Of a DNA stretch of 45,500 nucleotides, positions 1 to 45,500 are shown piece by piece. The stretch is taken from assembly GCA_017415455.1 (NCBI GenBank), contig JAFQGS010000057.1:1-45500 (forward strand). Direction: 5' to 3'. Origin of the DNA: Prevotella sp. (GTDB taxonomy: Bacteria > Bacteroidota > Bacteroidia > Bacteroidales > Bacteroidaceae). How positions within the stretch are numbered: the stretch's first letter is position 1; every line of letters begins with the position of its first letter. The position numbers and the translations under genes were made by a program. Below the pieces are notes generated by a model. That model did no database searches. It was not told the origin of the DNA and saw nothing but the letters and a program-made list of their open reading frames with translations.

Positions 1-1590
1 GTCTTTGATTGTAGGGGTTATGTTGCTCATTCGTGTGGCAATAGCCGTTAGTTCCTTTATTTTTGAAATGCGGTTGCACATCGCATACCATTGCAGTTGC
101 AACATCTCTTCATTGAAATCCTCAGATGCGGACGGGGTCTCGGCAATACTTTCCTCAACAACATCGATTTTTCCTTTCTGTGGTGTGAGGTTGGAGAAAG
201 TCTTGCCTAAGGCCGCTATTTTCTTTATTCTGTATTCGGGCTTGGCGCTTGCAGTGGTGTCCTTTTGTGAGCCGCTGCCTTTTTCGTTTGTGATATGAAG
301 GTCTGCAGGCGGCAGTGCAGTGTTGCTCTTGCCGCTTGTGTTACCCTCTGTCTTTGTCTCATTGCTGGCGTTCGCTTTCTTACCGGTTTCGACCACCTGT
401 AGAGTCTCATTCTGACCGGTGTTAGCGACGATTTTCTTAAACAGGGATTTTAGTCTCATTATAGGGCTACGCCCCGCACTGGCATTGTCTTCGTCGGGCT
501 GTGTGAGCTGCGCTATCTGTATGAGTGTCAGCTCAACAAGCAAGCGCTTGTTGCTGCTCTGGCGATAATTGATGTCACAGTTGTTCATCAGCTTAAGGGC
601 ATTGTACAGGAACTTTGTGGGGCACTTGGCCGCCTGCTCCTTGAATCTTTGCACCTGTCGTTCGCTGACCTCAAGCAATGGTGTTGTCTGCTCGTCTTTA
701 GCCATAAGCACGTTGCGCACGTGGGCGGCCAGACCGCTGATGAAATGTCCGCCGTCGAAACCTTTGCCAATGACATTATTTAATAAAACCATTACGTCGC
801 TCACCTTGTTGTCCACACAGTAGTCAATGACATTGAAGTAGTTCTCGCTGTCAAGGATGTTCAGGTCTTCTATAACCTTGTCGTAGGTGATGTTGCCCTG
901 GCAGAAACTTGTGGTCTGGTCAAATATAGACAAGGCGTCACGCATTCCGCCGTCCGCCTTCTCTGCTATGACGCTGAGCGCCTCCTCGTCATAAGTGATG
1001 CCTTCTTTGTCCGCCACCTGCTTTAGATGTGCGATGATATTTGCAACGGTCATGCGCTCAAAGTCATATATCTGGCATCTGGATATGATGGTAGGCAGAA
1101 TCTTGTGTTTCTCTGTTGTCGCAAGAATAAATATAACATGAGCAGGCGGTTCCTCTAATGTTTTGAGAAAAGCATTGAATGCTTGTGTTGACAACATGTG
1201 CACCTCGTCAATGATAAAGACCTTGTATCTGCCCACCTGCGGTGCAATACGGGTTTGCTCCATAAGTGTCTTTATGTTCTCAACGGAGTTGTTGCTTGCC
1301 GCGTCCAACTCAAAAATATTATAAGAGCGCTGCTCGTTGAAAGCCGCACAACTCTCGCACTGGTTACAAGCCTCGCCGTCTTCTGTAGGGTTCTGGCAGT
1401 TTATGGCCTTGGCAAATATTCTTGCGCATGTGGTTTTTCCTACTCCTCTCGGGCCGCAGAACAAGTATGCGTGAGCCAGTTTCTTGGTCTTGACTGCATT
1501 CTTCAATGTTGTGGTAAGAGAAGACTGCCCCACAACAGAGTCGAATGACATAGGACGGTACTTGCGTGCCGAAACTATATATTCTTTCAT
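1..1590 (-). CDS. dnaX: DNA polymerase III subunits gamma/tau (3' end beyond window)
   Basis: Clamp-loader ATPase of the replicative polymerase. It loads the sliding clamp and, as tau, tethers core polymerase. Reading the minus strand from the ATG at 1590 gives 530 codons open to the window edge. Visible: N-terminal SARKYRP, Walker A GPRGVGKT (residues 46-53), four zinc-ligand cysteines (C65, C75, C78, C81), Walker B with DEVH (128-131) and SRC sensor motif (170-172). After about residue 370 the sequence becomes low-complexity and Lys/Thr/Ser-rich, as in tau linkers. The C-terminal tau domain is not in view. No programmed-frameshift site was identified in the visible part. It is divergent from the DivIC-like gene and shares a 90-base intergenic region with it. 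Identification is firm; the end is unknown. Confidence 0.97.
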   Translation of the reverse strand, partial: MKEYIVSARKYRPMSFDSVVGQSSLTTTLKNAVKTKKLAHAYLFCGPRGVGKTTCARIFAKAINCQNPTEDGEACNQCESCAAFNEQRSYNIFELDAASNNSVENIKTLMEQTRIAPQVGRYKVFIIDEVHMLSTQAFNAFLKTLEEPPAHVIFILATTEKHKILPTIISRCQIYDFERMTVANIIAHLKQVADKEGITYDEEALSVIAEKADGGMRDALSIFDQTTSFCQGNITYDKVIEDLNILDSENYFNVIDYCVDNKVSDVMVLLNNVIGKGFDGGHFISGLAAHVRNVLMAKDEQTTPLLEVSERQVQRFKEQAAKCPTKFLYNALKLMNNCDINYRQSSNKRLLVELTLIQIAQLTQPDEDNASAGRSPIMRLKSLFKKIVANTGQNETLQVVETGKKANASNETKTEGNTSGKSNTALPPADLHITNEKGSGSQKDTTASAKPEYRIKKIAALGKTFSNLTPQKGKIDVVEESIAETPSASEDFNEEMLQLQWYAMCNRISKIKELTAIATRMSNITPTIKD

Positions 1591-1620
1591 TTTAATAGTT
1601 CTTTGTTTAAAACTTTTCCG

Positions 1621-1628
1621 CAAAGATA
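1621..1628 (-). promoter_or_regulatory. -7 promoter box of dnaX
   Basis: On the minus strand this reads TATCTTTG, matching the Bacteroidetes TAnnTTTG -7 element. It lies 30 bases before the dnaX ATG, giving a leader of roughly 25 bases. No convincing -33 element was seen. Confidence 0.6.
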
Positions 1629-1649
1629 ATACTTTTAATGGAATTTTGC

Positions 1650-1657
1650 TATCTTTG
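1650..1657 (+). promoter_or_regulatory. -7 promoter box of the DivIC-like operon
   Basis: TATCTTTG on the plus strand, 18 bases before the ATG at 1676. It is back to back with the dnaX box, so one short region serves two divergent transcripts. Confidence 0.6.
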
Positions 1658-1675
1658 CAATCAAAATAATATAAA

Positions 1676-2005
1676 ATGAGCAGTGCTAATCAGATATGGA
1701 AATTTATATATCACAACCGCTATTGGTTTGTGATAATAGCAGGTGTGCTTATTGTCGGTTTCTTCGATGACAACAGCTTTCTGCAGTCTGCGAGGTATGA
1801 CATGCAAATCAATGATCTGAAAAAGGAGATTAATCATTACAATACCAGATACGGGGAAAGCGAGAAAAAGGTAAAGCAACTGCTGCTGGACAAGAAAGCC
1901 ATATCCGGTATTGCCCGTGAGAATTATTTCATGAAAGCCGATGATGAGGATATATTTGTCCTTAGCGATGATAAATCAAAGATAGAAGATGAAACAGATG
2001 AGTAA
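1676..2005 (+). CDS. Septum formation initiator family protein (FtsB/DivIC-like)
   Basis: Small bitopic division protein, 109 aa, the usual size for this family. A short cytoplasmic N-terminus is followed by one membrane segment (about residues 16-31, rich in V/I/G). A coiled-coil-like stretch follows (about 42-75, QINDLKKEIN and EKKVKQLLLDKK), ending in the family-typical ARENYFMKADDEDIFVL. Family members join FtsL and the third partner (DivIB/FtsQ) in the divisome. An acidic tail closes the protein. The gene overlaps the next one, so the two are probably co-translated. Family assignment is from pattern recognition; which of FtsB or DivIC it represents cannot be told. Confidence 0.88.
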   Translation: MSSANQIWKFIYHNRYWFVIIAGVLIVGFFDDNSFLQSARYDMQINDLKKEINHYNTRYGESEKKVKQLLLDKKAISGIARENYFMKADDEDIFVLSDDKSKIEDETDE

Positions 2006-2417
2006 ATGGCAAAGTGTAGTCTTTGCTATAGGCGCATGCATGATGGTTATAGGTGTGGGAACTTATGTTCTTGTGGAGCAGGTTGTGTCCCCGTGGATAT
2101 TCGCATTAGGCACGATAGCCTTTGCCGCAATGCAGATGTGTCAGACTTATTCAGGACAAAACATGGCGATACGCCGCTTGTGTAGTATCATGATGCTTGG
2201 AAACGTGCTTTTTATCTTGTCGGGACTGCTGATGATAGAGAATGCCTACCGCTTTCTTTTCCCGTATTTCACGGAAAATGGCATAAGTGGATATAATGCA
2301 TATTTGCAGTATATACATAATAATTGGGTTGTTGTATTGCTCATTGCCGTAGTGTTGGAGGTGTATACAACACATAGAATATCAAATGAGCTGGCAAAAG
2401 AAATAAAAAAATCCTAA
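1989..2417 (+). CDS. Conserved small integral membrane protein, function unknown
   Basis: 142 aa with about four hydrophobic segments (roughly residues 8-30, 33-50, 62-82 and 112-130) and short polar ends, so almost certainly an inner-membrane protein. I do not recognise a named domain. The start at 1989 overlaps the upstream DivIC-like gene by 17 bases. An in-frame ATG at 1998 would reduce the overlap to 8 bases and is equally plausible. The tight overlap with a division gene suggests a linked role in the envelope, but that is inference from position only. Confidence 0.75.
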   Translation: MKQMSKWQSVVFAIGACMMVIGVGTYVLVEQVVSPWIFALGTIAFAAMQMCQTYSGQNMAIRRLCSIMMLGNVLFILSGLLMIENAYRFLFPYFTENGISGYNAYLQYIHNNWVVVLLIAVVLEVYTTHRISNELAKEIKKS

Positions 2418-2475
2418 AAAAACATCACATAATTTAAATACCATAAATTTTTTTCCATATATCAATATTAGATTG

Positions 2476-2483
2476 TACATTTG
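2476..2483 (+). promoter_or_regulatory. -7 promoter box of the DUF4369 lipoprotein gene
   Basis: TACATTTG, 23 bases before the ATG at 2507. It sits in an AT-rich 89-base spacer, so the lipoprotein, and probably pyrC behind it, have their own promoter. Confidence 0.6.
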
Positions 2484-2506
2484 CGACAGATATCACGGAA
2501 ATAGTT

Positions 2507-3286
2507 ATGGTTAGAATATTTTATTCCTTATTTGTATTGTCTTTACTGACATCATGTGTCAATACATATAATATAACAGGAACGTCAAGTATTCCACATC
2601 TTGATGGAAGAATGTTGTATCTGAAGTCTTATAAGAATGAGCAGTTAAAGACTGTTGACTCATGTGAGATTATTCATGGCGAGTTTATGCTTACCGGAAC
2701 AATCGACTCTACTAAGTTTGTGTCTTTGTTTATGGATGAGGATAATATTATGCCTGTGGTCCTTGAAGACGGTGATATATTAATAAGGATAGATAATGCC
2801 AATATTAAGGCAACCGGAACTCCGCTGAATAATAGACTGACAGAGTTTATAGAAGAGCAGGTGAGTATTCAGAATGACATCATGGAACTTAGTCATAAGC
2901 ACAGTCAGGCTATTATGGAGGGAATGAACATGGAGCATGTAAACATTCAACTTATGCGTGAGCATGAGAGCCTTACGAAAAAGGAAGACAAACTCATCAC
3001 TTCATTCATAACAGAGAATTTTGATAATGTTCTTGGTCCGGGTGTTTTCCTGATGATGACAGCAGGGCATGAGTTTCCGGAACTGTCGCCTTGGATAGAG
3101 GATATTATGAGTAAGGCTACAGACAAGTTCAAGAATGATCCTTATGTAAAAGATTATTATGAGAAGGCATGCAGGAATCAGGATATAATGAATGGAATGG
3201 CAATCCCTGACACACCAGCGATACCTCAGCAGTCACAGATGTCGCCTGCGCTTACTCCGGCACAGCTGGCACAACCTGCAAATTAA
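2507..3286 (+). CDS. DUF4369-type lipoprotein
   Basis: 259 aa. A signal peptide ends in the lipobox LTSC (lipidated Cys17), so the protein should be membrane-anchored outside the cytoplasm. Residues about 22-115 form a beta-rich region of the DUF4369 type (GTSSIPHLDGRMLYLKSY...TVDSCEIIHGEFMLTGTID). This domain is commonly found at the N-terminus of Bacteroidetes thioredoxin-like lipoproteins. The following part is alpha-helical and polar, and no thioredoxin CxxC is present, so this is the short form. The tail is Pro/Gln/Ala-rich. It lies 33 bases upstream of pyrC on the same strand. Function unknown. Confidence 0.8.
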   Translation: MVRIFYSLFVLSLLTSCVNTYNITGTSSIPHLDGRMLYLKSYKNEQLKTVDSCEIIHGEFMLTGTIDSTKFVSLFMDEDNIMPVVLEDGDILIRIDNANIKATGTPLNNRLTEFIEEQVSIQNDIMELSHKHSQAIMEGMNMEHVNIQLMREHESLTKKEDKLITSFITENFDNVLGPGVFLMMTAGHEFPELSPWIEDIMSKATDKFKNDPYVKDYYEKACRNQDIMNGMAIPDTPAIPQQSQMSPALTPAQLAQPAN

Positions 3287-3319
3287 TAATCATATTTATA
3301 GCAAACAGTATTTTCAGGC

Positions 3320-4666
3320 ATGAGTACACTTATTACTGGTGCAACCATTGTTAATGAGGGAAAAACATTTAAAGGGTCGCTGCTTATTGCCGGCGATAGT
3401 ATAGCGGAAATATTAAAGGAGGGTGAGACACCCAGTGGACATTATTGCGAGACAATAGATGCCACTGGGTGTTTTGTCATTCCTGGAGTAATTGATGATC
3501 ATGTGCATTTCCGTGAGCCGGGGCTTACGCAGAAAGCTGATATAGAAAGCGAGAGCAGGGCTGCTGCGTATGGGGGTGTGACCTCATATTTTGATATGCC
3601 GAATACTATTCCGCAGACAACAACGATAAGTGATTTGCAGGGCAAGTTTGATATTGCTGCGGAGAAAAGTCACGTGAATTATTCTTTCTTCTTCGGAGTG
3701 ACAAATACCAATATCAGGCAACTGGAAGAACTGGATAGGCATAGTGTACCCGGGCTGAAACTTTTCATGGGGTCCTCAACTGGGAATATGCTTGTTGACA
3801 AAGAAGAGGCTCTTGACGATTTGTTCCGCATGGCAAAGATGCCGATTATGGCCCATTGTGAGGATACGCAGATAATTAATGCCAACATGGAGGAGGCGAA
3901 GCGTATTTATGGTGATGACCCGGATATAGCGCTGCACCCAAAGGTGAGAAGTGAGTCGGCTTGCTATGAGTCAACAAAAACGGCTGTAGGCTTGGCACGG
4001 AAATATGGTTCGAGATTACATGTCGCGCATGTTACAACAGCAAAGGAACTTAAACTTTTCGAGTGTCCGGAGAATCAGGAGGTGCCAAATATAACTGCAG
4101 AAGTGACCGTTGCGCATTTACTTTTTGATGACAGCGATTATACAAAAAAGGGAGCTCTTATAAAATGTAACCCTGCTGTTAAAACAAATAAAGACCGTAA
4201 CTGCCTGCGTGAAGCAATAAAAGACGGACGTGTTTTTGTGGTAGGAACAGACCATGCTCCTCATTGTCTTTCTGAGAAACAAGGCGGTTGTGCCAAGGCT
4301 GTATCAGGAATGCCAATGTTGCAATTCTCGTTAGTGTCTATGCTTAAGCTTGTAGATGAAGGTGTGATATCCATAGAACGGATTGTAGAGTTGATGTGTC
4401 ACAATCCGGCAAGGCTGTTTGATGTGGACAAGCGTGGGTTCATTCGCAAAGGCTATAAGGCGGATATTGCCATTGTCAGACCAAATGTTCCCTGGAAATT
4501 GACAAAGGATGTAATACAGAGTAAGTGTGGGTGGAGTCCGTTAGAAGGTGAGTCATTCACATGGAAGGTGGAACATACATTCTGTAATGGCAGGCACATT
4601 TATAATAATGGCGTTTTTGACAGTGACAGCCGGGGTGAGCAGATAACCTTCAGAGGTGGCTGCTGA
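3320..4666 (+). CDS. pyrC: Dihydroorotase
   Basis: Zinc amidohydrolase that cyclises carbamoyl-aspartate to dihydroorotate in pyrimidine synthesis; cytoplasmic. 448 aa, the length of the class I bacterial enzymes. Visible: the metal-binding DDHVHFREPG (His61, His63), a metal-site histidine region (MAHCEDT, about residues 175-181), LHVAHVTTAKE, and the catalytic GTDHAPH (Asp311). The N- and C-terminal beta-sandwich segments typical of cyclic amidohydrolases are present. The ATG at 3320 is the only start fitting the conserved N-terminus. It follows the DUF4369 lipoprotein at 33 bases and precedes the metallophosphoesterase at 75 bases. Confidence 0.95.
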   Translation: MSTLITGATIVNEGKTFKGSLLIAGDSIAEILKEGETPSGHYCETIDATGCFVIPGVIDDHVHFREPGLTQKADIESESRAAAYGGVTSYFDMPNTIPQTTTISDLQGKFDIAAEKSHVNYSFFFGVTNTNIRQLEELDRHSVPGLKLFMGSSTGNMLVDKEEALDDLFRMAKMPIMAHCEDTQIINANMEEAKRIYGDDPDIALHPKVRSESACYESTKTAVGLARKYGSRLHVAHVTTAKELKLFECPENQEVPNITAEVTVAHLLFDDSDYTKKGALIKCNPAVKTNKDRNCLREAIKDGRVFVVGTDHAPHCLSEKQGGCAKAVSGMPMLQFSLVSMLKLVDEGVISIERIVELMCHNPARLFDVDKRGFIRKGYKADIAIVRPNVPWKLTKDVIQSKCGWSPLEGESFTWKVEHTFCNGRHIYNNGVFDSDSRGEQITFRGGC

Positions 4667-4741
4667 TAATATTAACGTGATTGTGTTATAATGAGAGAGT
4701 AAATTTTATCCTTTAATAGTGAACAGATAAAAGACATAACG

Positions 4742-5905
4742 ATGATAGCAAGAATTTTCATTCCGTTATTACTACTTATAATAATTCCAGATTTATATGT
4801 TCATCTGCATTATTTGCGTCATCGGGTTAAGTCCAAGTGGAAACAGCTGATATGGTGGATTCCATCTGTTCTGATGCTCGCTTTTACGATTTATCTGGCT
4901 TGGGGTAAAGGTTTTGCGCCAGGCGGGGTGATGCTTGTTAATTCGTATCTTTTCTTGCTTGGTGTTTTGGTTATTCCCAAAGCAGTTTTCTCTATATGTT
5001 CATTTTTAGGATGGCGCCATTGCAAGTTTCATAAGACGAAAAAAAACTGGGGCAATATAGTAGGCATTCTGCTGGCAGCGGGTATTATATATATAGTAGT
5101 ATATGGCAGCACAATAGGTTTCAATAAGATAGAGGTTCGTCATGAGGATTATTATTCAAGCCAATTGCCAAAGTCCTTTGACGGATATCGTATTGTTCAT
5201 CTGAGTGATATTCATATAGGAACATATACAAATGGTAACTCCTGGCTGCTGAAGGCAGCGATAGATTCTGTGAATGTACAGCACCCAGACCTTATCGCTT
5301 TTACTGGTGACTTACAGAATAGGGAACCAAGTGAGCTGTATCCTCATATAGAAACGTTATCGGCGCTGAAAGCTACCGATGGGGTGTTCTCTGTACGTGG
5401 AAATCATGATTATGCTGATTATATTCATGCGGAGCCTGCGGTGAAAGTAGCTAATGAACGTGAGCTTGTATCTCGGCAGAGACAGATGGGCTGGAATGTT
5501 CTTGTTAATGAGCATATATCTGTGCGACATGGGAAAGACTCGATTGTAATTGCAGGTATGGAAAATGATGGTACGGGGCCATTCCCAAAGCGTGGCGATG
5601 TGAAGAAGACAATGTCTGGGGTAAGTGACAATGCTTTTGTCCTGATGTTGGAGCATGACCCTACATCCTGGAGGAGAAACATCCTCCCCAAGAGCAATGC
5701 CCAACTGACGTTGAGTGGGCATACTCATGCAATGCAATTCAGTCTGTTTGGCTGGTCGCCGGCGTCACTTATCTATGAAGAGTGGGGAGGAATGTTTTAT
5801 GAGGGGGATCGTGCAATTAACGTCTCAACAGGTCTTGGCGGATTCATTCCATTCCGTTTCGGTGTAACTGGTGAGATTGTGGTTGTCACATTACATTCTA
5901 AGTGA
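4742..5905 (+). CDS. Membrane-anchored metallophosphoesterase (calcineurin-like)
   Basis: 387 aa. Residues 1-125 contain about four hydrophobic segments. The rest is a calcineurin-like phosphoesterase domain with all blocks: HLSDIHIG (about 153-160), GDLQN, GNHDY and the C-terminal SGHTHAMQ. These residues bind a dinuclear metal centre and hydrolyse phosphoester bonds. The YkuE/YaeI-like relatives act on membrane-associated substrates such as UDP-sugar-lipid intermediates, but the substrate here is not known. It is probably the last gene of the pyrC transcript. It ends 49 bases from the converging mfd stop with no obvious terminator hairpin. Confidence 0.9.
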   Translation: MIARIFIPLLLLIIIPDLYVHLHYLRHRVKSKWKQLIWWIPSVLMLAFTIYLAWGKGFAPGGVMLVNSYLFLLGVLVIPKAVFSICSFLGWRHCKFHKTKKNWGNIVGILLAAGIIYIVVYGSTIGFNKIEVRHEDYYSSQLPKSFDGYRIVHLSDIHIGTYTNGNSWLLKAAIDSVNVQHPDLIAFTGDLQNREPSELYPHIETLSALKATDGVFSVRGNHDYADYIHAEPAVKVANERELVSRQRQMGWNVLVNEHISVRHGKDSIVIAGMENDGTGPFPKRGDVKKTMSGVSDNAFVLMLEHDPTSWRRNILPKSNAQLTLSGHTHAMQFSLFGWSPASLIYEEWGGMFYEGDRAINVSTGLGGFIPFRFGVTGEIVVVTLHSK

Positions 5906-5954
5906 CATTATATTTCGAAGGGAACGGAACCTCTTGACACCATGTGTTATATCT

Positions 5955-8900
5955 TTAGGCTCCCTCCATTTTCCTTAATATACCTACAGCTTCGGCCACG
6001 GTACTGACGTCGTTTATCATCATGGTGCGCTTGCCGTTAATCTCTTTCAGATTACATTGGCGTGGATTGTCCGCAATGTAATTAAGGATATTTCCAAATG
6101 CGGCGCTTTTATAATATGCACTCATAGGATTGCTCACAAACTGCATCTGCATACGTTTCTGTTTCAGTGTTATCTTCTCGCATCCAAGTCGTTTGCCAAT
6201 TCTGCGCAAAGGCACAATCTGTAACAGTTCATTACCCTCATGCGGGATGTCGCCGAATCTGTCCACAAGATTCTTCTTGTATTTATCTAACTCACTGTCA
6301 TTTGAAATACTGTCAAGCTCACGATACAGCAACATCCTCTCACTGCTTCCCGGTACATAATAATCAGGGAAATACATTTCAAGATCGCTTTCAATTGCAC
6401 AGTCTTCCACAAATTCATCACCGGTAATCTTCTTACCTTCCGCAATATCTTCCTGGAACATATCTCCAAACTCATCATTCTTGAGTTCTACGATAGCCTG
6501 GCTAAGTATCTTCTGGTATGTCTCATATCCGAGTTCTTCCATAAATCCGCTTTGCTCGGCACCTAATAAGTTACCCGCTCCTCTGATATCAAGATCTTGC
6601 ATGGAAAGATTAAATCCGCTTCCTAATTCAGAGAATGTCTCAAGTGCCTCAAGTCTGCGTCTTGCTTCTTGTGTGAGGTTTGACAAAGGCGGTGCAATCA
6701 AGTAACAGAATGCTTTCTTATTACTTCTTCCGACTCTTCCTCTCATTTGGTGTAAGTCGGATAATCCGAACTTGTGTGCATCGTTTATTATTATGGTATT
6801 TGCGTTGCTGATGTCAATACCATTCTCTACGATAGTTGTTGATAACAGAACGTCATAGTCGTGATTCATGAATTCCATAACAATCTTTTCCAGTTCTTCC
6901 GGCTTCATTTGTCCATGACCAATAGCAACTCTTGCGTCTGGCACAAACTTGTTGATGAGCAATTTTAGTTCAGGCAGATTACTAATACGGTCATTGACAA
7001 AAAACACCTGTCCGTTTCTACTCATCTCAAACTCAATAGCGTCCTTTATAACTTCTTTGTAAAACGAGTGGATTTCCGTACAAATAGGATATCTGTTGGG
7101 TGGTGGGGTTTGCATTATGCTCATATCGCGTGCACCCATAAGTGAAAACTGTAATGTTCTTGGTATTGGTGTCGCACTCATGGTAAGTGTGTCAACATTG
7201 GTTTTCATCTTTCTGAGCTTTTCTTTAGTGGAAACGCCGAATTTCTGCTCCTCATCAATAATAAGAAGTCCTAAATCTTTGAACTTTACTGTTTTGCTGA
7301 TGAGTTTGTGAGTACCTATGATAATGTCAATCTTTCCGGCTTCAAGGTCTGCAAGCACTTCTTTTGTTGCTTTGGTGTTTCGTGCTCTGGAGAGGTAATC
7401 AACTCTTACAGGAAGATTCTTCAGACGTGATGAGAATGTCTGAAAATGCTGATAGGCAAGCACGGTTGTTGGTACAAGTACAGCCACTTGTTTAGAGTCG
7501 CACGCAGCCTTGAATGCAGCACGAACAGCCACTTCTGTTTTACCGAATCCAACATCGCCGCACACTAATCTGTCCATAGGCCTGCTGCTCTCCATGTCGG
7601 CTTTGACCTCGTTTGTGGCTTTCTGCTGGTCGGGCGTGTCCTCATAAAGGAAACTGGCTTCCAGTTCATGTTGCAGGAAAGAGTCCGCACTGAACGCAAA
7701 CCCTTTCTCATGTCTGCGTGCTGCATATAATTTAATAAGGTCACGGGCAATATCCTTAATCTTTTTCTTTGTACGTTCTTTCAGCCTGTCCCATGCTCCA
7801 GTTCCAAGAGTGCTTAACCGTGGAGGTGTCTCACTGTCATGGCGTTTATACTTGGATATTTTGTAAAGAGAATGAATACTGACATCCACCTTGTCATTAT
7901 GCTGATATACGATGCGAATCATTTCCTGATAGCTGCTGCCTGTAGGAACGCGTACCAAACCAGCAAACTTTCCTATACCAAAATCCACATGTACAATATA
8001 ATCTCCTATCTCCATCTCTTGTAGCTCTTTCAGCGTGAGTGCCATTTTTCCGCTGCGAGCAGCATCTGAGCGTAAATTATATTTATGGAAACGGTCGAAT
8101 ATCTGGTGATCTGTAAATATACAGACTTTAAGGTCGTTCTCAATGAATCCCTCATGCAATGTCTTCTCAACGGGAGTAAAAGGCAGATATGATGCGTACT
8201 CAGACTTACTCAGGTCTGTACTTTCCGGCTCGTCATGTCCTTTGCGTGCCGCATCTCGTTCATTGAAGATATCTCTAAGTCGCTGATTTTGTTTCTGGCT
8301 GTCAGCAAGTATGTACAGATGATATCCTTTTAATACATAGTCTTCGAATGTTTGGGTCAGCAACTCAAAATTCTTATGGAATAACGGTTGTATGCCAGTG
8401 TTGAATTCAATAGTAGCCTGTGGCGTACCAGTTGCCTTATTACCATATTCAATTCGTTTGAACTTTGTTATTTCCCTTATGAAGCAACTGGGTTCTATAA
8501 GTAGCGACTCTGCGCACAATTCCTGCATAATGTGATGGCTCTCCATTTCTGTCGCTCCGTTCAGACGCTCTGTTATGGCCTGTGTGGAAAAACCGTTGCG
8601 GTATGTCTGCTCCACAAGATCGCTCACCAGAGCGGTATTTCTCATTACAATCACAGAGTCGGATGGTAGAAACTCGGTAAATGGCACACGCTCATTGCTT
8701 ATAGCGGCAAGTTCCGGCACTATGTCAACATGTTGTTTTTTCTCTTTTGAAAGCTGACTCTGAACCTCAAAAGTGCGTATAGAGTCAATCTCGTCACCGA
8801 AGAAATCTATTCTGAATGGCAGTTCGTTGCTATATGAATAAACATCAATGATACTTCCTCGCATGGCAAATTGTCCAGGCTCATATACATAGTCCACTTC

Positions 8901-9419
8901 CTCAAAGCCAAACTCGCGCATTAGACGGACTATATTGTTCACATCAACGCATTTGCCTGTTGTTAGTCTGATGGAACGTTCGTCAAGACGTCTCTCTGAT
9001 ACAACAAGCTCACAGATGGCTTCCGGATGTGTCACTATATATACAGGCGTGGCTGTTGCCTGACTATTCTTTCTTGCGTTAAGCTGTGATAACACCTCAG
9101 TTCGCAAAATCTCGTTAGCAGCATCTTTCTGGCCGTATTTCACTTGTCTTCTATAAGATGATGGAAAGAACATTGCTTTCTCTTTCCCTATTATCTGCGT
9201 CAAGTCATGATAGAAATATCCGGCTTCGTCGGTGTCGTTAAGAATGAACAAGAAAACATTCCCGCATAGTTGTCCCAGTGATGCGAAATAGACAGACGCA
9301 GCCGAACCCGATAGCCCTTTAAGAAAGGATGTGCTTATAGTCTGGTCTTTCAATATTTTCTCTATTGCACATGTCTGTGGTGCCTTTAAGAATATGCTTA
9401 GTAATTGTTGTATATCCAT
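5955..9419 (-). CDS. mfd: Transcription-repair coupling factor
   Basis: DNA translocase that removes stalled RNA polymerase and recruits UvrA. About 1154 aa, family-typical. In order: a UvrB-homology region (residues about 1-340), the RNA-polymerase-interacting domain around 460-540 (GDYIVHVDFGIGKFAGL), RecG-like helicase motifs with Walker A GDVGFGKT (near 621), DEEQKFG (near 721) and SATPIPRTL, then QMRGRVGRS, and the C-terminal TRCF domain. I chose the ATG at 9419 (MDIQQLL) because it matches the usual Mfd start. An in-frame TTG at 9458 would add 13 residues. It stands alone on the minus strand, divergent from the GT2 gene. Confidence 0.96.
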   Translation of the reverse strand: MDIQQLLSIFLKAPQTCAIEKILKDQTISTSFLKGLSGSAASVYFASLGQLCGNVFLFILNDTDEAGYFYHDLTQIIGKEKAMFFPSSYRRQVKYGQKDAANEILRTEVLSQLNARKNSQATATPVYIVTHPEAICELVVSERRLDERSIRLTTGKCVDVNNIVRLMREFGFEEVDYVYEPGQFAMRGSIIDVYSYSNELPFRIDFFGDEIDSIRTFEVQSQLSKEKKQHVDIVPELAAISNERVPFTEFLPSDSVIVMRNTALVSDLVEQTYRNGFSTQAITERLNGATEMESHHIMQELCAESLLIEPSCFIREITKFKRIEYGNKATGTPQATIEFNTGIQPLFHKNFELLTQTFEDYVLKGYHLYILADSQKQNQRLRDIFNERDAARKGHDEPESTDLSKSEYASYLPFTPVEKTLHEGFIENDLKVCIFTDHQIFDRFHKYNLRSDAARSGKMALTLKELQEMEIGDYIVHVDFGIGKFAGLVRVPTGSSYQEMIRIVYQHNDKVDVSIHSLYKISKYKRHDSETPPRLSTLGTGAWDRLKERTKKKIKDIARDLIKLYAARRHEKGFAFSADSFLQHELEASFLYEDTPDQQKATNEVKADMESSRPMDRLVCGDVGFGKTEVAVRAAFKAACDSKQVAVLVPTTVLAYQHFQTFSSRLKNLPVRVDYLSRARNTKATKEVLADLEAGKIDIIIGTHKLISKTVKFKDLGLLIIDEEQKFGVSTKEKLRKMKTNVDTLTMSATPIPRTLQFSLMGARDMSIMQTPPPNRYPICTEIHSFYKEVIKDAIEFEMSRNGQVFFVNDRISNLPELKLLINKFVPDARVAIGHGQMKPEELEKIVMEFMNHDYDVLLSTTIVENGIDISNANTIIINDAHKFGLSDLHQMRGRVGRSNKKAFCYLIAPPLSNLTQEARRRLEALETFSELGSGFNLSMQDLDIRGAGNLLGAEQSGFMEELGYETYQKILSQAIVELKNDEFGDMFQEDIAEGKKITGDEFVEDCAIESDLEMYFPDYYVPGSSERMLLYRELDSISNDSELDKYKKNLVDRFGDIPHEGNELLQIVPLRRIGKRLGCEKITLKQKRMQMQFVSNPMSAYYKSAAFGNILNYIADNPRQCNLKEINGKRTMMINDVSTVAEAVGILRKMEGA

Positions 9420-9487
9420 GTCGTATAAAGATGAACTGATATCTGTGTGTTTGCGCAAGGTGCATTATGTGAAACACAAATATTGTG

Positions 9488-9495
9488 CAAAAATA
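9488..9495 (-). promoter_or_regulatory. -7 promoter box of mfd
   Basis: Minus strand reads TATTTTTG, fitting TAnnTTTG. It would give a leader of about 60 bases to the ATG at 9419. Confidence 0.5.
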
Positions 9496-9714
9496 TCAAA
9501 TAAAACTGATTTATATATTTTTTATGTTTTAAAATTTCAAATCATAATGAAATCTGTCCTGTCACGTATACTGTATGTTTTTCTACGGATATGAAATAAT
9601 ACATTTCTTCATATTCTATCTTTGTTGTATGTTTCTTATTATCAGTGAAACTAAAAAAAACTTACTTACTTATAAAATAAGTATATAATTTAATGAGTTG
9701 TTAAATAAAATTGT

Positions 9715-9722
9715 TACATTTG
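9715..9722 (+). promoter_or_regulatory. -7 promoter box of the GT2-plsC pair
   Basis: TACATTTG followed by C. It decides the start of the next gene: the upstream in-frame TTG at 9711 lies inside the promoter and cannot be translated, while the ATG at 9750 leaves a leader of about 20 bases. Confidence 0.65.
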
Positions 9723-9749
9723 CACTATAACATTAATACTGAACATATC

Positions 9750-10499
9750 ATGAATCCAAGCGATAGCATAGTTATCATCCCCACTTATAATGAAATTGAG
9801 AATATAGAGAAAATTATCCGTGCGGTTTTCTCACTTGATAAATGTTTCCACATTCTTGTTATTGATGATGGCTCGCCAGACGGAACGGCACAGAAAGTAC
9901 ATTTTTTGATAAATAATGAGTTCTCTGACAGGTTGTTTATTTTGGAAAGAAGCGGCAAACTGGGTCTTGGTACAGCCTATATTACAGGTTTCAAGTGGGC
10001 GCTTGAGAGGGACTATGAATACATTTTTGAGATGGATGCCGACTTCAGTCACGACCCCAAAGACCTTCCTCGTCTCTACTCTGCATGTCATGATGAAGGA
10101 TATGACGTTGCTATCGGCTCACGCTATGTCAGTGGTGTGAATGTTGTCAACTGGCCAATAGGGCGTGTTCTGATGAGCTATTTCGCCTCTAAATACGTCA
10201 GGCTCGTAACTGGATTCAAGGTGCATGACACCACTGCCGGTTTCAAGTGCTACAAACGCCGTGTCTTACAGACCATAGAGCTTGACAAGATTCGCTTCAA
10301 AGGATATGGCTTCCAGATAGAAATGAAGTTCACAGCCTATAAGATAGGATTTAAGATTAAGGAAGTTCCTGTAATCTTTGTTAATCGCCGCGAGGGTGAA
10401 TCCAAAATGAGTGGCGGTATTTTTGGTGAGGCATTCTTCGGAGTCATGCGTCTTCGTTGGGATGGATGGACTCGCAACTATCCACAATTGCCATCCTGA
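9750..10499 (+). CDS. Family 2 glycosyltransferase, polyprenol-phosphate mannosyltransferase-like
   Basis: 249 aa, GT-A fold. Visible: the N-terminal IIPTYNEIENI, IDDGSPDGTA (nucleotide-sugar binding), EMDADFSHDP (DxD-type metal site), GSRYVSG, and the C-terminal NRREGESKMS that marks the DPM1-like polyprenol-monophosphomannose synthase group. Such enzymes make polyprenyl-phosphate sugars used by envelope glycosyltransferases. No membrane anchor is present, as in the short DPM1 form. It is followed after 25 bases by a PlsC-like acyltransferase and probably co-transcribed, suggesting a lipid/envelope role. The exact sugar is not deducible. Confidence 0.88.
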   Translation: MNPSDSIVIIPTYNEIENIEKIIRAVFSLDKCFHILVIDDGSPDGTAQKVHFLINNEFSDRLFILERSGKLGLGTAYITGFKWALERDYEYIFEMDADFSHDPKDLPRLYSACHDEGYDVAIGSRYVSGVNVVNWPIGRVLMSYFASKYVRLVTGFKVHDTTAGFKCYKRRVLQTIELDKIRFKGYGFQIEMKFTAYKIGFKIKEVPVIFVNRREGESKMSGGIFGEAFFGVMRLRWDGWTRNYPQLPS

Positions 10500-10524
10500 A
10501 ACAATTTAATATCCTAATATTAAC

Positions 10525-11271
10525 ATGAAAACTGTATTATATCGTATTTATCAGCTGTTCATAGTCCTGCCTGTGTTCATACTTTGGACGATATTCATAG
10601 TATCATTAATAGCCATAGGATGTATTATCGGTGATGGCAATTTCTGGGGCTACAGACCAGGAGTGTGGTGGGGACGCTTTGTCTGCAAGCTGCTTTTCCT
10701 GCCGGTGACAGTGACAGGAAGGGAGAACCTTAAGGAGGAAGAGTCATACGTCTTCCTCAGCAATCATCAAGGTGCTTTTGATATCTTCCTTATTTATGGA
10801 TATCTGGGACGCAGCTTCCGATGGATGATGAAGCATCAGTTACGTCAGATTCCATTTTTCGGTTATGCCTGTGAGAAGTCAAACCAGATAATGGTTGATA
10901 AGCGTGGGCCGAAGAAAGTTAAGGAAACATACGACAAGGCCCGCAGAATACTCAGTGGCGGAATAAGTCTGTGTGTATTCCCTGAAGGTTCACGCACACG
11001 CAATGGAAAGATGCGCGAGTTTAAGAGAGGCGCTTTCATGCTTGCCGACGAACTGCAACTGCCGGTGGTGCCAATGACTATCAATGGCTCATTCAACGTG
11101 ATGCCAAGAACCAAGGACTGGCATTGGGCAGTTTGGCATCCGCTTTCTCTTACCATTCATACGCCGATATATTCAGAGACACAAGGTCCTGAGAATATCA
11201 AGATGCTCATGGAGAAGAGCCGTGCTGCAATAAACTCTGCTCTCGTACCTGAATATCAGGATGCGGAGTAA
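10525..11271 (+). CDS. plsC: 1-acyl-sn-glycerol-3-phosphate acyltransferase (PlsC-like)
   Basis: 248 aa. N-terminal membrane segments (about residues 9-36), then the acyltransferase motifs NHQGAFD (80-86, the H-x4-D catalytic pair) and FPEGSRT (152-158). It is expected to transfer the second acyl chain onto lysophosphatidic acid at the inner membrane. Length and motif spacing are typical. Some members of the family acylate other lipids (for example ornithine or glycine lipids in Bacteroidetes), so the substrate is likely but not certain. It ends at a strong bidirectional terminator. Confidence 0.9.
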   Translation: MKTVLYRIYQLFIVLPVFILWTIFIVSLIAIGCIIGDGNFWGYRPGVWWGRFVCKLLFLPVTVTGRENLKEEESYVFLSNHQGAFDIFLIYGYLGRSFRWMMKHQLRQIPFFGYACEKSNQIMVDKRGPKKVKETYDKARRILSGGISLCVFPEGSRTRNGKMREFKRGAFMLADELQLPVVPMTINGSFNVMPRTKDWHWAVWHPLSLTIHTPIYSETQGPENIKMLMEKSRAAINSALVPEYQDAE

Positions 11272-11284
11272 TTGTGATTATGCA

Positions 11285-11333
11285 ATATAAAAGCGCCTAT
11301 AGAGAGTTTTTGTTCCTATAGGCGCTTTTATAT
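11285..11333. terminator. Bidirectional intrinsic terminator
   Basis: Perfect 18-bp arms at 11285-11302 and 11316-11333 (core AAGCGCCTATAG / CTATAGGCGCTT) with a 13-base loop. A/T-rich flanks on both sides let it serve plsC (+) and the converging gene at 11347 (-). Confidence 0.9.
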
Positions 11334-11346
11334 TTTCTTTTCTGTA

Positions 11347-12051
11347 TTAATCTTCTAAGTGTTTTCTGCTTATTCTTTCCAGAATGTCCAGAGTTGACCC
11401 CTCCGTGCTTACTCCTGCGCGCTTTGCTGACTCCACGGCGTTGGCATGGCTTATTCTTTCCAGAATATCCAGAGTTGACCCCTCCGTGCTTACTCCTGCG
11501 CGCCTTGCCGACTCCACGGCGTTAGCATGACTTCTCCTCTCGAGCATCTCCAATGTTGACATCTCCTCTGTTGGCTTATCGGTTCTTGCGCTACTCTCTG
11601 CGGGCTTGTACTTTTCTGTGTGATTGAACCCTTCGGCGCTTTCCGTTACGTCTTGCATCATCTCAGATTCTGCCATCTCGGATATTATGTCCGGTTCAGT
11701 CATGATAGATGTTATGTCAGACAATATATTCTCATATTCGTCAACAGACTGCATGACGGGGGCTGTATCCACCTTCTGTGTTTTAACGACCTCCTGCTCT
11801 TGCTTCTTCTCAGAAGAGCATCTGATAATCCAGAAGATAGCACCAACGATACAGGCGATTACAAATAAGCCCCAGATTATATCTCCAAGGGAAGTCTCTT
11901 CATCCTCTTCTTCCTTGTTGTTACTTATGGCTTTATCGAATATATATAGCCAGAAGAACGTCCTGAACCAGTTGGGCCCGGAATCGTTTATGTTGTCGTT
12001 GCTACTTACAGTATTAGTGTCACGTCCGTCATTGTCGTATAACCAAAACAT
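11347..12051 (-). CDS. Membrane protein with C-terminal 27-residue repeats, function unknown
   Basis: 234 aa. A polar N-terminus, then an acidic stretch (KEEEDEE, about 47-53) and a single hydrophobic segment (about 58-78, ending IIRCSS). After this come a long charged linker and a repeat region from about residue 169. There STLDILERISHANAVESA-type units of 27 aa occur twice plus a shortened third, closing with ISRKHLED. The encoding DNA is two nearly identical 81-bp direct repeats. I do not recognise a characterised family. The repeat looks like a short amphipathic helix plus turn, perhaps an oligomerisation tail. A -7 box lies upstream at 12171-12178. Confidence 0.75.
   Translation of the reverse strand: MFWLYDNDGRDTNTVSSNDNINDSGPNWFRTFFWLYIFDKAISNNKEEEDEETSLGDIIWGLFVIACIVGAIFWIIRCSSEKKQEQEVVKTQKVDTAPVMQSVDEYENILSDITSIMTEPDIISEMAESEMMQDVTESAEGFNHTEKYKPAESSARTDKPTEEMSTLEMLERRSHANAVESARRAGVSTEGSTLDILERISHANAVESAKRAGVSTEGSTLDILERISRKHLED
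11369..11566 (-). repeat. 81-bp direct repeats inside the coding region
   Basis: Units at 11369-11449 and 11450-11530 differ at only a handful of positions. A diverged partial third unit is at 11531-11566. The unit is an exact multiple of three, so copy-number change would keep the frame. Confidence 0.9.
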
Positions 12052-12170
12052 GTAAATCCTCCTTTCGCTCTATTGTTTTCTCTTCTGTTCAAATGTCATA
12101 TCATACATTCTTTTGGTGCCATGCAGGAATCCCTATACCTTGCAGATATCCCATGATGCGGTATTCACTG

Positions 12171-12178
12171 CAAAGATA
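12171..12178 (-). promoter_or_regulatory. -7 promoter box of the repeat-containing membrane protein gene
   Basis: Minus strand reads TATCTTTG. The distance to the ATG at 12051 gives a leader of about 115 bases. Confidence 0.5.
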
Positions 12179-12680
12179 CCTATAACCAATTATAAAACAA
12201 AATAAAATCAGTGGTTTCTCATGCTTTGGTATAAATTCCGCCATGCAGAATCCTTAAAAGCAATTCAATCCTGGAAACCTGCGAAACAGCCTGAGTGACA
12301 GCACTTCTCTTGGCATGGCGTTAAATGTATCTTATAAAGTATCGCATAAGAATTTGGCATTTTGCTTTTATGTTGTTATCTTTGCTGCCGTTCTCCTCTG
12401 TCGTCCCTGTTTGGTCTCTTGAAAATCTGCTCTTGTCCTGCCCGCCAACCAACAGCCATGTGCTGAAGATGCCGTTAGTCTCTCTTGCGCAGTCCGCTCT
12501 TCTTTTACTGCCGAAGCGTCAATGTCCTGGTAATATATGAAGCGCTGAGAGTGTCAGGTTGGATTGTTCTGAATTTCCTTACGGCATGATAATTGACAGA
12601 AGTATCATTGCTGACGGCTGAAAGTTTGTTCTGCAGTGTGCTGATATAAGTGAAATCCAATTGTTATTTCATATACATCA

Positions 12681-12922
12681 TTGCCCGATATCCCGTAAAT
12701 AGCCTTGTGATATATGCCTGACGGCATTCTGTTTGATGCCTTAACGCAGTCCGTTTAATGCCCTTTTGAAGCCTGTTTAATGCCTTTTTGCATCATCATA
12801 GGTACGACATGACGCTGCCATGCCGTTTTTATTCTTACGCCATGGCATATTAATCCTTGCGTCATGGCATATTAACTCTTACGTCATGCCGTATATATGG
12901 TTTCATCGTGTCATATATATGG
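12681..12922. repeat. Degenerate 22-bp-period tandem array
   Basis: About eleven consecutive 22-base units. The clearest are 12725-12746, 12747-12768 and 12769-12790 (shared core GTTTAATGCC) and 12835-12856, 12857-12878, 12879-12900 and 12901-12922 (shared cores CGTCATGGCAT and GTATATATGG). Adjacent units often agree at about 16-18 of 22 positions. There are no unique spacers between units. Confidence 0.75.
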
Positions 12923-13219
12923 CATGTGCTTGAGGTAGAATGGAACAGGCAATGTGCCTTTTATGAAAATATGATGTAAGAACAGAACAACTGTTACGTC
13001 TGTTTGATGCTGGAATGATGGAATATTATGTGGCGGAACCGAAAAACAGAATAATAAAAACCTTCTGTGTCTTCCGCTCCTGCGATACACCTTATGCGCT
13101 TTGGCATATCAGCGTGATGGGAAAAGTAAGAGGGCATGCTTGGAATATATCCGGCATACCCTCGATTTATAACGTAACTTTAATATTAAGCGATGTTGCA
13201 GTCGCCCGTCTGTCAGTCC

Positions 13220-14575
13220 TTACACCTGTGGCAGTCTTTCGGTGAAGCGTGTGATGTCCTCGTCAGAGAGTGTGTAGTTCATGAGGTCTCCACTTAGATA
13301 CTGGTCGTATGACGGCATGTCGATAAGTCCGTGTCCGCTGAGGTTGAAGAGTATTACCTTTTGCTCTCCGCTCTCCTTGCACTTGTTTGCCTCGCGCACA
13401 GCAGCGGCTATCGCGTGACAGCTCTCTGGTGCGGGAAGGATGCCCTCAGTACGTGCAAACAGCATTCCTGCCTCGAAAGACTCCAGCTGTGGAATATCTA
13501 CACCATGCATCATCTTGTCTTTGATAAGTTGTGATACCACAACGCCCGCACCATGATAACGCAGTCCGCCAGCATGAATGTTCGCCGGCTTGAAGTCGTG
13601 CCCGAGAGTGAACATCGGCAGCAATGGAGTGTATCCGGCTTCGTCGCCGAAGTCATATCCGAAGACTCCGCGTGTCAGTTTAGGACAGCTTGCCGGCTCG
13701 GCAGCGATAAATTCTGTGGTCTTGCCCTCAAGAATGTTATGGCGCATGAATGGGAATGAAATACCACCAAAGTTTGAGCCACCGCCAAAGCAGCCTATCA
13801 CAATGTCTGGATACTCACCCGCCATCTCCATCTGCTTCTCTGCTTCCAGTCCTATAATGGTCTGATGCAGTGTGACATGACTGAGAACCGAGCCCAGTGT
13901 GTATTTGCAGTTAGGAGTTGACTTTGCCAGTTCGATAGCCTCAGAGATAGCTGTTCCGAGCGAACCTGGATGTGAGGGGTCGTTGGTGAGGATGTCCTTT
14001 CCGGCGCGTGTGGACATTGAAGGCGAGCCTGTTACCTGTGCTCCATAGGTGCGCATCAGTATGCTTCTGTAAGGTTTCTGTCTCATGGTGATACGAACCT
14101 GATATACAGCAGCCTCCAGTCCGAAGATTTTTGCGGCATAACTTAATGCCATGCCCCATTGTCCTGCACCTGTCTCGGTGGTGACGTTGGTTGTGCCTTC
14201 CTGTTTGCAATAGTAACATTGTGGAATGGCAGAGTTTATCTTATGACTGCCCAGCGGGCATGCGCTCTCGTTCTTGAAGTAAATATGTGCCGGAGTGTCA
14301 AGTGCCTTTTCAAGGGCATAAGCTCTCACCAACGGTGTGGAGCGGTAGAACTTATATCTCTCTTGCACCTCCTCGGGTATATCTATCCATGCATTCTCCA
14401 TGTCCAGTTCCTGTCTTGCGCACTCCTCGCAGAATATGGGGTACATATCCTCCGGTGTCATCGGCTTCCTTGTCGCAGGGTTCAGCAATGGCATTGGCTT
14501 GTTTACCATGTCCGCCTGTATGTTATACCATTGCGTAGGCAATTCCTTTTCCTGTAAGATGAATTTCTTTTGCAT
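13220..14575 (-). CDS. trpB: Tryptophan synthase beta chain, TrpB2 type
   Basis: PLP enzyme condensing indole with serine. 451 aa from the ATG at 14575 (MQKKFILQEKELPTQWYN), which is the conserved TrpB2 N-terminus; an in-frame TTG at 14647 is rejected. Visible: PLP lysine in GSHKINSA (Lys112), ETGAGQWG (Glu134) and the phosphate-binding GGGSNFGG. The longer N-terminus and extra segments distinguish TrpB2 from TrpB1, which pairs with TrpA. No trpA or other trp gene is nearby, fitting a stand-alone indole-salvage role. It is divergent from a sodium symporter. Confidence 0.92.
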   Translation of the reverse strand: MQKKFILQEKELPTQWYNIQADMVNKPMPLLNPATRKPMTPEDMYPIFCEECARQELDMENAWIDIPEEVQERYKFYRSTPLVRAYALEKALDTPAHIYFKNESACPLGSHKINSAIPQCYYCKQEGTTNVTTETGAGQWGMALSYAAKIFGLEAAVYQVRITMRQKPYRSILMRTYGAQVTGSPSMSTRAGKDILTNDPSHPGSLGTAISEAIELAKSTPNCKYTLGSVLSHVTLHQTIIGLEAEKQMEMAGEYPDIVIGCFGGGSNFGGISFPFMRHNILEGKTTEFIAAEPASCPKLTRGVFGYDFGDEAGYTPLLPMFTLGHDFKPANIHAGGLRYHGAGVVVSQLIKDKMMHGVDIPQLESFEAGMLFARTEGILPAPESCHAIAAAVREANKCKESGEQKVILFNLSGHGLIDMPSYDQYLSGDLMNYTLSDEDITRFTERLPQV

Positions 14576-14657
14576 GTCTGTTTCTTTATTTGATAGTTCT
14601 TTTATATGGTTCCCGGCAGCAGAGAAACATTCTGCGTTCAGTACCAAAATGAGTTTG

Positions 14658-14665
14658 CAAAAGTA
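14658..14665 (-). promoter_or_regulatory. -7 promoter box of trpB
   Basis: Minus strand reads TACTTTTG, then C. The leader to the ATG at 14575 would be about 77 bases. Confidence 0.55.
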
Positions 14666-14730
14666 ACTAATTTAATTGAAAATGCGACACTTTTTTATTA
14701 ATTATGTAATAAAAGTGGCAATAATTTATA

Positions 14731-14738
14731 TAACTTTG
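14731..14738 (+). promoter_or_regulatory. -7 promoter box of the symporter, leaderless spacing
   Basis: TAACTTTG ends only 8 bases before the ATG at 14747. The transcript would therefore start within a few bases of the start codon. Confidence 0.55.
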
Positions 14739-14746
14739 CATTTTAT

Positions 14747-16189
14747 ATGGCAATTGTTATTACAATAATAATTTATTTTGTTGTTCTCTTGCTTGTAAGC
14801 AGGTTCACAGGACGTGCGTCAGACAATGAGTCATTCTTCTATGCACGTCGCCGTTCGCCATGGCCTGCTGTTGCCTTCGGCATGATAGGTGCGTCAATCT
14901 CGGGTGTGTCCTTTGTGTCAGTTCCGGGCATGGTGCTCACCAAGGATATGACGTATCTGCAGACGTGCATGGGATTTGCCGTAGGCTATATAGTGGTGGC
15001 ATTTGTGTTGTTGCCGCTTTATTATCGTAATAATCTTAATACCATATACCATTATCTTCTTTCAAGGTTTGGCAACAGGACGTATAAGACGGGGGCGTCT
15101 CTCTTTGTCTTGTCGGAGTTGCTGGGAGCGTCAGTGCGCTTTTATGTGGTATGCTTCATATTGCATCATTTTGTTTTCAAGGCTCTGGGTATTCCCTTTT
15201 TTGTCACAGCATCCGTTCTTGTGGCACTCATCTGGTTTTACACCAGGCGCGGTGGCGTGCGAACTCTTGTGTGGACAGATGTGTTGCACACGCTGTGCAT
15301 GCTTGCTGCGCTGGTTCTCATTGTCGTTATTGTATGCTCTCATCTTGATGTTAATATAAAGGGTGCGATGTCTGTAGTGGCAGACAGCGGATATTCCAGG
15401 GTGTTCGTTTTTGATGATTTCATATCTGCCCAGAACTTCTTCAAGCAGTTCGTCAGCGGTATATTTATAGTTGTGGTTATGACGGGACTTAACCAGAATA
15501 TGATGCAGAAGAATCTTACGTGCAAGAGTCTGCGAGATGCGCAGAAGGACATGTGCACTTATGGATTTGCCTTCCTTCCTGTGAACATGATCTTTCTTGT
15601 ATTGGGCATACTTCTTGTTGCGCTTGCTGCAGACAAGGGCATGGCGTTACCGGCAGACGGAGACAGTCTGTTGCCAATGTTCGCGGCTACAGGCGAACTC
15701 GGGATTCTTGTGCTGGTGCTGTTCTCTGTAGGCATAGTGGCATCTTCTTTCTCAAGTGCCGATTCCGCGCTTACGTCTCTTACAACAAGTGTATGCGTTG
15801 ACCTTATTGGCAAAGATGCGGATGAGCAGGTCAGGCATCGTGTTCATCTGTTGCTGGCATCGCTTTTTGTTGTTTTTATTCTCCTGTTCAAGGCTCTCTG
15901 TTCCACCAATATCATCGATGCGGTATATATCCTTTGCTCATACACCTATGGACCGCTGCTTGGTATGTTTGCCTTCGGGGTGCTGACAAAGCGCAAGGCA
16001 AACGACCGCATAGTGCCTCTTCTTGCCGTTGCCTCTCCTTTGTTGTGCCTGTTGGCGGACATCTTGACGCCGATGATTTGCGGTTATAAATTCGGTTATG
16101 AGCTACTGCTGCTAAACGGACTTATAATGTTCTGTGGAATGCATATAAGCGGGATGTTGCCTGATGTTATGCGAAGTGAAAAAAAATAG
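14747..16189 (+). CDS. Sodium:solute symporter (SSS family)
   Basis: 480 aa with about 12-13 hydrophobic segments. Opening YFVVLLLVSRFTGR...SFFYARRRSPWPAVAFGMIGASISGVSFVSVPG is the SSS-family TM1/TM2 signature, and SADSALTSLTTSVCVDLIG matches the conserved sodium-site region of TM8. It drives uptake of an organic solute with Na+. The substrate is not deducible; divergence from trpB makes an amino-acid or indole-related substrate possible, but this is only positional. No later in-frame ATG before residue 46 would preserve TM1, supporting the chosen start. Confidence 0.9.
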   Translation: MAIVITIIIYFVVLLLVSRFTGRASDNESFFYARRRSPWPAVAFGMIGASISGVSFVSVPGMVLTKDMTYLQTCMGFAVGYIVVAFVLLPLYYRNNLNTIYHYLLSRFGNRTYKTGASLFVLSELLGASVRFYVVCFILHHFVFKALGIPFFVTASVLVALIWFYTRRGGVRTLVWTDVLHTLCMLAALVLIVVIVCSHLDVNIKGAMSVVADSGYSRVFVFDDFISAQNFFKQFVSGIFIVVVMTGLNQNMMQKNLTCKSLRDAQKDMCTYGFAFLPVNMIFLVLGILLVALAADKGMALPADGDSLLPMFAATGELGILVLVLFSVGIVASSFSSADSALTSLTTSVCVDLIGKDADEQVRHRVHLLLASLFVVFILLFKALCSTNIIDAVYILCSYTYGPLLGMFAFGVLTKRKANDRIVPLLAVASPLLCLLADILTPMICGYKFGYELLLLNGLIMFCGMHISGMLPDVMRSEKK

Positions 16190-16213
16190 GAGACTGCAAT
16201 GTGTGCAGCCTCC
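16180..16213 (-). terminator. Intrinsic terminator of trxB
   Basis: Hairpin 16189-16213 (GGAG-A-CTGCA / TGCAG-C-CTCC, 5-base loop). On the minus strand it is followed by a run of eight T. It overlaps the last bases of the converging symporter gene. Confidence 0.75.
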
Positions 16214-16300
16214 CGAGAGTGGTATTTCCTTTTATCTCCAATCAGTCTTTCTTTATTCTTAATTGGCTCATTAAGCCATGTCAGCTGATTGGGTGTTGTC

Positions 16301-17242
16301 TTATTTTGTCTGCAGATATCTCTCTGCCTCAAGTGCGGCCTTGCATCCGCTTGCTGCGGCTGTGATAGCCTGACGGTAATGCGGGTCGGCAACGTCTCCG
16401 GCGGCAAACACTCCAGGAATCTTTGTGCGTGGTGTGCCGTCGATAGTCTTTATATATCCTGTCTCGTCTGTGTCAAGCCATTCTTTGAAGACCTCAGAGT
16501 TCGGATTATGGCCAATGGCAAGGAACAGACCGTCGATATTTATCTCCACCTCTTCCTCGTCTGGCTCGCCCTTGCGCTTTACCAGTCGTGCGCCCTCAAC
16601 GCCGTTCTCTCCAAAAAGACCAATGGTGTTGTGCTCAAAAAGCACTTCAATGTTCTCTGTGCTGAGTACGCGCTCCTGCATAACCTTGGATGCGCGAAGG
16701 AAAGGCTTGCGTACAATCATATACACCTTCTTTGCCAGTCCTGACAAGTAGAGAGCATCCTCGCAAGCGGTATCTCCGCCACCGACAACGGCAACGGTAC
16801 GTTTTCTATAGAAGAAACCGTCGCATGTGGCACATGCTGACACTCCCTCGCCCTTGTATTTCTCCTCATCGGGCAGTCCGAGGTATTTTGCAGATGCTCC
16901 TGTTGCTATGATAACAGTCTCTGCCTCAATCTCATGCCCTTCATCAGTGGTAAGCAGATAAGGCGACTTGCTGAGGTCTGCCTTGACAATGAGTCCGTCA
17001 CGAATGTCTGCTCCGAAGCGCTCTGCCTGCTGTCTTATGTCCATCATCATCTGACTGCCGTCAACACCTTCCGGGTATCCGGGGAAGTTCTCTACTGTTG
17101 TTGTCTGTGTAAGTTGTCCGCCAGATAGCAATCCGCAATACTCCACAGGGCTTAGATTCGCCCTTGACGCATAGATTGCCGCTGTATATCCAGCCGGACC
17201 GCTGCCGATGATGAGACAGCGTACGTGTTCTCTTTCTGCCAT
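16301..17242 (-). CDS. trxB: Thioredoxin reductase
   Basis: FAD/NADPH flavoprotein that reduces thioredoxin in the cytoplasm. 313 aa, the usual length. Visible: FAD-binding GSGPAGYTAAIYASRA, redox-active CATC (Cys137, Cys140), NADPH-binding GGGDTACEDA, IGHNPNSE and C-terminal GVFAAGDVADPHYRQ. It is 115 bases downstream of gpx on the same strand. No clear box lies in that gap, so the two are probably one oxidative-stress transcript. It ends at the terminator at 16180-16213. Confidence 0.95.
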   Translation of the reverse strand: MAEREHVRCLIIGSGPAGYTAAIYASRANLSPVEYCGLLSGGQLTQTTTVENFPGYPEGVDGSQMMMDIRQQAERFGADIRDGLIVKADLSKSPYLLTTDEGHEIEAETVIIATGASAKYLGLPDEEKYKGEGVSACATCDGFFYRKRTVAVVGGGDTACEDALYLSGLAKKVYMIVRKPFLRASKVMQERVLSTENIEVLFEHNTIGLFGENGVEGARLVKRKGEPDEEEVEINIDGLFLAIGHNPNSEVFKEWLDTDETGYIKTIDGTPRTKIPGVFAAGDVADPHYRQAITAAASGCKAALEAERYLQTK

Positions 17243-17357
17243 ATTAATATAATGTATATAATGTTTTTTCTTTGTTTTTTCGTTCTTGATATGATGTCAT
17301 TAACTCGGATTCGTCATACATTTTAATGAGTTGCTGATATCTGCCGTGAGCAGATTG

Positions 17358-17912
17358 CTACTCTGCCAGCAGCTTCTCTATCTCCTTTTCTATGTTCTCT
17401 ATTTTCTCTGTAGGTTCAAAGCGAGCCACAACCATTCCTCTCTTGTTGATGAGGAACTTGGTGAAGTTCCACTTTATGTCTGCCTTGTCCTTATAGTCAG
17501 GGTCTGCCTTAGACAGAATCTCATCAAGGATAGGAGCTATAGGGTGGGTCATGTCCCAGCCGGCAAAGCCTTTGCTGCCGGTTAGCCATTTGTATAATGG
17601 GTCAGCATCCTCACCGTTTACCTTTATTTTCTTGAAGCGTGGGAACTCTGTGCCGTAGTTTAGTTTGCAGAACTCGTGTATTGACTCGTCTGTGCCCGGA
17701 GCCTGCTGACCAAACTGGTTGCAAGGGAAGTCTAACACCTCAAAACCTTGATTGTGGTATTTCTCATACAGCTTCTCAAGTTCCTCATACTGTGGGGTGA
17801 AACCGCATTTTGTGGCAGTGTTGACAATAAGCAGCACCTCGTTTGAATATTCTCTTAGTGAAACGCCGTTGCCTTTGCGGTCTTTCACTGTGAAGTCGTA
17901 AACAGTTTTCAT
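17358..17912 (-). CDS. Glutathione peroxidase family (Cys-type peroxidase)
   Basis: 184 aa. Visible: peroxidatic Cys36 in NTATKCGFTPQYEEL (cysteine rather than selenocysteine), FPCNQFG with the catalytic Gln and a second Cys, and WNFTKFL carrying the catalytic Trp/Asn. Bacterial Cys-GPx enzymes generally use thioredoxin, not glutathione, as reductant. The trxB gene immediately downstream fits that. A 74-base leader follows a -7 box at 17993-18000. Confidence 0.93.
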   Translation of the reverse strand: MKTVYDFTVKDRKGNGVSLREYSNEVLLIVNTATKCGFTPQYEELEKLYEKYHNQGFEVLDFPCNQFGQQAPGTDESIHEFCKLNYGTEFPRFKKIKVNGEDADPLYKWLTGSKGFAGWDMTHPIAPILDEILSKADPDYKDKADIKWNFTKFLINKRGMVVARFEPTEKIENIEKEIEKLLAE

Positions 17913-17992
17913 CGTCTTATTAATGTTTGTGTAATATTACTTGATGTCGCAGCTACCATTTCCTTGTACAGGCGGTTTGCTGATTTATATCG

Positions 17993-18000
17993 CAAAGATA
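17993..18000 (-). promoter_or_regulatory. -7 promoter box of gpx-trxB
   Basis: Minus strand reads TATCTTTG. No matching -33 box was seen at the expected distance. Confidence 0.5.
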
Positions 18001-18089
18001 TGCTAAAATATTGAATAATTAGTGTAATAGGGTGTATTATTATATTTTATTCAGTAATTAGGGGTTATGATGCAAATAAATGTTTCCAA

Positions 18090-18105
18090 ATAGGGAAATC
18101 CCTAT
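18090..18105. promoter_or_regulatory. Inverted repeat, possible operator
   Basis: ATAGGG-AAAT-CCCTAT, a 6-bp-arm palindrome about 20 bases upstream of the -33 box of the lipoprotein at 18189. AAATCCC recurs at about 18141 inside the promoter spacer. Regulatory role is inference. Confidence 0.3.
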
Positions 18106-18125
18106 CGTTTTATATGATATTCTTC

Positions 18126-18156
18126 TTTGCGGATATAGGTAAATCCCTTACATTTG
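18126..18156 (+). promoter_or_regulatory. Complete Bacteroidetes promoter (-33/-7)
   Basis: TTTG at 18126-18129, a 19-base spacer, then TACATTTG at 18149-18156. This is the best-matching promoter in the window. It leaves a leader of about 26 bases before the ATG at 18189. Confidence 0.75.
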
Positions 18157-18188
18157 CAATAGAAATAATAATTTAAATAAATACAGAT

Positions 18189-18752
18189 ATGAAAAGACTT
18201 ACACAGATTATGGCAATGGTGGCAATGGCACTCTGCACCTTGACACTTACGGGATGTACCGACGATGATGAATACAGAGCATACACTCTTGAGGGAACAT
18301 GGAAGGGTGATATGTATGTTACATCAACCTATAACGGTGTCACTTATGATGCCACATACTCAGAATTGTGTTTCCTGAGAGACCCTTATAGATATTCATC
18401 TGGACAGGGCTATTGGATAGATTATTACAGTTATGCGCCATGGGATTATGTGGCAAACCATATAGAGTGGACCGTAAACGATGGAGTTATCAGTATATGG
18501 CTTATCGAGGAGAATAGTTATGTGGATATTTATGATTATTATCTTGACGACAACTATTTCATGGGAACAATTTATTATGGTAACACTATAGTCGATTTCC
18601 GTCTGCGTCATACTTCTTCTCCAAACTGGAATGACTATGAGTATGGATGGGATTACTGGTACGCAAAACCTGCAACAATGATGAAGGCTAAGGCTTCGGC
18701 TGACAGTACAGTAACAATGGAGACACCGGTAAGAGGTTTCCGTAATAAATAA
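18189..18752 (+). CDS. Small Tyr/Asp-rich lipoprotein, function unknown
   Basis: 187 aa. Signal peptide with lipobox LTGC (Cys23) followed by TDDDE, an acidic start that in Bacteroidetes often favours surface export of lipoproteins. The mature part is strikingly rich in Tyr, Trp and Asp (for example YSSGQGYWIDYYSYAPWDY) and looks all-beta, beginning with LEGTWKGDM as seen in lipocalin-like or DUF-type lipoproteins. No characterised family was recognised. It is monocistronic: own promoter, and a terminator immediately after. Confidence 0.75.
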   Translation: MKRLTQIMAMVAMALCTLTLTGCTDDDEYRAYTLEGTWKGDMYVTSTYNGVTYDATYSELCFLRDPYRYSSGQGYWIDYYSYAPWDYVANHIEWTVNDGVISIWLIEENSYVDIYDYYLDDNYFMGTIYYGNTIVDFRLRHTSSPNWNDYEYGWDYWYAKPATMMKAKASADSTVTMETPVRGFRNK

Positions 18753-18766
18753 GAACTTAACTGTTG

Positions 18767-18810
18767 CGGCTGCATGAGTGATGACAACTTATGCAGCCGT
18801 ATTTGTTTTT
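18767..18810 (+). terminator. Intrinsic terminator after the lipoprotein
   Basis: CGGCTGCAT (18767-18775) pairs with ATGCAGCCG (18791-18799), 15-base loop, followed by a T-rich run. Confidence 0.8.
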
Positions 18811-18844
18811 ACTACTATGTGTTAACTTGTAAAATCATGATACC

Positions 18845-21340
18845 ATGAAGAAAAGATTATTATTGTCATTATTACTGACATTGTTTTTCCTCACTGGGCT
18901 GATGGCTCAGTGCCGTTTTGTTTATAAGGGTGACACTCTTGTTACAGGGAAGGATTGCATCTATGTAGATGCCTCGGCCGGGGAGGACGCCTCTTCGCAT
19001 GTGTTCTCGTCGCTTCCTGTTGCATTACGTCATGCGGAAGATATGCAAAGGCAGCATTCCTATTCTGCTGATAACCCTCTTAGTCTATATATCGCTCCGT
19101 CAGTCTATTGGATAAACAATCCCGATGCGGATGATGTGGTGAAACCATTGCCGGGCGAGGGAATACCTTATGGGATGAAGTTGAGGCTGCACAGTCTGAG
19201 ACTCATAGGAACGGGCGCAAGTCCTGAGCATACAGTAATAGCAAGTAACAAGGGACAGACACAGGGTGCTGTGGGTAACTTCACGATGTTTCATATTACA
19301 GGCGATGATATATACACAGAGAATCTTACATTCGGAAACTATTGCAATGTGGACCTTGACTATCCTCTTAATCCTTCTCTTAGCCATAAAAGGCGTGCCG
19401 ATGCTATTGTTCAGGCGCAGCTTATAATATGCAACAGCGATAGGGTGGTGGCACGTGACTGCCGCTTTATCAGCCGACTGAACCTTTGTCCGTTTGCGGG
19501 TGCTAAGCGTGCGCTGTTCGACAACTGCTACTTTGAGTGTACGGATGATGCGTTGTGTGGTACGGGTGTCTATCTTGACTGCCGCTTTACATTGTTCAGC
19601 AGCAAGCCTTTCTATGCTACGTCTGGCACAGGAGCGGTGTTCCTTAATTGCGATATGCGTTCGTTGACAAGCGGAAAGCAGTATCTTGTGAAGGTGGGCA
19701 GCCAGGTGGCAATGGTTGACTGCAGATGGGAGAGTGATGACAAGCAACTGCAGATGGCATGGACATCGGCTCCTACTGACGATCAGCGCAGTTATCAGCA
19801 GAATGTCACTCTTAACGCCGTGCCGCTTGTTCTGAACGGAACGGATAAGCCATGGCTGACTGTGGATATGTCGGGAAAACAATTACTTGAGGCATATAAG
19901 ACGCAGGGTGGCGGCAGATATATATATAATGTGTACAATCTCTTGTGCGGCAATGACGGTTGGGATCCGTTAGGTCAGCGGCATTTGTTGGCAGGTAAGA
20001 CGGGCTTGCCGGTGCAGTTGCGTCTATCTCACCGCAGGGCGGATATAGAAAGCGGGGTTGACTCATTGCTGATAATGAGCCGTCAGCTGTGCTTCTCGGA
20101 GCGTGCTGACTTCAGTAAGTCGCAGCAGGGACGTGGTGTTGTTAGATGGAAGGTGGCGGATGAGGACAAGGCATACGTGCAACTGCTGCCTGCAGAGGAT
20201 AACGGATGCGTGGTTGTAGGAACAAACACCGGTGAGACAACACGCAAGGTGAACCTGCTTGCTTATACGGATGATGGCTTGCAGAGTGCGTGTGTGCTTA
20301 TTGTGAAGCCTCGTCAGCTTGCTCCTCCCGACTTTGTTGAGCTGCCTGTATTGCGCAGGAATGGCGATGTGCTGACTGTTGACTATGCTTTACAGTTGCA
20401 GGGAAGGGCGGATGAGTCGCTTGTGTCGTGGTATAGATGTCTTGCTGACGGCAGGGAGATTCCTGTGGCAGTTAGTAGGGATAATGTGCCTTTGAAGTCT
20501 TATAATCTTACTGCGGCGGACAACGGATGCCGTATAAAGGTTGTGGTGGCTCCTAAGCATATAAGAAGTAACGCGGGAGAGGCGAGGATGGCAGCTACGG
20601 AGAATGTCGTGATGACGGGAAGCAAACGTATAGAGACTATTCATACCGACTTCCATAACTTCCCTACAGCAAGGCAGCCGCATATCATACCTGGTGCGTG
20701 GACACTTGATTGTTACAAGCCTTTAGACACTGCGGAGTTTGAATGGACTGCAGACGAGAGCAAAGACTCCTGGTATTATGGCGAGGGTGTGGATGGTGCT
20801 GCCGGTTGCCGCGGACTGATTCAGGCAGTGAAGGGAGCACGTATGATGTACACTCCGTTGGAAGGCAACTATGGCAACATGGCTCTCTCGCTCCTGCTTA
20901 ATCCTTGTAAGAGTGCGGGACAGGGCTTCGGCAGTGCCACAGGGCAATACATGGATGTGTGCATAAAGTTTGACACGAAGACCCTTACCGGCTATGCCTT
21001 GCGTATAATACGTACAACAAAGAATGACAGCGCGGTGGACTTCCAGCTTATGAGATATGAGAATGGAGTGGCTACGCAGATTGGCGAGGCGGTAACGGCA
21101 GTATGTTATCGTGCCGGTTGCCGTGTGTCTGTCAGATATGAGGATGGCTTCTTGTGCGCCACGGCTTATAATTCTAACGGAGTTCCTGAGAGCAACCGTA
21201 AGGATGTGTCGGATAGCGTTTCGTTGAGGGCACAGGTGAAGCCAAACTCTTTCGGCGGAATATGTATTCAGCATACTGGTTCTGTTGGCTCAAGCAGTAC
21301 GCTGTTGTCGGAGATGGAGGCTGGGTTAAGTGAGAAGTGA
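18845..21340 (+). CDS. Secreted pectinesterase-like beta-helix protein with C-terminal LamG-like region
   Basis: 831 aa with a signal peptide (cleavage near LMAQ). Residues about 35-310 resemble the pectinesterase/parallel beta-helix fold: IYVDASAGEDASS, a predicted ladder with LTFGNYCNVD, RDCRFISR, DNCYFECTDDALCGTG and FLNCDMRS. The DD pair lies where pectinesterase-type catalytic aspartates would sit. Residues about 400-610 look like beta-sandwich linkers, and about 640-810 like a concanavalin/LamG-type jelly roll. A role in binding or trimming plant or host polysaccharide is plausible, but catalysis is not proven. The start at 18845 is fixed by the signal peptide. A large hairpin overlaps the stop codon. 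Confidence 0.75.
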   Translation: MKKRLLLSLLLTLFFLTGLMAQCRFVYKGDTLVTGKDCIYVDASAGEDASSHVFSSLPVALRHAEDMQRQHSYSADNPLSLYIAPSVYWINNPDADDVVKPLPGEGIPYGMKLRLHSLRLIGTGASPEHTVIASNKGQTQGAVGNFTMFHITGDDIYTENLTFGNYCNVDLDYPLNPSLSHKRRADAIVQAQLIICNSDRVVARDCRFISRLNLCPFAGAKRALFDNCYFECTDDALCGTGVYLDCRFTLFSSKPFYATSGTGAVFLNCDMRSLTSGKQYLVKVGSQVAMVDCRWESDDKQLQMAWTSAPTDDQRSYQQNVTLNAVPLVLNGTDKPWLTVDMSGKQLLEAYKTQGGGRYIYNVYNLLCGNDGWDPLGQRHLLAGKTGLPVQLRLSHRRADIESGVDSLLIMSRQLCFSERADFSKSQQGRGVVRWKVADEDKAYVQLLPAEDNGCVVVGTNTGETTRKVNLLAYTDDGLQSACVLIVKPRQLAPPDFVELPVLRRNGDVLTVDYALQLQGRADESLVSWYRCLADGREIPVAVSRDNVPLKSYNLTAADNGCRIKVVVAPKHIRSNAGEARMAATENVVMTGSKRIETIHTDFHNFPTARQPHIIPGAWTLDCYKPLDTAEFEWTADESKDSWYYGEGVDGAAGCRGLIQAVKGARMMYTPLEGNYGNMALSLLLNPCKSAGQGFGSATGQYMDVCIKFDTKTLTGYALRIIRTTKNDSAVDFQLMRYENGVATQIGEAVTAVCYRAGCRVSVRYEDGFLCATAYNSNGVPESNRKDVSDSVSLRAQVKPNSFGGICIQHTGSVGSSSTLLSEMEAGLSEK

Positions 21341-21365
21341 GAAGTGCGCTTCTCGCTTCTCACTT
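21328..21365. repeat. 17-bp-arm hairpin of GAGAAGT repeats overlapping the stop codon
   Basis: AAGTGAGAAGTGAGAAG (21328-21344) pairs with its near-complement at 21349-21365 (one mismatch, G-T compatible). It is followed at about 21364-21382 by two and a half heptamers of ATTATGA. Confidence 0.8.
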
Positions 21366-21424
21366 ATGAATTATGAATTATGATTTTGTGTAGGAGTGTT
21401 TCTCTCTTAGGAGTAACTATACAA

Positions 21425-21459
21425 AAAAACAGAGCGAACATATGATTCGCTCTGTTTTT
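21425..21459. terminator. Bidirectional intrinsic terminator
   Basis: AAAAACAGAGCGAA (21425-21438) pairs with TTCGCTCTGTTTTT (21446-21459). It lies between the two converging beta-helix genes and has T-runs on both strands. Confidence 0.9.
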
Positions 21460-21499
21460 CTTTTATCTTATTCTTGCAGAAAACTCTGCGGAATATTTA

Positions 21500-23863
21500 T
21501 TAATATACGTCTACACCGTCAACAACAACGTTGAGCTTATCCTGTGGCATAGAGTTCTTGTTTGCCCACAATGTAGTTCCGGTATTGATACCCTTGTCGT
21601 TGATTTCATAGCCATTAACAATTGTGTTGTTAACGATCAACTCATAAGACTTGTTGTAGTCGTTACCAATCTCAATAGCAGCTTTCAGATCTGTCAGACC
21701 GCCCTTGTCGTTGAATGTACAGCCGTTTACAGTAAGCTTGGTGTTAGCCGTTCCGTAAAGGAGAAGAGCCTTACCGTCGCTGTTGAATGTACATTCTGTG
21801 AATGTAGCTGTTGGTGCACCCCATGTCCAGATGTTATAAACATCACCTGATACGTTGAATGTACATTTCTCGAATGTGCTGTTGCCATAGAGTGTGTATG
21901 TACCGTTGATTATACAGTTCTTGTATGTACCGTTGCAACGTGCGTAACCGATATATGTAGAGCTGTTTGTTGCAATTGTAACGCCTTCGAAAGTAACAGT
22001 TGAGCCATCCAGACCGTAGTCGCAGTTCTCACCACCTGTACCAACTTTTGTTACTGCTACAGTTACATCCTCAGGATTGCCTGTACCAATAATGTTCAAA
22101 GTCTTGCCTTTTGCAGCGCTTGGGATAACATAAGAACCTGGAGCCAAGAATACAGTATTGTCGCCGTTTGCGATAGCTGTAGCCATGTCTGCGTTAGAAG
22201 ATACAACTGCAGATGCAACCTTATTGTTCTCCTCTGTGAACTGGAATGTTGTTACATCTGTGTCAGTCTCGTAGATGTACTTACCCTGGTCGCCAGCCTG
22301 GCAGCCGATGAATGTGCTGTTCTTAACTGTTACTACAGTTGTTGCGTCAATAGTACCGATTGCGATACCTGGCTTCTTTGAGAGAGGACCGAATGTACAA
22401 TTGTCAACAATGACTTCGTCAACATCGCTACCATAAGCCTCATGCATCTTCAAACCACGTGTACCCTGGAATGCGCACTCTGTGAATGTAGCAGAACCGT
22501 TGTCAACCCACGCACCGTAAACAGAAGCTTCCTCTGTAATGAATGTACACTTGTTGAAGATAGCACTTCCGTCAGGAACCTGCTTATTAGAATCACTAAT
22601 GATGATACCACCCTTGAATGTTACATTGTCAAACTCAAGAGCACCAGAGAACTCAAGATATGTAAGCTCCCAAGCTGATTCATTGTAAGACACTGACTTG
22701 TCAACGATTGTGAGGTCTTTGAAGATAAGCTTGCCTTTATCAGAACGGAGAGCGCCAACGCCTGCGCCTGTTGCTGTAAGAACAGTGCTGCCGTCTGTGT
22801 TCTCACCCTGGATAGTAAGAACTGTAGAAGCTTTCTCGAGAAGAGGTGTTGAGCCATGACCGCCGCCAGTCTCCCATGTGGTAGCGTCACCCTTGATGAT
22901 GATCTTAGCCTCTGCTGGGTCTGAATTCTCAATATATGCCAAAGCTTCCTTGAACTCCTCTGCAGAAGATACCACATACTTGTTGTCTTCATTTTCAAAA
23001 GCCTCGTCGATGATAACCTCAACCTCAGCCTGCTCTTTCCAAACGTTAGCCTTGATTGTTGTGAGGTAGTTGCGCTTCAGAGGAACAGGAGTGAAATCAA
23101 ACTCTCTTGCCTTCTCTACACCACCGTCAGTGTATGTAACAACAACCTTAACAGTCTCGTCAACATCAGCATTTACAGGAACATAGTCTGTGAATACTGT
23201 ATTCTCAGTCTGTGTGTACTCAACAGCTGCAGCCTCAGATGTCTTGGTTGTGCCAGCAGCGCCATACAGACCTTCGTAAGCGTTGAATGTCTCAGCATAA
23301 TTGTTTGTGTACTCTACAGATACCTTTGTGATGTTGAAACCGTGAGCCTTGCCTGTCTCATAGTCCTTAGCCAGGAAGCGGAGCTTTGCGCTTGGACGTG
23401 TCAGAGTAGCAGACATTGTAAGAGATGCCTCTACGTCCTTTGTGCAAGAGTATGCGTCGTTAGCCTCGTTGTTGATGCCGCTGCTAACAGCAATGTTTGT
23501 AAGGTCAGCCTGCTCGCCGCCGAATGTAGCGTATGCTACGAGCTTGTAGTTCTCACCGATGATAAGCTCTGGCTGGAACTTAACGCTTGTTGCAGTAGAT
23601 GTCTGTGTGCCAGACCACTCAAGGTTGCCGCCATAGTAGAAAGCAAGATGATAAGTGATTGTCTCACCAGCGAGATTAGTCACACCACCCTTTGCAGAGT
23701 TTACATAGTCGCCGGCACGTGTGCCCTCAGCGAATGCCTCAGGAGCAGAAAGCTCAAAGTTTACAGTCTGCTTTGCTCCGTTGCTAACACCCTCGTCCTC
23801 TACATTGCTGCAAGAAGAGAATGCGAGTCCTAATGCAAGGACTGAGAAAAAGATTTTCTTCAT
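21500..23863 (-). CDS. Surface lipoprotein: DUF6562/fimbrillin-like N-terminus plus right-handed beta-helix
   Basis: 787 aa. Signal peptide with lipobox FSSC (Cys18). Residues about 30-275 resemble the fimbrillin-like/DUF6562 beta-sandwich of Bacteroidales cell-surface lipoproteins (TVNFELSAPEAF, GENYKLVAYATF, LKRNYLTTI). From about 295 to the end is a right-handed beta-helix with repeated rungs such as LEFDNVTF, AIFNKCTF, ATFTECAF, VIVDNCTF, TFEKCTF and LTVNGCTF. Such domains usually bind or cut polysaccharide; no catalytic residues are evident, so binding or adhesion is more likely. A long leader of about 190 bases follows the -7 box at 24062-24069. It converges with the pectinesterase-like gene. 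Confidence 0.8.
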   Translation of the reverse strand: MKKIFFSVLALGLAFSSCSNVEDEGVSNGAKQTVNFELSAPEAFAEGTRAGDYVNSAKGGVTNLAGETITYHLAFYYGGNLEWSGTQTSTATSVKFQPELIIGENYKLVAYATFGGEQADLTNIAVSSGINNEANDAYSCTKDVEASLTMSATLTRPSAKLRFLAKDYETGKAHGFNITKVSVEYTNNYAETFNAYEGLYGAAGTTKTSEAAAVEYTQTENTVFTDYVPVNADVDETVKVVVTYTDGGVEKAREFDFTPVPLKRNYLTTIKANVWKEQAEVEVIIDEAFENEDNKYVVSSAEEFKEALAYIENSDPAEAKIIIKGDATTWETGGGHGSTPLLEKASTVLTIQGENTDGSTVLTATGAGVGALRSDKGKLIFKDLTIVDKSVSYNESAWELTYLEFSGALEFDNVTFKGGIIISDSNKQVPDGSAIFNKCTFITEEASVYGAWVDNGSATFTECAFQGTRGLKMHEAYGSDVDEVIVDNCTFGPLSKKPGIAIGTIDATTVVTVKNSTFIGCQAGDQGKYIYETDTDVTTFQFTEENNKVASAVVSSNADMATAIANGDNTVFLAPGSYVIPSAAKGKTLNIIGTGNPEDVTVAVTKVGTGGENCDYGLDGSTVTFEGVTIATNSSTYIGYARCNGTYKNCIINGTYTLYGNSTFEKCTFNVSGDVYNIWTWGAPTATFTECTFNSDGKALLLYGTANTKLTVNGCTFNDKGGLTDLKAAIEIGNDYNKSYELIVNNTIVNGYEINDKGINTGTTLWANKNSMPQDKLNVVVDGVDVY

Positions 23864-24061
23864 GATTGTTGTTTTTGTTGTTTGTATTAAAGTTAATAAA
23901 TCTCTCTATATATTGTTTCACCTTACAGAAGTCTACTCACAACAAGCCTGTTTGGCATGGTATCAGAAAGACTCATATTTGCGTTTTTACATGTATCTTC
24001 TTCGCAACTCCTTGGTAGGAGTAATTTTAAGATGTAGTGTATGTATTTAAACTTTACGATG

Positions 24062-24069
24062 CAAATTTA
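24062..24069 (-). promoter_or_regulatory. -7 promoter box of the beta-helix lipoprotein gene
   Basis: Minus strand reads TAAATTTG. A G7 tract (C7 on the plus strand at 24094-24100) lies just upstream of where the -33 element would be. Confidence 0.5.
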
Positions 24070-24104
24070 CAATAAATATATTAACTTGCACTACCCCCCC
24101 TGTA

Positions 24105-24144
24105 GACAATTTGGACACAAAGCGTCCAAATTGTCACTTTTTTT
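24105..24144 (+). terminator. Orphan terminator-like hairpin
   Basis: GACAATTTGGAC (24105-24116) and GTCCAAATTGTC (24124-24135) are perfect 12-bp arms with a 7-base loop. They are followed on the plus strand by seven T (24138-24144). No plus-strand gene precedes it. Confidence 0.65.
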
Positions 24145-24238
24145 GCTAAAACCTTGTATAAACGGGCATACAACTACTGAAAAACAATAATCGTTGATAA
24201 AACAACCTCCTATAAAGCAAGTTCTGTTTAACCGCAAA

Positions 24239-24458
24239 ACAATTTGTATTCCGGCATGACACAAAGTGTTTCCACGGCAGATACAAAGTGTATTCATGAT
24301 GGATACAGAGTGTATTTCGGCAGAATACACAGTGTATCTTGCCGAAATACAAAAATAAACTTACCTTCCTACGTGTACAATCTTACCATCAAACATAACG
24401 TGATTGACCATAAAACGAGATACATTTAACCATCAAACAAAATCAATCCGGTTGGCAC
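24239..24458. repeat. 22-bp-period tandem array, ten units
   Basis: Ten consecutive 22-base units, each beginning with AC, from 24239 to 24458. Units two to five (24261-24348) share ACAAAGTGTATTC-like starts. Units seven to nine share an ACCATCAA/ACCATAAA end. There is no spacer between units. Confidence 0.8.
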
Positions 24459-24461
24459 ATA

Positions 24462-24503
24462 TAAAAAAACAATGCCTGCAAAACCACGTTTTACAGGCAT
24501 TGT
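24462..24503 (-). terminator. Intrinsic terminator of pyk
   Basis: Arms 24469-24484 and 24488-24503 (ACAATGCCTG core; one wobble mismatch, 3-base loop). On the minus strand it is followed by a run of seven T. Confidence 0.85.
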
Positions 24504-24546
24504 CAAAGCGGTAACTTGTTGCTAACCCAGCAAGTTATATTAAATT

Positions 24547-25992
24547 CTATCTATCCTCGTTTGGCAAGTGGAACTTATACGACTGGTCGAAGACGTTCTT
24601 CACCTTGTTAATTTCAAGGAATGTAGTGCCTCCGCCCCTACCGAAACTTCCACTCAGATAAGCAATCTTATCCTCCATGCTGATATATCCCTTCTGTCTG
24701 AGCATACGCAAAGCAGCAAGGAACTGCTCATGCGGACCGATATTCTCATGCTGATAAACAGGAATAACCCCATAGCTTAACGCCAGCAGTCGCTGCACCT
24801 TCTCCTTGTAGCAGATGGCAAGTACCGGGTTTGGTCCTCTGAAGGCAGACAGGTTTCGTGCGGTGCGTCCTGTCTTACTGTCTGTTATGATGCCCCTCAC
24901 TCCAAGCTGTTCTGTCGCCTTGATGGCATTCTTCGACAGGAACTCGCTGACATCGCAATTCTCACTCAACGGTATGTCTATATCATTCTCTCTCAGTTTG
25001 TCTTTCTCTGCCTGCTCTGCTATTGCCGCCATTGTAAGCACCGCCTCAAGCGGATACTTGCCCGACGCAGTCTCTCCGCTAAGCATCAGAGCATCGGTGC
25101 GATAGTATATGGCATTTGCGATATCAGTAACCTCGGCTCTTGTTGGGCGCGGGTTGTTAATCATTGAGTGCAGCATCTGTGTGGCTACGATTACCGGTTT
25201 CTTGGCAAGGATACACTTGCGTATTATCTTCCTCTGTATGCCCGGGATACGCTCAATAGAAACCTCAATACCGAGGTCGCCGCGTGCAATCATGATACCA
25301 TATGACGCCTCAATAATCTCGTCGATATTGTCCACACCCTCCTGATTCTCTATCTTTGAAATAATCTTTATGTCGCTGCCGTGCTCGTCAAGGACTTGCT
25401 GAACCGCCATCACGTCCTCCTTGCTTCTTACGAAAGAGTGTGCGATGAACTCTATATCCTCCTCTATGGCGAGCTTGATGTTAGCCTTGTCTTTTTCTGT
25501 AAGTGCAGGAAGATCTATATGCACACCCGGCACGTTGACACTCTTCTTTGAGCCAAGCTTTCCGTCGTTCTGCACCTCTGCCACGAGAGCGCCATCGGTC
25601 TTGTCCACCACGCGCATAGACAGCTCGCCGTCGTCAAAGAGCACGTCATTGCCTACATTCACGTCGTTGACAAAGTCAGCGTATGACACGTTCACCACAT
25701 CGTGTGTTGTCTCCTCGTCAGGGTTGCCGCATATCAGCACTTTCTCACCTGTCTTATATGTAATAGGTTCGGGAGTGGCTGTTGTTCTCACCTCTGGTCC
25801 TTTGGTGTCGATGAGTATCGCAAGATGATGCGAAACCTTGCGTGTGTTTCTTATCACCTCTCTTATACCGTCAGGTGTAGCGTGTGCTGTGTTGATTCTT
25901 ACTACGTTAACACCTGCAAGAAACAGCTTGCGTATGAAGTCGGTGTCACACCTGCGGTCGCTTATTGAAGCTACAATCTTAGTTTGTTTCAT
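24547..25992 (-). CDS. pyk: Pyruvate kinase
   Basis: Glycolytic enzyme converting PEP and ADP to pyruvate and ATP; cytoplasmic. 481 aa. Visible: N-terminal KIVASISDRRCD, VNVVRINTAHAT, DTKGPEVRT, KIENQEGVDNIDEI (catalytic Lys/Glu), MIARGDLGIEV, ATQMLHSMINNPRPTRAEVTDIANA and LSGETASGKYP, so all active-site blocks are intact. The C-terminal domain is complete. It is monocistronic, with its own promoter upstream and terminator downstream. Confidence 0.96.
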   Translation of the reverse strand: MKQTKIVASISDRRCDTDFIRKLFLAGVNVVRINTAHATPDGIREVIRNTRKVSHHLAILIDTKGPEVRTTATPEPITYKTGEKVLICGNPDEETTHDVVNVSYADFVNDVNVGNDVLFDDGELSMRVVDKTDGALVAEVQNDGKLGSKKSVNVPGVHIDLPALTEKDKANIKLAIEEDIEFIAHSFVRSKEDVMAVQQVLDEHGSDIKIISKIENQEGVDNIDEIIEASYGIMIARGDLGIEVSIERIPGIQRKIIRKCILAKKPVIVATQMLHSMINNPRPTRAEVTDIANAIYYRTDALMLSGETASGKYPLEAVLTMAAIAEQAEKDKLRENDIDIPLSENCDVSEFLSKNAIKATEQLGVRGIITDSKTGRTARNLSAFRGPNPVLAICYKEKVQRLLALSYGVIPVYQHENIGPHEQFLAALRMLRQKGYISMEDKIAYLSGSFGRGGGTTFLEINKVKNVFDQSYKFHLPNEDR

Positions 25993-26048
25993 AGAATAAT
26001 ATTTTTCTTTCGTTCCGGCACTTTCCGGTATTTGCTTTTACTGACGTG

Positions 26049-26078
26049 CAAAATTACAAAACTAATCTCAGAATGACA
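26049..26078 (-). promoter_or_regulatory. Promoter of pyk
   Basis: Minus strand: TTG (26076-26078), 19-base spacer, TAATTTTG (26049-26056). Leader about 50 bases. Confidence 0.6.
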
Positions 26079-26108
26079 AGAGTGAGGTATGGAAAATGTT
26101 TTTTTAGG

Positions 26109-26148
26109 AGTTGACAAGTTGACGAGTTGACAAGTTGACAAGTTGATT
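26109..26148. repeat. Octamer array AGTTGACR x5
   Basis: Five consecutive 8-base units (AGTTGACA, AGTTGACG, AGTTGACA, AGTTGACA, AGTTGATT). The same unit recurs inverted at 28399-28430. Confidence 0.85.
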
Positions 26149-26168
26149 GATTAAGTGAAAAGTGAAAA

Positions 26169-26278
26169 GAAGATAGAGGGATGTAGAGGAAGATAGAGGG
26201 AGATAGAGGGAGATAGAGGACGTATGCGTGTCAAGCTATTGTCCTCTATCTTCTTTTATCTTCCTCTACATCCTTTTA
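26169..26278. repeat. GATAGAGG block with inverted copy
   Basis: Several AGATAGAGG units at 26169-26219. GATAGAGGAC (26212-26221) pairs with GTCCTCTATC (26241-26250), followed by inverted units to 26278. A second, more diverged arrangement of the same kind lies at 26755-26881. Confidence 0.75.
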
Positions 26279-26511
26279 ACTTCTGAACTCCTTAAAAAAT
26301 GTCACTTTTTTTGACAAACGCAACTCGTGAAATAGAAAAAATGGCGATGCGTTTGATGCCCTTTCGCACGAATAGCGGGATGCGGCAATCATGTTTTCTG
26401 CGTGTTAACAAATATGAATGATGCCTGAACAGGGAGAAATGACAGATTTTTCAGACGTTTTTTTACAATTTCCGCCAGCCAGAAAACCGCCTTCTTTCCG
26501 CCGTTTATAGG

Positions 26512-26621
26512 AAATCATGCTGCGTTTTCCTATAAATCATGCCGTCGTTTATACCATATCATGCAGCCGTTTCCTATAAAACATACGGTCGTTTGGCAAA
26601 AAACGTGAGGTCATGGCATAG
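26512..26621. repeat. 22-bp-period tandem array, five units
   Basis: Units start at 26512, 26534, 26556, 26578 and 26600. The first three share ATCATGC at the same phase and several end in TTTCCTAT or a variant. Confidence 0.75.
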
Positions 26622-26754
26622 GAATAGCGGAAAATCGCTTTAAAGGCTTGCAGATTATGCGATTTTACCTCCTCATGGATGACAGGAATTTTATTGCGGA
26701 CAGAAATTATTATAATTAATATAATTTAAGTTTCGTAAGTTCCGCTTGCCTTGT

Positions 26755-26881
26755 AGATAGATGAAGATAGATGAAGATAAATGACATTAGTCTTGATACA
26801 TGACACCCACTTGCCAAAGTATCGTCCTCTATCTTCGCGCTGAAAAGCGGCATATCTTCCTTTATCTTCCTATATCTTCTT
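26755..26881. repeat. Second GATAGA/TCTATC block
   Basis: AGATAGATGA units at 26755-26784 and inverted TCCTCTATCTTC and TTATCTTCC units at 26822-26881. Same layout as 26169-26278. Confidence 0.7.
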
Positions 26882-26915
26882 AACATCAGAAACTTGGGTT
26901 AATATAATTTTTGTC

Positions 26916-28001
26916 CTAAAACAACTCATCAAAAATATCCCCCTCTACCCATTGCGCCGCCGATGGTGATGATGCCGCCGGATTTGACACGGCAAGTCCA
27001 ATAAGACGTATCGGCTTCTGTCGTGAATACTCCACTTGTCTCATCAGCTGCTTGGCAAGCGGCAATATCTGCTGCTTGGTGATGAGTGCGTCGGTATGTG
27101 TCATGCTGCGTGTTATTTGTGAGAAATCGCTGTATCTGACCTTCAACGTCAGTGTATGCCCTTCAAAGCCCACCTTGTGTATCCTCGCAAGAAGCTCTAT
27201 TAATATGTGATATAACTCAATGGTGACACCCGACGACGTCACTATATCCTCCAGAAATGTCTGCTCACAACCTACCGACTTGCGTTCGTGATTGCTCTCC
27301 ACCGCCCTGTTGTCTATGCCACGGGCAAAATCATAATACAGTTGTCCCTGCTTGCCAAAGACCTCCGTAAGCCTTCCGAGAGTGAGCGAGCGCAACTGCG
27401 CCCCGTTGAAGACACCCATCTGATGCATACGCCGGGCGGTTTTAGGACCTACGCCCCAGAAGTCCTCTATGCGCAAATCTGAAATAAAGTCCATAGCCCT
27501 GTCTGGATGAACCACAAAAAGACCATCGGGCTTATTATAGTCGGAGGCAATCTTGGCGAGAAACTTGTTGTATGAAACCCCGGCAGATGCTGTCAGCCCC
27601 ACCCTGTCTAAAATCTTGCGCTTTATCTCCTTGGCAATATCACGCGCCAGGTGTATGTCTTTCTTATTTTCCGTAACGTCGAGGAAGGCCTCATCAAGAG
27701 ATATCGGCTCAATGATGTCGGTGTACTCGTGGAATATCTCATGCACCTGCTGTGACACATCCTTGTAATGCTCATGCCGTGAGGGTACGATAATGAGTTG
27801 TGGGCACAACTGCTTTGCCCTTACCACCGACATGGCAGACCTTACCCCATAGCGGCGTGCCTCATAACTGGCAGTCGAGAGGACACCGCGCGGACCATCA
27901 AAACCCACTGCTATAGGCTTTCCACGAAGCTCCGGGTTGTCTCTCTGCTCTACGGCGGCAAAGAAGGCATCCATGTCTATATGTATTATCTTGCGTCTCA
28001 C
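26916..28001 (-). CDS. dinB: DNA polymerase IV (Y-family)
   Basis: Error-prone translesion polymerase. 361 aa. Visible: IIHIDMDAFFAAVEQRDNPELRGKPIAVG (metal-binding Asp9), YEARRYGV, ISLDEAFLDVT (catalytic Asp103/Glu104), GVSYNKFLAKIASDYNKPDG, and the HhH region FWGVGPKTARRM, followed by the little-finger domain. The start codon is GTG at 28001 (MRRKIIHIDMD), fixed by the family N-terminus. No beta-clamp motif is obvious at the tail. It is a single gene between two repeat-rich spacers. Confidence 0.95.
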   Translation of the reverse strand: MRRKIIHIDMDAFFAAVEQRDNPELRGKPIAVGFDGPRGVLSTASYEARRYGVRSAMSVVRAKQLCPQLIIVPSRHEHYKDVSQQVHEIFHEYTDIIEPISLDEAFLDVTENKKDIHLARDIAKEIKRKILDRVGLTASAGVSYNKFLAKIASDYNKPDGLFVVHPDRAMDFISDLRIEDFWGVGPKTARRMHQMGVFNGAQLRSLTLGRLTEVFGKQGQLYYDFARGIDNRAVESNHERKSVGCEQTFLEDIVTSSGVTIELYHILIELLARIHKVGFEGHTLTLKVRYSDFSQITRSMTHTDALITKQQILPLAKQLMRQVEYSRQKPIRLIGLAVSNPAASSPSAAQWVEGDIFDELF

Positions 28002-28008
28002 AGCAATG

Positions 28009-28040
28009 CAAAGATAAATGTTTTTGTGACAACAGGCAAA
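28009..28040 (-). promoter_or_regulatory. dinB promoter, leaderless spacing
   Basis: Minus strand: TTTG (28037-28040), 20-base spacer, TATCTTTG (28009-28016). Only seven bases separate the box from the GTG start, so the mRNA should begin at or next to the start codon. Confidence 0.7.
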
Positions 28041-28043
28041 ACT

Positions 28044-28140
28044 TTTTCAGATGAGCATCGTAAGTGATATAGTTAAACATCATAAACGGCATAGTTAGAC
28101 ATCGTAAATGGCATAGTTAGACATCGTAAATGGCATAGTT
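28044..28140. repeat. 22-bp tandem repeat, three full units plus partials
   Basis: Two identical 22-base units at 28088-28109 and 28110-28131 (GGCATAGTTAGACATCG...). A variant unit lies at 28066-28087, with partial units before it and at 28132-28140. Confidence 0.9.
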
Positions 28141-28398
28141 GCGCGTGGGTGATTTTAAGAAGTTAAGAAGTTTGAGAAGTTAAGCCATGTGCTTTATTAA
28201 CGTGAACGATAATGTGAACGTCAACTATAAACTTGTCAACTTTATTAAAGGAGTGCAGGAGTGACTTCTCACTCTTAATTATGAATTCGGAATTATGAAT
28301 TATGAAGAAATGACGCTTCGCTTAGGAGTGTAGACGTATGCTTGACACGCACAGGAGCGTTGAATGTTGTCGTTGACGTTCACGTTAATCAAATAACT

Positions 28399-28430
28399 TG
28401 TCAACTCGTCAACTTATCAACTCGTTAACT
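28399..28430. repeat. Inverted octamer array YGTCAACT x4
   Basis: TGTCAACT, CGTCAACT, TATCAACT, CGTTAACT. This is the reverse complement of the unit at 26109-26148. Confidence 0.85.
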
Positions 28431-28466
28431 TCCGTAATTACCCATGCACTATTATTCCGATTTAGG

Positions 28467-28497
28467 TTGATTATTCCAACGTTTTTTCATATCTTTG
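28467..28497 (+). promoter_or_regulatory. Promoter of the DUF5020 gene
   Basis: TTG (28467-28469), 20-base spacer, TATCTTTG (28490-28497). It predicts a leader of about 115 bases. Confidence 0.65.
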
Positions 28498-28511
28498 TCC
28501 TCAGCAGAGAC

Positions 28512-28550
28512 GGTGTCGCGAAAGATGCCCTTAGAAAGTAGCATGACACC
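28512..28550 (+). ncRNA. Structured 5' leader element, class unknown
   Basis: GGTGTC (28512-28517), bulge, ATGC (28525-28528), 12-base loop, GCAT (28541-28544), then GACACC (28545-28550). Two helices stack with a one-sided 7-base bulge. It starts about ten bases after the predicted transcription start. I could not match it to a known riboswitch. Confidence 0.4.
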
Positions 28551-28619
28551 TTAACGCAGGACGAATGAAGAACAAACGTAATACGCTGATAATTATTTAC
28601 CTTTTAAGATATAAACGAT

Positions 28620-29339
28620 ATGAGAAAAATGTTAGTTCTTATGCTTCTCGCACTATGCTGCGCGAATGCACAGGCACAGCTGAACCTACAGTTGCACTAC
28701 GATCTTGGTAAGACCATCTATGGGGACGAGCTGTCTGCAAGACCGCATCTCACAGCCACACTTGAGAACTTCACACCCGATAAATGGGGAAGCACCTACC
28801 TCTTCATTGACGCCAACCTGGCAGACAACAAGATGGAAAGCGCATACGCAGAGATTGCAAGAGAGCTGAAATTCTGGAAAGCGCCAGTGGCTGTACATAT
28901 TGAATATAACGGCGGACTGGCAGACGGCGGCAGTTACAACGACGCCTACCTGCTGGGTGGAGCATACAACTGGGCAAGCAAGGACTTCAAGAAGACTTTT
29001 TCCGTTCAGGCCTTATACCGCTACCTTGCCAACCAGACAATAGGAACAAGGCACAGCTGGCAGCTTACTACCGTATGGGGAATAAACTTCGCAAAAGGAA
29101 TGTTTGACTTTAAGGGATATACCGACCTTGCACACGACAACAGCGTGGACGGGGCTTTGGTCTTCAGCAGCGAACCGCAGCTATGGTTCAACCTCAATGC
29201 CCTGAAGTGCGTGAGCGACGACATGAAACTAAGCGTGGGAACAGAGCTTGAGATAAGCAATAACTTCGTATGGCCGTCAGACGGAAAGAACAACCGCTTC
29301 TACGTAATACCTACAATAGCCGCGAAATGGACTTTCTAA
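28620..29339 (+). CDS. DUF5020-family outer-membrane protein (Tsx-like barrel)
   Basis: 239 aa. Signal peptide MRKMLVLMLLALCCANAQAQ, then a mature domain of alternating beta-strands (NLQLHYDLGKTIYG..., LTATLENFTPDKWGSTYLFIDANL, ...RFYVIPTIAAKWTF) ending in an aromatic Phe, as outer-membrane barrels do. DUF5020 proteins resemble the nucleoside channel Tsx, so small-molecule passage across the outer membrane is the likely role. It is monocistronic, with a full promoter and a structured leader of about 115 bases. Substrate unknown. Confidence 0.85.
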   Translation: MRKMLVLMLLALCCANAQAQLNLQLHYDLGKTIYGDELSARPHLTATLENFTPDKWGSTYLFIDANLADNKMESAYAEIARELKFWKAPVAVHIEYNGGLADGGSYNDAYLLGGAYNWASKDFKKTFSVQALYRYLANQTIGTRHSWQLTTVWGINFAKGMFDFKGYTDLAHDNSVDGALVFSSEPQLWFNLNALKCVSDDMKLSVGTELEISNNFVWPSDGKNNRFYVIPTIAAKWTF

Positions 29340-29390
29340 GAAATGAATAACATATATGATTTTCTTTATTTAAATCTAAAATCACTATTT

Positions 29391-29429
29391 TAACATGCAA
29401 GCATTTTGTCATTAATTGCTTGCATGTTA
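29391..29429. promoter_or_regulatory. 13-bp-arm palindrome overlapping the R-M promoter
   Basis: TAACATGCAAGCA (29391-29403) and TGCTTGCATGTTA (29417-29429), perfect arms, 13-base gap. The right arm covers the -33 TTG (29420-29422). No T-run follows, so an operator is more likely than a terminator. Confidence 0.55.
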
Positions 29430-29450
29430 TGGAATTGTTTTGTAATTTTG
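29420..29450 (+). promoter_or_regulatory. Promoter of the restriction-modification operon
   Basis: TTG (29420-29422), 20-base spacer, TAATTTTG (29443-29450). Leader about 21 bases to the ATG at 29478. Confidence 0.65.
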
Positions 29451-29477
29451 TAAAAAATACTAAACATTCAACAAACA

Positions 29478-30827
29478 ATGGCAGATAAACACTCACAAGA
29501 ACATACTGAATATAATACTTATTCTGATTTTCTATCAGAAGCAATAACTATTCCACTTTTTAATTATGACAAAAGGAAAGAAGACAATCAACTGAATCTA
29601 CTCTCACTATTCTCTGGGTGCGGCGGAATGGATATTGGATTCGAGGGAGGGTTTATATGTCATAGGAAATCAATACCTGTCAATAAGAATTGGATAGGAA
29701 ATAACATTAACAAGGATTGGGTTCTATTGAAAAAGAACAGATTCAACACAATATTTGCAAACGACATCTTAAATGAGGCTATACTGACATGGTCAAACTA
29801 CATGAAACGTTTTGACAAAGACACGTCTGTATATCACACTGAAAGCATTGTTGATCTTGTAAAAGCCCATAAAACTGGAGCACATATCTTTCCTGAACAC
29901 GTTGATATTGTAACTGGCGGATTCCCATGTCAAGATTTTAGTGTCGCAGGAAAGCGGAAAGGATTTGAGTCAGACAAAGGGCATGATGGCAAAAAACACA
30001 ACACAGATATTCCTACTGAAGAAACAAGAGGAAAACTTTACTATTGGATGAAACAGGTCATTGACATTACTAAGCCTAAAGTTTTTGTAGCGGAGAATGT
30101 TAAAGGACTTATAAGTTTAGGAGATGTAAGGGATATCATCCAACACGACTTTGCCAATGCTGACGGAAATGGTTATATTGTTTTGCCCCCACAAGTATTG
30201 CATGCAGGGAACTATGGTGTACCAGAAACACGAGAACGTGTTATTTTCATTGGAATTCGTAAAAATGCATTACGACCAGAGATTCAATCTGTTCTAGAAA
30301 GCGATGAGATTCCTCAACATTATAATCCTTACCCTACCCCAACACACAATTTTAACGTTAATGACAATTCATTACTTGAACCTGTCTGTTGTAAAGATGT
30401 GCTTGGCGAATTAAACGAGCCGGATGACAGCCTTGATTTGTCACATCGATTTTATTCAAAAGCAAAATATATGGGTAAACATTGTCAAGGCCAATCTGAG
30501 ATTAACTTAAATGGCTTAGGGCCAACCATACGTTCTGAGCACCATGGTAATATTGAATTCAGAAGACTATCTGAAGAACATGGCGGAAAGAACAAAGAAG
30601 AGTTAGCAAATGGTTTAACAGAGAGACGTTTAACTCCAAGAGAATGTGCATTAATTCAAACATTCCCTCCAGACTACCCTTTCATAAAGTACAAAGGGTA
30701 TACCAAACGTTTTGAAGTAAATCAATCTGGAGCTTATAAAGTTATAGGTAATGCTGTACCACCTGTACTAGCATATAATATAGCAAGAAGATTACAAGAA
30801 TTGTGGCCTATATATTTTGGATCATGA
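29478..30827 (+). CDS. DNA (cytosine-5-)-methyltransferase, type II
   Basis: 449 aa. Complete 5mC enzyme: motif I LFSGCGGMDIGF (about 44-55, SAM binding), motif IV GFPCQDFSVAGKRKG with catalytic Cys151, motif VI ENVKGL, motif VIII region NYGVPETRERVIFIG, and motifs IX/X (RRLTPRECALIQTFPPDY and YKVIGNAVPPVLA). The first 38 residues are a polar extension before motif I, longer than minimal enzymes. The target-recognition region lies between motifs VIII and IX; its sequence target is unknown. The stop overlaps the start of the endonuclease gene by ATGA. Base composition is more AT-rich than neighbouring core genes, suggesting transfer. Confidence 0.93.
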   Translation: MADKHSQEHTEYNTYSDFLSEAITIPLFNYDKRKEDNQLNLLSLFSGCGGMDIGFEGGFICHRKSIPVNKNWIGNNINKDWVLLKKNRFNTIFANDILNEAILTWSNYMKRFDKDTSVYHTESIVDLVKAHKTGAHIFPEHVDIVTGGFPCQDFSVAGKRKGFESDKGHDGKKHNTDIPTEETRGKLYYWMKQVIDITKPKVFVAENVKGLISLGDVRDIIQHDFANADGNGYIVLPPQVLHAGNYGVPETRERVIFIGIRKNALRPEIQSVLESDEIPQHYNPYPTPTHNFNVNDNSLLEPVCCKDVLGELNEPDDSLDLSHRFYSKAKYMGKHCQGQSEINLNGLGPTIRSEHHGNIEFRRLSEEHGGKNKEELANGLTERRLTPRECALIQTFPPDYPFIKYKGYTKRFEVNQSGAYKVIGNAVPPVLAYNIARRLQELWPIYFGS

Positions 30828-31939
30828 AAAACAGAAGTGAGAATATTATTCAGATTCGCCAACGCGACATACATGAAGCGGATATGGCCTTTGCAGAGTT
30901 TATGAACTTAGCAGAGAATTGCCTTAATGAAAAGGCAAAACTTGATGTTGAATTATATAAATCATGTGAAGGGAAAAAACTTGAAAACGTAACAGAAAGT
31001 ATTTTAAAAGAAATAGCACCCGCAACTCCTTTTAGACCCGAAGACATTGTTTTAATATCTGGCGCTAAGTTCCCAGACATTCAAGCAGGAAAGTATTATG
31101 GTGTTGAAGTTAAATCAACAAAATCAAACTCATGGAGTTCTACTGGTAGTAGCATTGTTGAGAGTACAAGAATTACCGACGTATCAAAAATATACATGAT
31201 GTTTGGAAAACTTGGAGGAGAACATGCAGAATACAGATGCAGGCCATATGAAGAATGTTTGAGTAATATTGCAGTTACACATTCTCCACGTTACTTGATT
31301 GACATGACACTGAAAGATAATCAAACAGCGAGCATTTTTGACAAAATGAAAATTGATTATGACACATTCAGGTCATTGGATGAAAAAGACAAAATACAGC
31401 GAGTCAGAAATTATTACAAACAATCAAGGCGCGGATTTGAAATGCCATGGTGGATTGGAGATACAGAGTCTGAGACTTCCTCATCAATAATGATTCGTTT
31501 TTTCTGTGATGTGGAGGATGAGCTAAAAGAAGAAATTCTCACAAGAATGCTAATCTTATTTACAGAATTATTTAGATATAATTATTCTGATAAATACAAA
31601 AGAGCAGCATTATGGATGTGTAGCAGATATTCTATTATCAACAATTCACTTAGAGATAGTTTTTCTGCAGGAGGAAGATTAGATGAGATTGGAGGTGTAC
31701 ATTTCACCAAACCAGTACCTCAAATTCTGAATACTTTATATAATTACAGACATAATATTATAAAACTCTTAAAAGACCCAGACTCTACGTTATTAGAAGA
31801 TATTTATGACTATTGGAAACCACATACCTTTTCATGCAACCTTTACGACTATTGGCTGGAGGCAATACAGACAGAAATAAACAATAATCCCATTTGTAAG
31901 GATCTAAACATTTATGAATTAATGACCAAATGGTCCTAA
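30824..31939 (+). CDS. Type II restriction endonuclease (PD-(D/E)xK)
   Basis: 371 aa from the ATG at 30824, which overlaps the methyltransferase stop as ATGA. An upstream in-frame GTG at 30803 is less likely. The nuclease core is visible as FPDIQAGKYYGVEVKST: Asp85, then Glu95-x-Lys97, the PD-x9-ExK metal-binding triad. Around it are helix-rich regions with no other recognisable domain. The translationally coupled 5mC methyltransferase supplies protection, making this the cutting partner. The recognition sequence is unknown. AT-rich like its partner. It ends at a bidirectional terminator. Confidence 0.85.
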   Translation: MKNRSENIIQIRQRDIHEADMAFAEFMNLAENCLNEKAKLDVELYKSCEGKKLENVTESILKEIAPATPFRPEDIVLISGAKFPDIQAGKYYGVEVKSTKSNSWSSTGSSIVESTRITDVSKIYMMFGKLGGEHAEYRCRPYEECLSNIAVTHSPRYLIDMTLKDNQTASIFDKMKIDYDTFRSLDEKDKIQRVRNYYKQSRRGFEMPWWIGDTESETSSSIMIRFFCDVEDELKEEILTRMLILFTELFRYNYSDKYKRAALWMCSRYSIINNSLRDSFSAGGRLDEIGGVHFTKPVPQILNTLYNYRHNIIKLLKDPDSTLLEDIYDYWKPHTFSCNLYDYWLEAIQTEINNNPICKDLNIYELMTKWS

Positions 31940-31977
31940 TTATATACAGTCATTTACAATAGAAAACATAACCAACA

Positions 31978-32010
31978 AAAAAGTGGAGATGCCGAACATC
32001 TCCACTTTTT
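31978..32010. terminator. Bidirectional intrinsic terminator
   Basis: AAAAAGTGGAGATG (31978-31991) pairs with CATCTCCACTTTTT (31997-32010), 5-base loop. It separates the endonuclease gene from the converging mutB. Confidence 0.92.
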
Positions 32011-32043
32011 ATTTATATCCGGACCGAACCGGAAATGACTCTT

Positions 32044-34188
32044 TTACTTATCCAGAAGGATATTCATCATCTCACATGCTGCCTTAGCAACAGATGTACC
32101 AGGGCCGAACACAGCGGCAACACCTGCCTTGTAGAGATAATCATAATCCTGAGCAGGGATGACACCACCGGCAATCACCATGATGTCCTCACGTCCGAGA
32201 CGCTTGAGCTCCTCAATGAGCTGAGGGATGAGAGTCTTATGACCTGCAGCCAGCGAAGACGCACCAATGATATGAACATCATTCTCCACAGCCTCACGCG
32301 CAGCCTCTGCCGGAGTCTGGAACAATGGTCCCATGTCAACGTCGAAACCACAGTCAGCATAACCGGTGGCTACTACCTTTGCACCACGGTCGTGACCGTC
32401 CTGACCCATCTTAGCAACGAAGATTCGTGGACGACGACCTTCTATCTTAGCAAACTCTTCTGTCAACTCGCATGCTCTCGCAAAGTCGGAGTCGTTCTTA
32501 CTTTCTGATGAATACACGCCTGATATTGTTCTTATTATTGCCTTATATCTGCCTACAACCTCCTCGCAGGCATCACTTATCTCGCCAAGAGTACAACGCA
32601 GCTTAGCACACTCTACGGCACATGCCAGCAGATTACCCTCACCTGTACGCACACACTCTGTAAGAGCGGCAAGCGCCTTCTTGCATGCCTCCTCATCACG
32701 ACCGGCACGAAGCTCTGAGAGAGCAGCCTCCTGCTGAAGACGTACTGCGGTGTTGTCCACCTCAAGGATATCAATTGGATCCTCCTGCTCAAGACGATAC
32801 TTGTTGGTACCAACAATTGTCTGCGCACCACTGTCAATACGAGCCTGAGTGCGGGCAGCAGCCTCCTCGATACGCATCTTTGGCACACCTGTTTCAATAG
32901 CCTTAGCCATACCACCGAGCTTCTCAATCTCCTGGATATGCTCCCATGCCTTATGAACAAGCTCGTTGGTAAGTGTCTCCACATAATAAGAACCTGCCCA
33001 TGGGTCTATCTGACGGCACACCTGTGTCTCGTTCTGTATATATATCTGTGTGTTTCGTGCTATACGGGCAGAGAAGTCAGTAGGCAATGCGATGGCCTCG
33101 TCAAGAGCATTTGTATGAAGAGACTGTGTATGACCAAGCACGGCTGCCATAGCCTCAATACATGTACGGCCCACATTATTGAATGGGTCCTGCTCTGTGA
33201 GCGACCAGCCTGATGTCTGTGAGTGAGTGCGGAGAGCAAGCGACTTAGGATTCTTCGCACCGAAGCTCTTAACAATCTTAGCCCACAACAGACGGCCCGC
33301 ACGCATCTTTGCAATCTCCATGAAGTGGTTAACACCGATAGCCCAGAAGAAAGACAGACGTGGTGCGAAAGCATCAATGTCAATACCTGCGTTAACACCA
33401 GCACGGAGGTAATCCATACCGTCGGCAAGTGTATAAGCCAGCTCAATATCAGCTGTTGCTCCAGCCTCCTGCATGTGATAGCCTGAGATAGATATAGAGT
33501 TGAACTTAGGCATATTCTGAGATGTGTACTCAAATATGTCTGCGATAATCTTCATTGAGAATGCAGGCGGATAGATATATGTGTTGCGCACCATGAACTC
33601 CTTCAGGATGTCGTTCTGAATTGTACCTGCCATCTCCTCAAGCTTAGCGCCTTGCTCAAGACCTGCAACAATATAGAATGCAAGAACAGGAAGCACCGCA
33701 CCGTTCATTGTCATTGATACAGACATCTTGTTGAGAGGTATTCCGTCGAAAAGGGTCTTCATATTCTCGATAGAGCAGATAGACACACCAGCCTTACCCA
33801 CGTCACCTACAACACGCTCATTGTCTGGGTCGTAGCCACGGTGTGTAGGAAGGTCGAATGCAACAGAGAGACCTTTCTGACCAGAGGCAAGGTTACGGCG
33901 ATAGAAAGCGTTGCTCTCCTCGGCTGTAGAGAATCCCGCATACTGGCGTATAGTCCACGGACGGAAAGGATACATCATGCTATAAGGACCACGGAGGAAC
34001 GGAGGAATACCTGCCGCAAAGTCGAGGTGTTCCATATCCTCAAGGTCTTCTTTTGTATAAACAGGCTTCACCTCAATGTGTTCTGGAGTCTTCCAGTTAG
34101 GAGCAATGCCGTTAGCTTTCTGCCAGTCTGCACCATTCTGTGCTTTTATACCGGCATAAATATCTATGTTTTTAAAATCTTTTCTCAT
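32044..34188 (-). CDS. mutB: Methylmalonyl-CoA mutase large (catalytic) subunit
   Basis: B12-dependent interconversion of succinyl-CoA and methylmalonyl-CoA in propionate/succinate metabolism. 714 aa. The N-terminal TIM barrel has [18 protein letters not shown] and [19 protein letters not shown]. The C-terminal cobalamin domain carries the base-off motif DGHDRG (near residue 600), then GPLFQTPAE and [10 protein letters not shown]. The small subunit mutA lies 112 bases upstream on the same strand. A weak hairpin (ACATGC/GCATGT, 34245-34272) sits in the gap. No MeaB-type chaperone is visible in the window. Confidence 0.97.
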
Positions 34189-34301
34189 AATATTTAACTT
34201 TGATGTTTAAAACTCAGATTATGAGACTATACCTTTCAGCATTAACATGCAGGGTGTTCACCAACAGCATGTCTGTCTCGTTGCTCTGAGTCCTGATTTT
34301 C

Positions 34302-36155
34302 TCAGATACCTAATTTCGCATTATACTCCTTTAATGTCTCCAACACGTTGCAACGCACATGAACAAAGTTCTCTATGCCGGCAGCCTTAAGGTCATCCAT
34401 GCATGCAGGAGCACCGGCAACGATGAACATTGCACGACCATCAAGATACTTGAATGCAGGAATAGCGTATTCTGCGTACTCATCATCGCTTGAGCAGATA
34501 ACAATAATATCTGCACCTGCCTCAAGAGCCGCGTCAACACCCTCCTCTACTGTAGAGAAACCAAGATTGTCTATCACCTGATATCCAGCACATGCAAGGA
34601 AGTTGCAAGAGAACTGAGCACGAGCCTGACGCATGGCAAGGTTACCGATAGTAAGCATGAATGCCTTTGGTGTCTTACCGCTGTTCTCCACGCTTATACG
34701 CAGATTCTCAAAGTCGTCGGCAAGGCGTGATTTTGCGATGCTCTTAAATGCTGTCTCAGCAGAATTACCGCAGCAGCACTTGCATGTCTTGGCAGCCTTA
34801 CCCTCTGACTTCTCGGTGAAGTTAGGGAACTGGTTTGTTCCAAGGATGAACTCCTTACGCTTTGCAGCAGCCTCATGGCGCTTTGCGTTTGTAGCATTAA
34901 TATCATCCTGAACAGTGCCGTTCTTCACTGCCTCAAGGAATCCTCCCTCGTCCTCTACCTTAAGGAAGAGTTTCCATATCTCTGTAGCAAGAGATGCTGT
35001 GAGTTCCTCTATATAATAGCTTCCCGCTGCCGGGTCCACAACCTTATCAAAATGACTTTCCTCTTTCAGCAGCAACTGCTGGTTGCGTGCTATACGCTCA
35101 GAGAAGTCGTTAGATGTCTCGTAAACAGAGTCGAAAGGCAGTACTACCATTGAGTGAACACCACCAAGAGCGGCACTCATAGCCTCTGTCTGAGTACGAA
35201 GCAGGTTAACGTAACTGTCAAACATTGTCATGTTATATGTTGACGTAACGGCATTTACGCACATCTTGCATGCGCAGTCACACTTTGGCTCATACTGCTT
35301 CACAATCTCTGCCCAAAGCATACGTGCTGTACGGAACTTGGCAATCTCCATGAAGTAGTTCTCAGAAATACCCATGTTGAACTTTATCTTGCTTGCAGCA
35401 AGTGTAGGCTCAACACCTGCCTCTGTCAACTGACACATATATTCATTACCCCATGCCAGTGCATAACCTGTCTCTTGCACGATAAACGCACCCGCATTAT
35501 TAAGAGAAACAGCATTTACAGTGATGCAACGAAACTGAGGATAGTCTTTCAAAACCTCTACAAGCTGTGGTGCCACAGGAAGAAGCTTTGTTGCGTCTTT
35601 ACCTTTGATGACAATCTTCTCAATTGGGTCCCAGTCAATAGAACCAATTATGTTCTCCTTATTGTAACCTTTCTTCTCAAAGTACGCAACGAGGATGTTG
35701 GCAAGCTCAAGAGAGCTGCACTTGCAAGTGTTGAAGTTCACCTCAACCTCCTCGCAGTTAATACCTTCAAGAAGAACGTCAATGTTCTCTGCAGAAACCA
35801 TATCAGATGGTACACGGAATCCTATAGAGTCGATACCCTTAGTCAACAGTTCGAGCGCTTTTGCATTTGCTGCCTTTACGTCGCTCACTGAGATATCCTG
35901 ACGCACAAGCCACTCGTTGTTGTCTTTCTTGTTTCCACGAACAAATGGGAATTCCCCTGGCAGAGAATCTGGAGTCTTCAATTTCTCTACATCCTCTCTG
36001 CGATAGAAAGGCTGGACATTAAATCCCTCGTTTGTTCTCCATACCATACGTTTGTTGAAGTCAGCGCCCTTCAGGTCCACCTGAATCTTGTCAAGCCATT
36101 CTTGTGTGCTTGGCGCCGTAAACTCGGTAAAGAGTTTTTCTTTGCAATTTGACAT
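34302..36155 (-). CDS. mutA: Methylmalonyl-CoA mutase small subunit
   Basis: Non-catalytic partner of MutB. 617 aa from the ATG at 36155 (MSNCKEKLFTEF), the family N-terminus. An in-frame ATG at 36209 touches the promoter and is rejected. The barrel and C-terminal flavodoxin-like domain are present, but the cobalamin motif is replaced (IGNLAMRQAR where MutB has DGHDRG), as expected for this subunit. Three Cys-rich patches stand out: NTCKCSS, KCDCACKMC and KTCKCCC. The last sits in the interdomain linker. First gene of the mutA-mutB transcript, divergent from the AspT-like transporter. Confidence 0.93.
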   Translation of the reverse strand: MSNCKEKLFTEFTAPSTQEWLDKIQVDLKGADFNKRMVWRTNEGFNVQPFYRREDVEKLKTPDSLPGEFPFVRGNKKDNNEWLVRQDISVSDVKAANAKALELLTKGIDSIGFRVPSDMVSAENIDVLLEGINCEEVEVNFNTCKCSSLELANILVAYFEKKGYNKENIIGSIDWDPIEKIVIKGKDATKLLPVAPQLVEVLKDYPQFRCITVNAVSLNNAGAFIVQETGYALAWGNEYMCQLTEAGVEPTLAASKIKFNMGISENYFMEIAKFRTARMLWAEIVKQYEPKCDCACKMCVNAVTSTYNMTMFDSYVNLLRTQTEAMSAALGGVHSMVVLPFDSVYETSNDFSERIARNQQLLLKEESHFDKVVDPAAGSYYIEELTASLATEIWKLFLKVEDEGGFLEAVKNGTVQDDINATNAKRHEAAAKRKEFILGTNQFPNFTEKSEGKAAKTCKCCCGNSAETAFKSIAKSRLADDFENLRISVENSGKTPKAFMLTIGNLAMRQARAQFSCNFLACAGYQVIDNLGFSTVEEGVDAALEAGADIIVICSSDDEYAEYAIPAFKYLDGRAMFIVAGAPACMDDLKAAGIENFVHVRCNVLETLKEYNAKLGI

Positions 36156-36210
36156 AATATTACTTTTATTGTTATATTTATTTACACCTATTTTTATATT
36201 AAACATCATG

Positions 36211-36218
36211 CAAAGGTA
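36211..36218 (-). promoter_or_regulatory. -7 promoter box of mutA-mutB
   Basis: Minus strand reads TACCTTTG. Leader about 50 bases to the ATG at 36155. Confidence 0.6.
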
Positions 36219-36343
36219 GTCATTTTTTTTTATTTAGTATTAACATGGTTCCTTTTTTCATATTTAACCGAAAAAAATTCAAAAACTTCCCAAGTTGTAC
36301 CAAAATAATTGCACAAAAATTATTTTTTGCGCAATATTTTATC

Positions 36344-36351
36344 TAATTTTG
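36344..36351 (+). promoter_or_regulatory. -7 promoter box of the transporter-decarboxylase operon
   Basis: TAATTTTG, 21 bases before the ATG at 36373. It excludes the upstream in-frame TTG at 36295. Confidence 0.6.
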
Positions 36352-36372
36352 CGCCTAATTAATAGTTATGTT

Positions 36373-38058
36373 ATGGAATGGCTTTTTAACTTATTCACAA
36401 CTACAGATTCTGTAGCCCATATCGCATTGCTATACGCCATAGTCATTGCAGTTGGCGTATATCTCGGAAAGATTAAAATTGGTGGCATCTCGTTAGGTGT
36501 CACATTTGTGCTTTTTGCTGGTATTGTCGCAGGACATGTTGGCTTCACTGCGCCTACAGACATTCTTACGTTTATTCAGGACTTCGGTCTTATCCTGTTT
36601 GTCTTCATGATAGGTATGCAGGTCGGTCCTGGTTTTTTTGAGAGTTTCCGCAAAGGCGGTGTCACCCTGAACGCTTTGTCCATAGCACTTATCATGCTGA
36701 ACATAGCCGTTATGTTCGCATGTTATTATGTCTTCTATGACACTTCAAACCCGACAAACCTCCCTATGATGATAGGTACGCTATATGGAGCTGTGACAAA
36801 CACACCTGGTCTTGGTGCGGCAAACGAAGCGCTTTCATCAGTATTCACTGGAGATGTGCCACAAATTGCGTCCGGCTATGCCTGCGCTTATCCACTTGGC
36901 GTGCTCGGTATCATTGGAGCAACTATCGCAATTAAATATATCTGCAGAATAAAACTTGAAAAGGAAGAGGAGGAACTGGCAAAGGCTGAAAGTGACAATG
37001 CGGCGGTAAAGCCACATCTGATGCACATAAAGGTTACAAACTCTTATCTTGAAGGCAAGACACTTCTGCAGGTGCACAACTTCCTGAACAGAGATTTCGT
37101 CTGCTCAAGAATATTGCATGAGGGACATGTGAGCATTCCTAACAGAGACACCATTTTCCATATAGGAGACCAACTGTTCATTGTATGTCCGGAGGCTGAC
37201 GCAGAGGCTATCATTGCCTTCATCGGTCCGGAGATTGAGGTTGACTGGAAGAAGCAGGACCAGCCGCTTGTAAGCAAGAGAATACTCGTGACAAGAGCTT
37301 CTATAAACGGTAAGACGCTGGGACAGATGCACTTCTCAAGTGTCTATGGTGTTAACGTAACACGTATCACACGTCAGGGAATGGATTTGTTCGCAAGCTC
37401 AAGTCTGTCATTACAGATAGGCGACCGAATAATGGTTGTAGGCCCTGAGGATGCTGTAAACAGAGTGGCAGACGTCATGGGTAATTCAATCAAGCGTCTT
37501 GACGCTCCAAATATCGCAACCATTTTTGTCGGTATAATAATAGGTATTATCTTCGGAAGCCTTCCATTCCATATTCCTAACATGCCTGTGCCGCTGAAGC
37601 TTGGTATTGCCGGCGGTCCGCTTATCATCGCCATTCTGATTGGACGATACGGCTACAAAGTCCACCTCGTAACATATACCACAACAAGTGCGAATATGAT
37701 GTTGAGGGAGATAGGACTGGTTCTGTTCCTCGCAAGTGTGGGTATAAAGGCGGGAGCTGGATTCTTTGATACTGTTGTTGACGGAGACGGTCTTAAATAT
37801 GTATATACCGGATTCCTTATTACTATCATACCTATATTAATAATAGGAACAATAGCAAGAATGAAATACAAGTTCAACTATTTCACCATCATGGGTATGC
37901 TTTCTGGAGCATGCACAGACCCACCTGCACTGGCATACGCTAACTCTATATGCTCTAAAGACGCACCGGCTGTCGGATACTCTACTGTTTATCCACTGAG
38001 CATGTTCCTTAGAATTTTCACGGCACAATTGATAGTGCTGTTCTGTTGCGGAATGTAA
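36373..38058 (+). CDS. AspT/YidE/YbjL-family transporter with two TrkA-C domains
   Basis: 562 aa. Two halves of about five membrane segments each (AspT-YidE-YbjL duplication: [33 protein letters not shown] and [22 protein letters not shown]). They flank a cytoplasmic middle with two TrkA-C/RCK-C domains (about residues 215-375). The family includes the aspartate:alanine exchanger and succinate-exporting relatives. Beside mutAB and the decarboxylase genes, a role in succinate or dicarboxylate exchange is plausible but inferred. The start at 36373 is set by the promoter and by the membrane-segment pattern. First gene of a likely operon continuing to 40735 or beyond. Confidence 0.88.
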
Positions 38059-38091
38059 ATACTAACCTTATTAATAATAACAAACACCAAT

Positions 38092-39057
38092 ATGAATAAG
38101 TTCAGACTTTTATTGGCTGGCGTTCTGTTTGTATTCACCTCTCCCCTGTTTGCTCAAATGAGCAACAGCATAAAGATAAATGAGGTGATGACAAATAACA
38201 CAGCAAGTTTACAGGATGAATACGGACATCACAATGCGTGGGTGGAGATTGCCAACATCTCACACACCACATACAACATCAGAGGTATGTATATCACAAC
38301 TGACCGTTCTGTACTAAACAAAAACATGTCCGTTCCTGAACGCATTAAGCGCATGAGCGTAATACCTAACGGCTATGCTCCTACCAAAATGAGCGGACGT
38401 GAGCATATCATCTTCTATTGTAACAGCAACCCTGCCAACGGCGCGCAACATCTTACAGTGAAGATAAATCCAGGAGAGAAGACATGGATTGCTCTTTATG
38501 AGGGTAATGCCGTAAACCTTATTGACTCAATAACAATCCCTGCACTTGAAGAAAACCAGTCATTTGCACGCGAGGACGTTGGTTCTGAGATATGGGAAGT
38601 AAAAACAGTTGATGCCGTTACACCTGGCATAAACAACTATATAAAGTTCAGCGAAGGCAAGATTGCAAAACTGAAGCGCGAGGATCCGCACGGATTCGGT
38701 ATAACAGTATTGTCTATGGGAATTGTATTCACATGTCTGGCGCTGTTGTACATATTCTTTAAGCTATTTGGCATCTTTGTTAAATACAGAAAGAAGGTCG
38801 CATCAATACAGCCTATTAAAGCCACAGTAAAAACAGCAAAGGCGACAAAAGATATCGGACATAAGACAAACGTCATCCTTCAGGATGGTTTGAAGAGCAA
38901 GGGTATCGATAAAGAGGTGTACATCGCCGTTATCTCCATGGCCCTGAAACAATATCAGGATAATGTGCATGACGTTGAGAGCGGTATCATCACCATCAAG
39001 CCAAAGCATACAGACTGGGATAATGAGTACAACCAGATGAAACAATTCCATGAATAA
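38092..39057 (+). CDS. OadG-family Na+ pump decarboxylase gamma subunit with N-terminal lamin-tail-like domain
   Basis: 321 aa. A signal peptide (to about FAQM) is followed by a lamin-tail-like domain (about 27-180: IKINEVMTNNTASLQDEYGHHNAWVEIANIS...NLIDSITIP). Then comes one membrane segment (about 203-224, ITVLSMGIVFTCLALLYIFF) typical of OadG, and a cytoplasmic tail (about 225-321). In classical OadG the whole protein is about 85 aa; the exported domain is a Bacteroidales elaboration. It holds the membrane decarboxylase together with OadB and the biotin carrier. Spacing to neighbours is 33 and 32 bases. Confidence 0.82.
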   Translation: MNKFRLLLAGVLFVFTSPLFAQMSNSIKINEVMTNNTASLQDEYGHHNAWVEIANISHTTYNIRGMYITTDRSVLNKNMSVPERIKRMSVIPNGYAPTKMSGREHIIFYCNSNPANGAQHLTVKINPGEKTWIALYEGNAVNLIDSITIPALEENQSFAREDVGSEIWEVKTVDAVTPGINNYIKFSEGKIAKLKREDPHGFGITVLSMGIVFTCLALLYIFFKLFGIFVKYRKKVASIQPIKATVKTAKATKDIGHKTNVILQDGLKSKGIDKEVYIAVISMALKQYQDNVHDVESGIITIKPKHTDWDNEYNQMKQFHE

Positions 39058-39089
39058 AACATAAACATAAAATTTAAAATATTACAACT

Positions 39090-39539
39090 ATGAATAAATA
39101 TCAATATAAAGTACAAGGGGTAGATTACGACGTTGAAATAGAGGAAGTAGAAGGTAGTTTTGCTAAAGTATTGGTTAACGGCATTCCGTTTGAGGTAGAA
39201 CTCAAGCAACCTATAAACCCAGCACATGCAATAACAAAAGCTAAGGTTGAGGCACCAAAGGCAATAGCACCGGTACGTCCGGCAACAGCAACAGCCGCAC
39301 CACAGCAGCCGGTAGAGGCTGGCAGCGGTGAGCCTGTGAAGTCACCACTGCCAGGAACCATCACAAGCATAGCTGTGAAAGTCGGCGATATAGTAAAGGA
39401 AGGCGACACTGTTGTTGTGCTTGAGGCAATGAAGATGCAGAACAACATTGAGGCTGAATGCTCTGGAACGATAACATCTGTTATGGTAAACCAGGGCGAC
39501 TCTGTTATGGAAGGTGCAATACTTGTAACTATTGCCTAA
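39090..39539 (+). CDS. Biotin carboxyl carrier protein of a Na+-pumping decarboxylase
   Basis: 149 aa. C-terminal biotinyl domain with EAMKMQN (biotinylated Lys115) and the conserved SPLPGTI entrance. N-terminal about 45 residues (MNKYQYKVQGVDYDVEIEEVEG) are the usual carrier start, joined by an Ala/Pro/Thr-rich flexible linker (about 50-80). It shuttles CO2 from the carboxyltransferase to the OadB membrane subunit. Lies between oadG and oadB. Confidence 0.94.
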   Translation: MNKYQYKVQGVDYDVEIEEVEGSFAKVLVNGIPFEVELKQPINPAHAITKAKVEAPKAIAPVRPATATAAPQQPVEAGSGEPVKSPLPGTITSIAVKVGDIVKEGDTVVVLEAMKMQNNIEAECSGTITSVMVNQGDSVMEGAILVTIA

Positions 39540-39577
39540 TAACAAAACATAAATCTGTCAGATAAACACAAGCAGTT

Positions 39578-40735
39578 ATGGACTTTACTAAATTTATCAT
39601 AGAGAATTTTAACGAGTTCCTCACATATACGGGATTTGCCAATGCCACAGCTGGCAACATCATTATGATTATCGTAGGAATGATACTCATATACCTTGCT
39701 ATAAAGAAGGATTTTGAACCTCTGCTGCTCATACCTATAGGTCTTGGTATCATACTTGGAAATATTCCTTTCCGTACAGATGCAGGTCTTGAGATTGGAC
39801 TGTATGAGGACAACTCCGTTCTTAATATATTCTATCAAGGTGTGAGACAAGGATGGTATCCTCCGCTTGTTTTCCTTGGCATCGGAGCCATGACCGACTT
39901 CTCAGCACTTATAGCAAACCCCAAATTAGTCCTCATTGGTGCTGCTGCACAATTTGGTATCTTTGGAGCCTATATGGTTGCCCTGGCATTAGGTTTCGAG
40001 CCTAACCAGGCTGCGGGTATTGCCATTATCGGCGGTGCTGACGGTCCAACAGCTATATTCCTGTCATCAAAGCTCTGCCCTAACCTGATGGGTGCAATTG
40101 CGGTTTGCGCTTATTCATACATGGCACTTGTACCATTAATCCAGCCTATGGTAATGCGCCTGCTAACAACAAAGAAGGAGCGTGTGATACGTATGAAGCC
40201 AGTACGCCAGGTAAGCCAGACAGAACGTATCCTCTTCCCTATCATCGGTTTGCTTCTTACAACATTCATCGTTCCTTCTGGACTTCCACTTTTGGGAATG
40301 TTGTTCTTCGGAAACCTCTTGAAGGAATCAGGAAAGACAACCCGCCTTGCAAAGACAGCTGGCTCGGCACTCAATGACATCGTCGTGATACTGCTTGGCT
40401 TGACAGTTGGATGTTCTACACAGGCAAGCGAGTTCCTCACACTGAACACATTATTTATATTCGTCGTAGGTGCATGTGCGTTTGTCGTTGCCACTGCCAG
40501 CGGAGTACTCTTCGTTAAGCTCATGAACCTGTTCCTCCCTGCTGAGAAAAAGCTAAATCCGCTTATTGGTAACGCCGGTGTATCTGCCGTGCCAATGAGT
40601 GCCCGAATAAGTAATAATCTCGGTCTGGAATACGACAGACATAATTTCCTTCTCATGCACGCCATGGGTCCGAATGTCGCTGGTGTCATCGGCTCTGCCG
40701 TTGCCGCTGGTGCACTACTTGGATTCCTGTCTTAA
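39578..40735 (+). CDS. oadB: Na+-translocating decarboxylase beta subunit
   Basis: 385 aa, about nine to eleven membrane segments. Visible: DFEPLLLIPIGLGIILGNIPF, LGIGAMTDFSALIANPKLVL, the conserved GGADGPTAIF, and GNAGVSAVPMSAR near the end, all OadB/MmdB signatures including the Asp needed for sodium coupling. It decarboxylates the carboxybiotin carrier and pumps Na+ outward. With mutAB divergent, methylmalonyl-CoA is the likely substrate of the complex; the carboxyltransferase subunit that would decide this is not in the window. Confidence 0.93.
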   Translation: MDFTKFIIENFNEFLTYTGFANATAGNIIMIIVGMILIYLAIKKDFEPLLLIPIGLGIILGNIPFRTDAGLEIGLYEDNSVLNIFYQGVRQGWYPPLVFLGIGAMTDFSALIANPKLVLIGAAAQFGIFGAYMVALALGFEPNQAAGIAIIGGADGPTAIFLSSKLCPNLMGAIAVCAYSYMALVPLIQPMVMRLLTTKKERVIRMKPVRQVSQTERILFPIIGLLLTTFIVPSGLPLLGMLFFGNLLKESGKTTRLAKTAGSALNDIVVILLGLTVGCSTQASEFLTLNTLFIFVVGACAFVVATASGVLFVKLMNLFLPAEKKLNPLIGNAGVSAVPMSARISNNLGLEYDRHNFLLMHAMGPNVAGVIGSAVAAGALLGFLS

Positions 40736-40821
40736 AGACAAGTTATTGCTCACATGGGCAAAGGGAACGATTTTAATTGGAACTGATAAAAGAAACATAT
40801 CTTAAAAGAGATAAAGCAAAA

Positions 40822-41415
40822 ATGTCTCATATACCAAAGATAGCCATCATAGACCCCAACACACTTAGTGCGTTGGGGTTAAAAGGTATATTACAGAACA
40901 TCATCCCCATGTTGTCTATAGATTGTTTCAGCAGTTTTAAGGAACTATCAGCAAACGCTCCCGAACAATATTTTCATTTCTTTGCCTCATGGAACATAAT
41001 CCTTGAGAACAAGAAGTTCTTTGACGATAACAAACGTAAGACAATTGTTCTCACGCCGCAGCAGGAACAGAGCATATCATCCCTTGGCTTTCATTGCCTC
41101 TGCGTGAACCAACCTGAACACGAATTAGTAAAATCCATCCTTATGCTTGAGCAACATGCTCATCCGCATGGAGCCAACATGCCCATACCATCAACCGAAC
41201 CAGACAACAGTGTGTTATCTGTCCGTGAGATTGAAGTATTATCCTTAATTGTAAAGGGTTACATCAATAAGGAAATAGCATCAATACTGAACATCGGACT
41301 ACCCACTGTCATCACACACCGCCGTAACATAATGGAGAAACTAAACGCCAAAAGTGTCTCCACCCTAACCATTTACGCCGTAATGCGAGGATATGTCAAT
41401 ATCGACAGCATTTAA
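40822..41415 (+). CDS. LuxR-type HTH regulator with degenerate receiver
   Basis: 197 aa from the ATG at 40822 (MSHIPKIAIIDPN); an in-frame TTG at 40777 would add 15 residues. The N-terminal half looks like a response-regulator receiver (IAIIDPNTLSALGLKGIL), but the usual phospho-acceptor Asp block is replaced by FHFFASWNII, so it is probably not phosphorylated. The C-terminal half is a clear LuxR/GerE helix-turn-helix (LSVREIEVLSLIVKGYINKEIASILNIGLPTVITHRRNIMEKL). It follows oadB at 86 bases. Whether it controls the operon or shares its transcript is not known. Confidence 0.85.
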   Translation: MSHIPKIAIIDPNTLSALGLKGILQNIIPMLSIDCFSSFKELSANAPEQYFHFFASWNIILENKKFFDDNKRKTIVLTPQQEQSISSLGFHCLCVNQPEHELVKSILMLEQHAHPHGANMPIPSTEPDNSVLSVREIEVLSLIVKGYINKEIASILNIGLPTVITHRRNIMEKLNAKSVSTLTIYAVMRGYVNIDSI

Positions 41416-41491
41416 CATTTCCCCTTCTTTTATTTTGCCATCATTTTGGTAAAAAAATTACATTATTTATATTCTATTTAGAATAATTCTG

Positions 41492-41499
41492 TAACTTTG
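41492..41499 (+). promoter_or_regulatory. -7 promoter box of the TIR operon
   Basis: TAACTTTG. Leader to the ATG at 41655 would be about 150 bases, much longer than most in the window. No good -33 match. Confidence 0.5.
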
Positions 41500-41523
41500 T
41501 AATCGGTGAGTCCGGCGAATGAT

Positions 41524-41604
41524 ATTTGCATTTTAGCACAACAAAGTCACAACGACTTCTGCTGAACTGCAAATTTATAATTGATTTTCTGGCTCATGCC
41601 AGAA
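41524..41604 (+). ncRNA. Stacked-hairpin leader of the TIR operon, class unknown
   Basis: ATTTGCA (41524-41530) pairs with TGCAAAT (41568-41574). Inside it AGCA (41535-41538) pairs with TGCT (41560-41563), and inside that AAGTC (41544-41548) with GACTT (41554-41558) around an ACAAC loop. A second hairpin, TTCTGGC-TCAT-GCCAGAA, is at 41587-41604. Could be regulatory or a retained RNA; unproven. Confidence 0.45.
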
Positions 41605-41654
41605 TTTAAGCGAACATGAAAAACAAATATTGATATCCAATAAATTATAACAAT

Positions 41655-43052
41655 ATGGAACAGACTACATATGATGTGTTTATAAGTTATTCACGTAAAG
41701 ACTACGCTGACAAAGTTGGTAATGTCTTTGAAAATAATATACTTTCAAAAATTAAGAACACTCTTGAAACAAATGGAATATCTTATTGGTTTGATGAAGA
41801 AGGGATATTTTCTGGAGACGAGTTTGCCAGTGTACTTACTAATGCCATAAGAAACTCTAAATTATTCTTGTTTATCTCATCTGCAAACTCCAACCAATCC
41901 AAATGGACAAGTAATGAAATATCTACAGCGTTAGAATTTGGCAAGACAATCATTCCATTCCGAATTGATAATTCGCCATATAATGACTCTGTAATGATGA
42001 AAATCATTTCATTTGACTATATTGAATGCACTAACGAACAAAAAGCAATCAAGAAATTATTACGAGCAATTAATCACCACATAACAGAAAAGAACCAAAT
42101 TGAAAGCAGAATAATTGAAATCCCAGAAAGTGCTAATGGAGCTACAGTTATAATGGATATCGATGGGAAGAAAATAGAGCATGTCCTAACCTTAGATAAA
42201 AAAACTTTAAATCCTGAGTTATATAACAACCACAGTGCTAACATACGACAGGATTTGAAAGATGATTATTGCTCATTTAATCCGAATGACATTTCGGTCT
42301 GTGTTTCAGATAAGAAAACTCCGATAGTTCTACTAATAGGACCAGCTTGTGTTGGCAAGACTATGACATTAGTCCGACTTGCCCACTATTTATTAGGGCA
42401 AGGCTACACTGTTCAACCGGATAGGACATTCCGTTCTGTTATGGATGACGCAACATATTCTAAGCTATGTGATTCTTTTCAAGATCTTATCAACGGTCCT
42501 TATGTTGCCCCTGCAAACAGGATAAATGATTGTATATTAATAAAGACACTTAAATCAGGACGGAATATATTGCAGATAATAGATATGGCAGGTGAAGTTA
42601 TAATGAATCTCGGTTCCAAAACAACTCCTTCATATTTATATCAACTCTTGAATTTAGAAAATCCTATCATCTGGGTAATAATGATTGAACCATATTGGAC
42701 TGATATGAACGGTCGAAGAGCATTTGTTGAGAAAATCAGAGAATTGAAAGGACAATATATTTCATCAAAAGACAAAACAATAATTGTTGCTAACAAAATT
42801 GACAAGACTGCATTTTTAGAAGGCGGACAGAGAGTTGATTCAAAAGGATTATTTAACCAAATTCGAATGGAATACCCTGGATTATTGGAAATATTCCAAA
42901 ATATTAATCCGCTAGTTAAATTTTTCAAACCATACAATTGCACCCTTGTCCCTTTTATGTCCGGCAGATATATTCCGAGAGACGAAAGGCTTCTCTACTT
43001 TCTTTCACCTAAAGATTTCCCTCAAATCTTATGGAAAAAACTATTAAAATAA
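41655..43052 (+). CDS. TIR-GTPase fusion protein
   Basis: 465 aa. Residues about 5-140 are a TIR domain (YDVFISYSRKDYADK; WFDEEGI; LFLFISSANSNQSKWTSNEI). Trp84-x3-Glu88 matches the position of the catalytic glutamate of NAD-cleaving TIRs. A linker (141-215) leads to a P-loop domain: Walker A GPACVGKT (229-236), a G3-like DMAGE (310-314) and G4 NKID (380-383), so it is a GTPase-like NTPase, perhaps of the conflict-system DO-GTPase type. No membrane segment. Clearly AT-rich. Ten bases separate it from the next TIR gene. Function unknown; an immune role is inferred. Confidence 0.85.
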   Translation: MEQTTYDVFISYSRKDYADKVGNVFENNILSKIKNTLETNGISYWFDEEGIFSGDEFASVLTNAIRNSKLFLFISSANSNQSKWTSNEISTALEFGKTIIPFRIDNSPYNDSVMMKIISFDYIECTNEQKAIKKLLRAINHHITEKNQIESRIIEIPESANGATVIMDIDGKKIEHVLTLDKKTLNPELYNNHSANIRQDLKDDYCSFNPNDISVCVSDKKTPIVLLIGPACVGKTMTLVRLAHYLLGQGYTVQPDRTFRSVMDDATYSKLCDSFQDLINGPYVAPANRINDCILIKTLKSGRNILQIIDMAGEVIMNLGSKTTPSYLYQLLNLENPIIWVIMIEPYWTDMNGRRAFVEKIRELKGQYISSKDKTIIVANKIDKTAFLEGGQRVDSKGLFNQIRMEYPGLLEIFQNINPLVKFFKPYNCTLVPFMSGRYIPRDERLLYFLSPKDFPQILWKKLLK

Positions 43053-43062
43053 ATGGTTTAAT

Positions 43063-44568
43063 ATGAATTACAAATACGACATATTCATAAGCTACAAACG
43101 CAAGAGCCTACCAACGGCGAACAACTTGTATTACAGGCTGACGACGCGAGGCTACTCCACTTTTTTCGATCTTGAAGAGATGGGAAGAGATAATTTCAAT
43201 GTGCAGTTATTGAACTGCATTGAGAATGCTAAGGATGTGTTCGTCATCCTGGAGGAAGGTTCGATTGATGGCTGTCAGAAAGAGAATTGGGAGGAAGAGG
43301 ACTGGTTCTGCCATGAAATCGCCTTTGCATTGGAAAAGAAAAAGAATATCATACCTATTTTGCTGAATGGCTATCAGATGCCGTCACAGGATTTCTTCCC
43401 TGATAGACTGAAGGAACTAAGCCTTAAGAATGCACCTGAATTCAACTTTTCGTTCTTTGAGGCTTACCTTGACAAACTGATAGAGAAAGACTATCTCCTT
43501 TCCAAGCCTAATATTCAAGACAAGACAACGTCTGTTTTCAAGTTCTATTCCAACGAGAACTGTCAGGTTTTCAAGGAAGGGAAACTGGTATGCAGCCTTG
43601 AAGGAATGTCCGACGAACCTTATTATTTGCCAGTACCGAGGAAGGGGGATTATAGGTTCAAGGCTGTGAACTATAATTCAAAATCAGTTCAAATACTAAA
43701 TGAGTCAATAGATGCTGGAGAAGAAAAAAGCATAGAAGTAAAATGGTATAATGAACAGGCTTTTAGAACTCCTTTCCATGGTAACCATAAAGGATGCAGC
43801 GTAGCTATTAGTATTGCTCTGTTGATTTTAATAGTTTTTCTGCCAGTAAGATATTGGCTATCATCTTACAATAGAAGTCTCCCAACTGAGAATATGCAAT
43901 CTGTAAAATATGATTCATCATCTTCGTTAAATACACAGACTAAAGATAACAACTATGATATTGATGATAAAGAAAACGATGTGGTAAGAGAGGATAACGG
44001 TCCAAATTCTCTAAGTTCAGACGATTTTGTGGATTTAGGATTAAGCGTGAATTGGGCCAGTAAAAATGTTGGGGCTACTTCACCTGAAGATGCTGGAGGT
44101 TATTATGCATGGGGAGAAATAAAGGAAAAGGATGAATACACAGAAGAATCGTATGAATATAGGTATGTAAAATATGGTTATACTCAAACGAAAAAAATCG
44201 CATCAAATATTTCTGGAACAAGGTATGATGTTGCAAGGTCATTACTTGGCGAGAACTATCGCATGCCAACAAAGGATGAGATGAAAGAATTGATATTAAA
44301 ATGTGATTGGCATTATGGAACTGTCAATGAAGTTCCTGGTATGGTTGTAACAGGAAAAAATGGGAATTGCATATTCATCCCAGATGTAGGCAGTAAAGTA
44401 AACATGTCAACAAATAGAATTTGTTATTATTGGACAAGCACAGCAGATGAATATGGTATCCCTTATTGTTTATTTATGGCTGCATTCCCTGAAGAGTCTA
44501 AATATGATTTGATAAATCATGTTTCTGTAGAACATGGATTAGCAATACGTCCTGTTGTACAGAAATAA
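43063..44568 (+). CDS. TIR protein with one membrane segment and C-terminal FISUMP domain
   Basis: 501 aa. Residues about 4-140: TIR (YKYDIFISYKRKS; STFFDLEEMG; Trp81-x3-Glu85 in WFCHEIAFAL). About 155-230: a beta-rich PEGA-like module (FYSNENCQVFKEGKLVCSL...YRFKAVNY). About 246-266: a single membrane helix (VAISIALLILIVFLPVRYWL). About 270-315: a polar, Ser/Asp-rich linker. About 320-500: a FISUMP (Fibrobacter succinogenes major paralogous) domain with DFVDLGLSVNWASKNVGA, YYAWGE, YRMPTKDEMKEL and YYWTSTADE. The layout suggests a cytoplasmic TIR wired to an outside sensor domain. G+C falls sharply after the TIR/PEGA-like part. Confidence 0.85.
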   Translation: MNYKYDIFISYKRKSLPTANNLYYRLTTRGYSTFFDLEEMGRDNFNVQLLNCIENAKDVFVILEEGSIDGCQKENWEEEDWFCHEIAFALEKKKNIIPILLNGYQMPSQDFFPDRLKELSLKNAPEFNFSFFEAYLDKLIEKDYLLSKPNIQDKTTSVFKFYSNENCQVFKEGKLVCSLEGMSDEPYYLPVPRKGDYRFKAVNYNSKSVQILNESIDAGEEKSIEVKWYNEQAFRTPFHGNHKGCSVAISIALLILIVFLPVRYWLSSYNRSLPTENMQSVKYDSSSSLNTQTKDNNYDIDDKENDVVREDNGPNSLSSDDFVDLGLSVNWASKNVGATSPEDAGGYYAWGEIKEKDEYTEESYEYRYVKYGYTQTKKIASNISGTRYDVARSLLGENYRMPTKDEMKELILKCDWHYGTVNEVPGMVVTGKNGNCIFIPDVGSKVNMSTNRICYYWTSTADEYGIPYCLFMAAFPEESKYDLINHVSVEHGLAIRPVVQK

Positions 44569-44629
44569 CTTTGACGTCCGCCTAACTTGATAAAATAATA
44601 TACTATATTTCCAACAATAATATCAATCT

Positions 44630-45500
44630 ATGACTAATGACAATAACGAAATATGGGTTTTCCTTTCTCATTCCAATAAGGATTATGAGAAGGTAAGGAT
44701 ATTAAGGAATCTGTTAGAGGAAAATGGATTCCGACCTATTATGCTGTATTTACGTTCTAAAGAGGATCCTTCGAAAGTTAAAGAATTGCGACAGTTGATT
44801 TATGATGAGATAGATCATAGGAATAGGTTTATTCTTTGTGACAGCGAGAATGCCAGGAATTCAGATTGGGTTAACGAAGAGGTTGAATACATTAAAAGCA
44901 AGCAACGTATTTATCAAACCATTGACATTGATGCTTCAATAGAAAATATATCCGCATCAATTTTGAATTTCAAGAAAGAGTCTTCTGTATTTGTATCTTA
45001 TGCACGGAGAGATACAGAAATATATAAGCAACTTACATGCCTTCTAAAGCAGGATTGGGGAGTTAGAATAAATGAATGGGAAGATGGTGCAGGTAAATCG
45101 TTTTGTCAATCAATTCAAACCAATATCGACAAAGCTGTTGCGGATGGATACATTATCTTTTTAATCACAGAGAATTTCCTAAAATCGGAGTGGTGTAGAA
45201 CAGAAATGCAATATACTTTAAACAAAACCAATGGGCAGACACATAATATCATTTTCTTGTGTTCAGTAAAGTTTGATTCTATAAAGAAGGCCTTACCTGA
45301 TTACAAGTACAATTTAATAAACTTTTCATATAGCGAAAATAAGATTAATATTGACAGGCTATCATTGTACTTTAAACTTATGGGTAAAGAAATTGCACAA
45401 CGTGCAAAAAAAGGAGACCCCCAGGCAATCGCTTGGCAATTGGAATATGCTGATCGCTTTTATAAAGTAGGAGAACACTTATATCTCAGAGATGTATATA
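44630..45500 (+). CDS. Tandem TIR-TIR protein (3' end beyond window)
   Basis: 290 codons visible from the ATG at 44630, still open at the window end. TIR-1 is about residues 7-95 (EIWVFLSHSNKDYEK; Trp80-x3-Glu84). TIR-2 is about 118-235 (SSVFVSYARRDTEIYKQ; Trp188-x3-Glu192 in SEWCRTEM). From about 255 the text AQRAKKGDPQAIAWQLEYADRFYKVG looks like the start of Sel1/TPR-type helical repeats. It follows the TIR-FISUMP gene after 61 bases on the same strand with no terminator between, so it probably belongs to the same transcript. No hydrophobic segment in the visible part. Confidence 0.85.
   Translation, partial: MTNDNNEIWVFLSHSNKDYEKVRILRNLLEENGFRPIMLYLRSKEDPSKVKELRQLIYDEIDHRNRFILCDSENARNSDWVNEEVEYIKSKQRIYQTIDIDASIENISASILNFKKESSVFVSYARRDTEIYKQLTCLLKQDWGVRINEWEDGAGKSFCQSIQTNIDKAVADGYIIFLITENFLKSEWCRTEMQYTLNKTNGQTHNIIFLCSVKFDSIKKALPDYKYNLINFSYSENKINIDRLSLYFKLMGKEIAQRAKKGDPQAIAWQLEYADRFYKVGEHLYLRDVY

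What the first reader, a model, noticed from the sequence alone, without database searches (positions are those of the whole stretch)
41416..45500. Candidate new system: operon with four TIR domains in three proteins
Seen: three consecutive plus-strand genes (TIR-GTPase; TIR-membrane helix-FISUMP; TIR-TIR) spaced 10 and 61 bases apart, AT-rich, behind one promoter and a structured leader. All four TIRs retain W-x3-E, matching the position of Glu642 of SARM1 (WVHKE) and of the glutamate of bacterial NADase TIRs. Known: bacterial TIRs act in Thoeris, Pycsar, CBASS and TIR-pAgo defence. None of those has this layout (no ThsA, cyclase, SAVED or Argonaute is seen). Inference: a surface-sensing, GTPase-gated NADase or signalling circuit.
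Basis: partly seen in the sequence, partly recalled or inferred. Interest (0 to 1): 0.85.

Follow-up and report, generated by a model that had tools for sequence, protein, structure and literature searches.

The report
TIR gene cluster with ryanodine-type partners
At the cut-off end of a contig, a bacterium carries three immune-type (TIR) genes built from interchangeable parts; several relatives of this cluster in other bacteria sit near genes holding the same domain as animal ryanodine-receptor calcium channels, which suggests, but does not prove, an old signalling partnership between the two.

Summary
In detail: three plus-strand genes (TIR-GTPase, TIR-TM-FISUMP-like, TIR-TIR), 10 and 61 bases apart, every TIR with W-x3-E. 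The contig ends at 45500, so gene 3 and the operon are truncated. The trio was not found again, so it is not a fixed new system but one assortment from a modular Bacteroidales TIR repertoire. Residues 1-200 of gene 2 are 85-94% identical in five other genes with different C-termini (FISUMP, FGE lectin, or a gene-1-type GTPase). In 45 genomes of the genus, 14 of 15 RyR-domain hits lie within 10 kb of a TIR, and four genomes have compact operons of TIR, a membrane protein with an RyR-type end, and a small RyR protein. Best reading: sensor-triggered TIRs make an ADP-ribose-type signal that RyR-domain proteins read or erase. Limits: no RyR gene is on the window's contig (the genome's one PF02026 hit is elsewhere); 13 of 24 RyR-bearing genomes of the order sample have no TIR within 10 kb; W-x3-E also occurs in Toll-like receptors; no activity or structure could be tested.

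The parts
40777..41415 (+). LuxR-family regulator gene just upstream; not clearly part of the system
   Evidence: PF00196 E 2e-17; GC 40.4%
41492..41654 (+). Putative -7-like element and structured leader RNA
   Evidence: Fold z -3.45, 0 of 200 shuffles as good for 41500-41654; no Rfam match; no convincing match in fetched loci; -7 motif recalled
41655..43052 (+). Gene 1: TIR (about 5-145) fused to a P-loop GTPase-like domain (about 205-465)
   Evidence: PF13676 E 3e-18; full-length relative L084 at 55%; GTPase family alignment A4
43063..44568 (+). Gene 2: TIR plus linker (1-200), one hydrophobic helix (about 245-266), FISUMP-like C-terminal part (about 315-501)
   Evidence: PF13676 E 8e-10; full relative L087_13 at 57%; module analysis
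44630..45500 (+). Gene 3: tandem TIR-TIR, truncated by the contig end
   Evidence: two TIR_2 stretches; one relative in G009 at 42% over residues 3-203

Best explanation
The window holds the visible start of a mosaic TIR island. Each protein joins a cytosolic TIR to an exchangeable regulatory or sensing part: a GTPase switch (gene 1), a transmembrane, probably periplasmic, lectin-type domain (gene 2), or a second TIR (gene 3). When a sensor is triggered, the TIRs cluster and convert NAD+ into an ADP-ribose-type signal. In this family of islands that signal is read or erased by RyR-domain proteins: a C39-peptidase-like protein with an RyR domain, membrane proteins ending in an RyR-type domain (some of them RCK-channel-like), and small stand-alone RyR proteins that may be the off-switch. 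Shown here: the architectures, the exchange of parts, the RyR-TIR linkage in related loci, and conserved ligand-type residues. Inferred: NADase activity, the identity of the signal, channel gating, an anti-invader role, and that the window's own operon belongs to or continues into such an island.
For: Gene 1's TIR matches the NAD+ hydrolases AbTIR (E 6e-4) and SARM1 (E 7e-3 to 9e-3), weakly. Gene-2 module: residues 1-200 are 85-94% identical in 5 other genes of 4 genomes whose C-terminal parts are FISUMP (1), FGE (3) or GTPase (1) (labels; identity); dN 0.025-0.091 with dS 1.6, 2.3 or saturated in those 5 comparisons. Full-length gene-1 relative L084 is followed by TIR-FGE and, two genes on, by an RyR gene. 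RyR within 10 kb of a TIR_2 hit: 14 of 15 hits, 10 of 11 RyR-bearing genomes of a 45-genome genus sample (the window's own genome included); 13 of 30 hits, 11 of 24 genomes of a 295-genome order sample (own genome left out); uniform placement predicts about 3% and 1% of genomes. 10 of 17 fetched gene-1-match loci hold an RyR or RyR-like gene. Compact operons in G163, G517, G109, G037, with overlapping frames. The 2-helix family as a profile matches a TrkA-domain protein (4gx0), DMI1 and CASTOR, E 3e-5 to 8e-5; the other membrane family's C-terminus matches an RyR1 chimera, E 9e-8. RyDEP spacing H-x2-W-x21-H-x16-D (residues from PMC13232231) is exact in 13 of 24 RyR hits, including the window genome's own.
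Against: No RyR gene is on the window's contig; contig C34 with the genome's one PF02026 hit cannot be joined to it. W-x3-E is in only 65 of 90 TIR domains of the fetched loci and also in TLR6. RyR and TIR may cluster only because both lie in defence islands; no control domain was run. 13 of 24 RyR-bearing genomes of the order sample have no TIR_2 within 10 kb, 5 of them none at all. 7 of 17 gene-1-match loci have no RyR, and 4 of the 10 positive ones (G392, G197, G438, G381) have only a divergent or seed-matched one. Exact RyDEP spacing fails in 11 of 24 hits. Of 10 long proteins scanned, none reaches the Pfam RyR cut-off; the two compact-operon RCK proteins (L136_7, L165_8) have no RyR hit at all in Pfam and are called RyR-type through relatives. 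No structure prediction could be run.
Confidence: 0.45

Rival explanations
1. Independent abortive effectors: each TIR protein senses its own trigger and simply depletes NAD+; no second messenger and no RyR step.
For: Each protein has its own putative sensor or regulator; matches to the NAD+ hydrolases AbTIR and SARM1; 7 of 17 gene-1-match loci lack RyR in the fetched stretch.
Against: TIR and RyR frames overlap in G163 and G517; RyR linkage far above uniform placement.
Confidence: 0.3
2. Non-catalytic TIR scaffolds: the TIRs only assemble a membrane signalling complex, and output comes from peptidases of the island (C39-like, PrsW, and CHAT-like and trypsin-like ones by my reading).
For: W-x3-E also in TLR6; 25 of 90 TIRs lack it; PrsW in the same genome on C133; C39-like and PrsW genes in other islands.
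Against: All four TIRs of the window keep W-x3-E (read); the very low dN of the gene-2 module fits an enzyme or a fixed interface alike.
Confidence: 0.12
3. A GTPase-centred conflict system of the DO-GTPase kind (Kaur 2020) with TIR as its effector.
For: N-K-x-D in 11 of 12 and a Walker B glutamate in 10 of 12 family members, read; that paper describes a TRAFAC family with a Walker B glutamate (section 27 read).
Against: No DO-GTPase model among the 25 families shown of 33; no GAP1 among five proteins of the one locus scanned; 9 of 9 GTPase-only loci carry another set of partners with a retropepsin-like gene.
Confidence: 0.08

Closest known systems
Thoeris, including NCBIfam Thoeris_type3_ThcB4
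   Same: TIR proteins that convert NAD+ into signalling nucleotides (PMC13232231, abstract); several TIR genes per operon seem known for type III, judged only from the name ThcB4
   Different: No ThsA seen in the truncated window; ThcB4 scores 19-39 bits against a cut-off of 220; related loci have RyR-domain proteins and RyR-ended membrane proteins instead
RyDEP, phage RyR-domain glycosidase that cleaves 2'/3'-cADPR (PMC13232231, outline and passages read)
   Same: PF02026 domain; exact H-x2-W-x21-H-x16-D spacing in 13 of 24 RyR hits here
   Different: Here the domain is encoded by the bacterium near TIR genes, and is also fused to C39-like and membrane proteins
DO-GTPase systems (PMC7159879, passages and section 27 read) and FGS lectin-sensor systems (PMC8195603, passages read)
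   Same: GTPase with Walker B Glu; TIR and FGS lectin domains in modular systems
   Different: No GAP1 in the one locus scanned; FISUMP-like, RyR and retropepsin-like partners
CASTOR/DMI1 and TrkA-domain (4gx0) RCK channels
   Same: 2-helix and RCK part of the A2 family match at E 3e-5 to 1e-4
   Different: C-terminal RyR-type part and operon with TIR

Membership tests
Thoeris | ThsB-type TIR protein | tested here: inconclusive
   PADLOC ThsB models match the TIR parts (best 9e-16, gene 3; no cut-off given); PF08937 over cut-off for genes 1 and 3
Thoeris | ThsA or other type-specific effector in the operon | tested here: inconclusive
   none among the three visible genes, but the contig ends at 45500
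Thoeris type III | ThcB4 equivalog cut-off (220 bits) | tested here: not met
   23.5, 24.6 and 31.5 bits for the window proteins; 19-39 for five relatives
NADase TIR | W-x3-E glutamate | tested here: met
   read in all four; first TIR lined up with AbTIR; not specific, see TLR6
NADase TIR | NAD+ cleavage | not testable with these tools
   needs an assay
DO-GTPase system | GAP1 protein beside the GTPase | tested here: not met
   Pfam scan of five genes in L065; the other 8 GTPase-only loci were not scanned with Pfam; the window's own operon is truncated
DO-GTPase system | TRAFAC GTPase with Walker B Glu | tested here: inconclusive
   Glu in 10 of 12 read from A4; no DO-GTPase model among the 25 families shown, 8 of 33 not shown
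RyR (PF02026) | domain over Pfam cut-off in loci with relatives of the window genes | tested here: met
   L087_7 and L084_5; own-genome C34 protein; 8 of 10 genomes of gene-1 relatives over cut-off
RyR (PF02026) | RyR gene in the window's own operon | tested here: inconclusive
   none on contig C41; the genome's one hit is on C34; the operon is truncated
Retroelement-diversified lectin (DGR) | template copy of the gene-2 3' end in the genome | tested here: not met
   only the self match for 44330-44568 in an incomplete genome; reverse transcriptase not searched

The most novel reading that the evidence does not exclude
Bacteroidales encode a TIR to ADP-ribose-type signal to ryanodine-type receptor axis: TIR proteins with swappable sensors make the signal, RCK-channel-like and other membrane proteins bearing a C-terminal RyR-type domain (and C39-RyR peptidase-like proteins) are its receptors, and small RyR proteins end it. 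This would be a bacterial counterpart, possibly a forerunner, of the disputed cADPR-ryanodine receptor link in animals, and the window's operon would be one variable input arm of it.
Probability: 0.25. Interest if true: 0.92.

Novelty: new variant of a known kind. Interest (0 to 1): 0.68.

Why it matters
If right, it names a receptor class for TIR signals in a major group of gut and rumen bacteria, gives a reason why bacteria keep ryanodine-receptor domains, and makes the old question whether cADPR-type molecules act directly on RyR domains testable with small soluble proteins. It also shows TIR immunity built like a kit: a near-invariant TIR module with exchangeable ends.

Tried and rejected
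The trio as a conserved system: gene 1 and the gene-2 module searched in 398 genus genomes, gene 3 in 149 relatives; the trio was not found again. Carriage by phages or plasmids: short-peptide scans of viral contigs, which find close relatives only, gave none for the gene-2 module, gene 3 and gene 1; gene 1 had no match in plasmids. Lectin diversification by a retroelement: no second copy of the gene-2 3' end. Known RNA leader: no Rfam hit. Conserved leader: nothing convincing in fetched loci, best other match E 0.02. tRNA insertion site: no tRNA in the window. Structure prediction: not available, so no fold or complex was modelled. Ten paper searches of an open-licence library listed no paper that I recognised as describing TIR-RyR operons in Bacteroidales; the lists are capped, most subscription papers are not held, and the 2025 Yirmiya preprint on TIR signalling systems, cited in PMC13232231, did not appear and was not read. 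Prior description cannot be excluded.

Dropped or limited: two weak GTPase-part matches (L035, L037) were set aside as other nucleotide-binding proteins by reading. Five TIR loci (G431, G260, G422, G397, G230) were not fetched with wide flanks and are not in the 17. Of those 17, G176 matches gene 1 by its GTPase, not its TIR. Gene maps are greedy six-frame ORFs, not curated genes. Labels RCKch, RyRlike, C39, MscS, CHAT, trypsin-like, kinase and macro there come from single-sequence seeds; CHAT, trypsin-like, kinase and macro were named by my reading of the seed and were not confirmed by a family model. Transmembrane counts are a simple hydropathy cut; it marks one helix in gene 1, which I take as part of the GTPase fold since the L084 relative has none.
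Full report
WHAT IS THERE. Three plus-strand genes lie at its right end: 41655-43052 (465 aa), 43063-44568 (501 aa) and 44630 to the end (at least 290 aa, cut off). Pfam finds TIR_2 over cut-off in each, in two stretches in the third. All four TIRs have W-x3-E by reading. Upstream are a LuxR-family gene and DNA of 43.8% GC; genes 1 and 3 have 33.5 and 33.8%. The leader is more structured than each of 200 shuffles, but has no Rfam match and no convincing match in the fetched loci.

HOW SECURE ARE THE LABELS. Gene 1's TIR matches solved TIRs weakly: best 7uwg (E 3e-4), AbTIR (6e-4), SARM1 (7e-3 to 9e-3). Gene 3's second TIR matches Toll-like receptors best, and TLR6 has the same W-x3-E spacing, so that motif alone does not show NADase activity. 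The GTPase domain has Walker A, D-x-A-G-E and N-K-x-D, but no Pfam nucleotide-binding family passes its cut-off for gene 1. As a 12-member profile its best PDB match is a signal-recognition-particle receptor G domain, E 6e-5, over a short stretch. FISUMP is sub-threshold in Pfam and rests on relatives.

IT IS MODULAR, NOT A FIXED TRIO. The trio was not found again. Gene 1 in 398 genus genomes gave 30 with any match at E 1e-15, own included; the gene-2 module gave 11 of 398 at E 1e-12, only two of them full-length and above 80% identity (own and G176), with a 36-residue 94% fragment in G451; gene 3 gave 2 of 149 at E 1e-10, own included. Parts recur instead. L084 (Bacteroides sp. SIG136) has a full-length gene-1 relative at 55%, followed 11 bases later by a TIR-FGE gene. 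L087 (Prevotella sp. UBA2754) has a TIR 54% like gene 1's, then a full relative of gene 2 (57%), then a protein with a C-terminal TIR, then a STAND-type protein with WD40 repeats. In G176, a one-contig genome, the gene-2 TIR module (82%) is fused to a gene-1-type GTPase (37%). Residues 1-200 of gene 2 are 85-94% identical in five further genes of four genomes whose C-terminal parts are FISUMP (1), FGE (3) or GTPase (1); the sixth row of that call, L086_16, is the same gene as L149_3 cut short. DNA identity falls sharply near codon 200 in the three uncut sequences tested, and likewise in the cut one as far as it goes. dN is 0.025-0.091 with dS 1.6, 2.3 or saturated: an old, tightly conserved module with exchanged ends. 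In the window gene the two parts also differ in GC, 41.8 and 34.9%.

THE GTPASE HAS ANOTHER LIFE. In 9 of 9 fetched GTPase-only loci it sits in a conserved row: a 3-4-helix protein of about 356 aa, the GTPase, a one-helix protein (recognisably the same family in 6 of 9), a retropepsin-like protease, and a coiled-coil one-helix protein (Pfam for one locus). Fusion to a TIR was seen three times: window, L084, G176.

THE RYR LINK. Loci with relatives of the window genes carry RyR-domain (PF02026) genes: L084 and L087 by Pfam, L086 and G176 by my profile and L086's genome by Pfam. 8 of 10 genomes of gene-1 relatives have a PF02026 match over cut-off and one more a weak match, against 11 of 45 in the genus sample and 25 of 295 in the order sample, both including the window's own genome. 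With TIR_2 as marker, 14 of 15 genus RyR hits (10 of 11 genomes) and 13 of 30 order hits (11 of 24 genomes, own left out) are within 10 kb of a TIR; uniform placement in 3 Mb predicts about 3% and 1% of genomes. That does not correct for defence islands and no control domain was run. Of the 24 order genomes, 5 have no TIR_2 match at all. Among 17 fetched loci with gene-1 matches, 10 have an RyR or RyR-like gene: clear RyR in G176, G025, G323, G280, G163 and G414, divergent or seed-matched only in G392, G197 (one of its two loci), G438 and G381; none in G451, the second G197 locus, G454, G236, G209, G063 and G049. The 20 regions were partly chosen because they hold RyR, so no frequency is drawn from them.

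COMPACT OPERONS. G163: 2-helix RCK-type protein 4670-6787, gene-1-type TIR (46%) 6806-7891, RyR 7888-8190. G517: RCK-type protein 11779-9638, RyR 9624-9325, TIR 9328-8189. G109: TIR, 3-helix RyR-ended protein, RyR (9-base gap, 8-base overlap). G037: TIR, 3-helix RyR-ended protein, RyR (69-base gap, 14-base overlap). The 2-helix family, as a profile of 8, matches a TrkA-domain protein (4gx0), DMI1 and CASTOR; the second family, as a profile of 6, matches an RyR1 chimera at its C-terminus, E 9e-8, and no channel. Per protein, Pfam is weak: of 10 scanned, RyR is listed for four, none over cut-off (best L162_9, 27.1 against 27.4 bits), and L154_8 alone passes for RCK; L136_7 and L165_8 have neither. 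On the other hand, six-frame searches put PF02026 over its cut-off in 13 hits inside open frames of 476-925 aa in related genomes. By motif, the RyDEP residues H75, W78 and H100 correspond to columns invariant in both alignments, with an invariant aspartate 16 (A2) or 17 (A3) positions further, 17 in RyDEP; in two of the eight A2 members an insertion lies between. In the RyR set, exact spacing is kept in 13 of 24 hits, including the window genome's own RyR protein on C34. The 2026 preprint shows phage RyR proteins that cleave or sequester 2'/3'-cADPR (PMC13232231; outline and passages read).

MECHANISM. Most likely: sensing by the GTPase, by the FISUMP-like domain across the inner membrane, or by TIR pairing leads to TIR clustering, an ADP-ribose-type product, and RyR-domain receptors or hydrolases. 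Only the genetics of this chain is shown, and mostly in relatives. The own genome does hold an RyR protein and a TIR-FGE gene on C34, a PrsW protease beside a TIR on C133, and a TIR-propeller protein on C91, with RCK/RyR-like, CHAT-like and trypsin-like neighbours by seed or reading, but their place relative to the window is unknown.

AGAINST KNOWN SYSTEMS. PADLOC gives ThsB-type matches to the TIR parts; NCBIfam gives ThcB4 at 19-39 bits against 220. The GTPase is not shown to be a DO-GTPase. FGS-type lectin sensors in conflict systems with TIR are described by Burroughs 2021 (PMC8195603, passages), so the sensor-TIR principle is known; the constant-module, variable-end pattern and the RyR linkage are what I did not see in ten capped paper searches.

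VERDICT.

Noticed in passing
L064, L065, L068, L069, L142-L146: Conserved row around a solo GTPase of the gene-1 type: 3-4-helix protein, GTPase, one-helix protein, retropepsin-like protease, coiled-coil one-helix protein; 9 of 9 loci. No function found.
   Followed up: partly
window 29478-31939: C5 cytosine methylase (PF00145) overlapping a 378-aa gene without Pfam match: probable restriction-modification pair (inference).
   Followed up: partly
L086 15725-17503: DUF4062 protein inside a TIR/RyR island; the start of a 2026 preprint abstract (PMC13174449, search listing only) calls DUF4062 a TIR-like NADase family.
   Followed up: no
L128 2601-4238 (G176): Microbial PARG-type domain (PF10021) near the island: another ADP-ribose enzyme.
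   Followed up: no
L129, L150, L154: A sigma-70-like gene (Pfam match below cut-off) directly before a C39-RyR gene whose N-terminus weakly resembles an anti-sigma factor.
   Followed up: partly
own genome contigs C34, C91, C133 (L010, L009, L011): More TIR genes: TIR-FGE and RyR on C34, TIR-propeller on C91, TIR beside PrsW on C133; C34 and C133 both end in a similar TPR-type gene, a likely cause of the assembly breaks.
   Followed up: partly
window 41500-41654: Unusually structured leader without known family; a NusG-like gene opens the G176 island, so antitermination is one possibility.
   Followed up: partly
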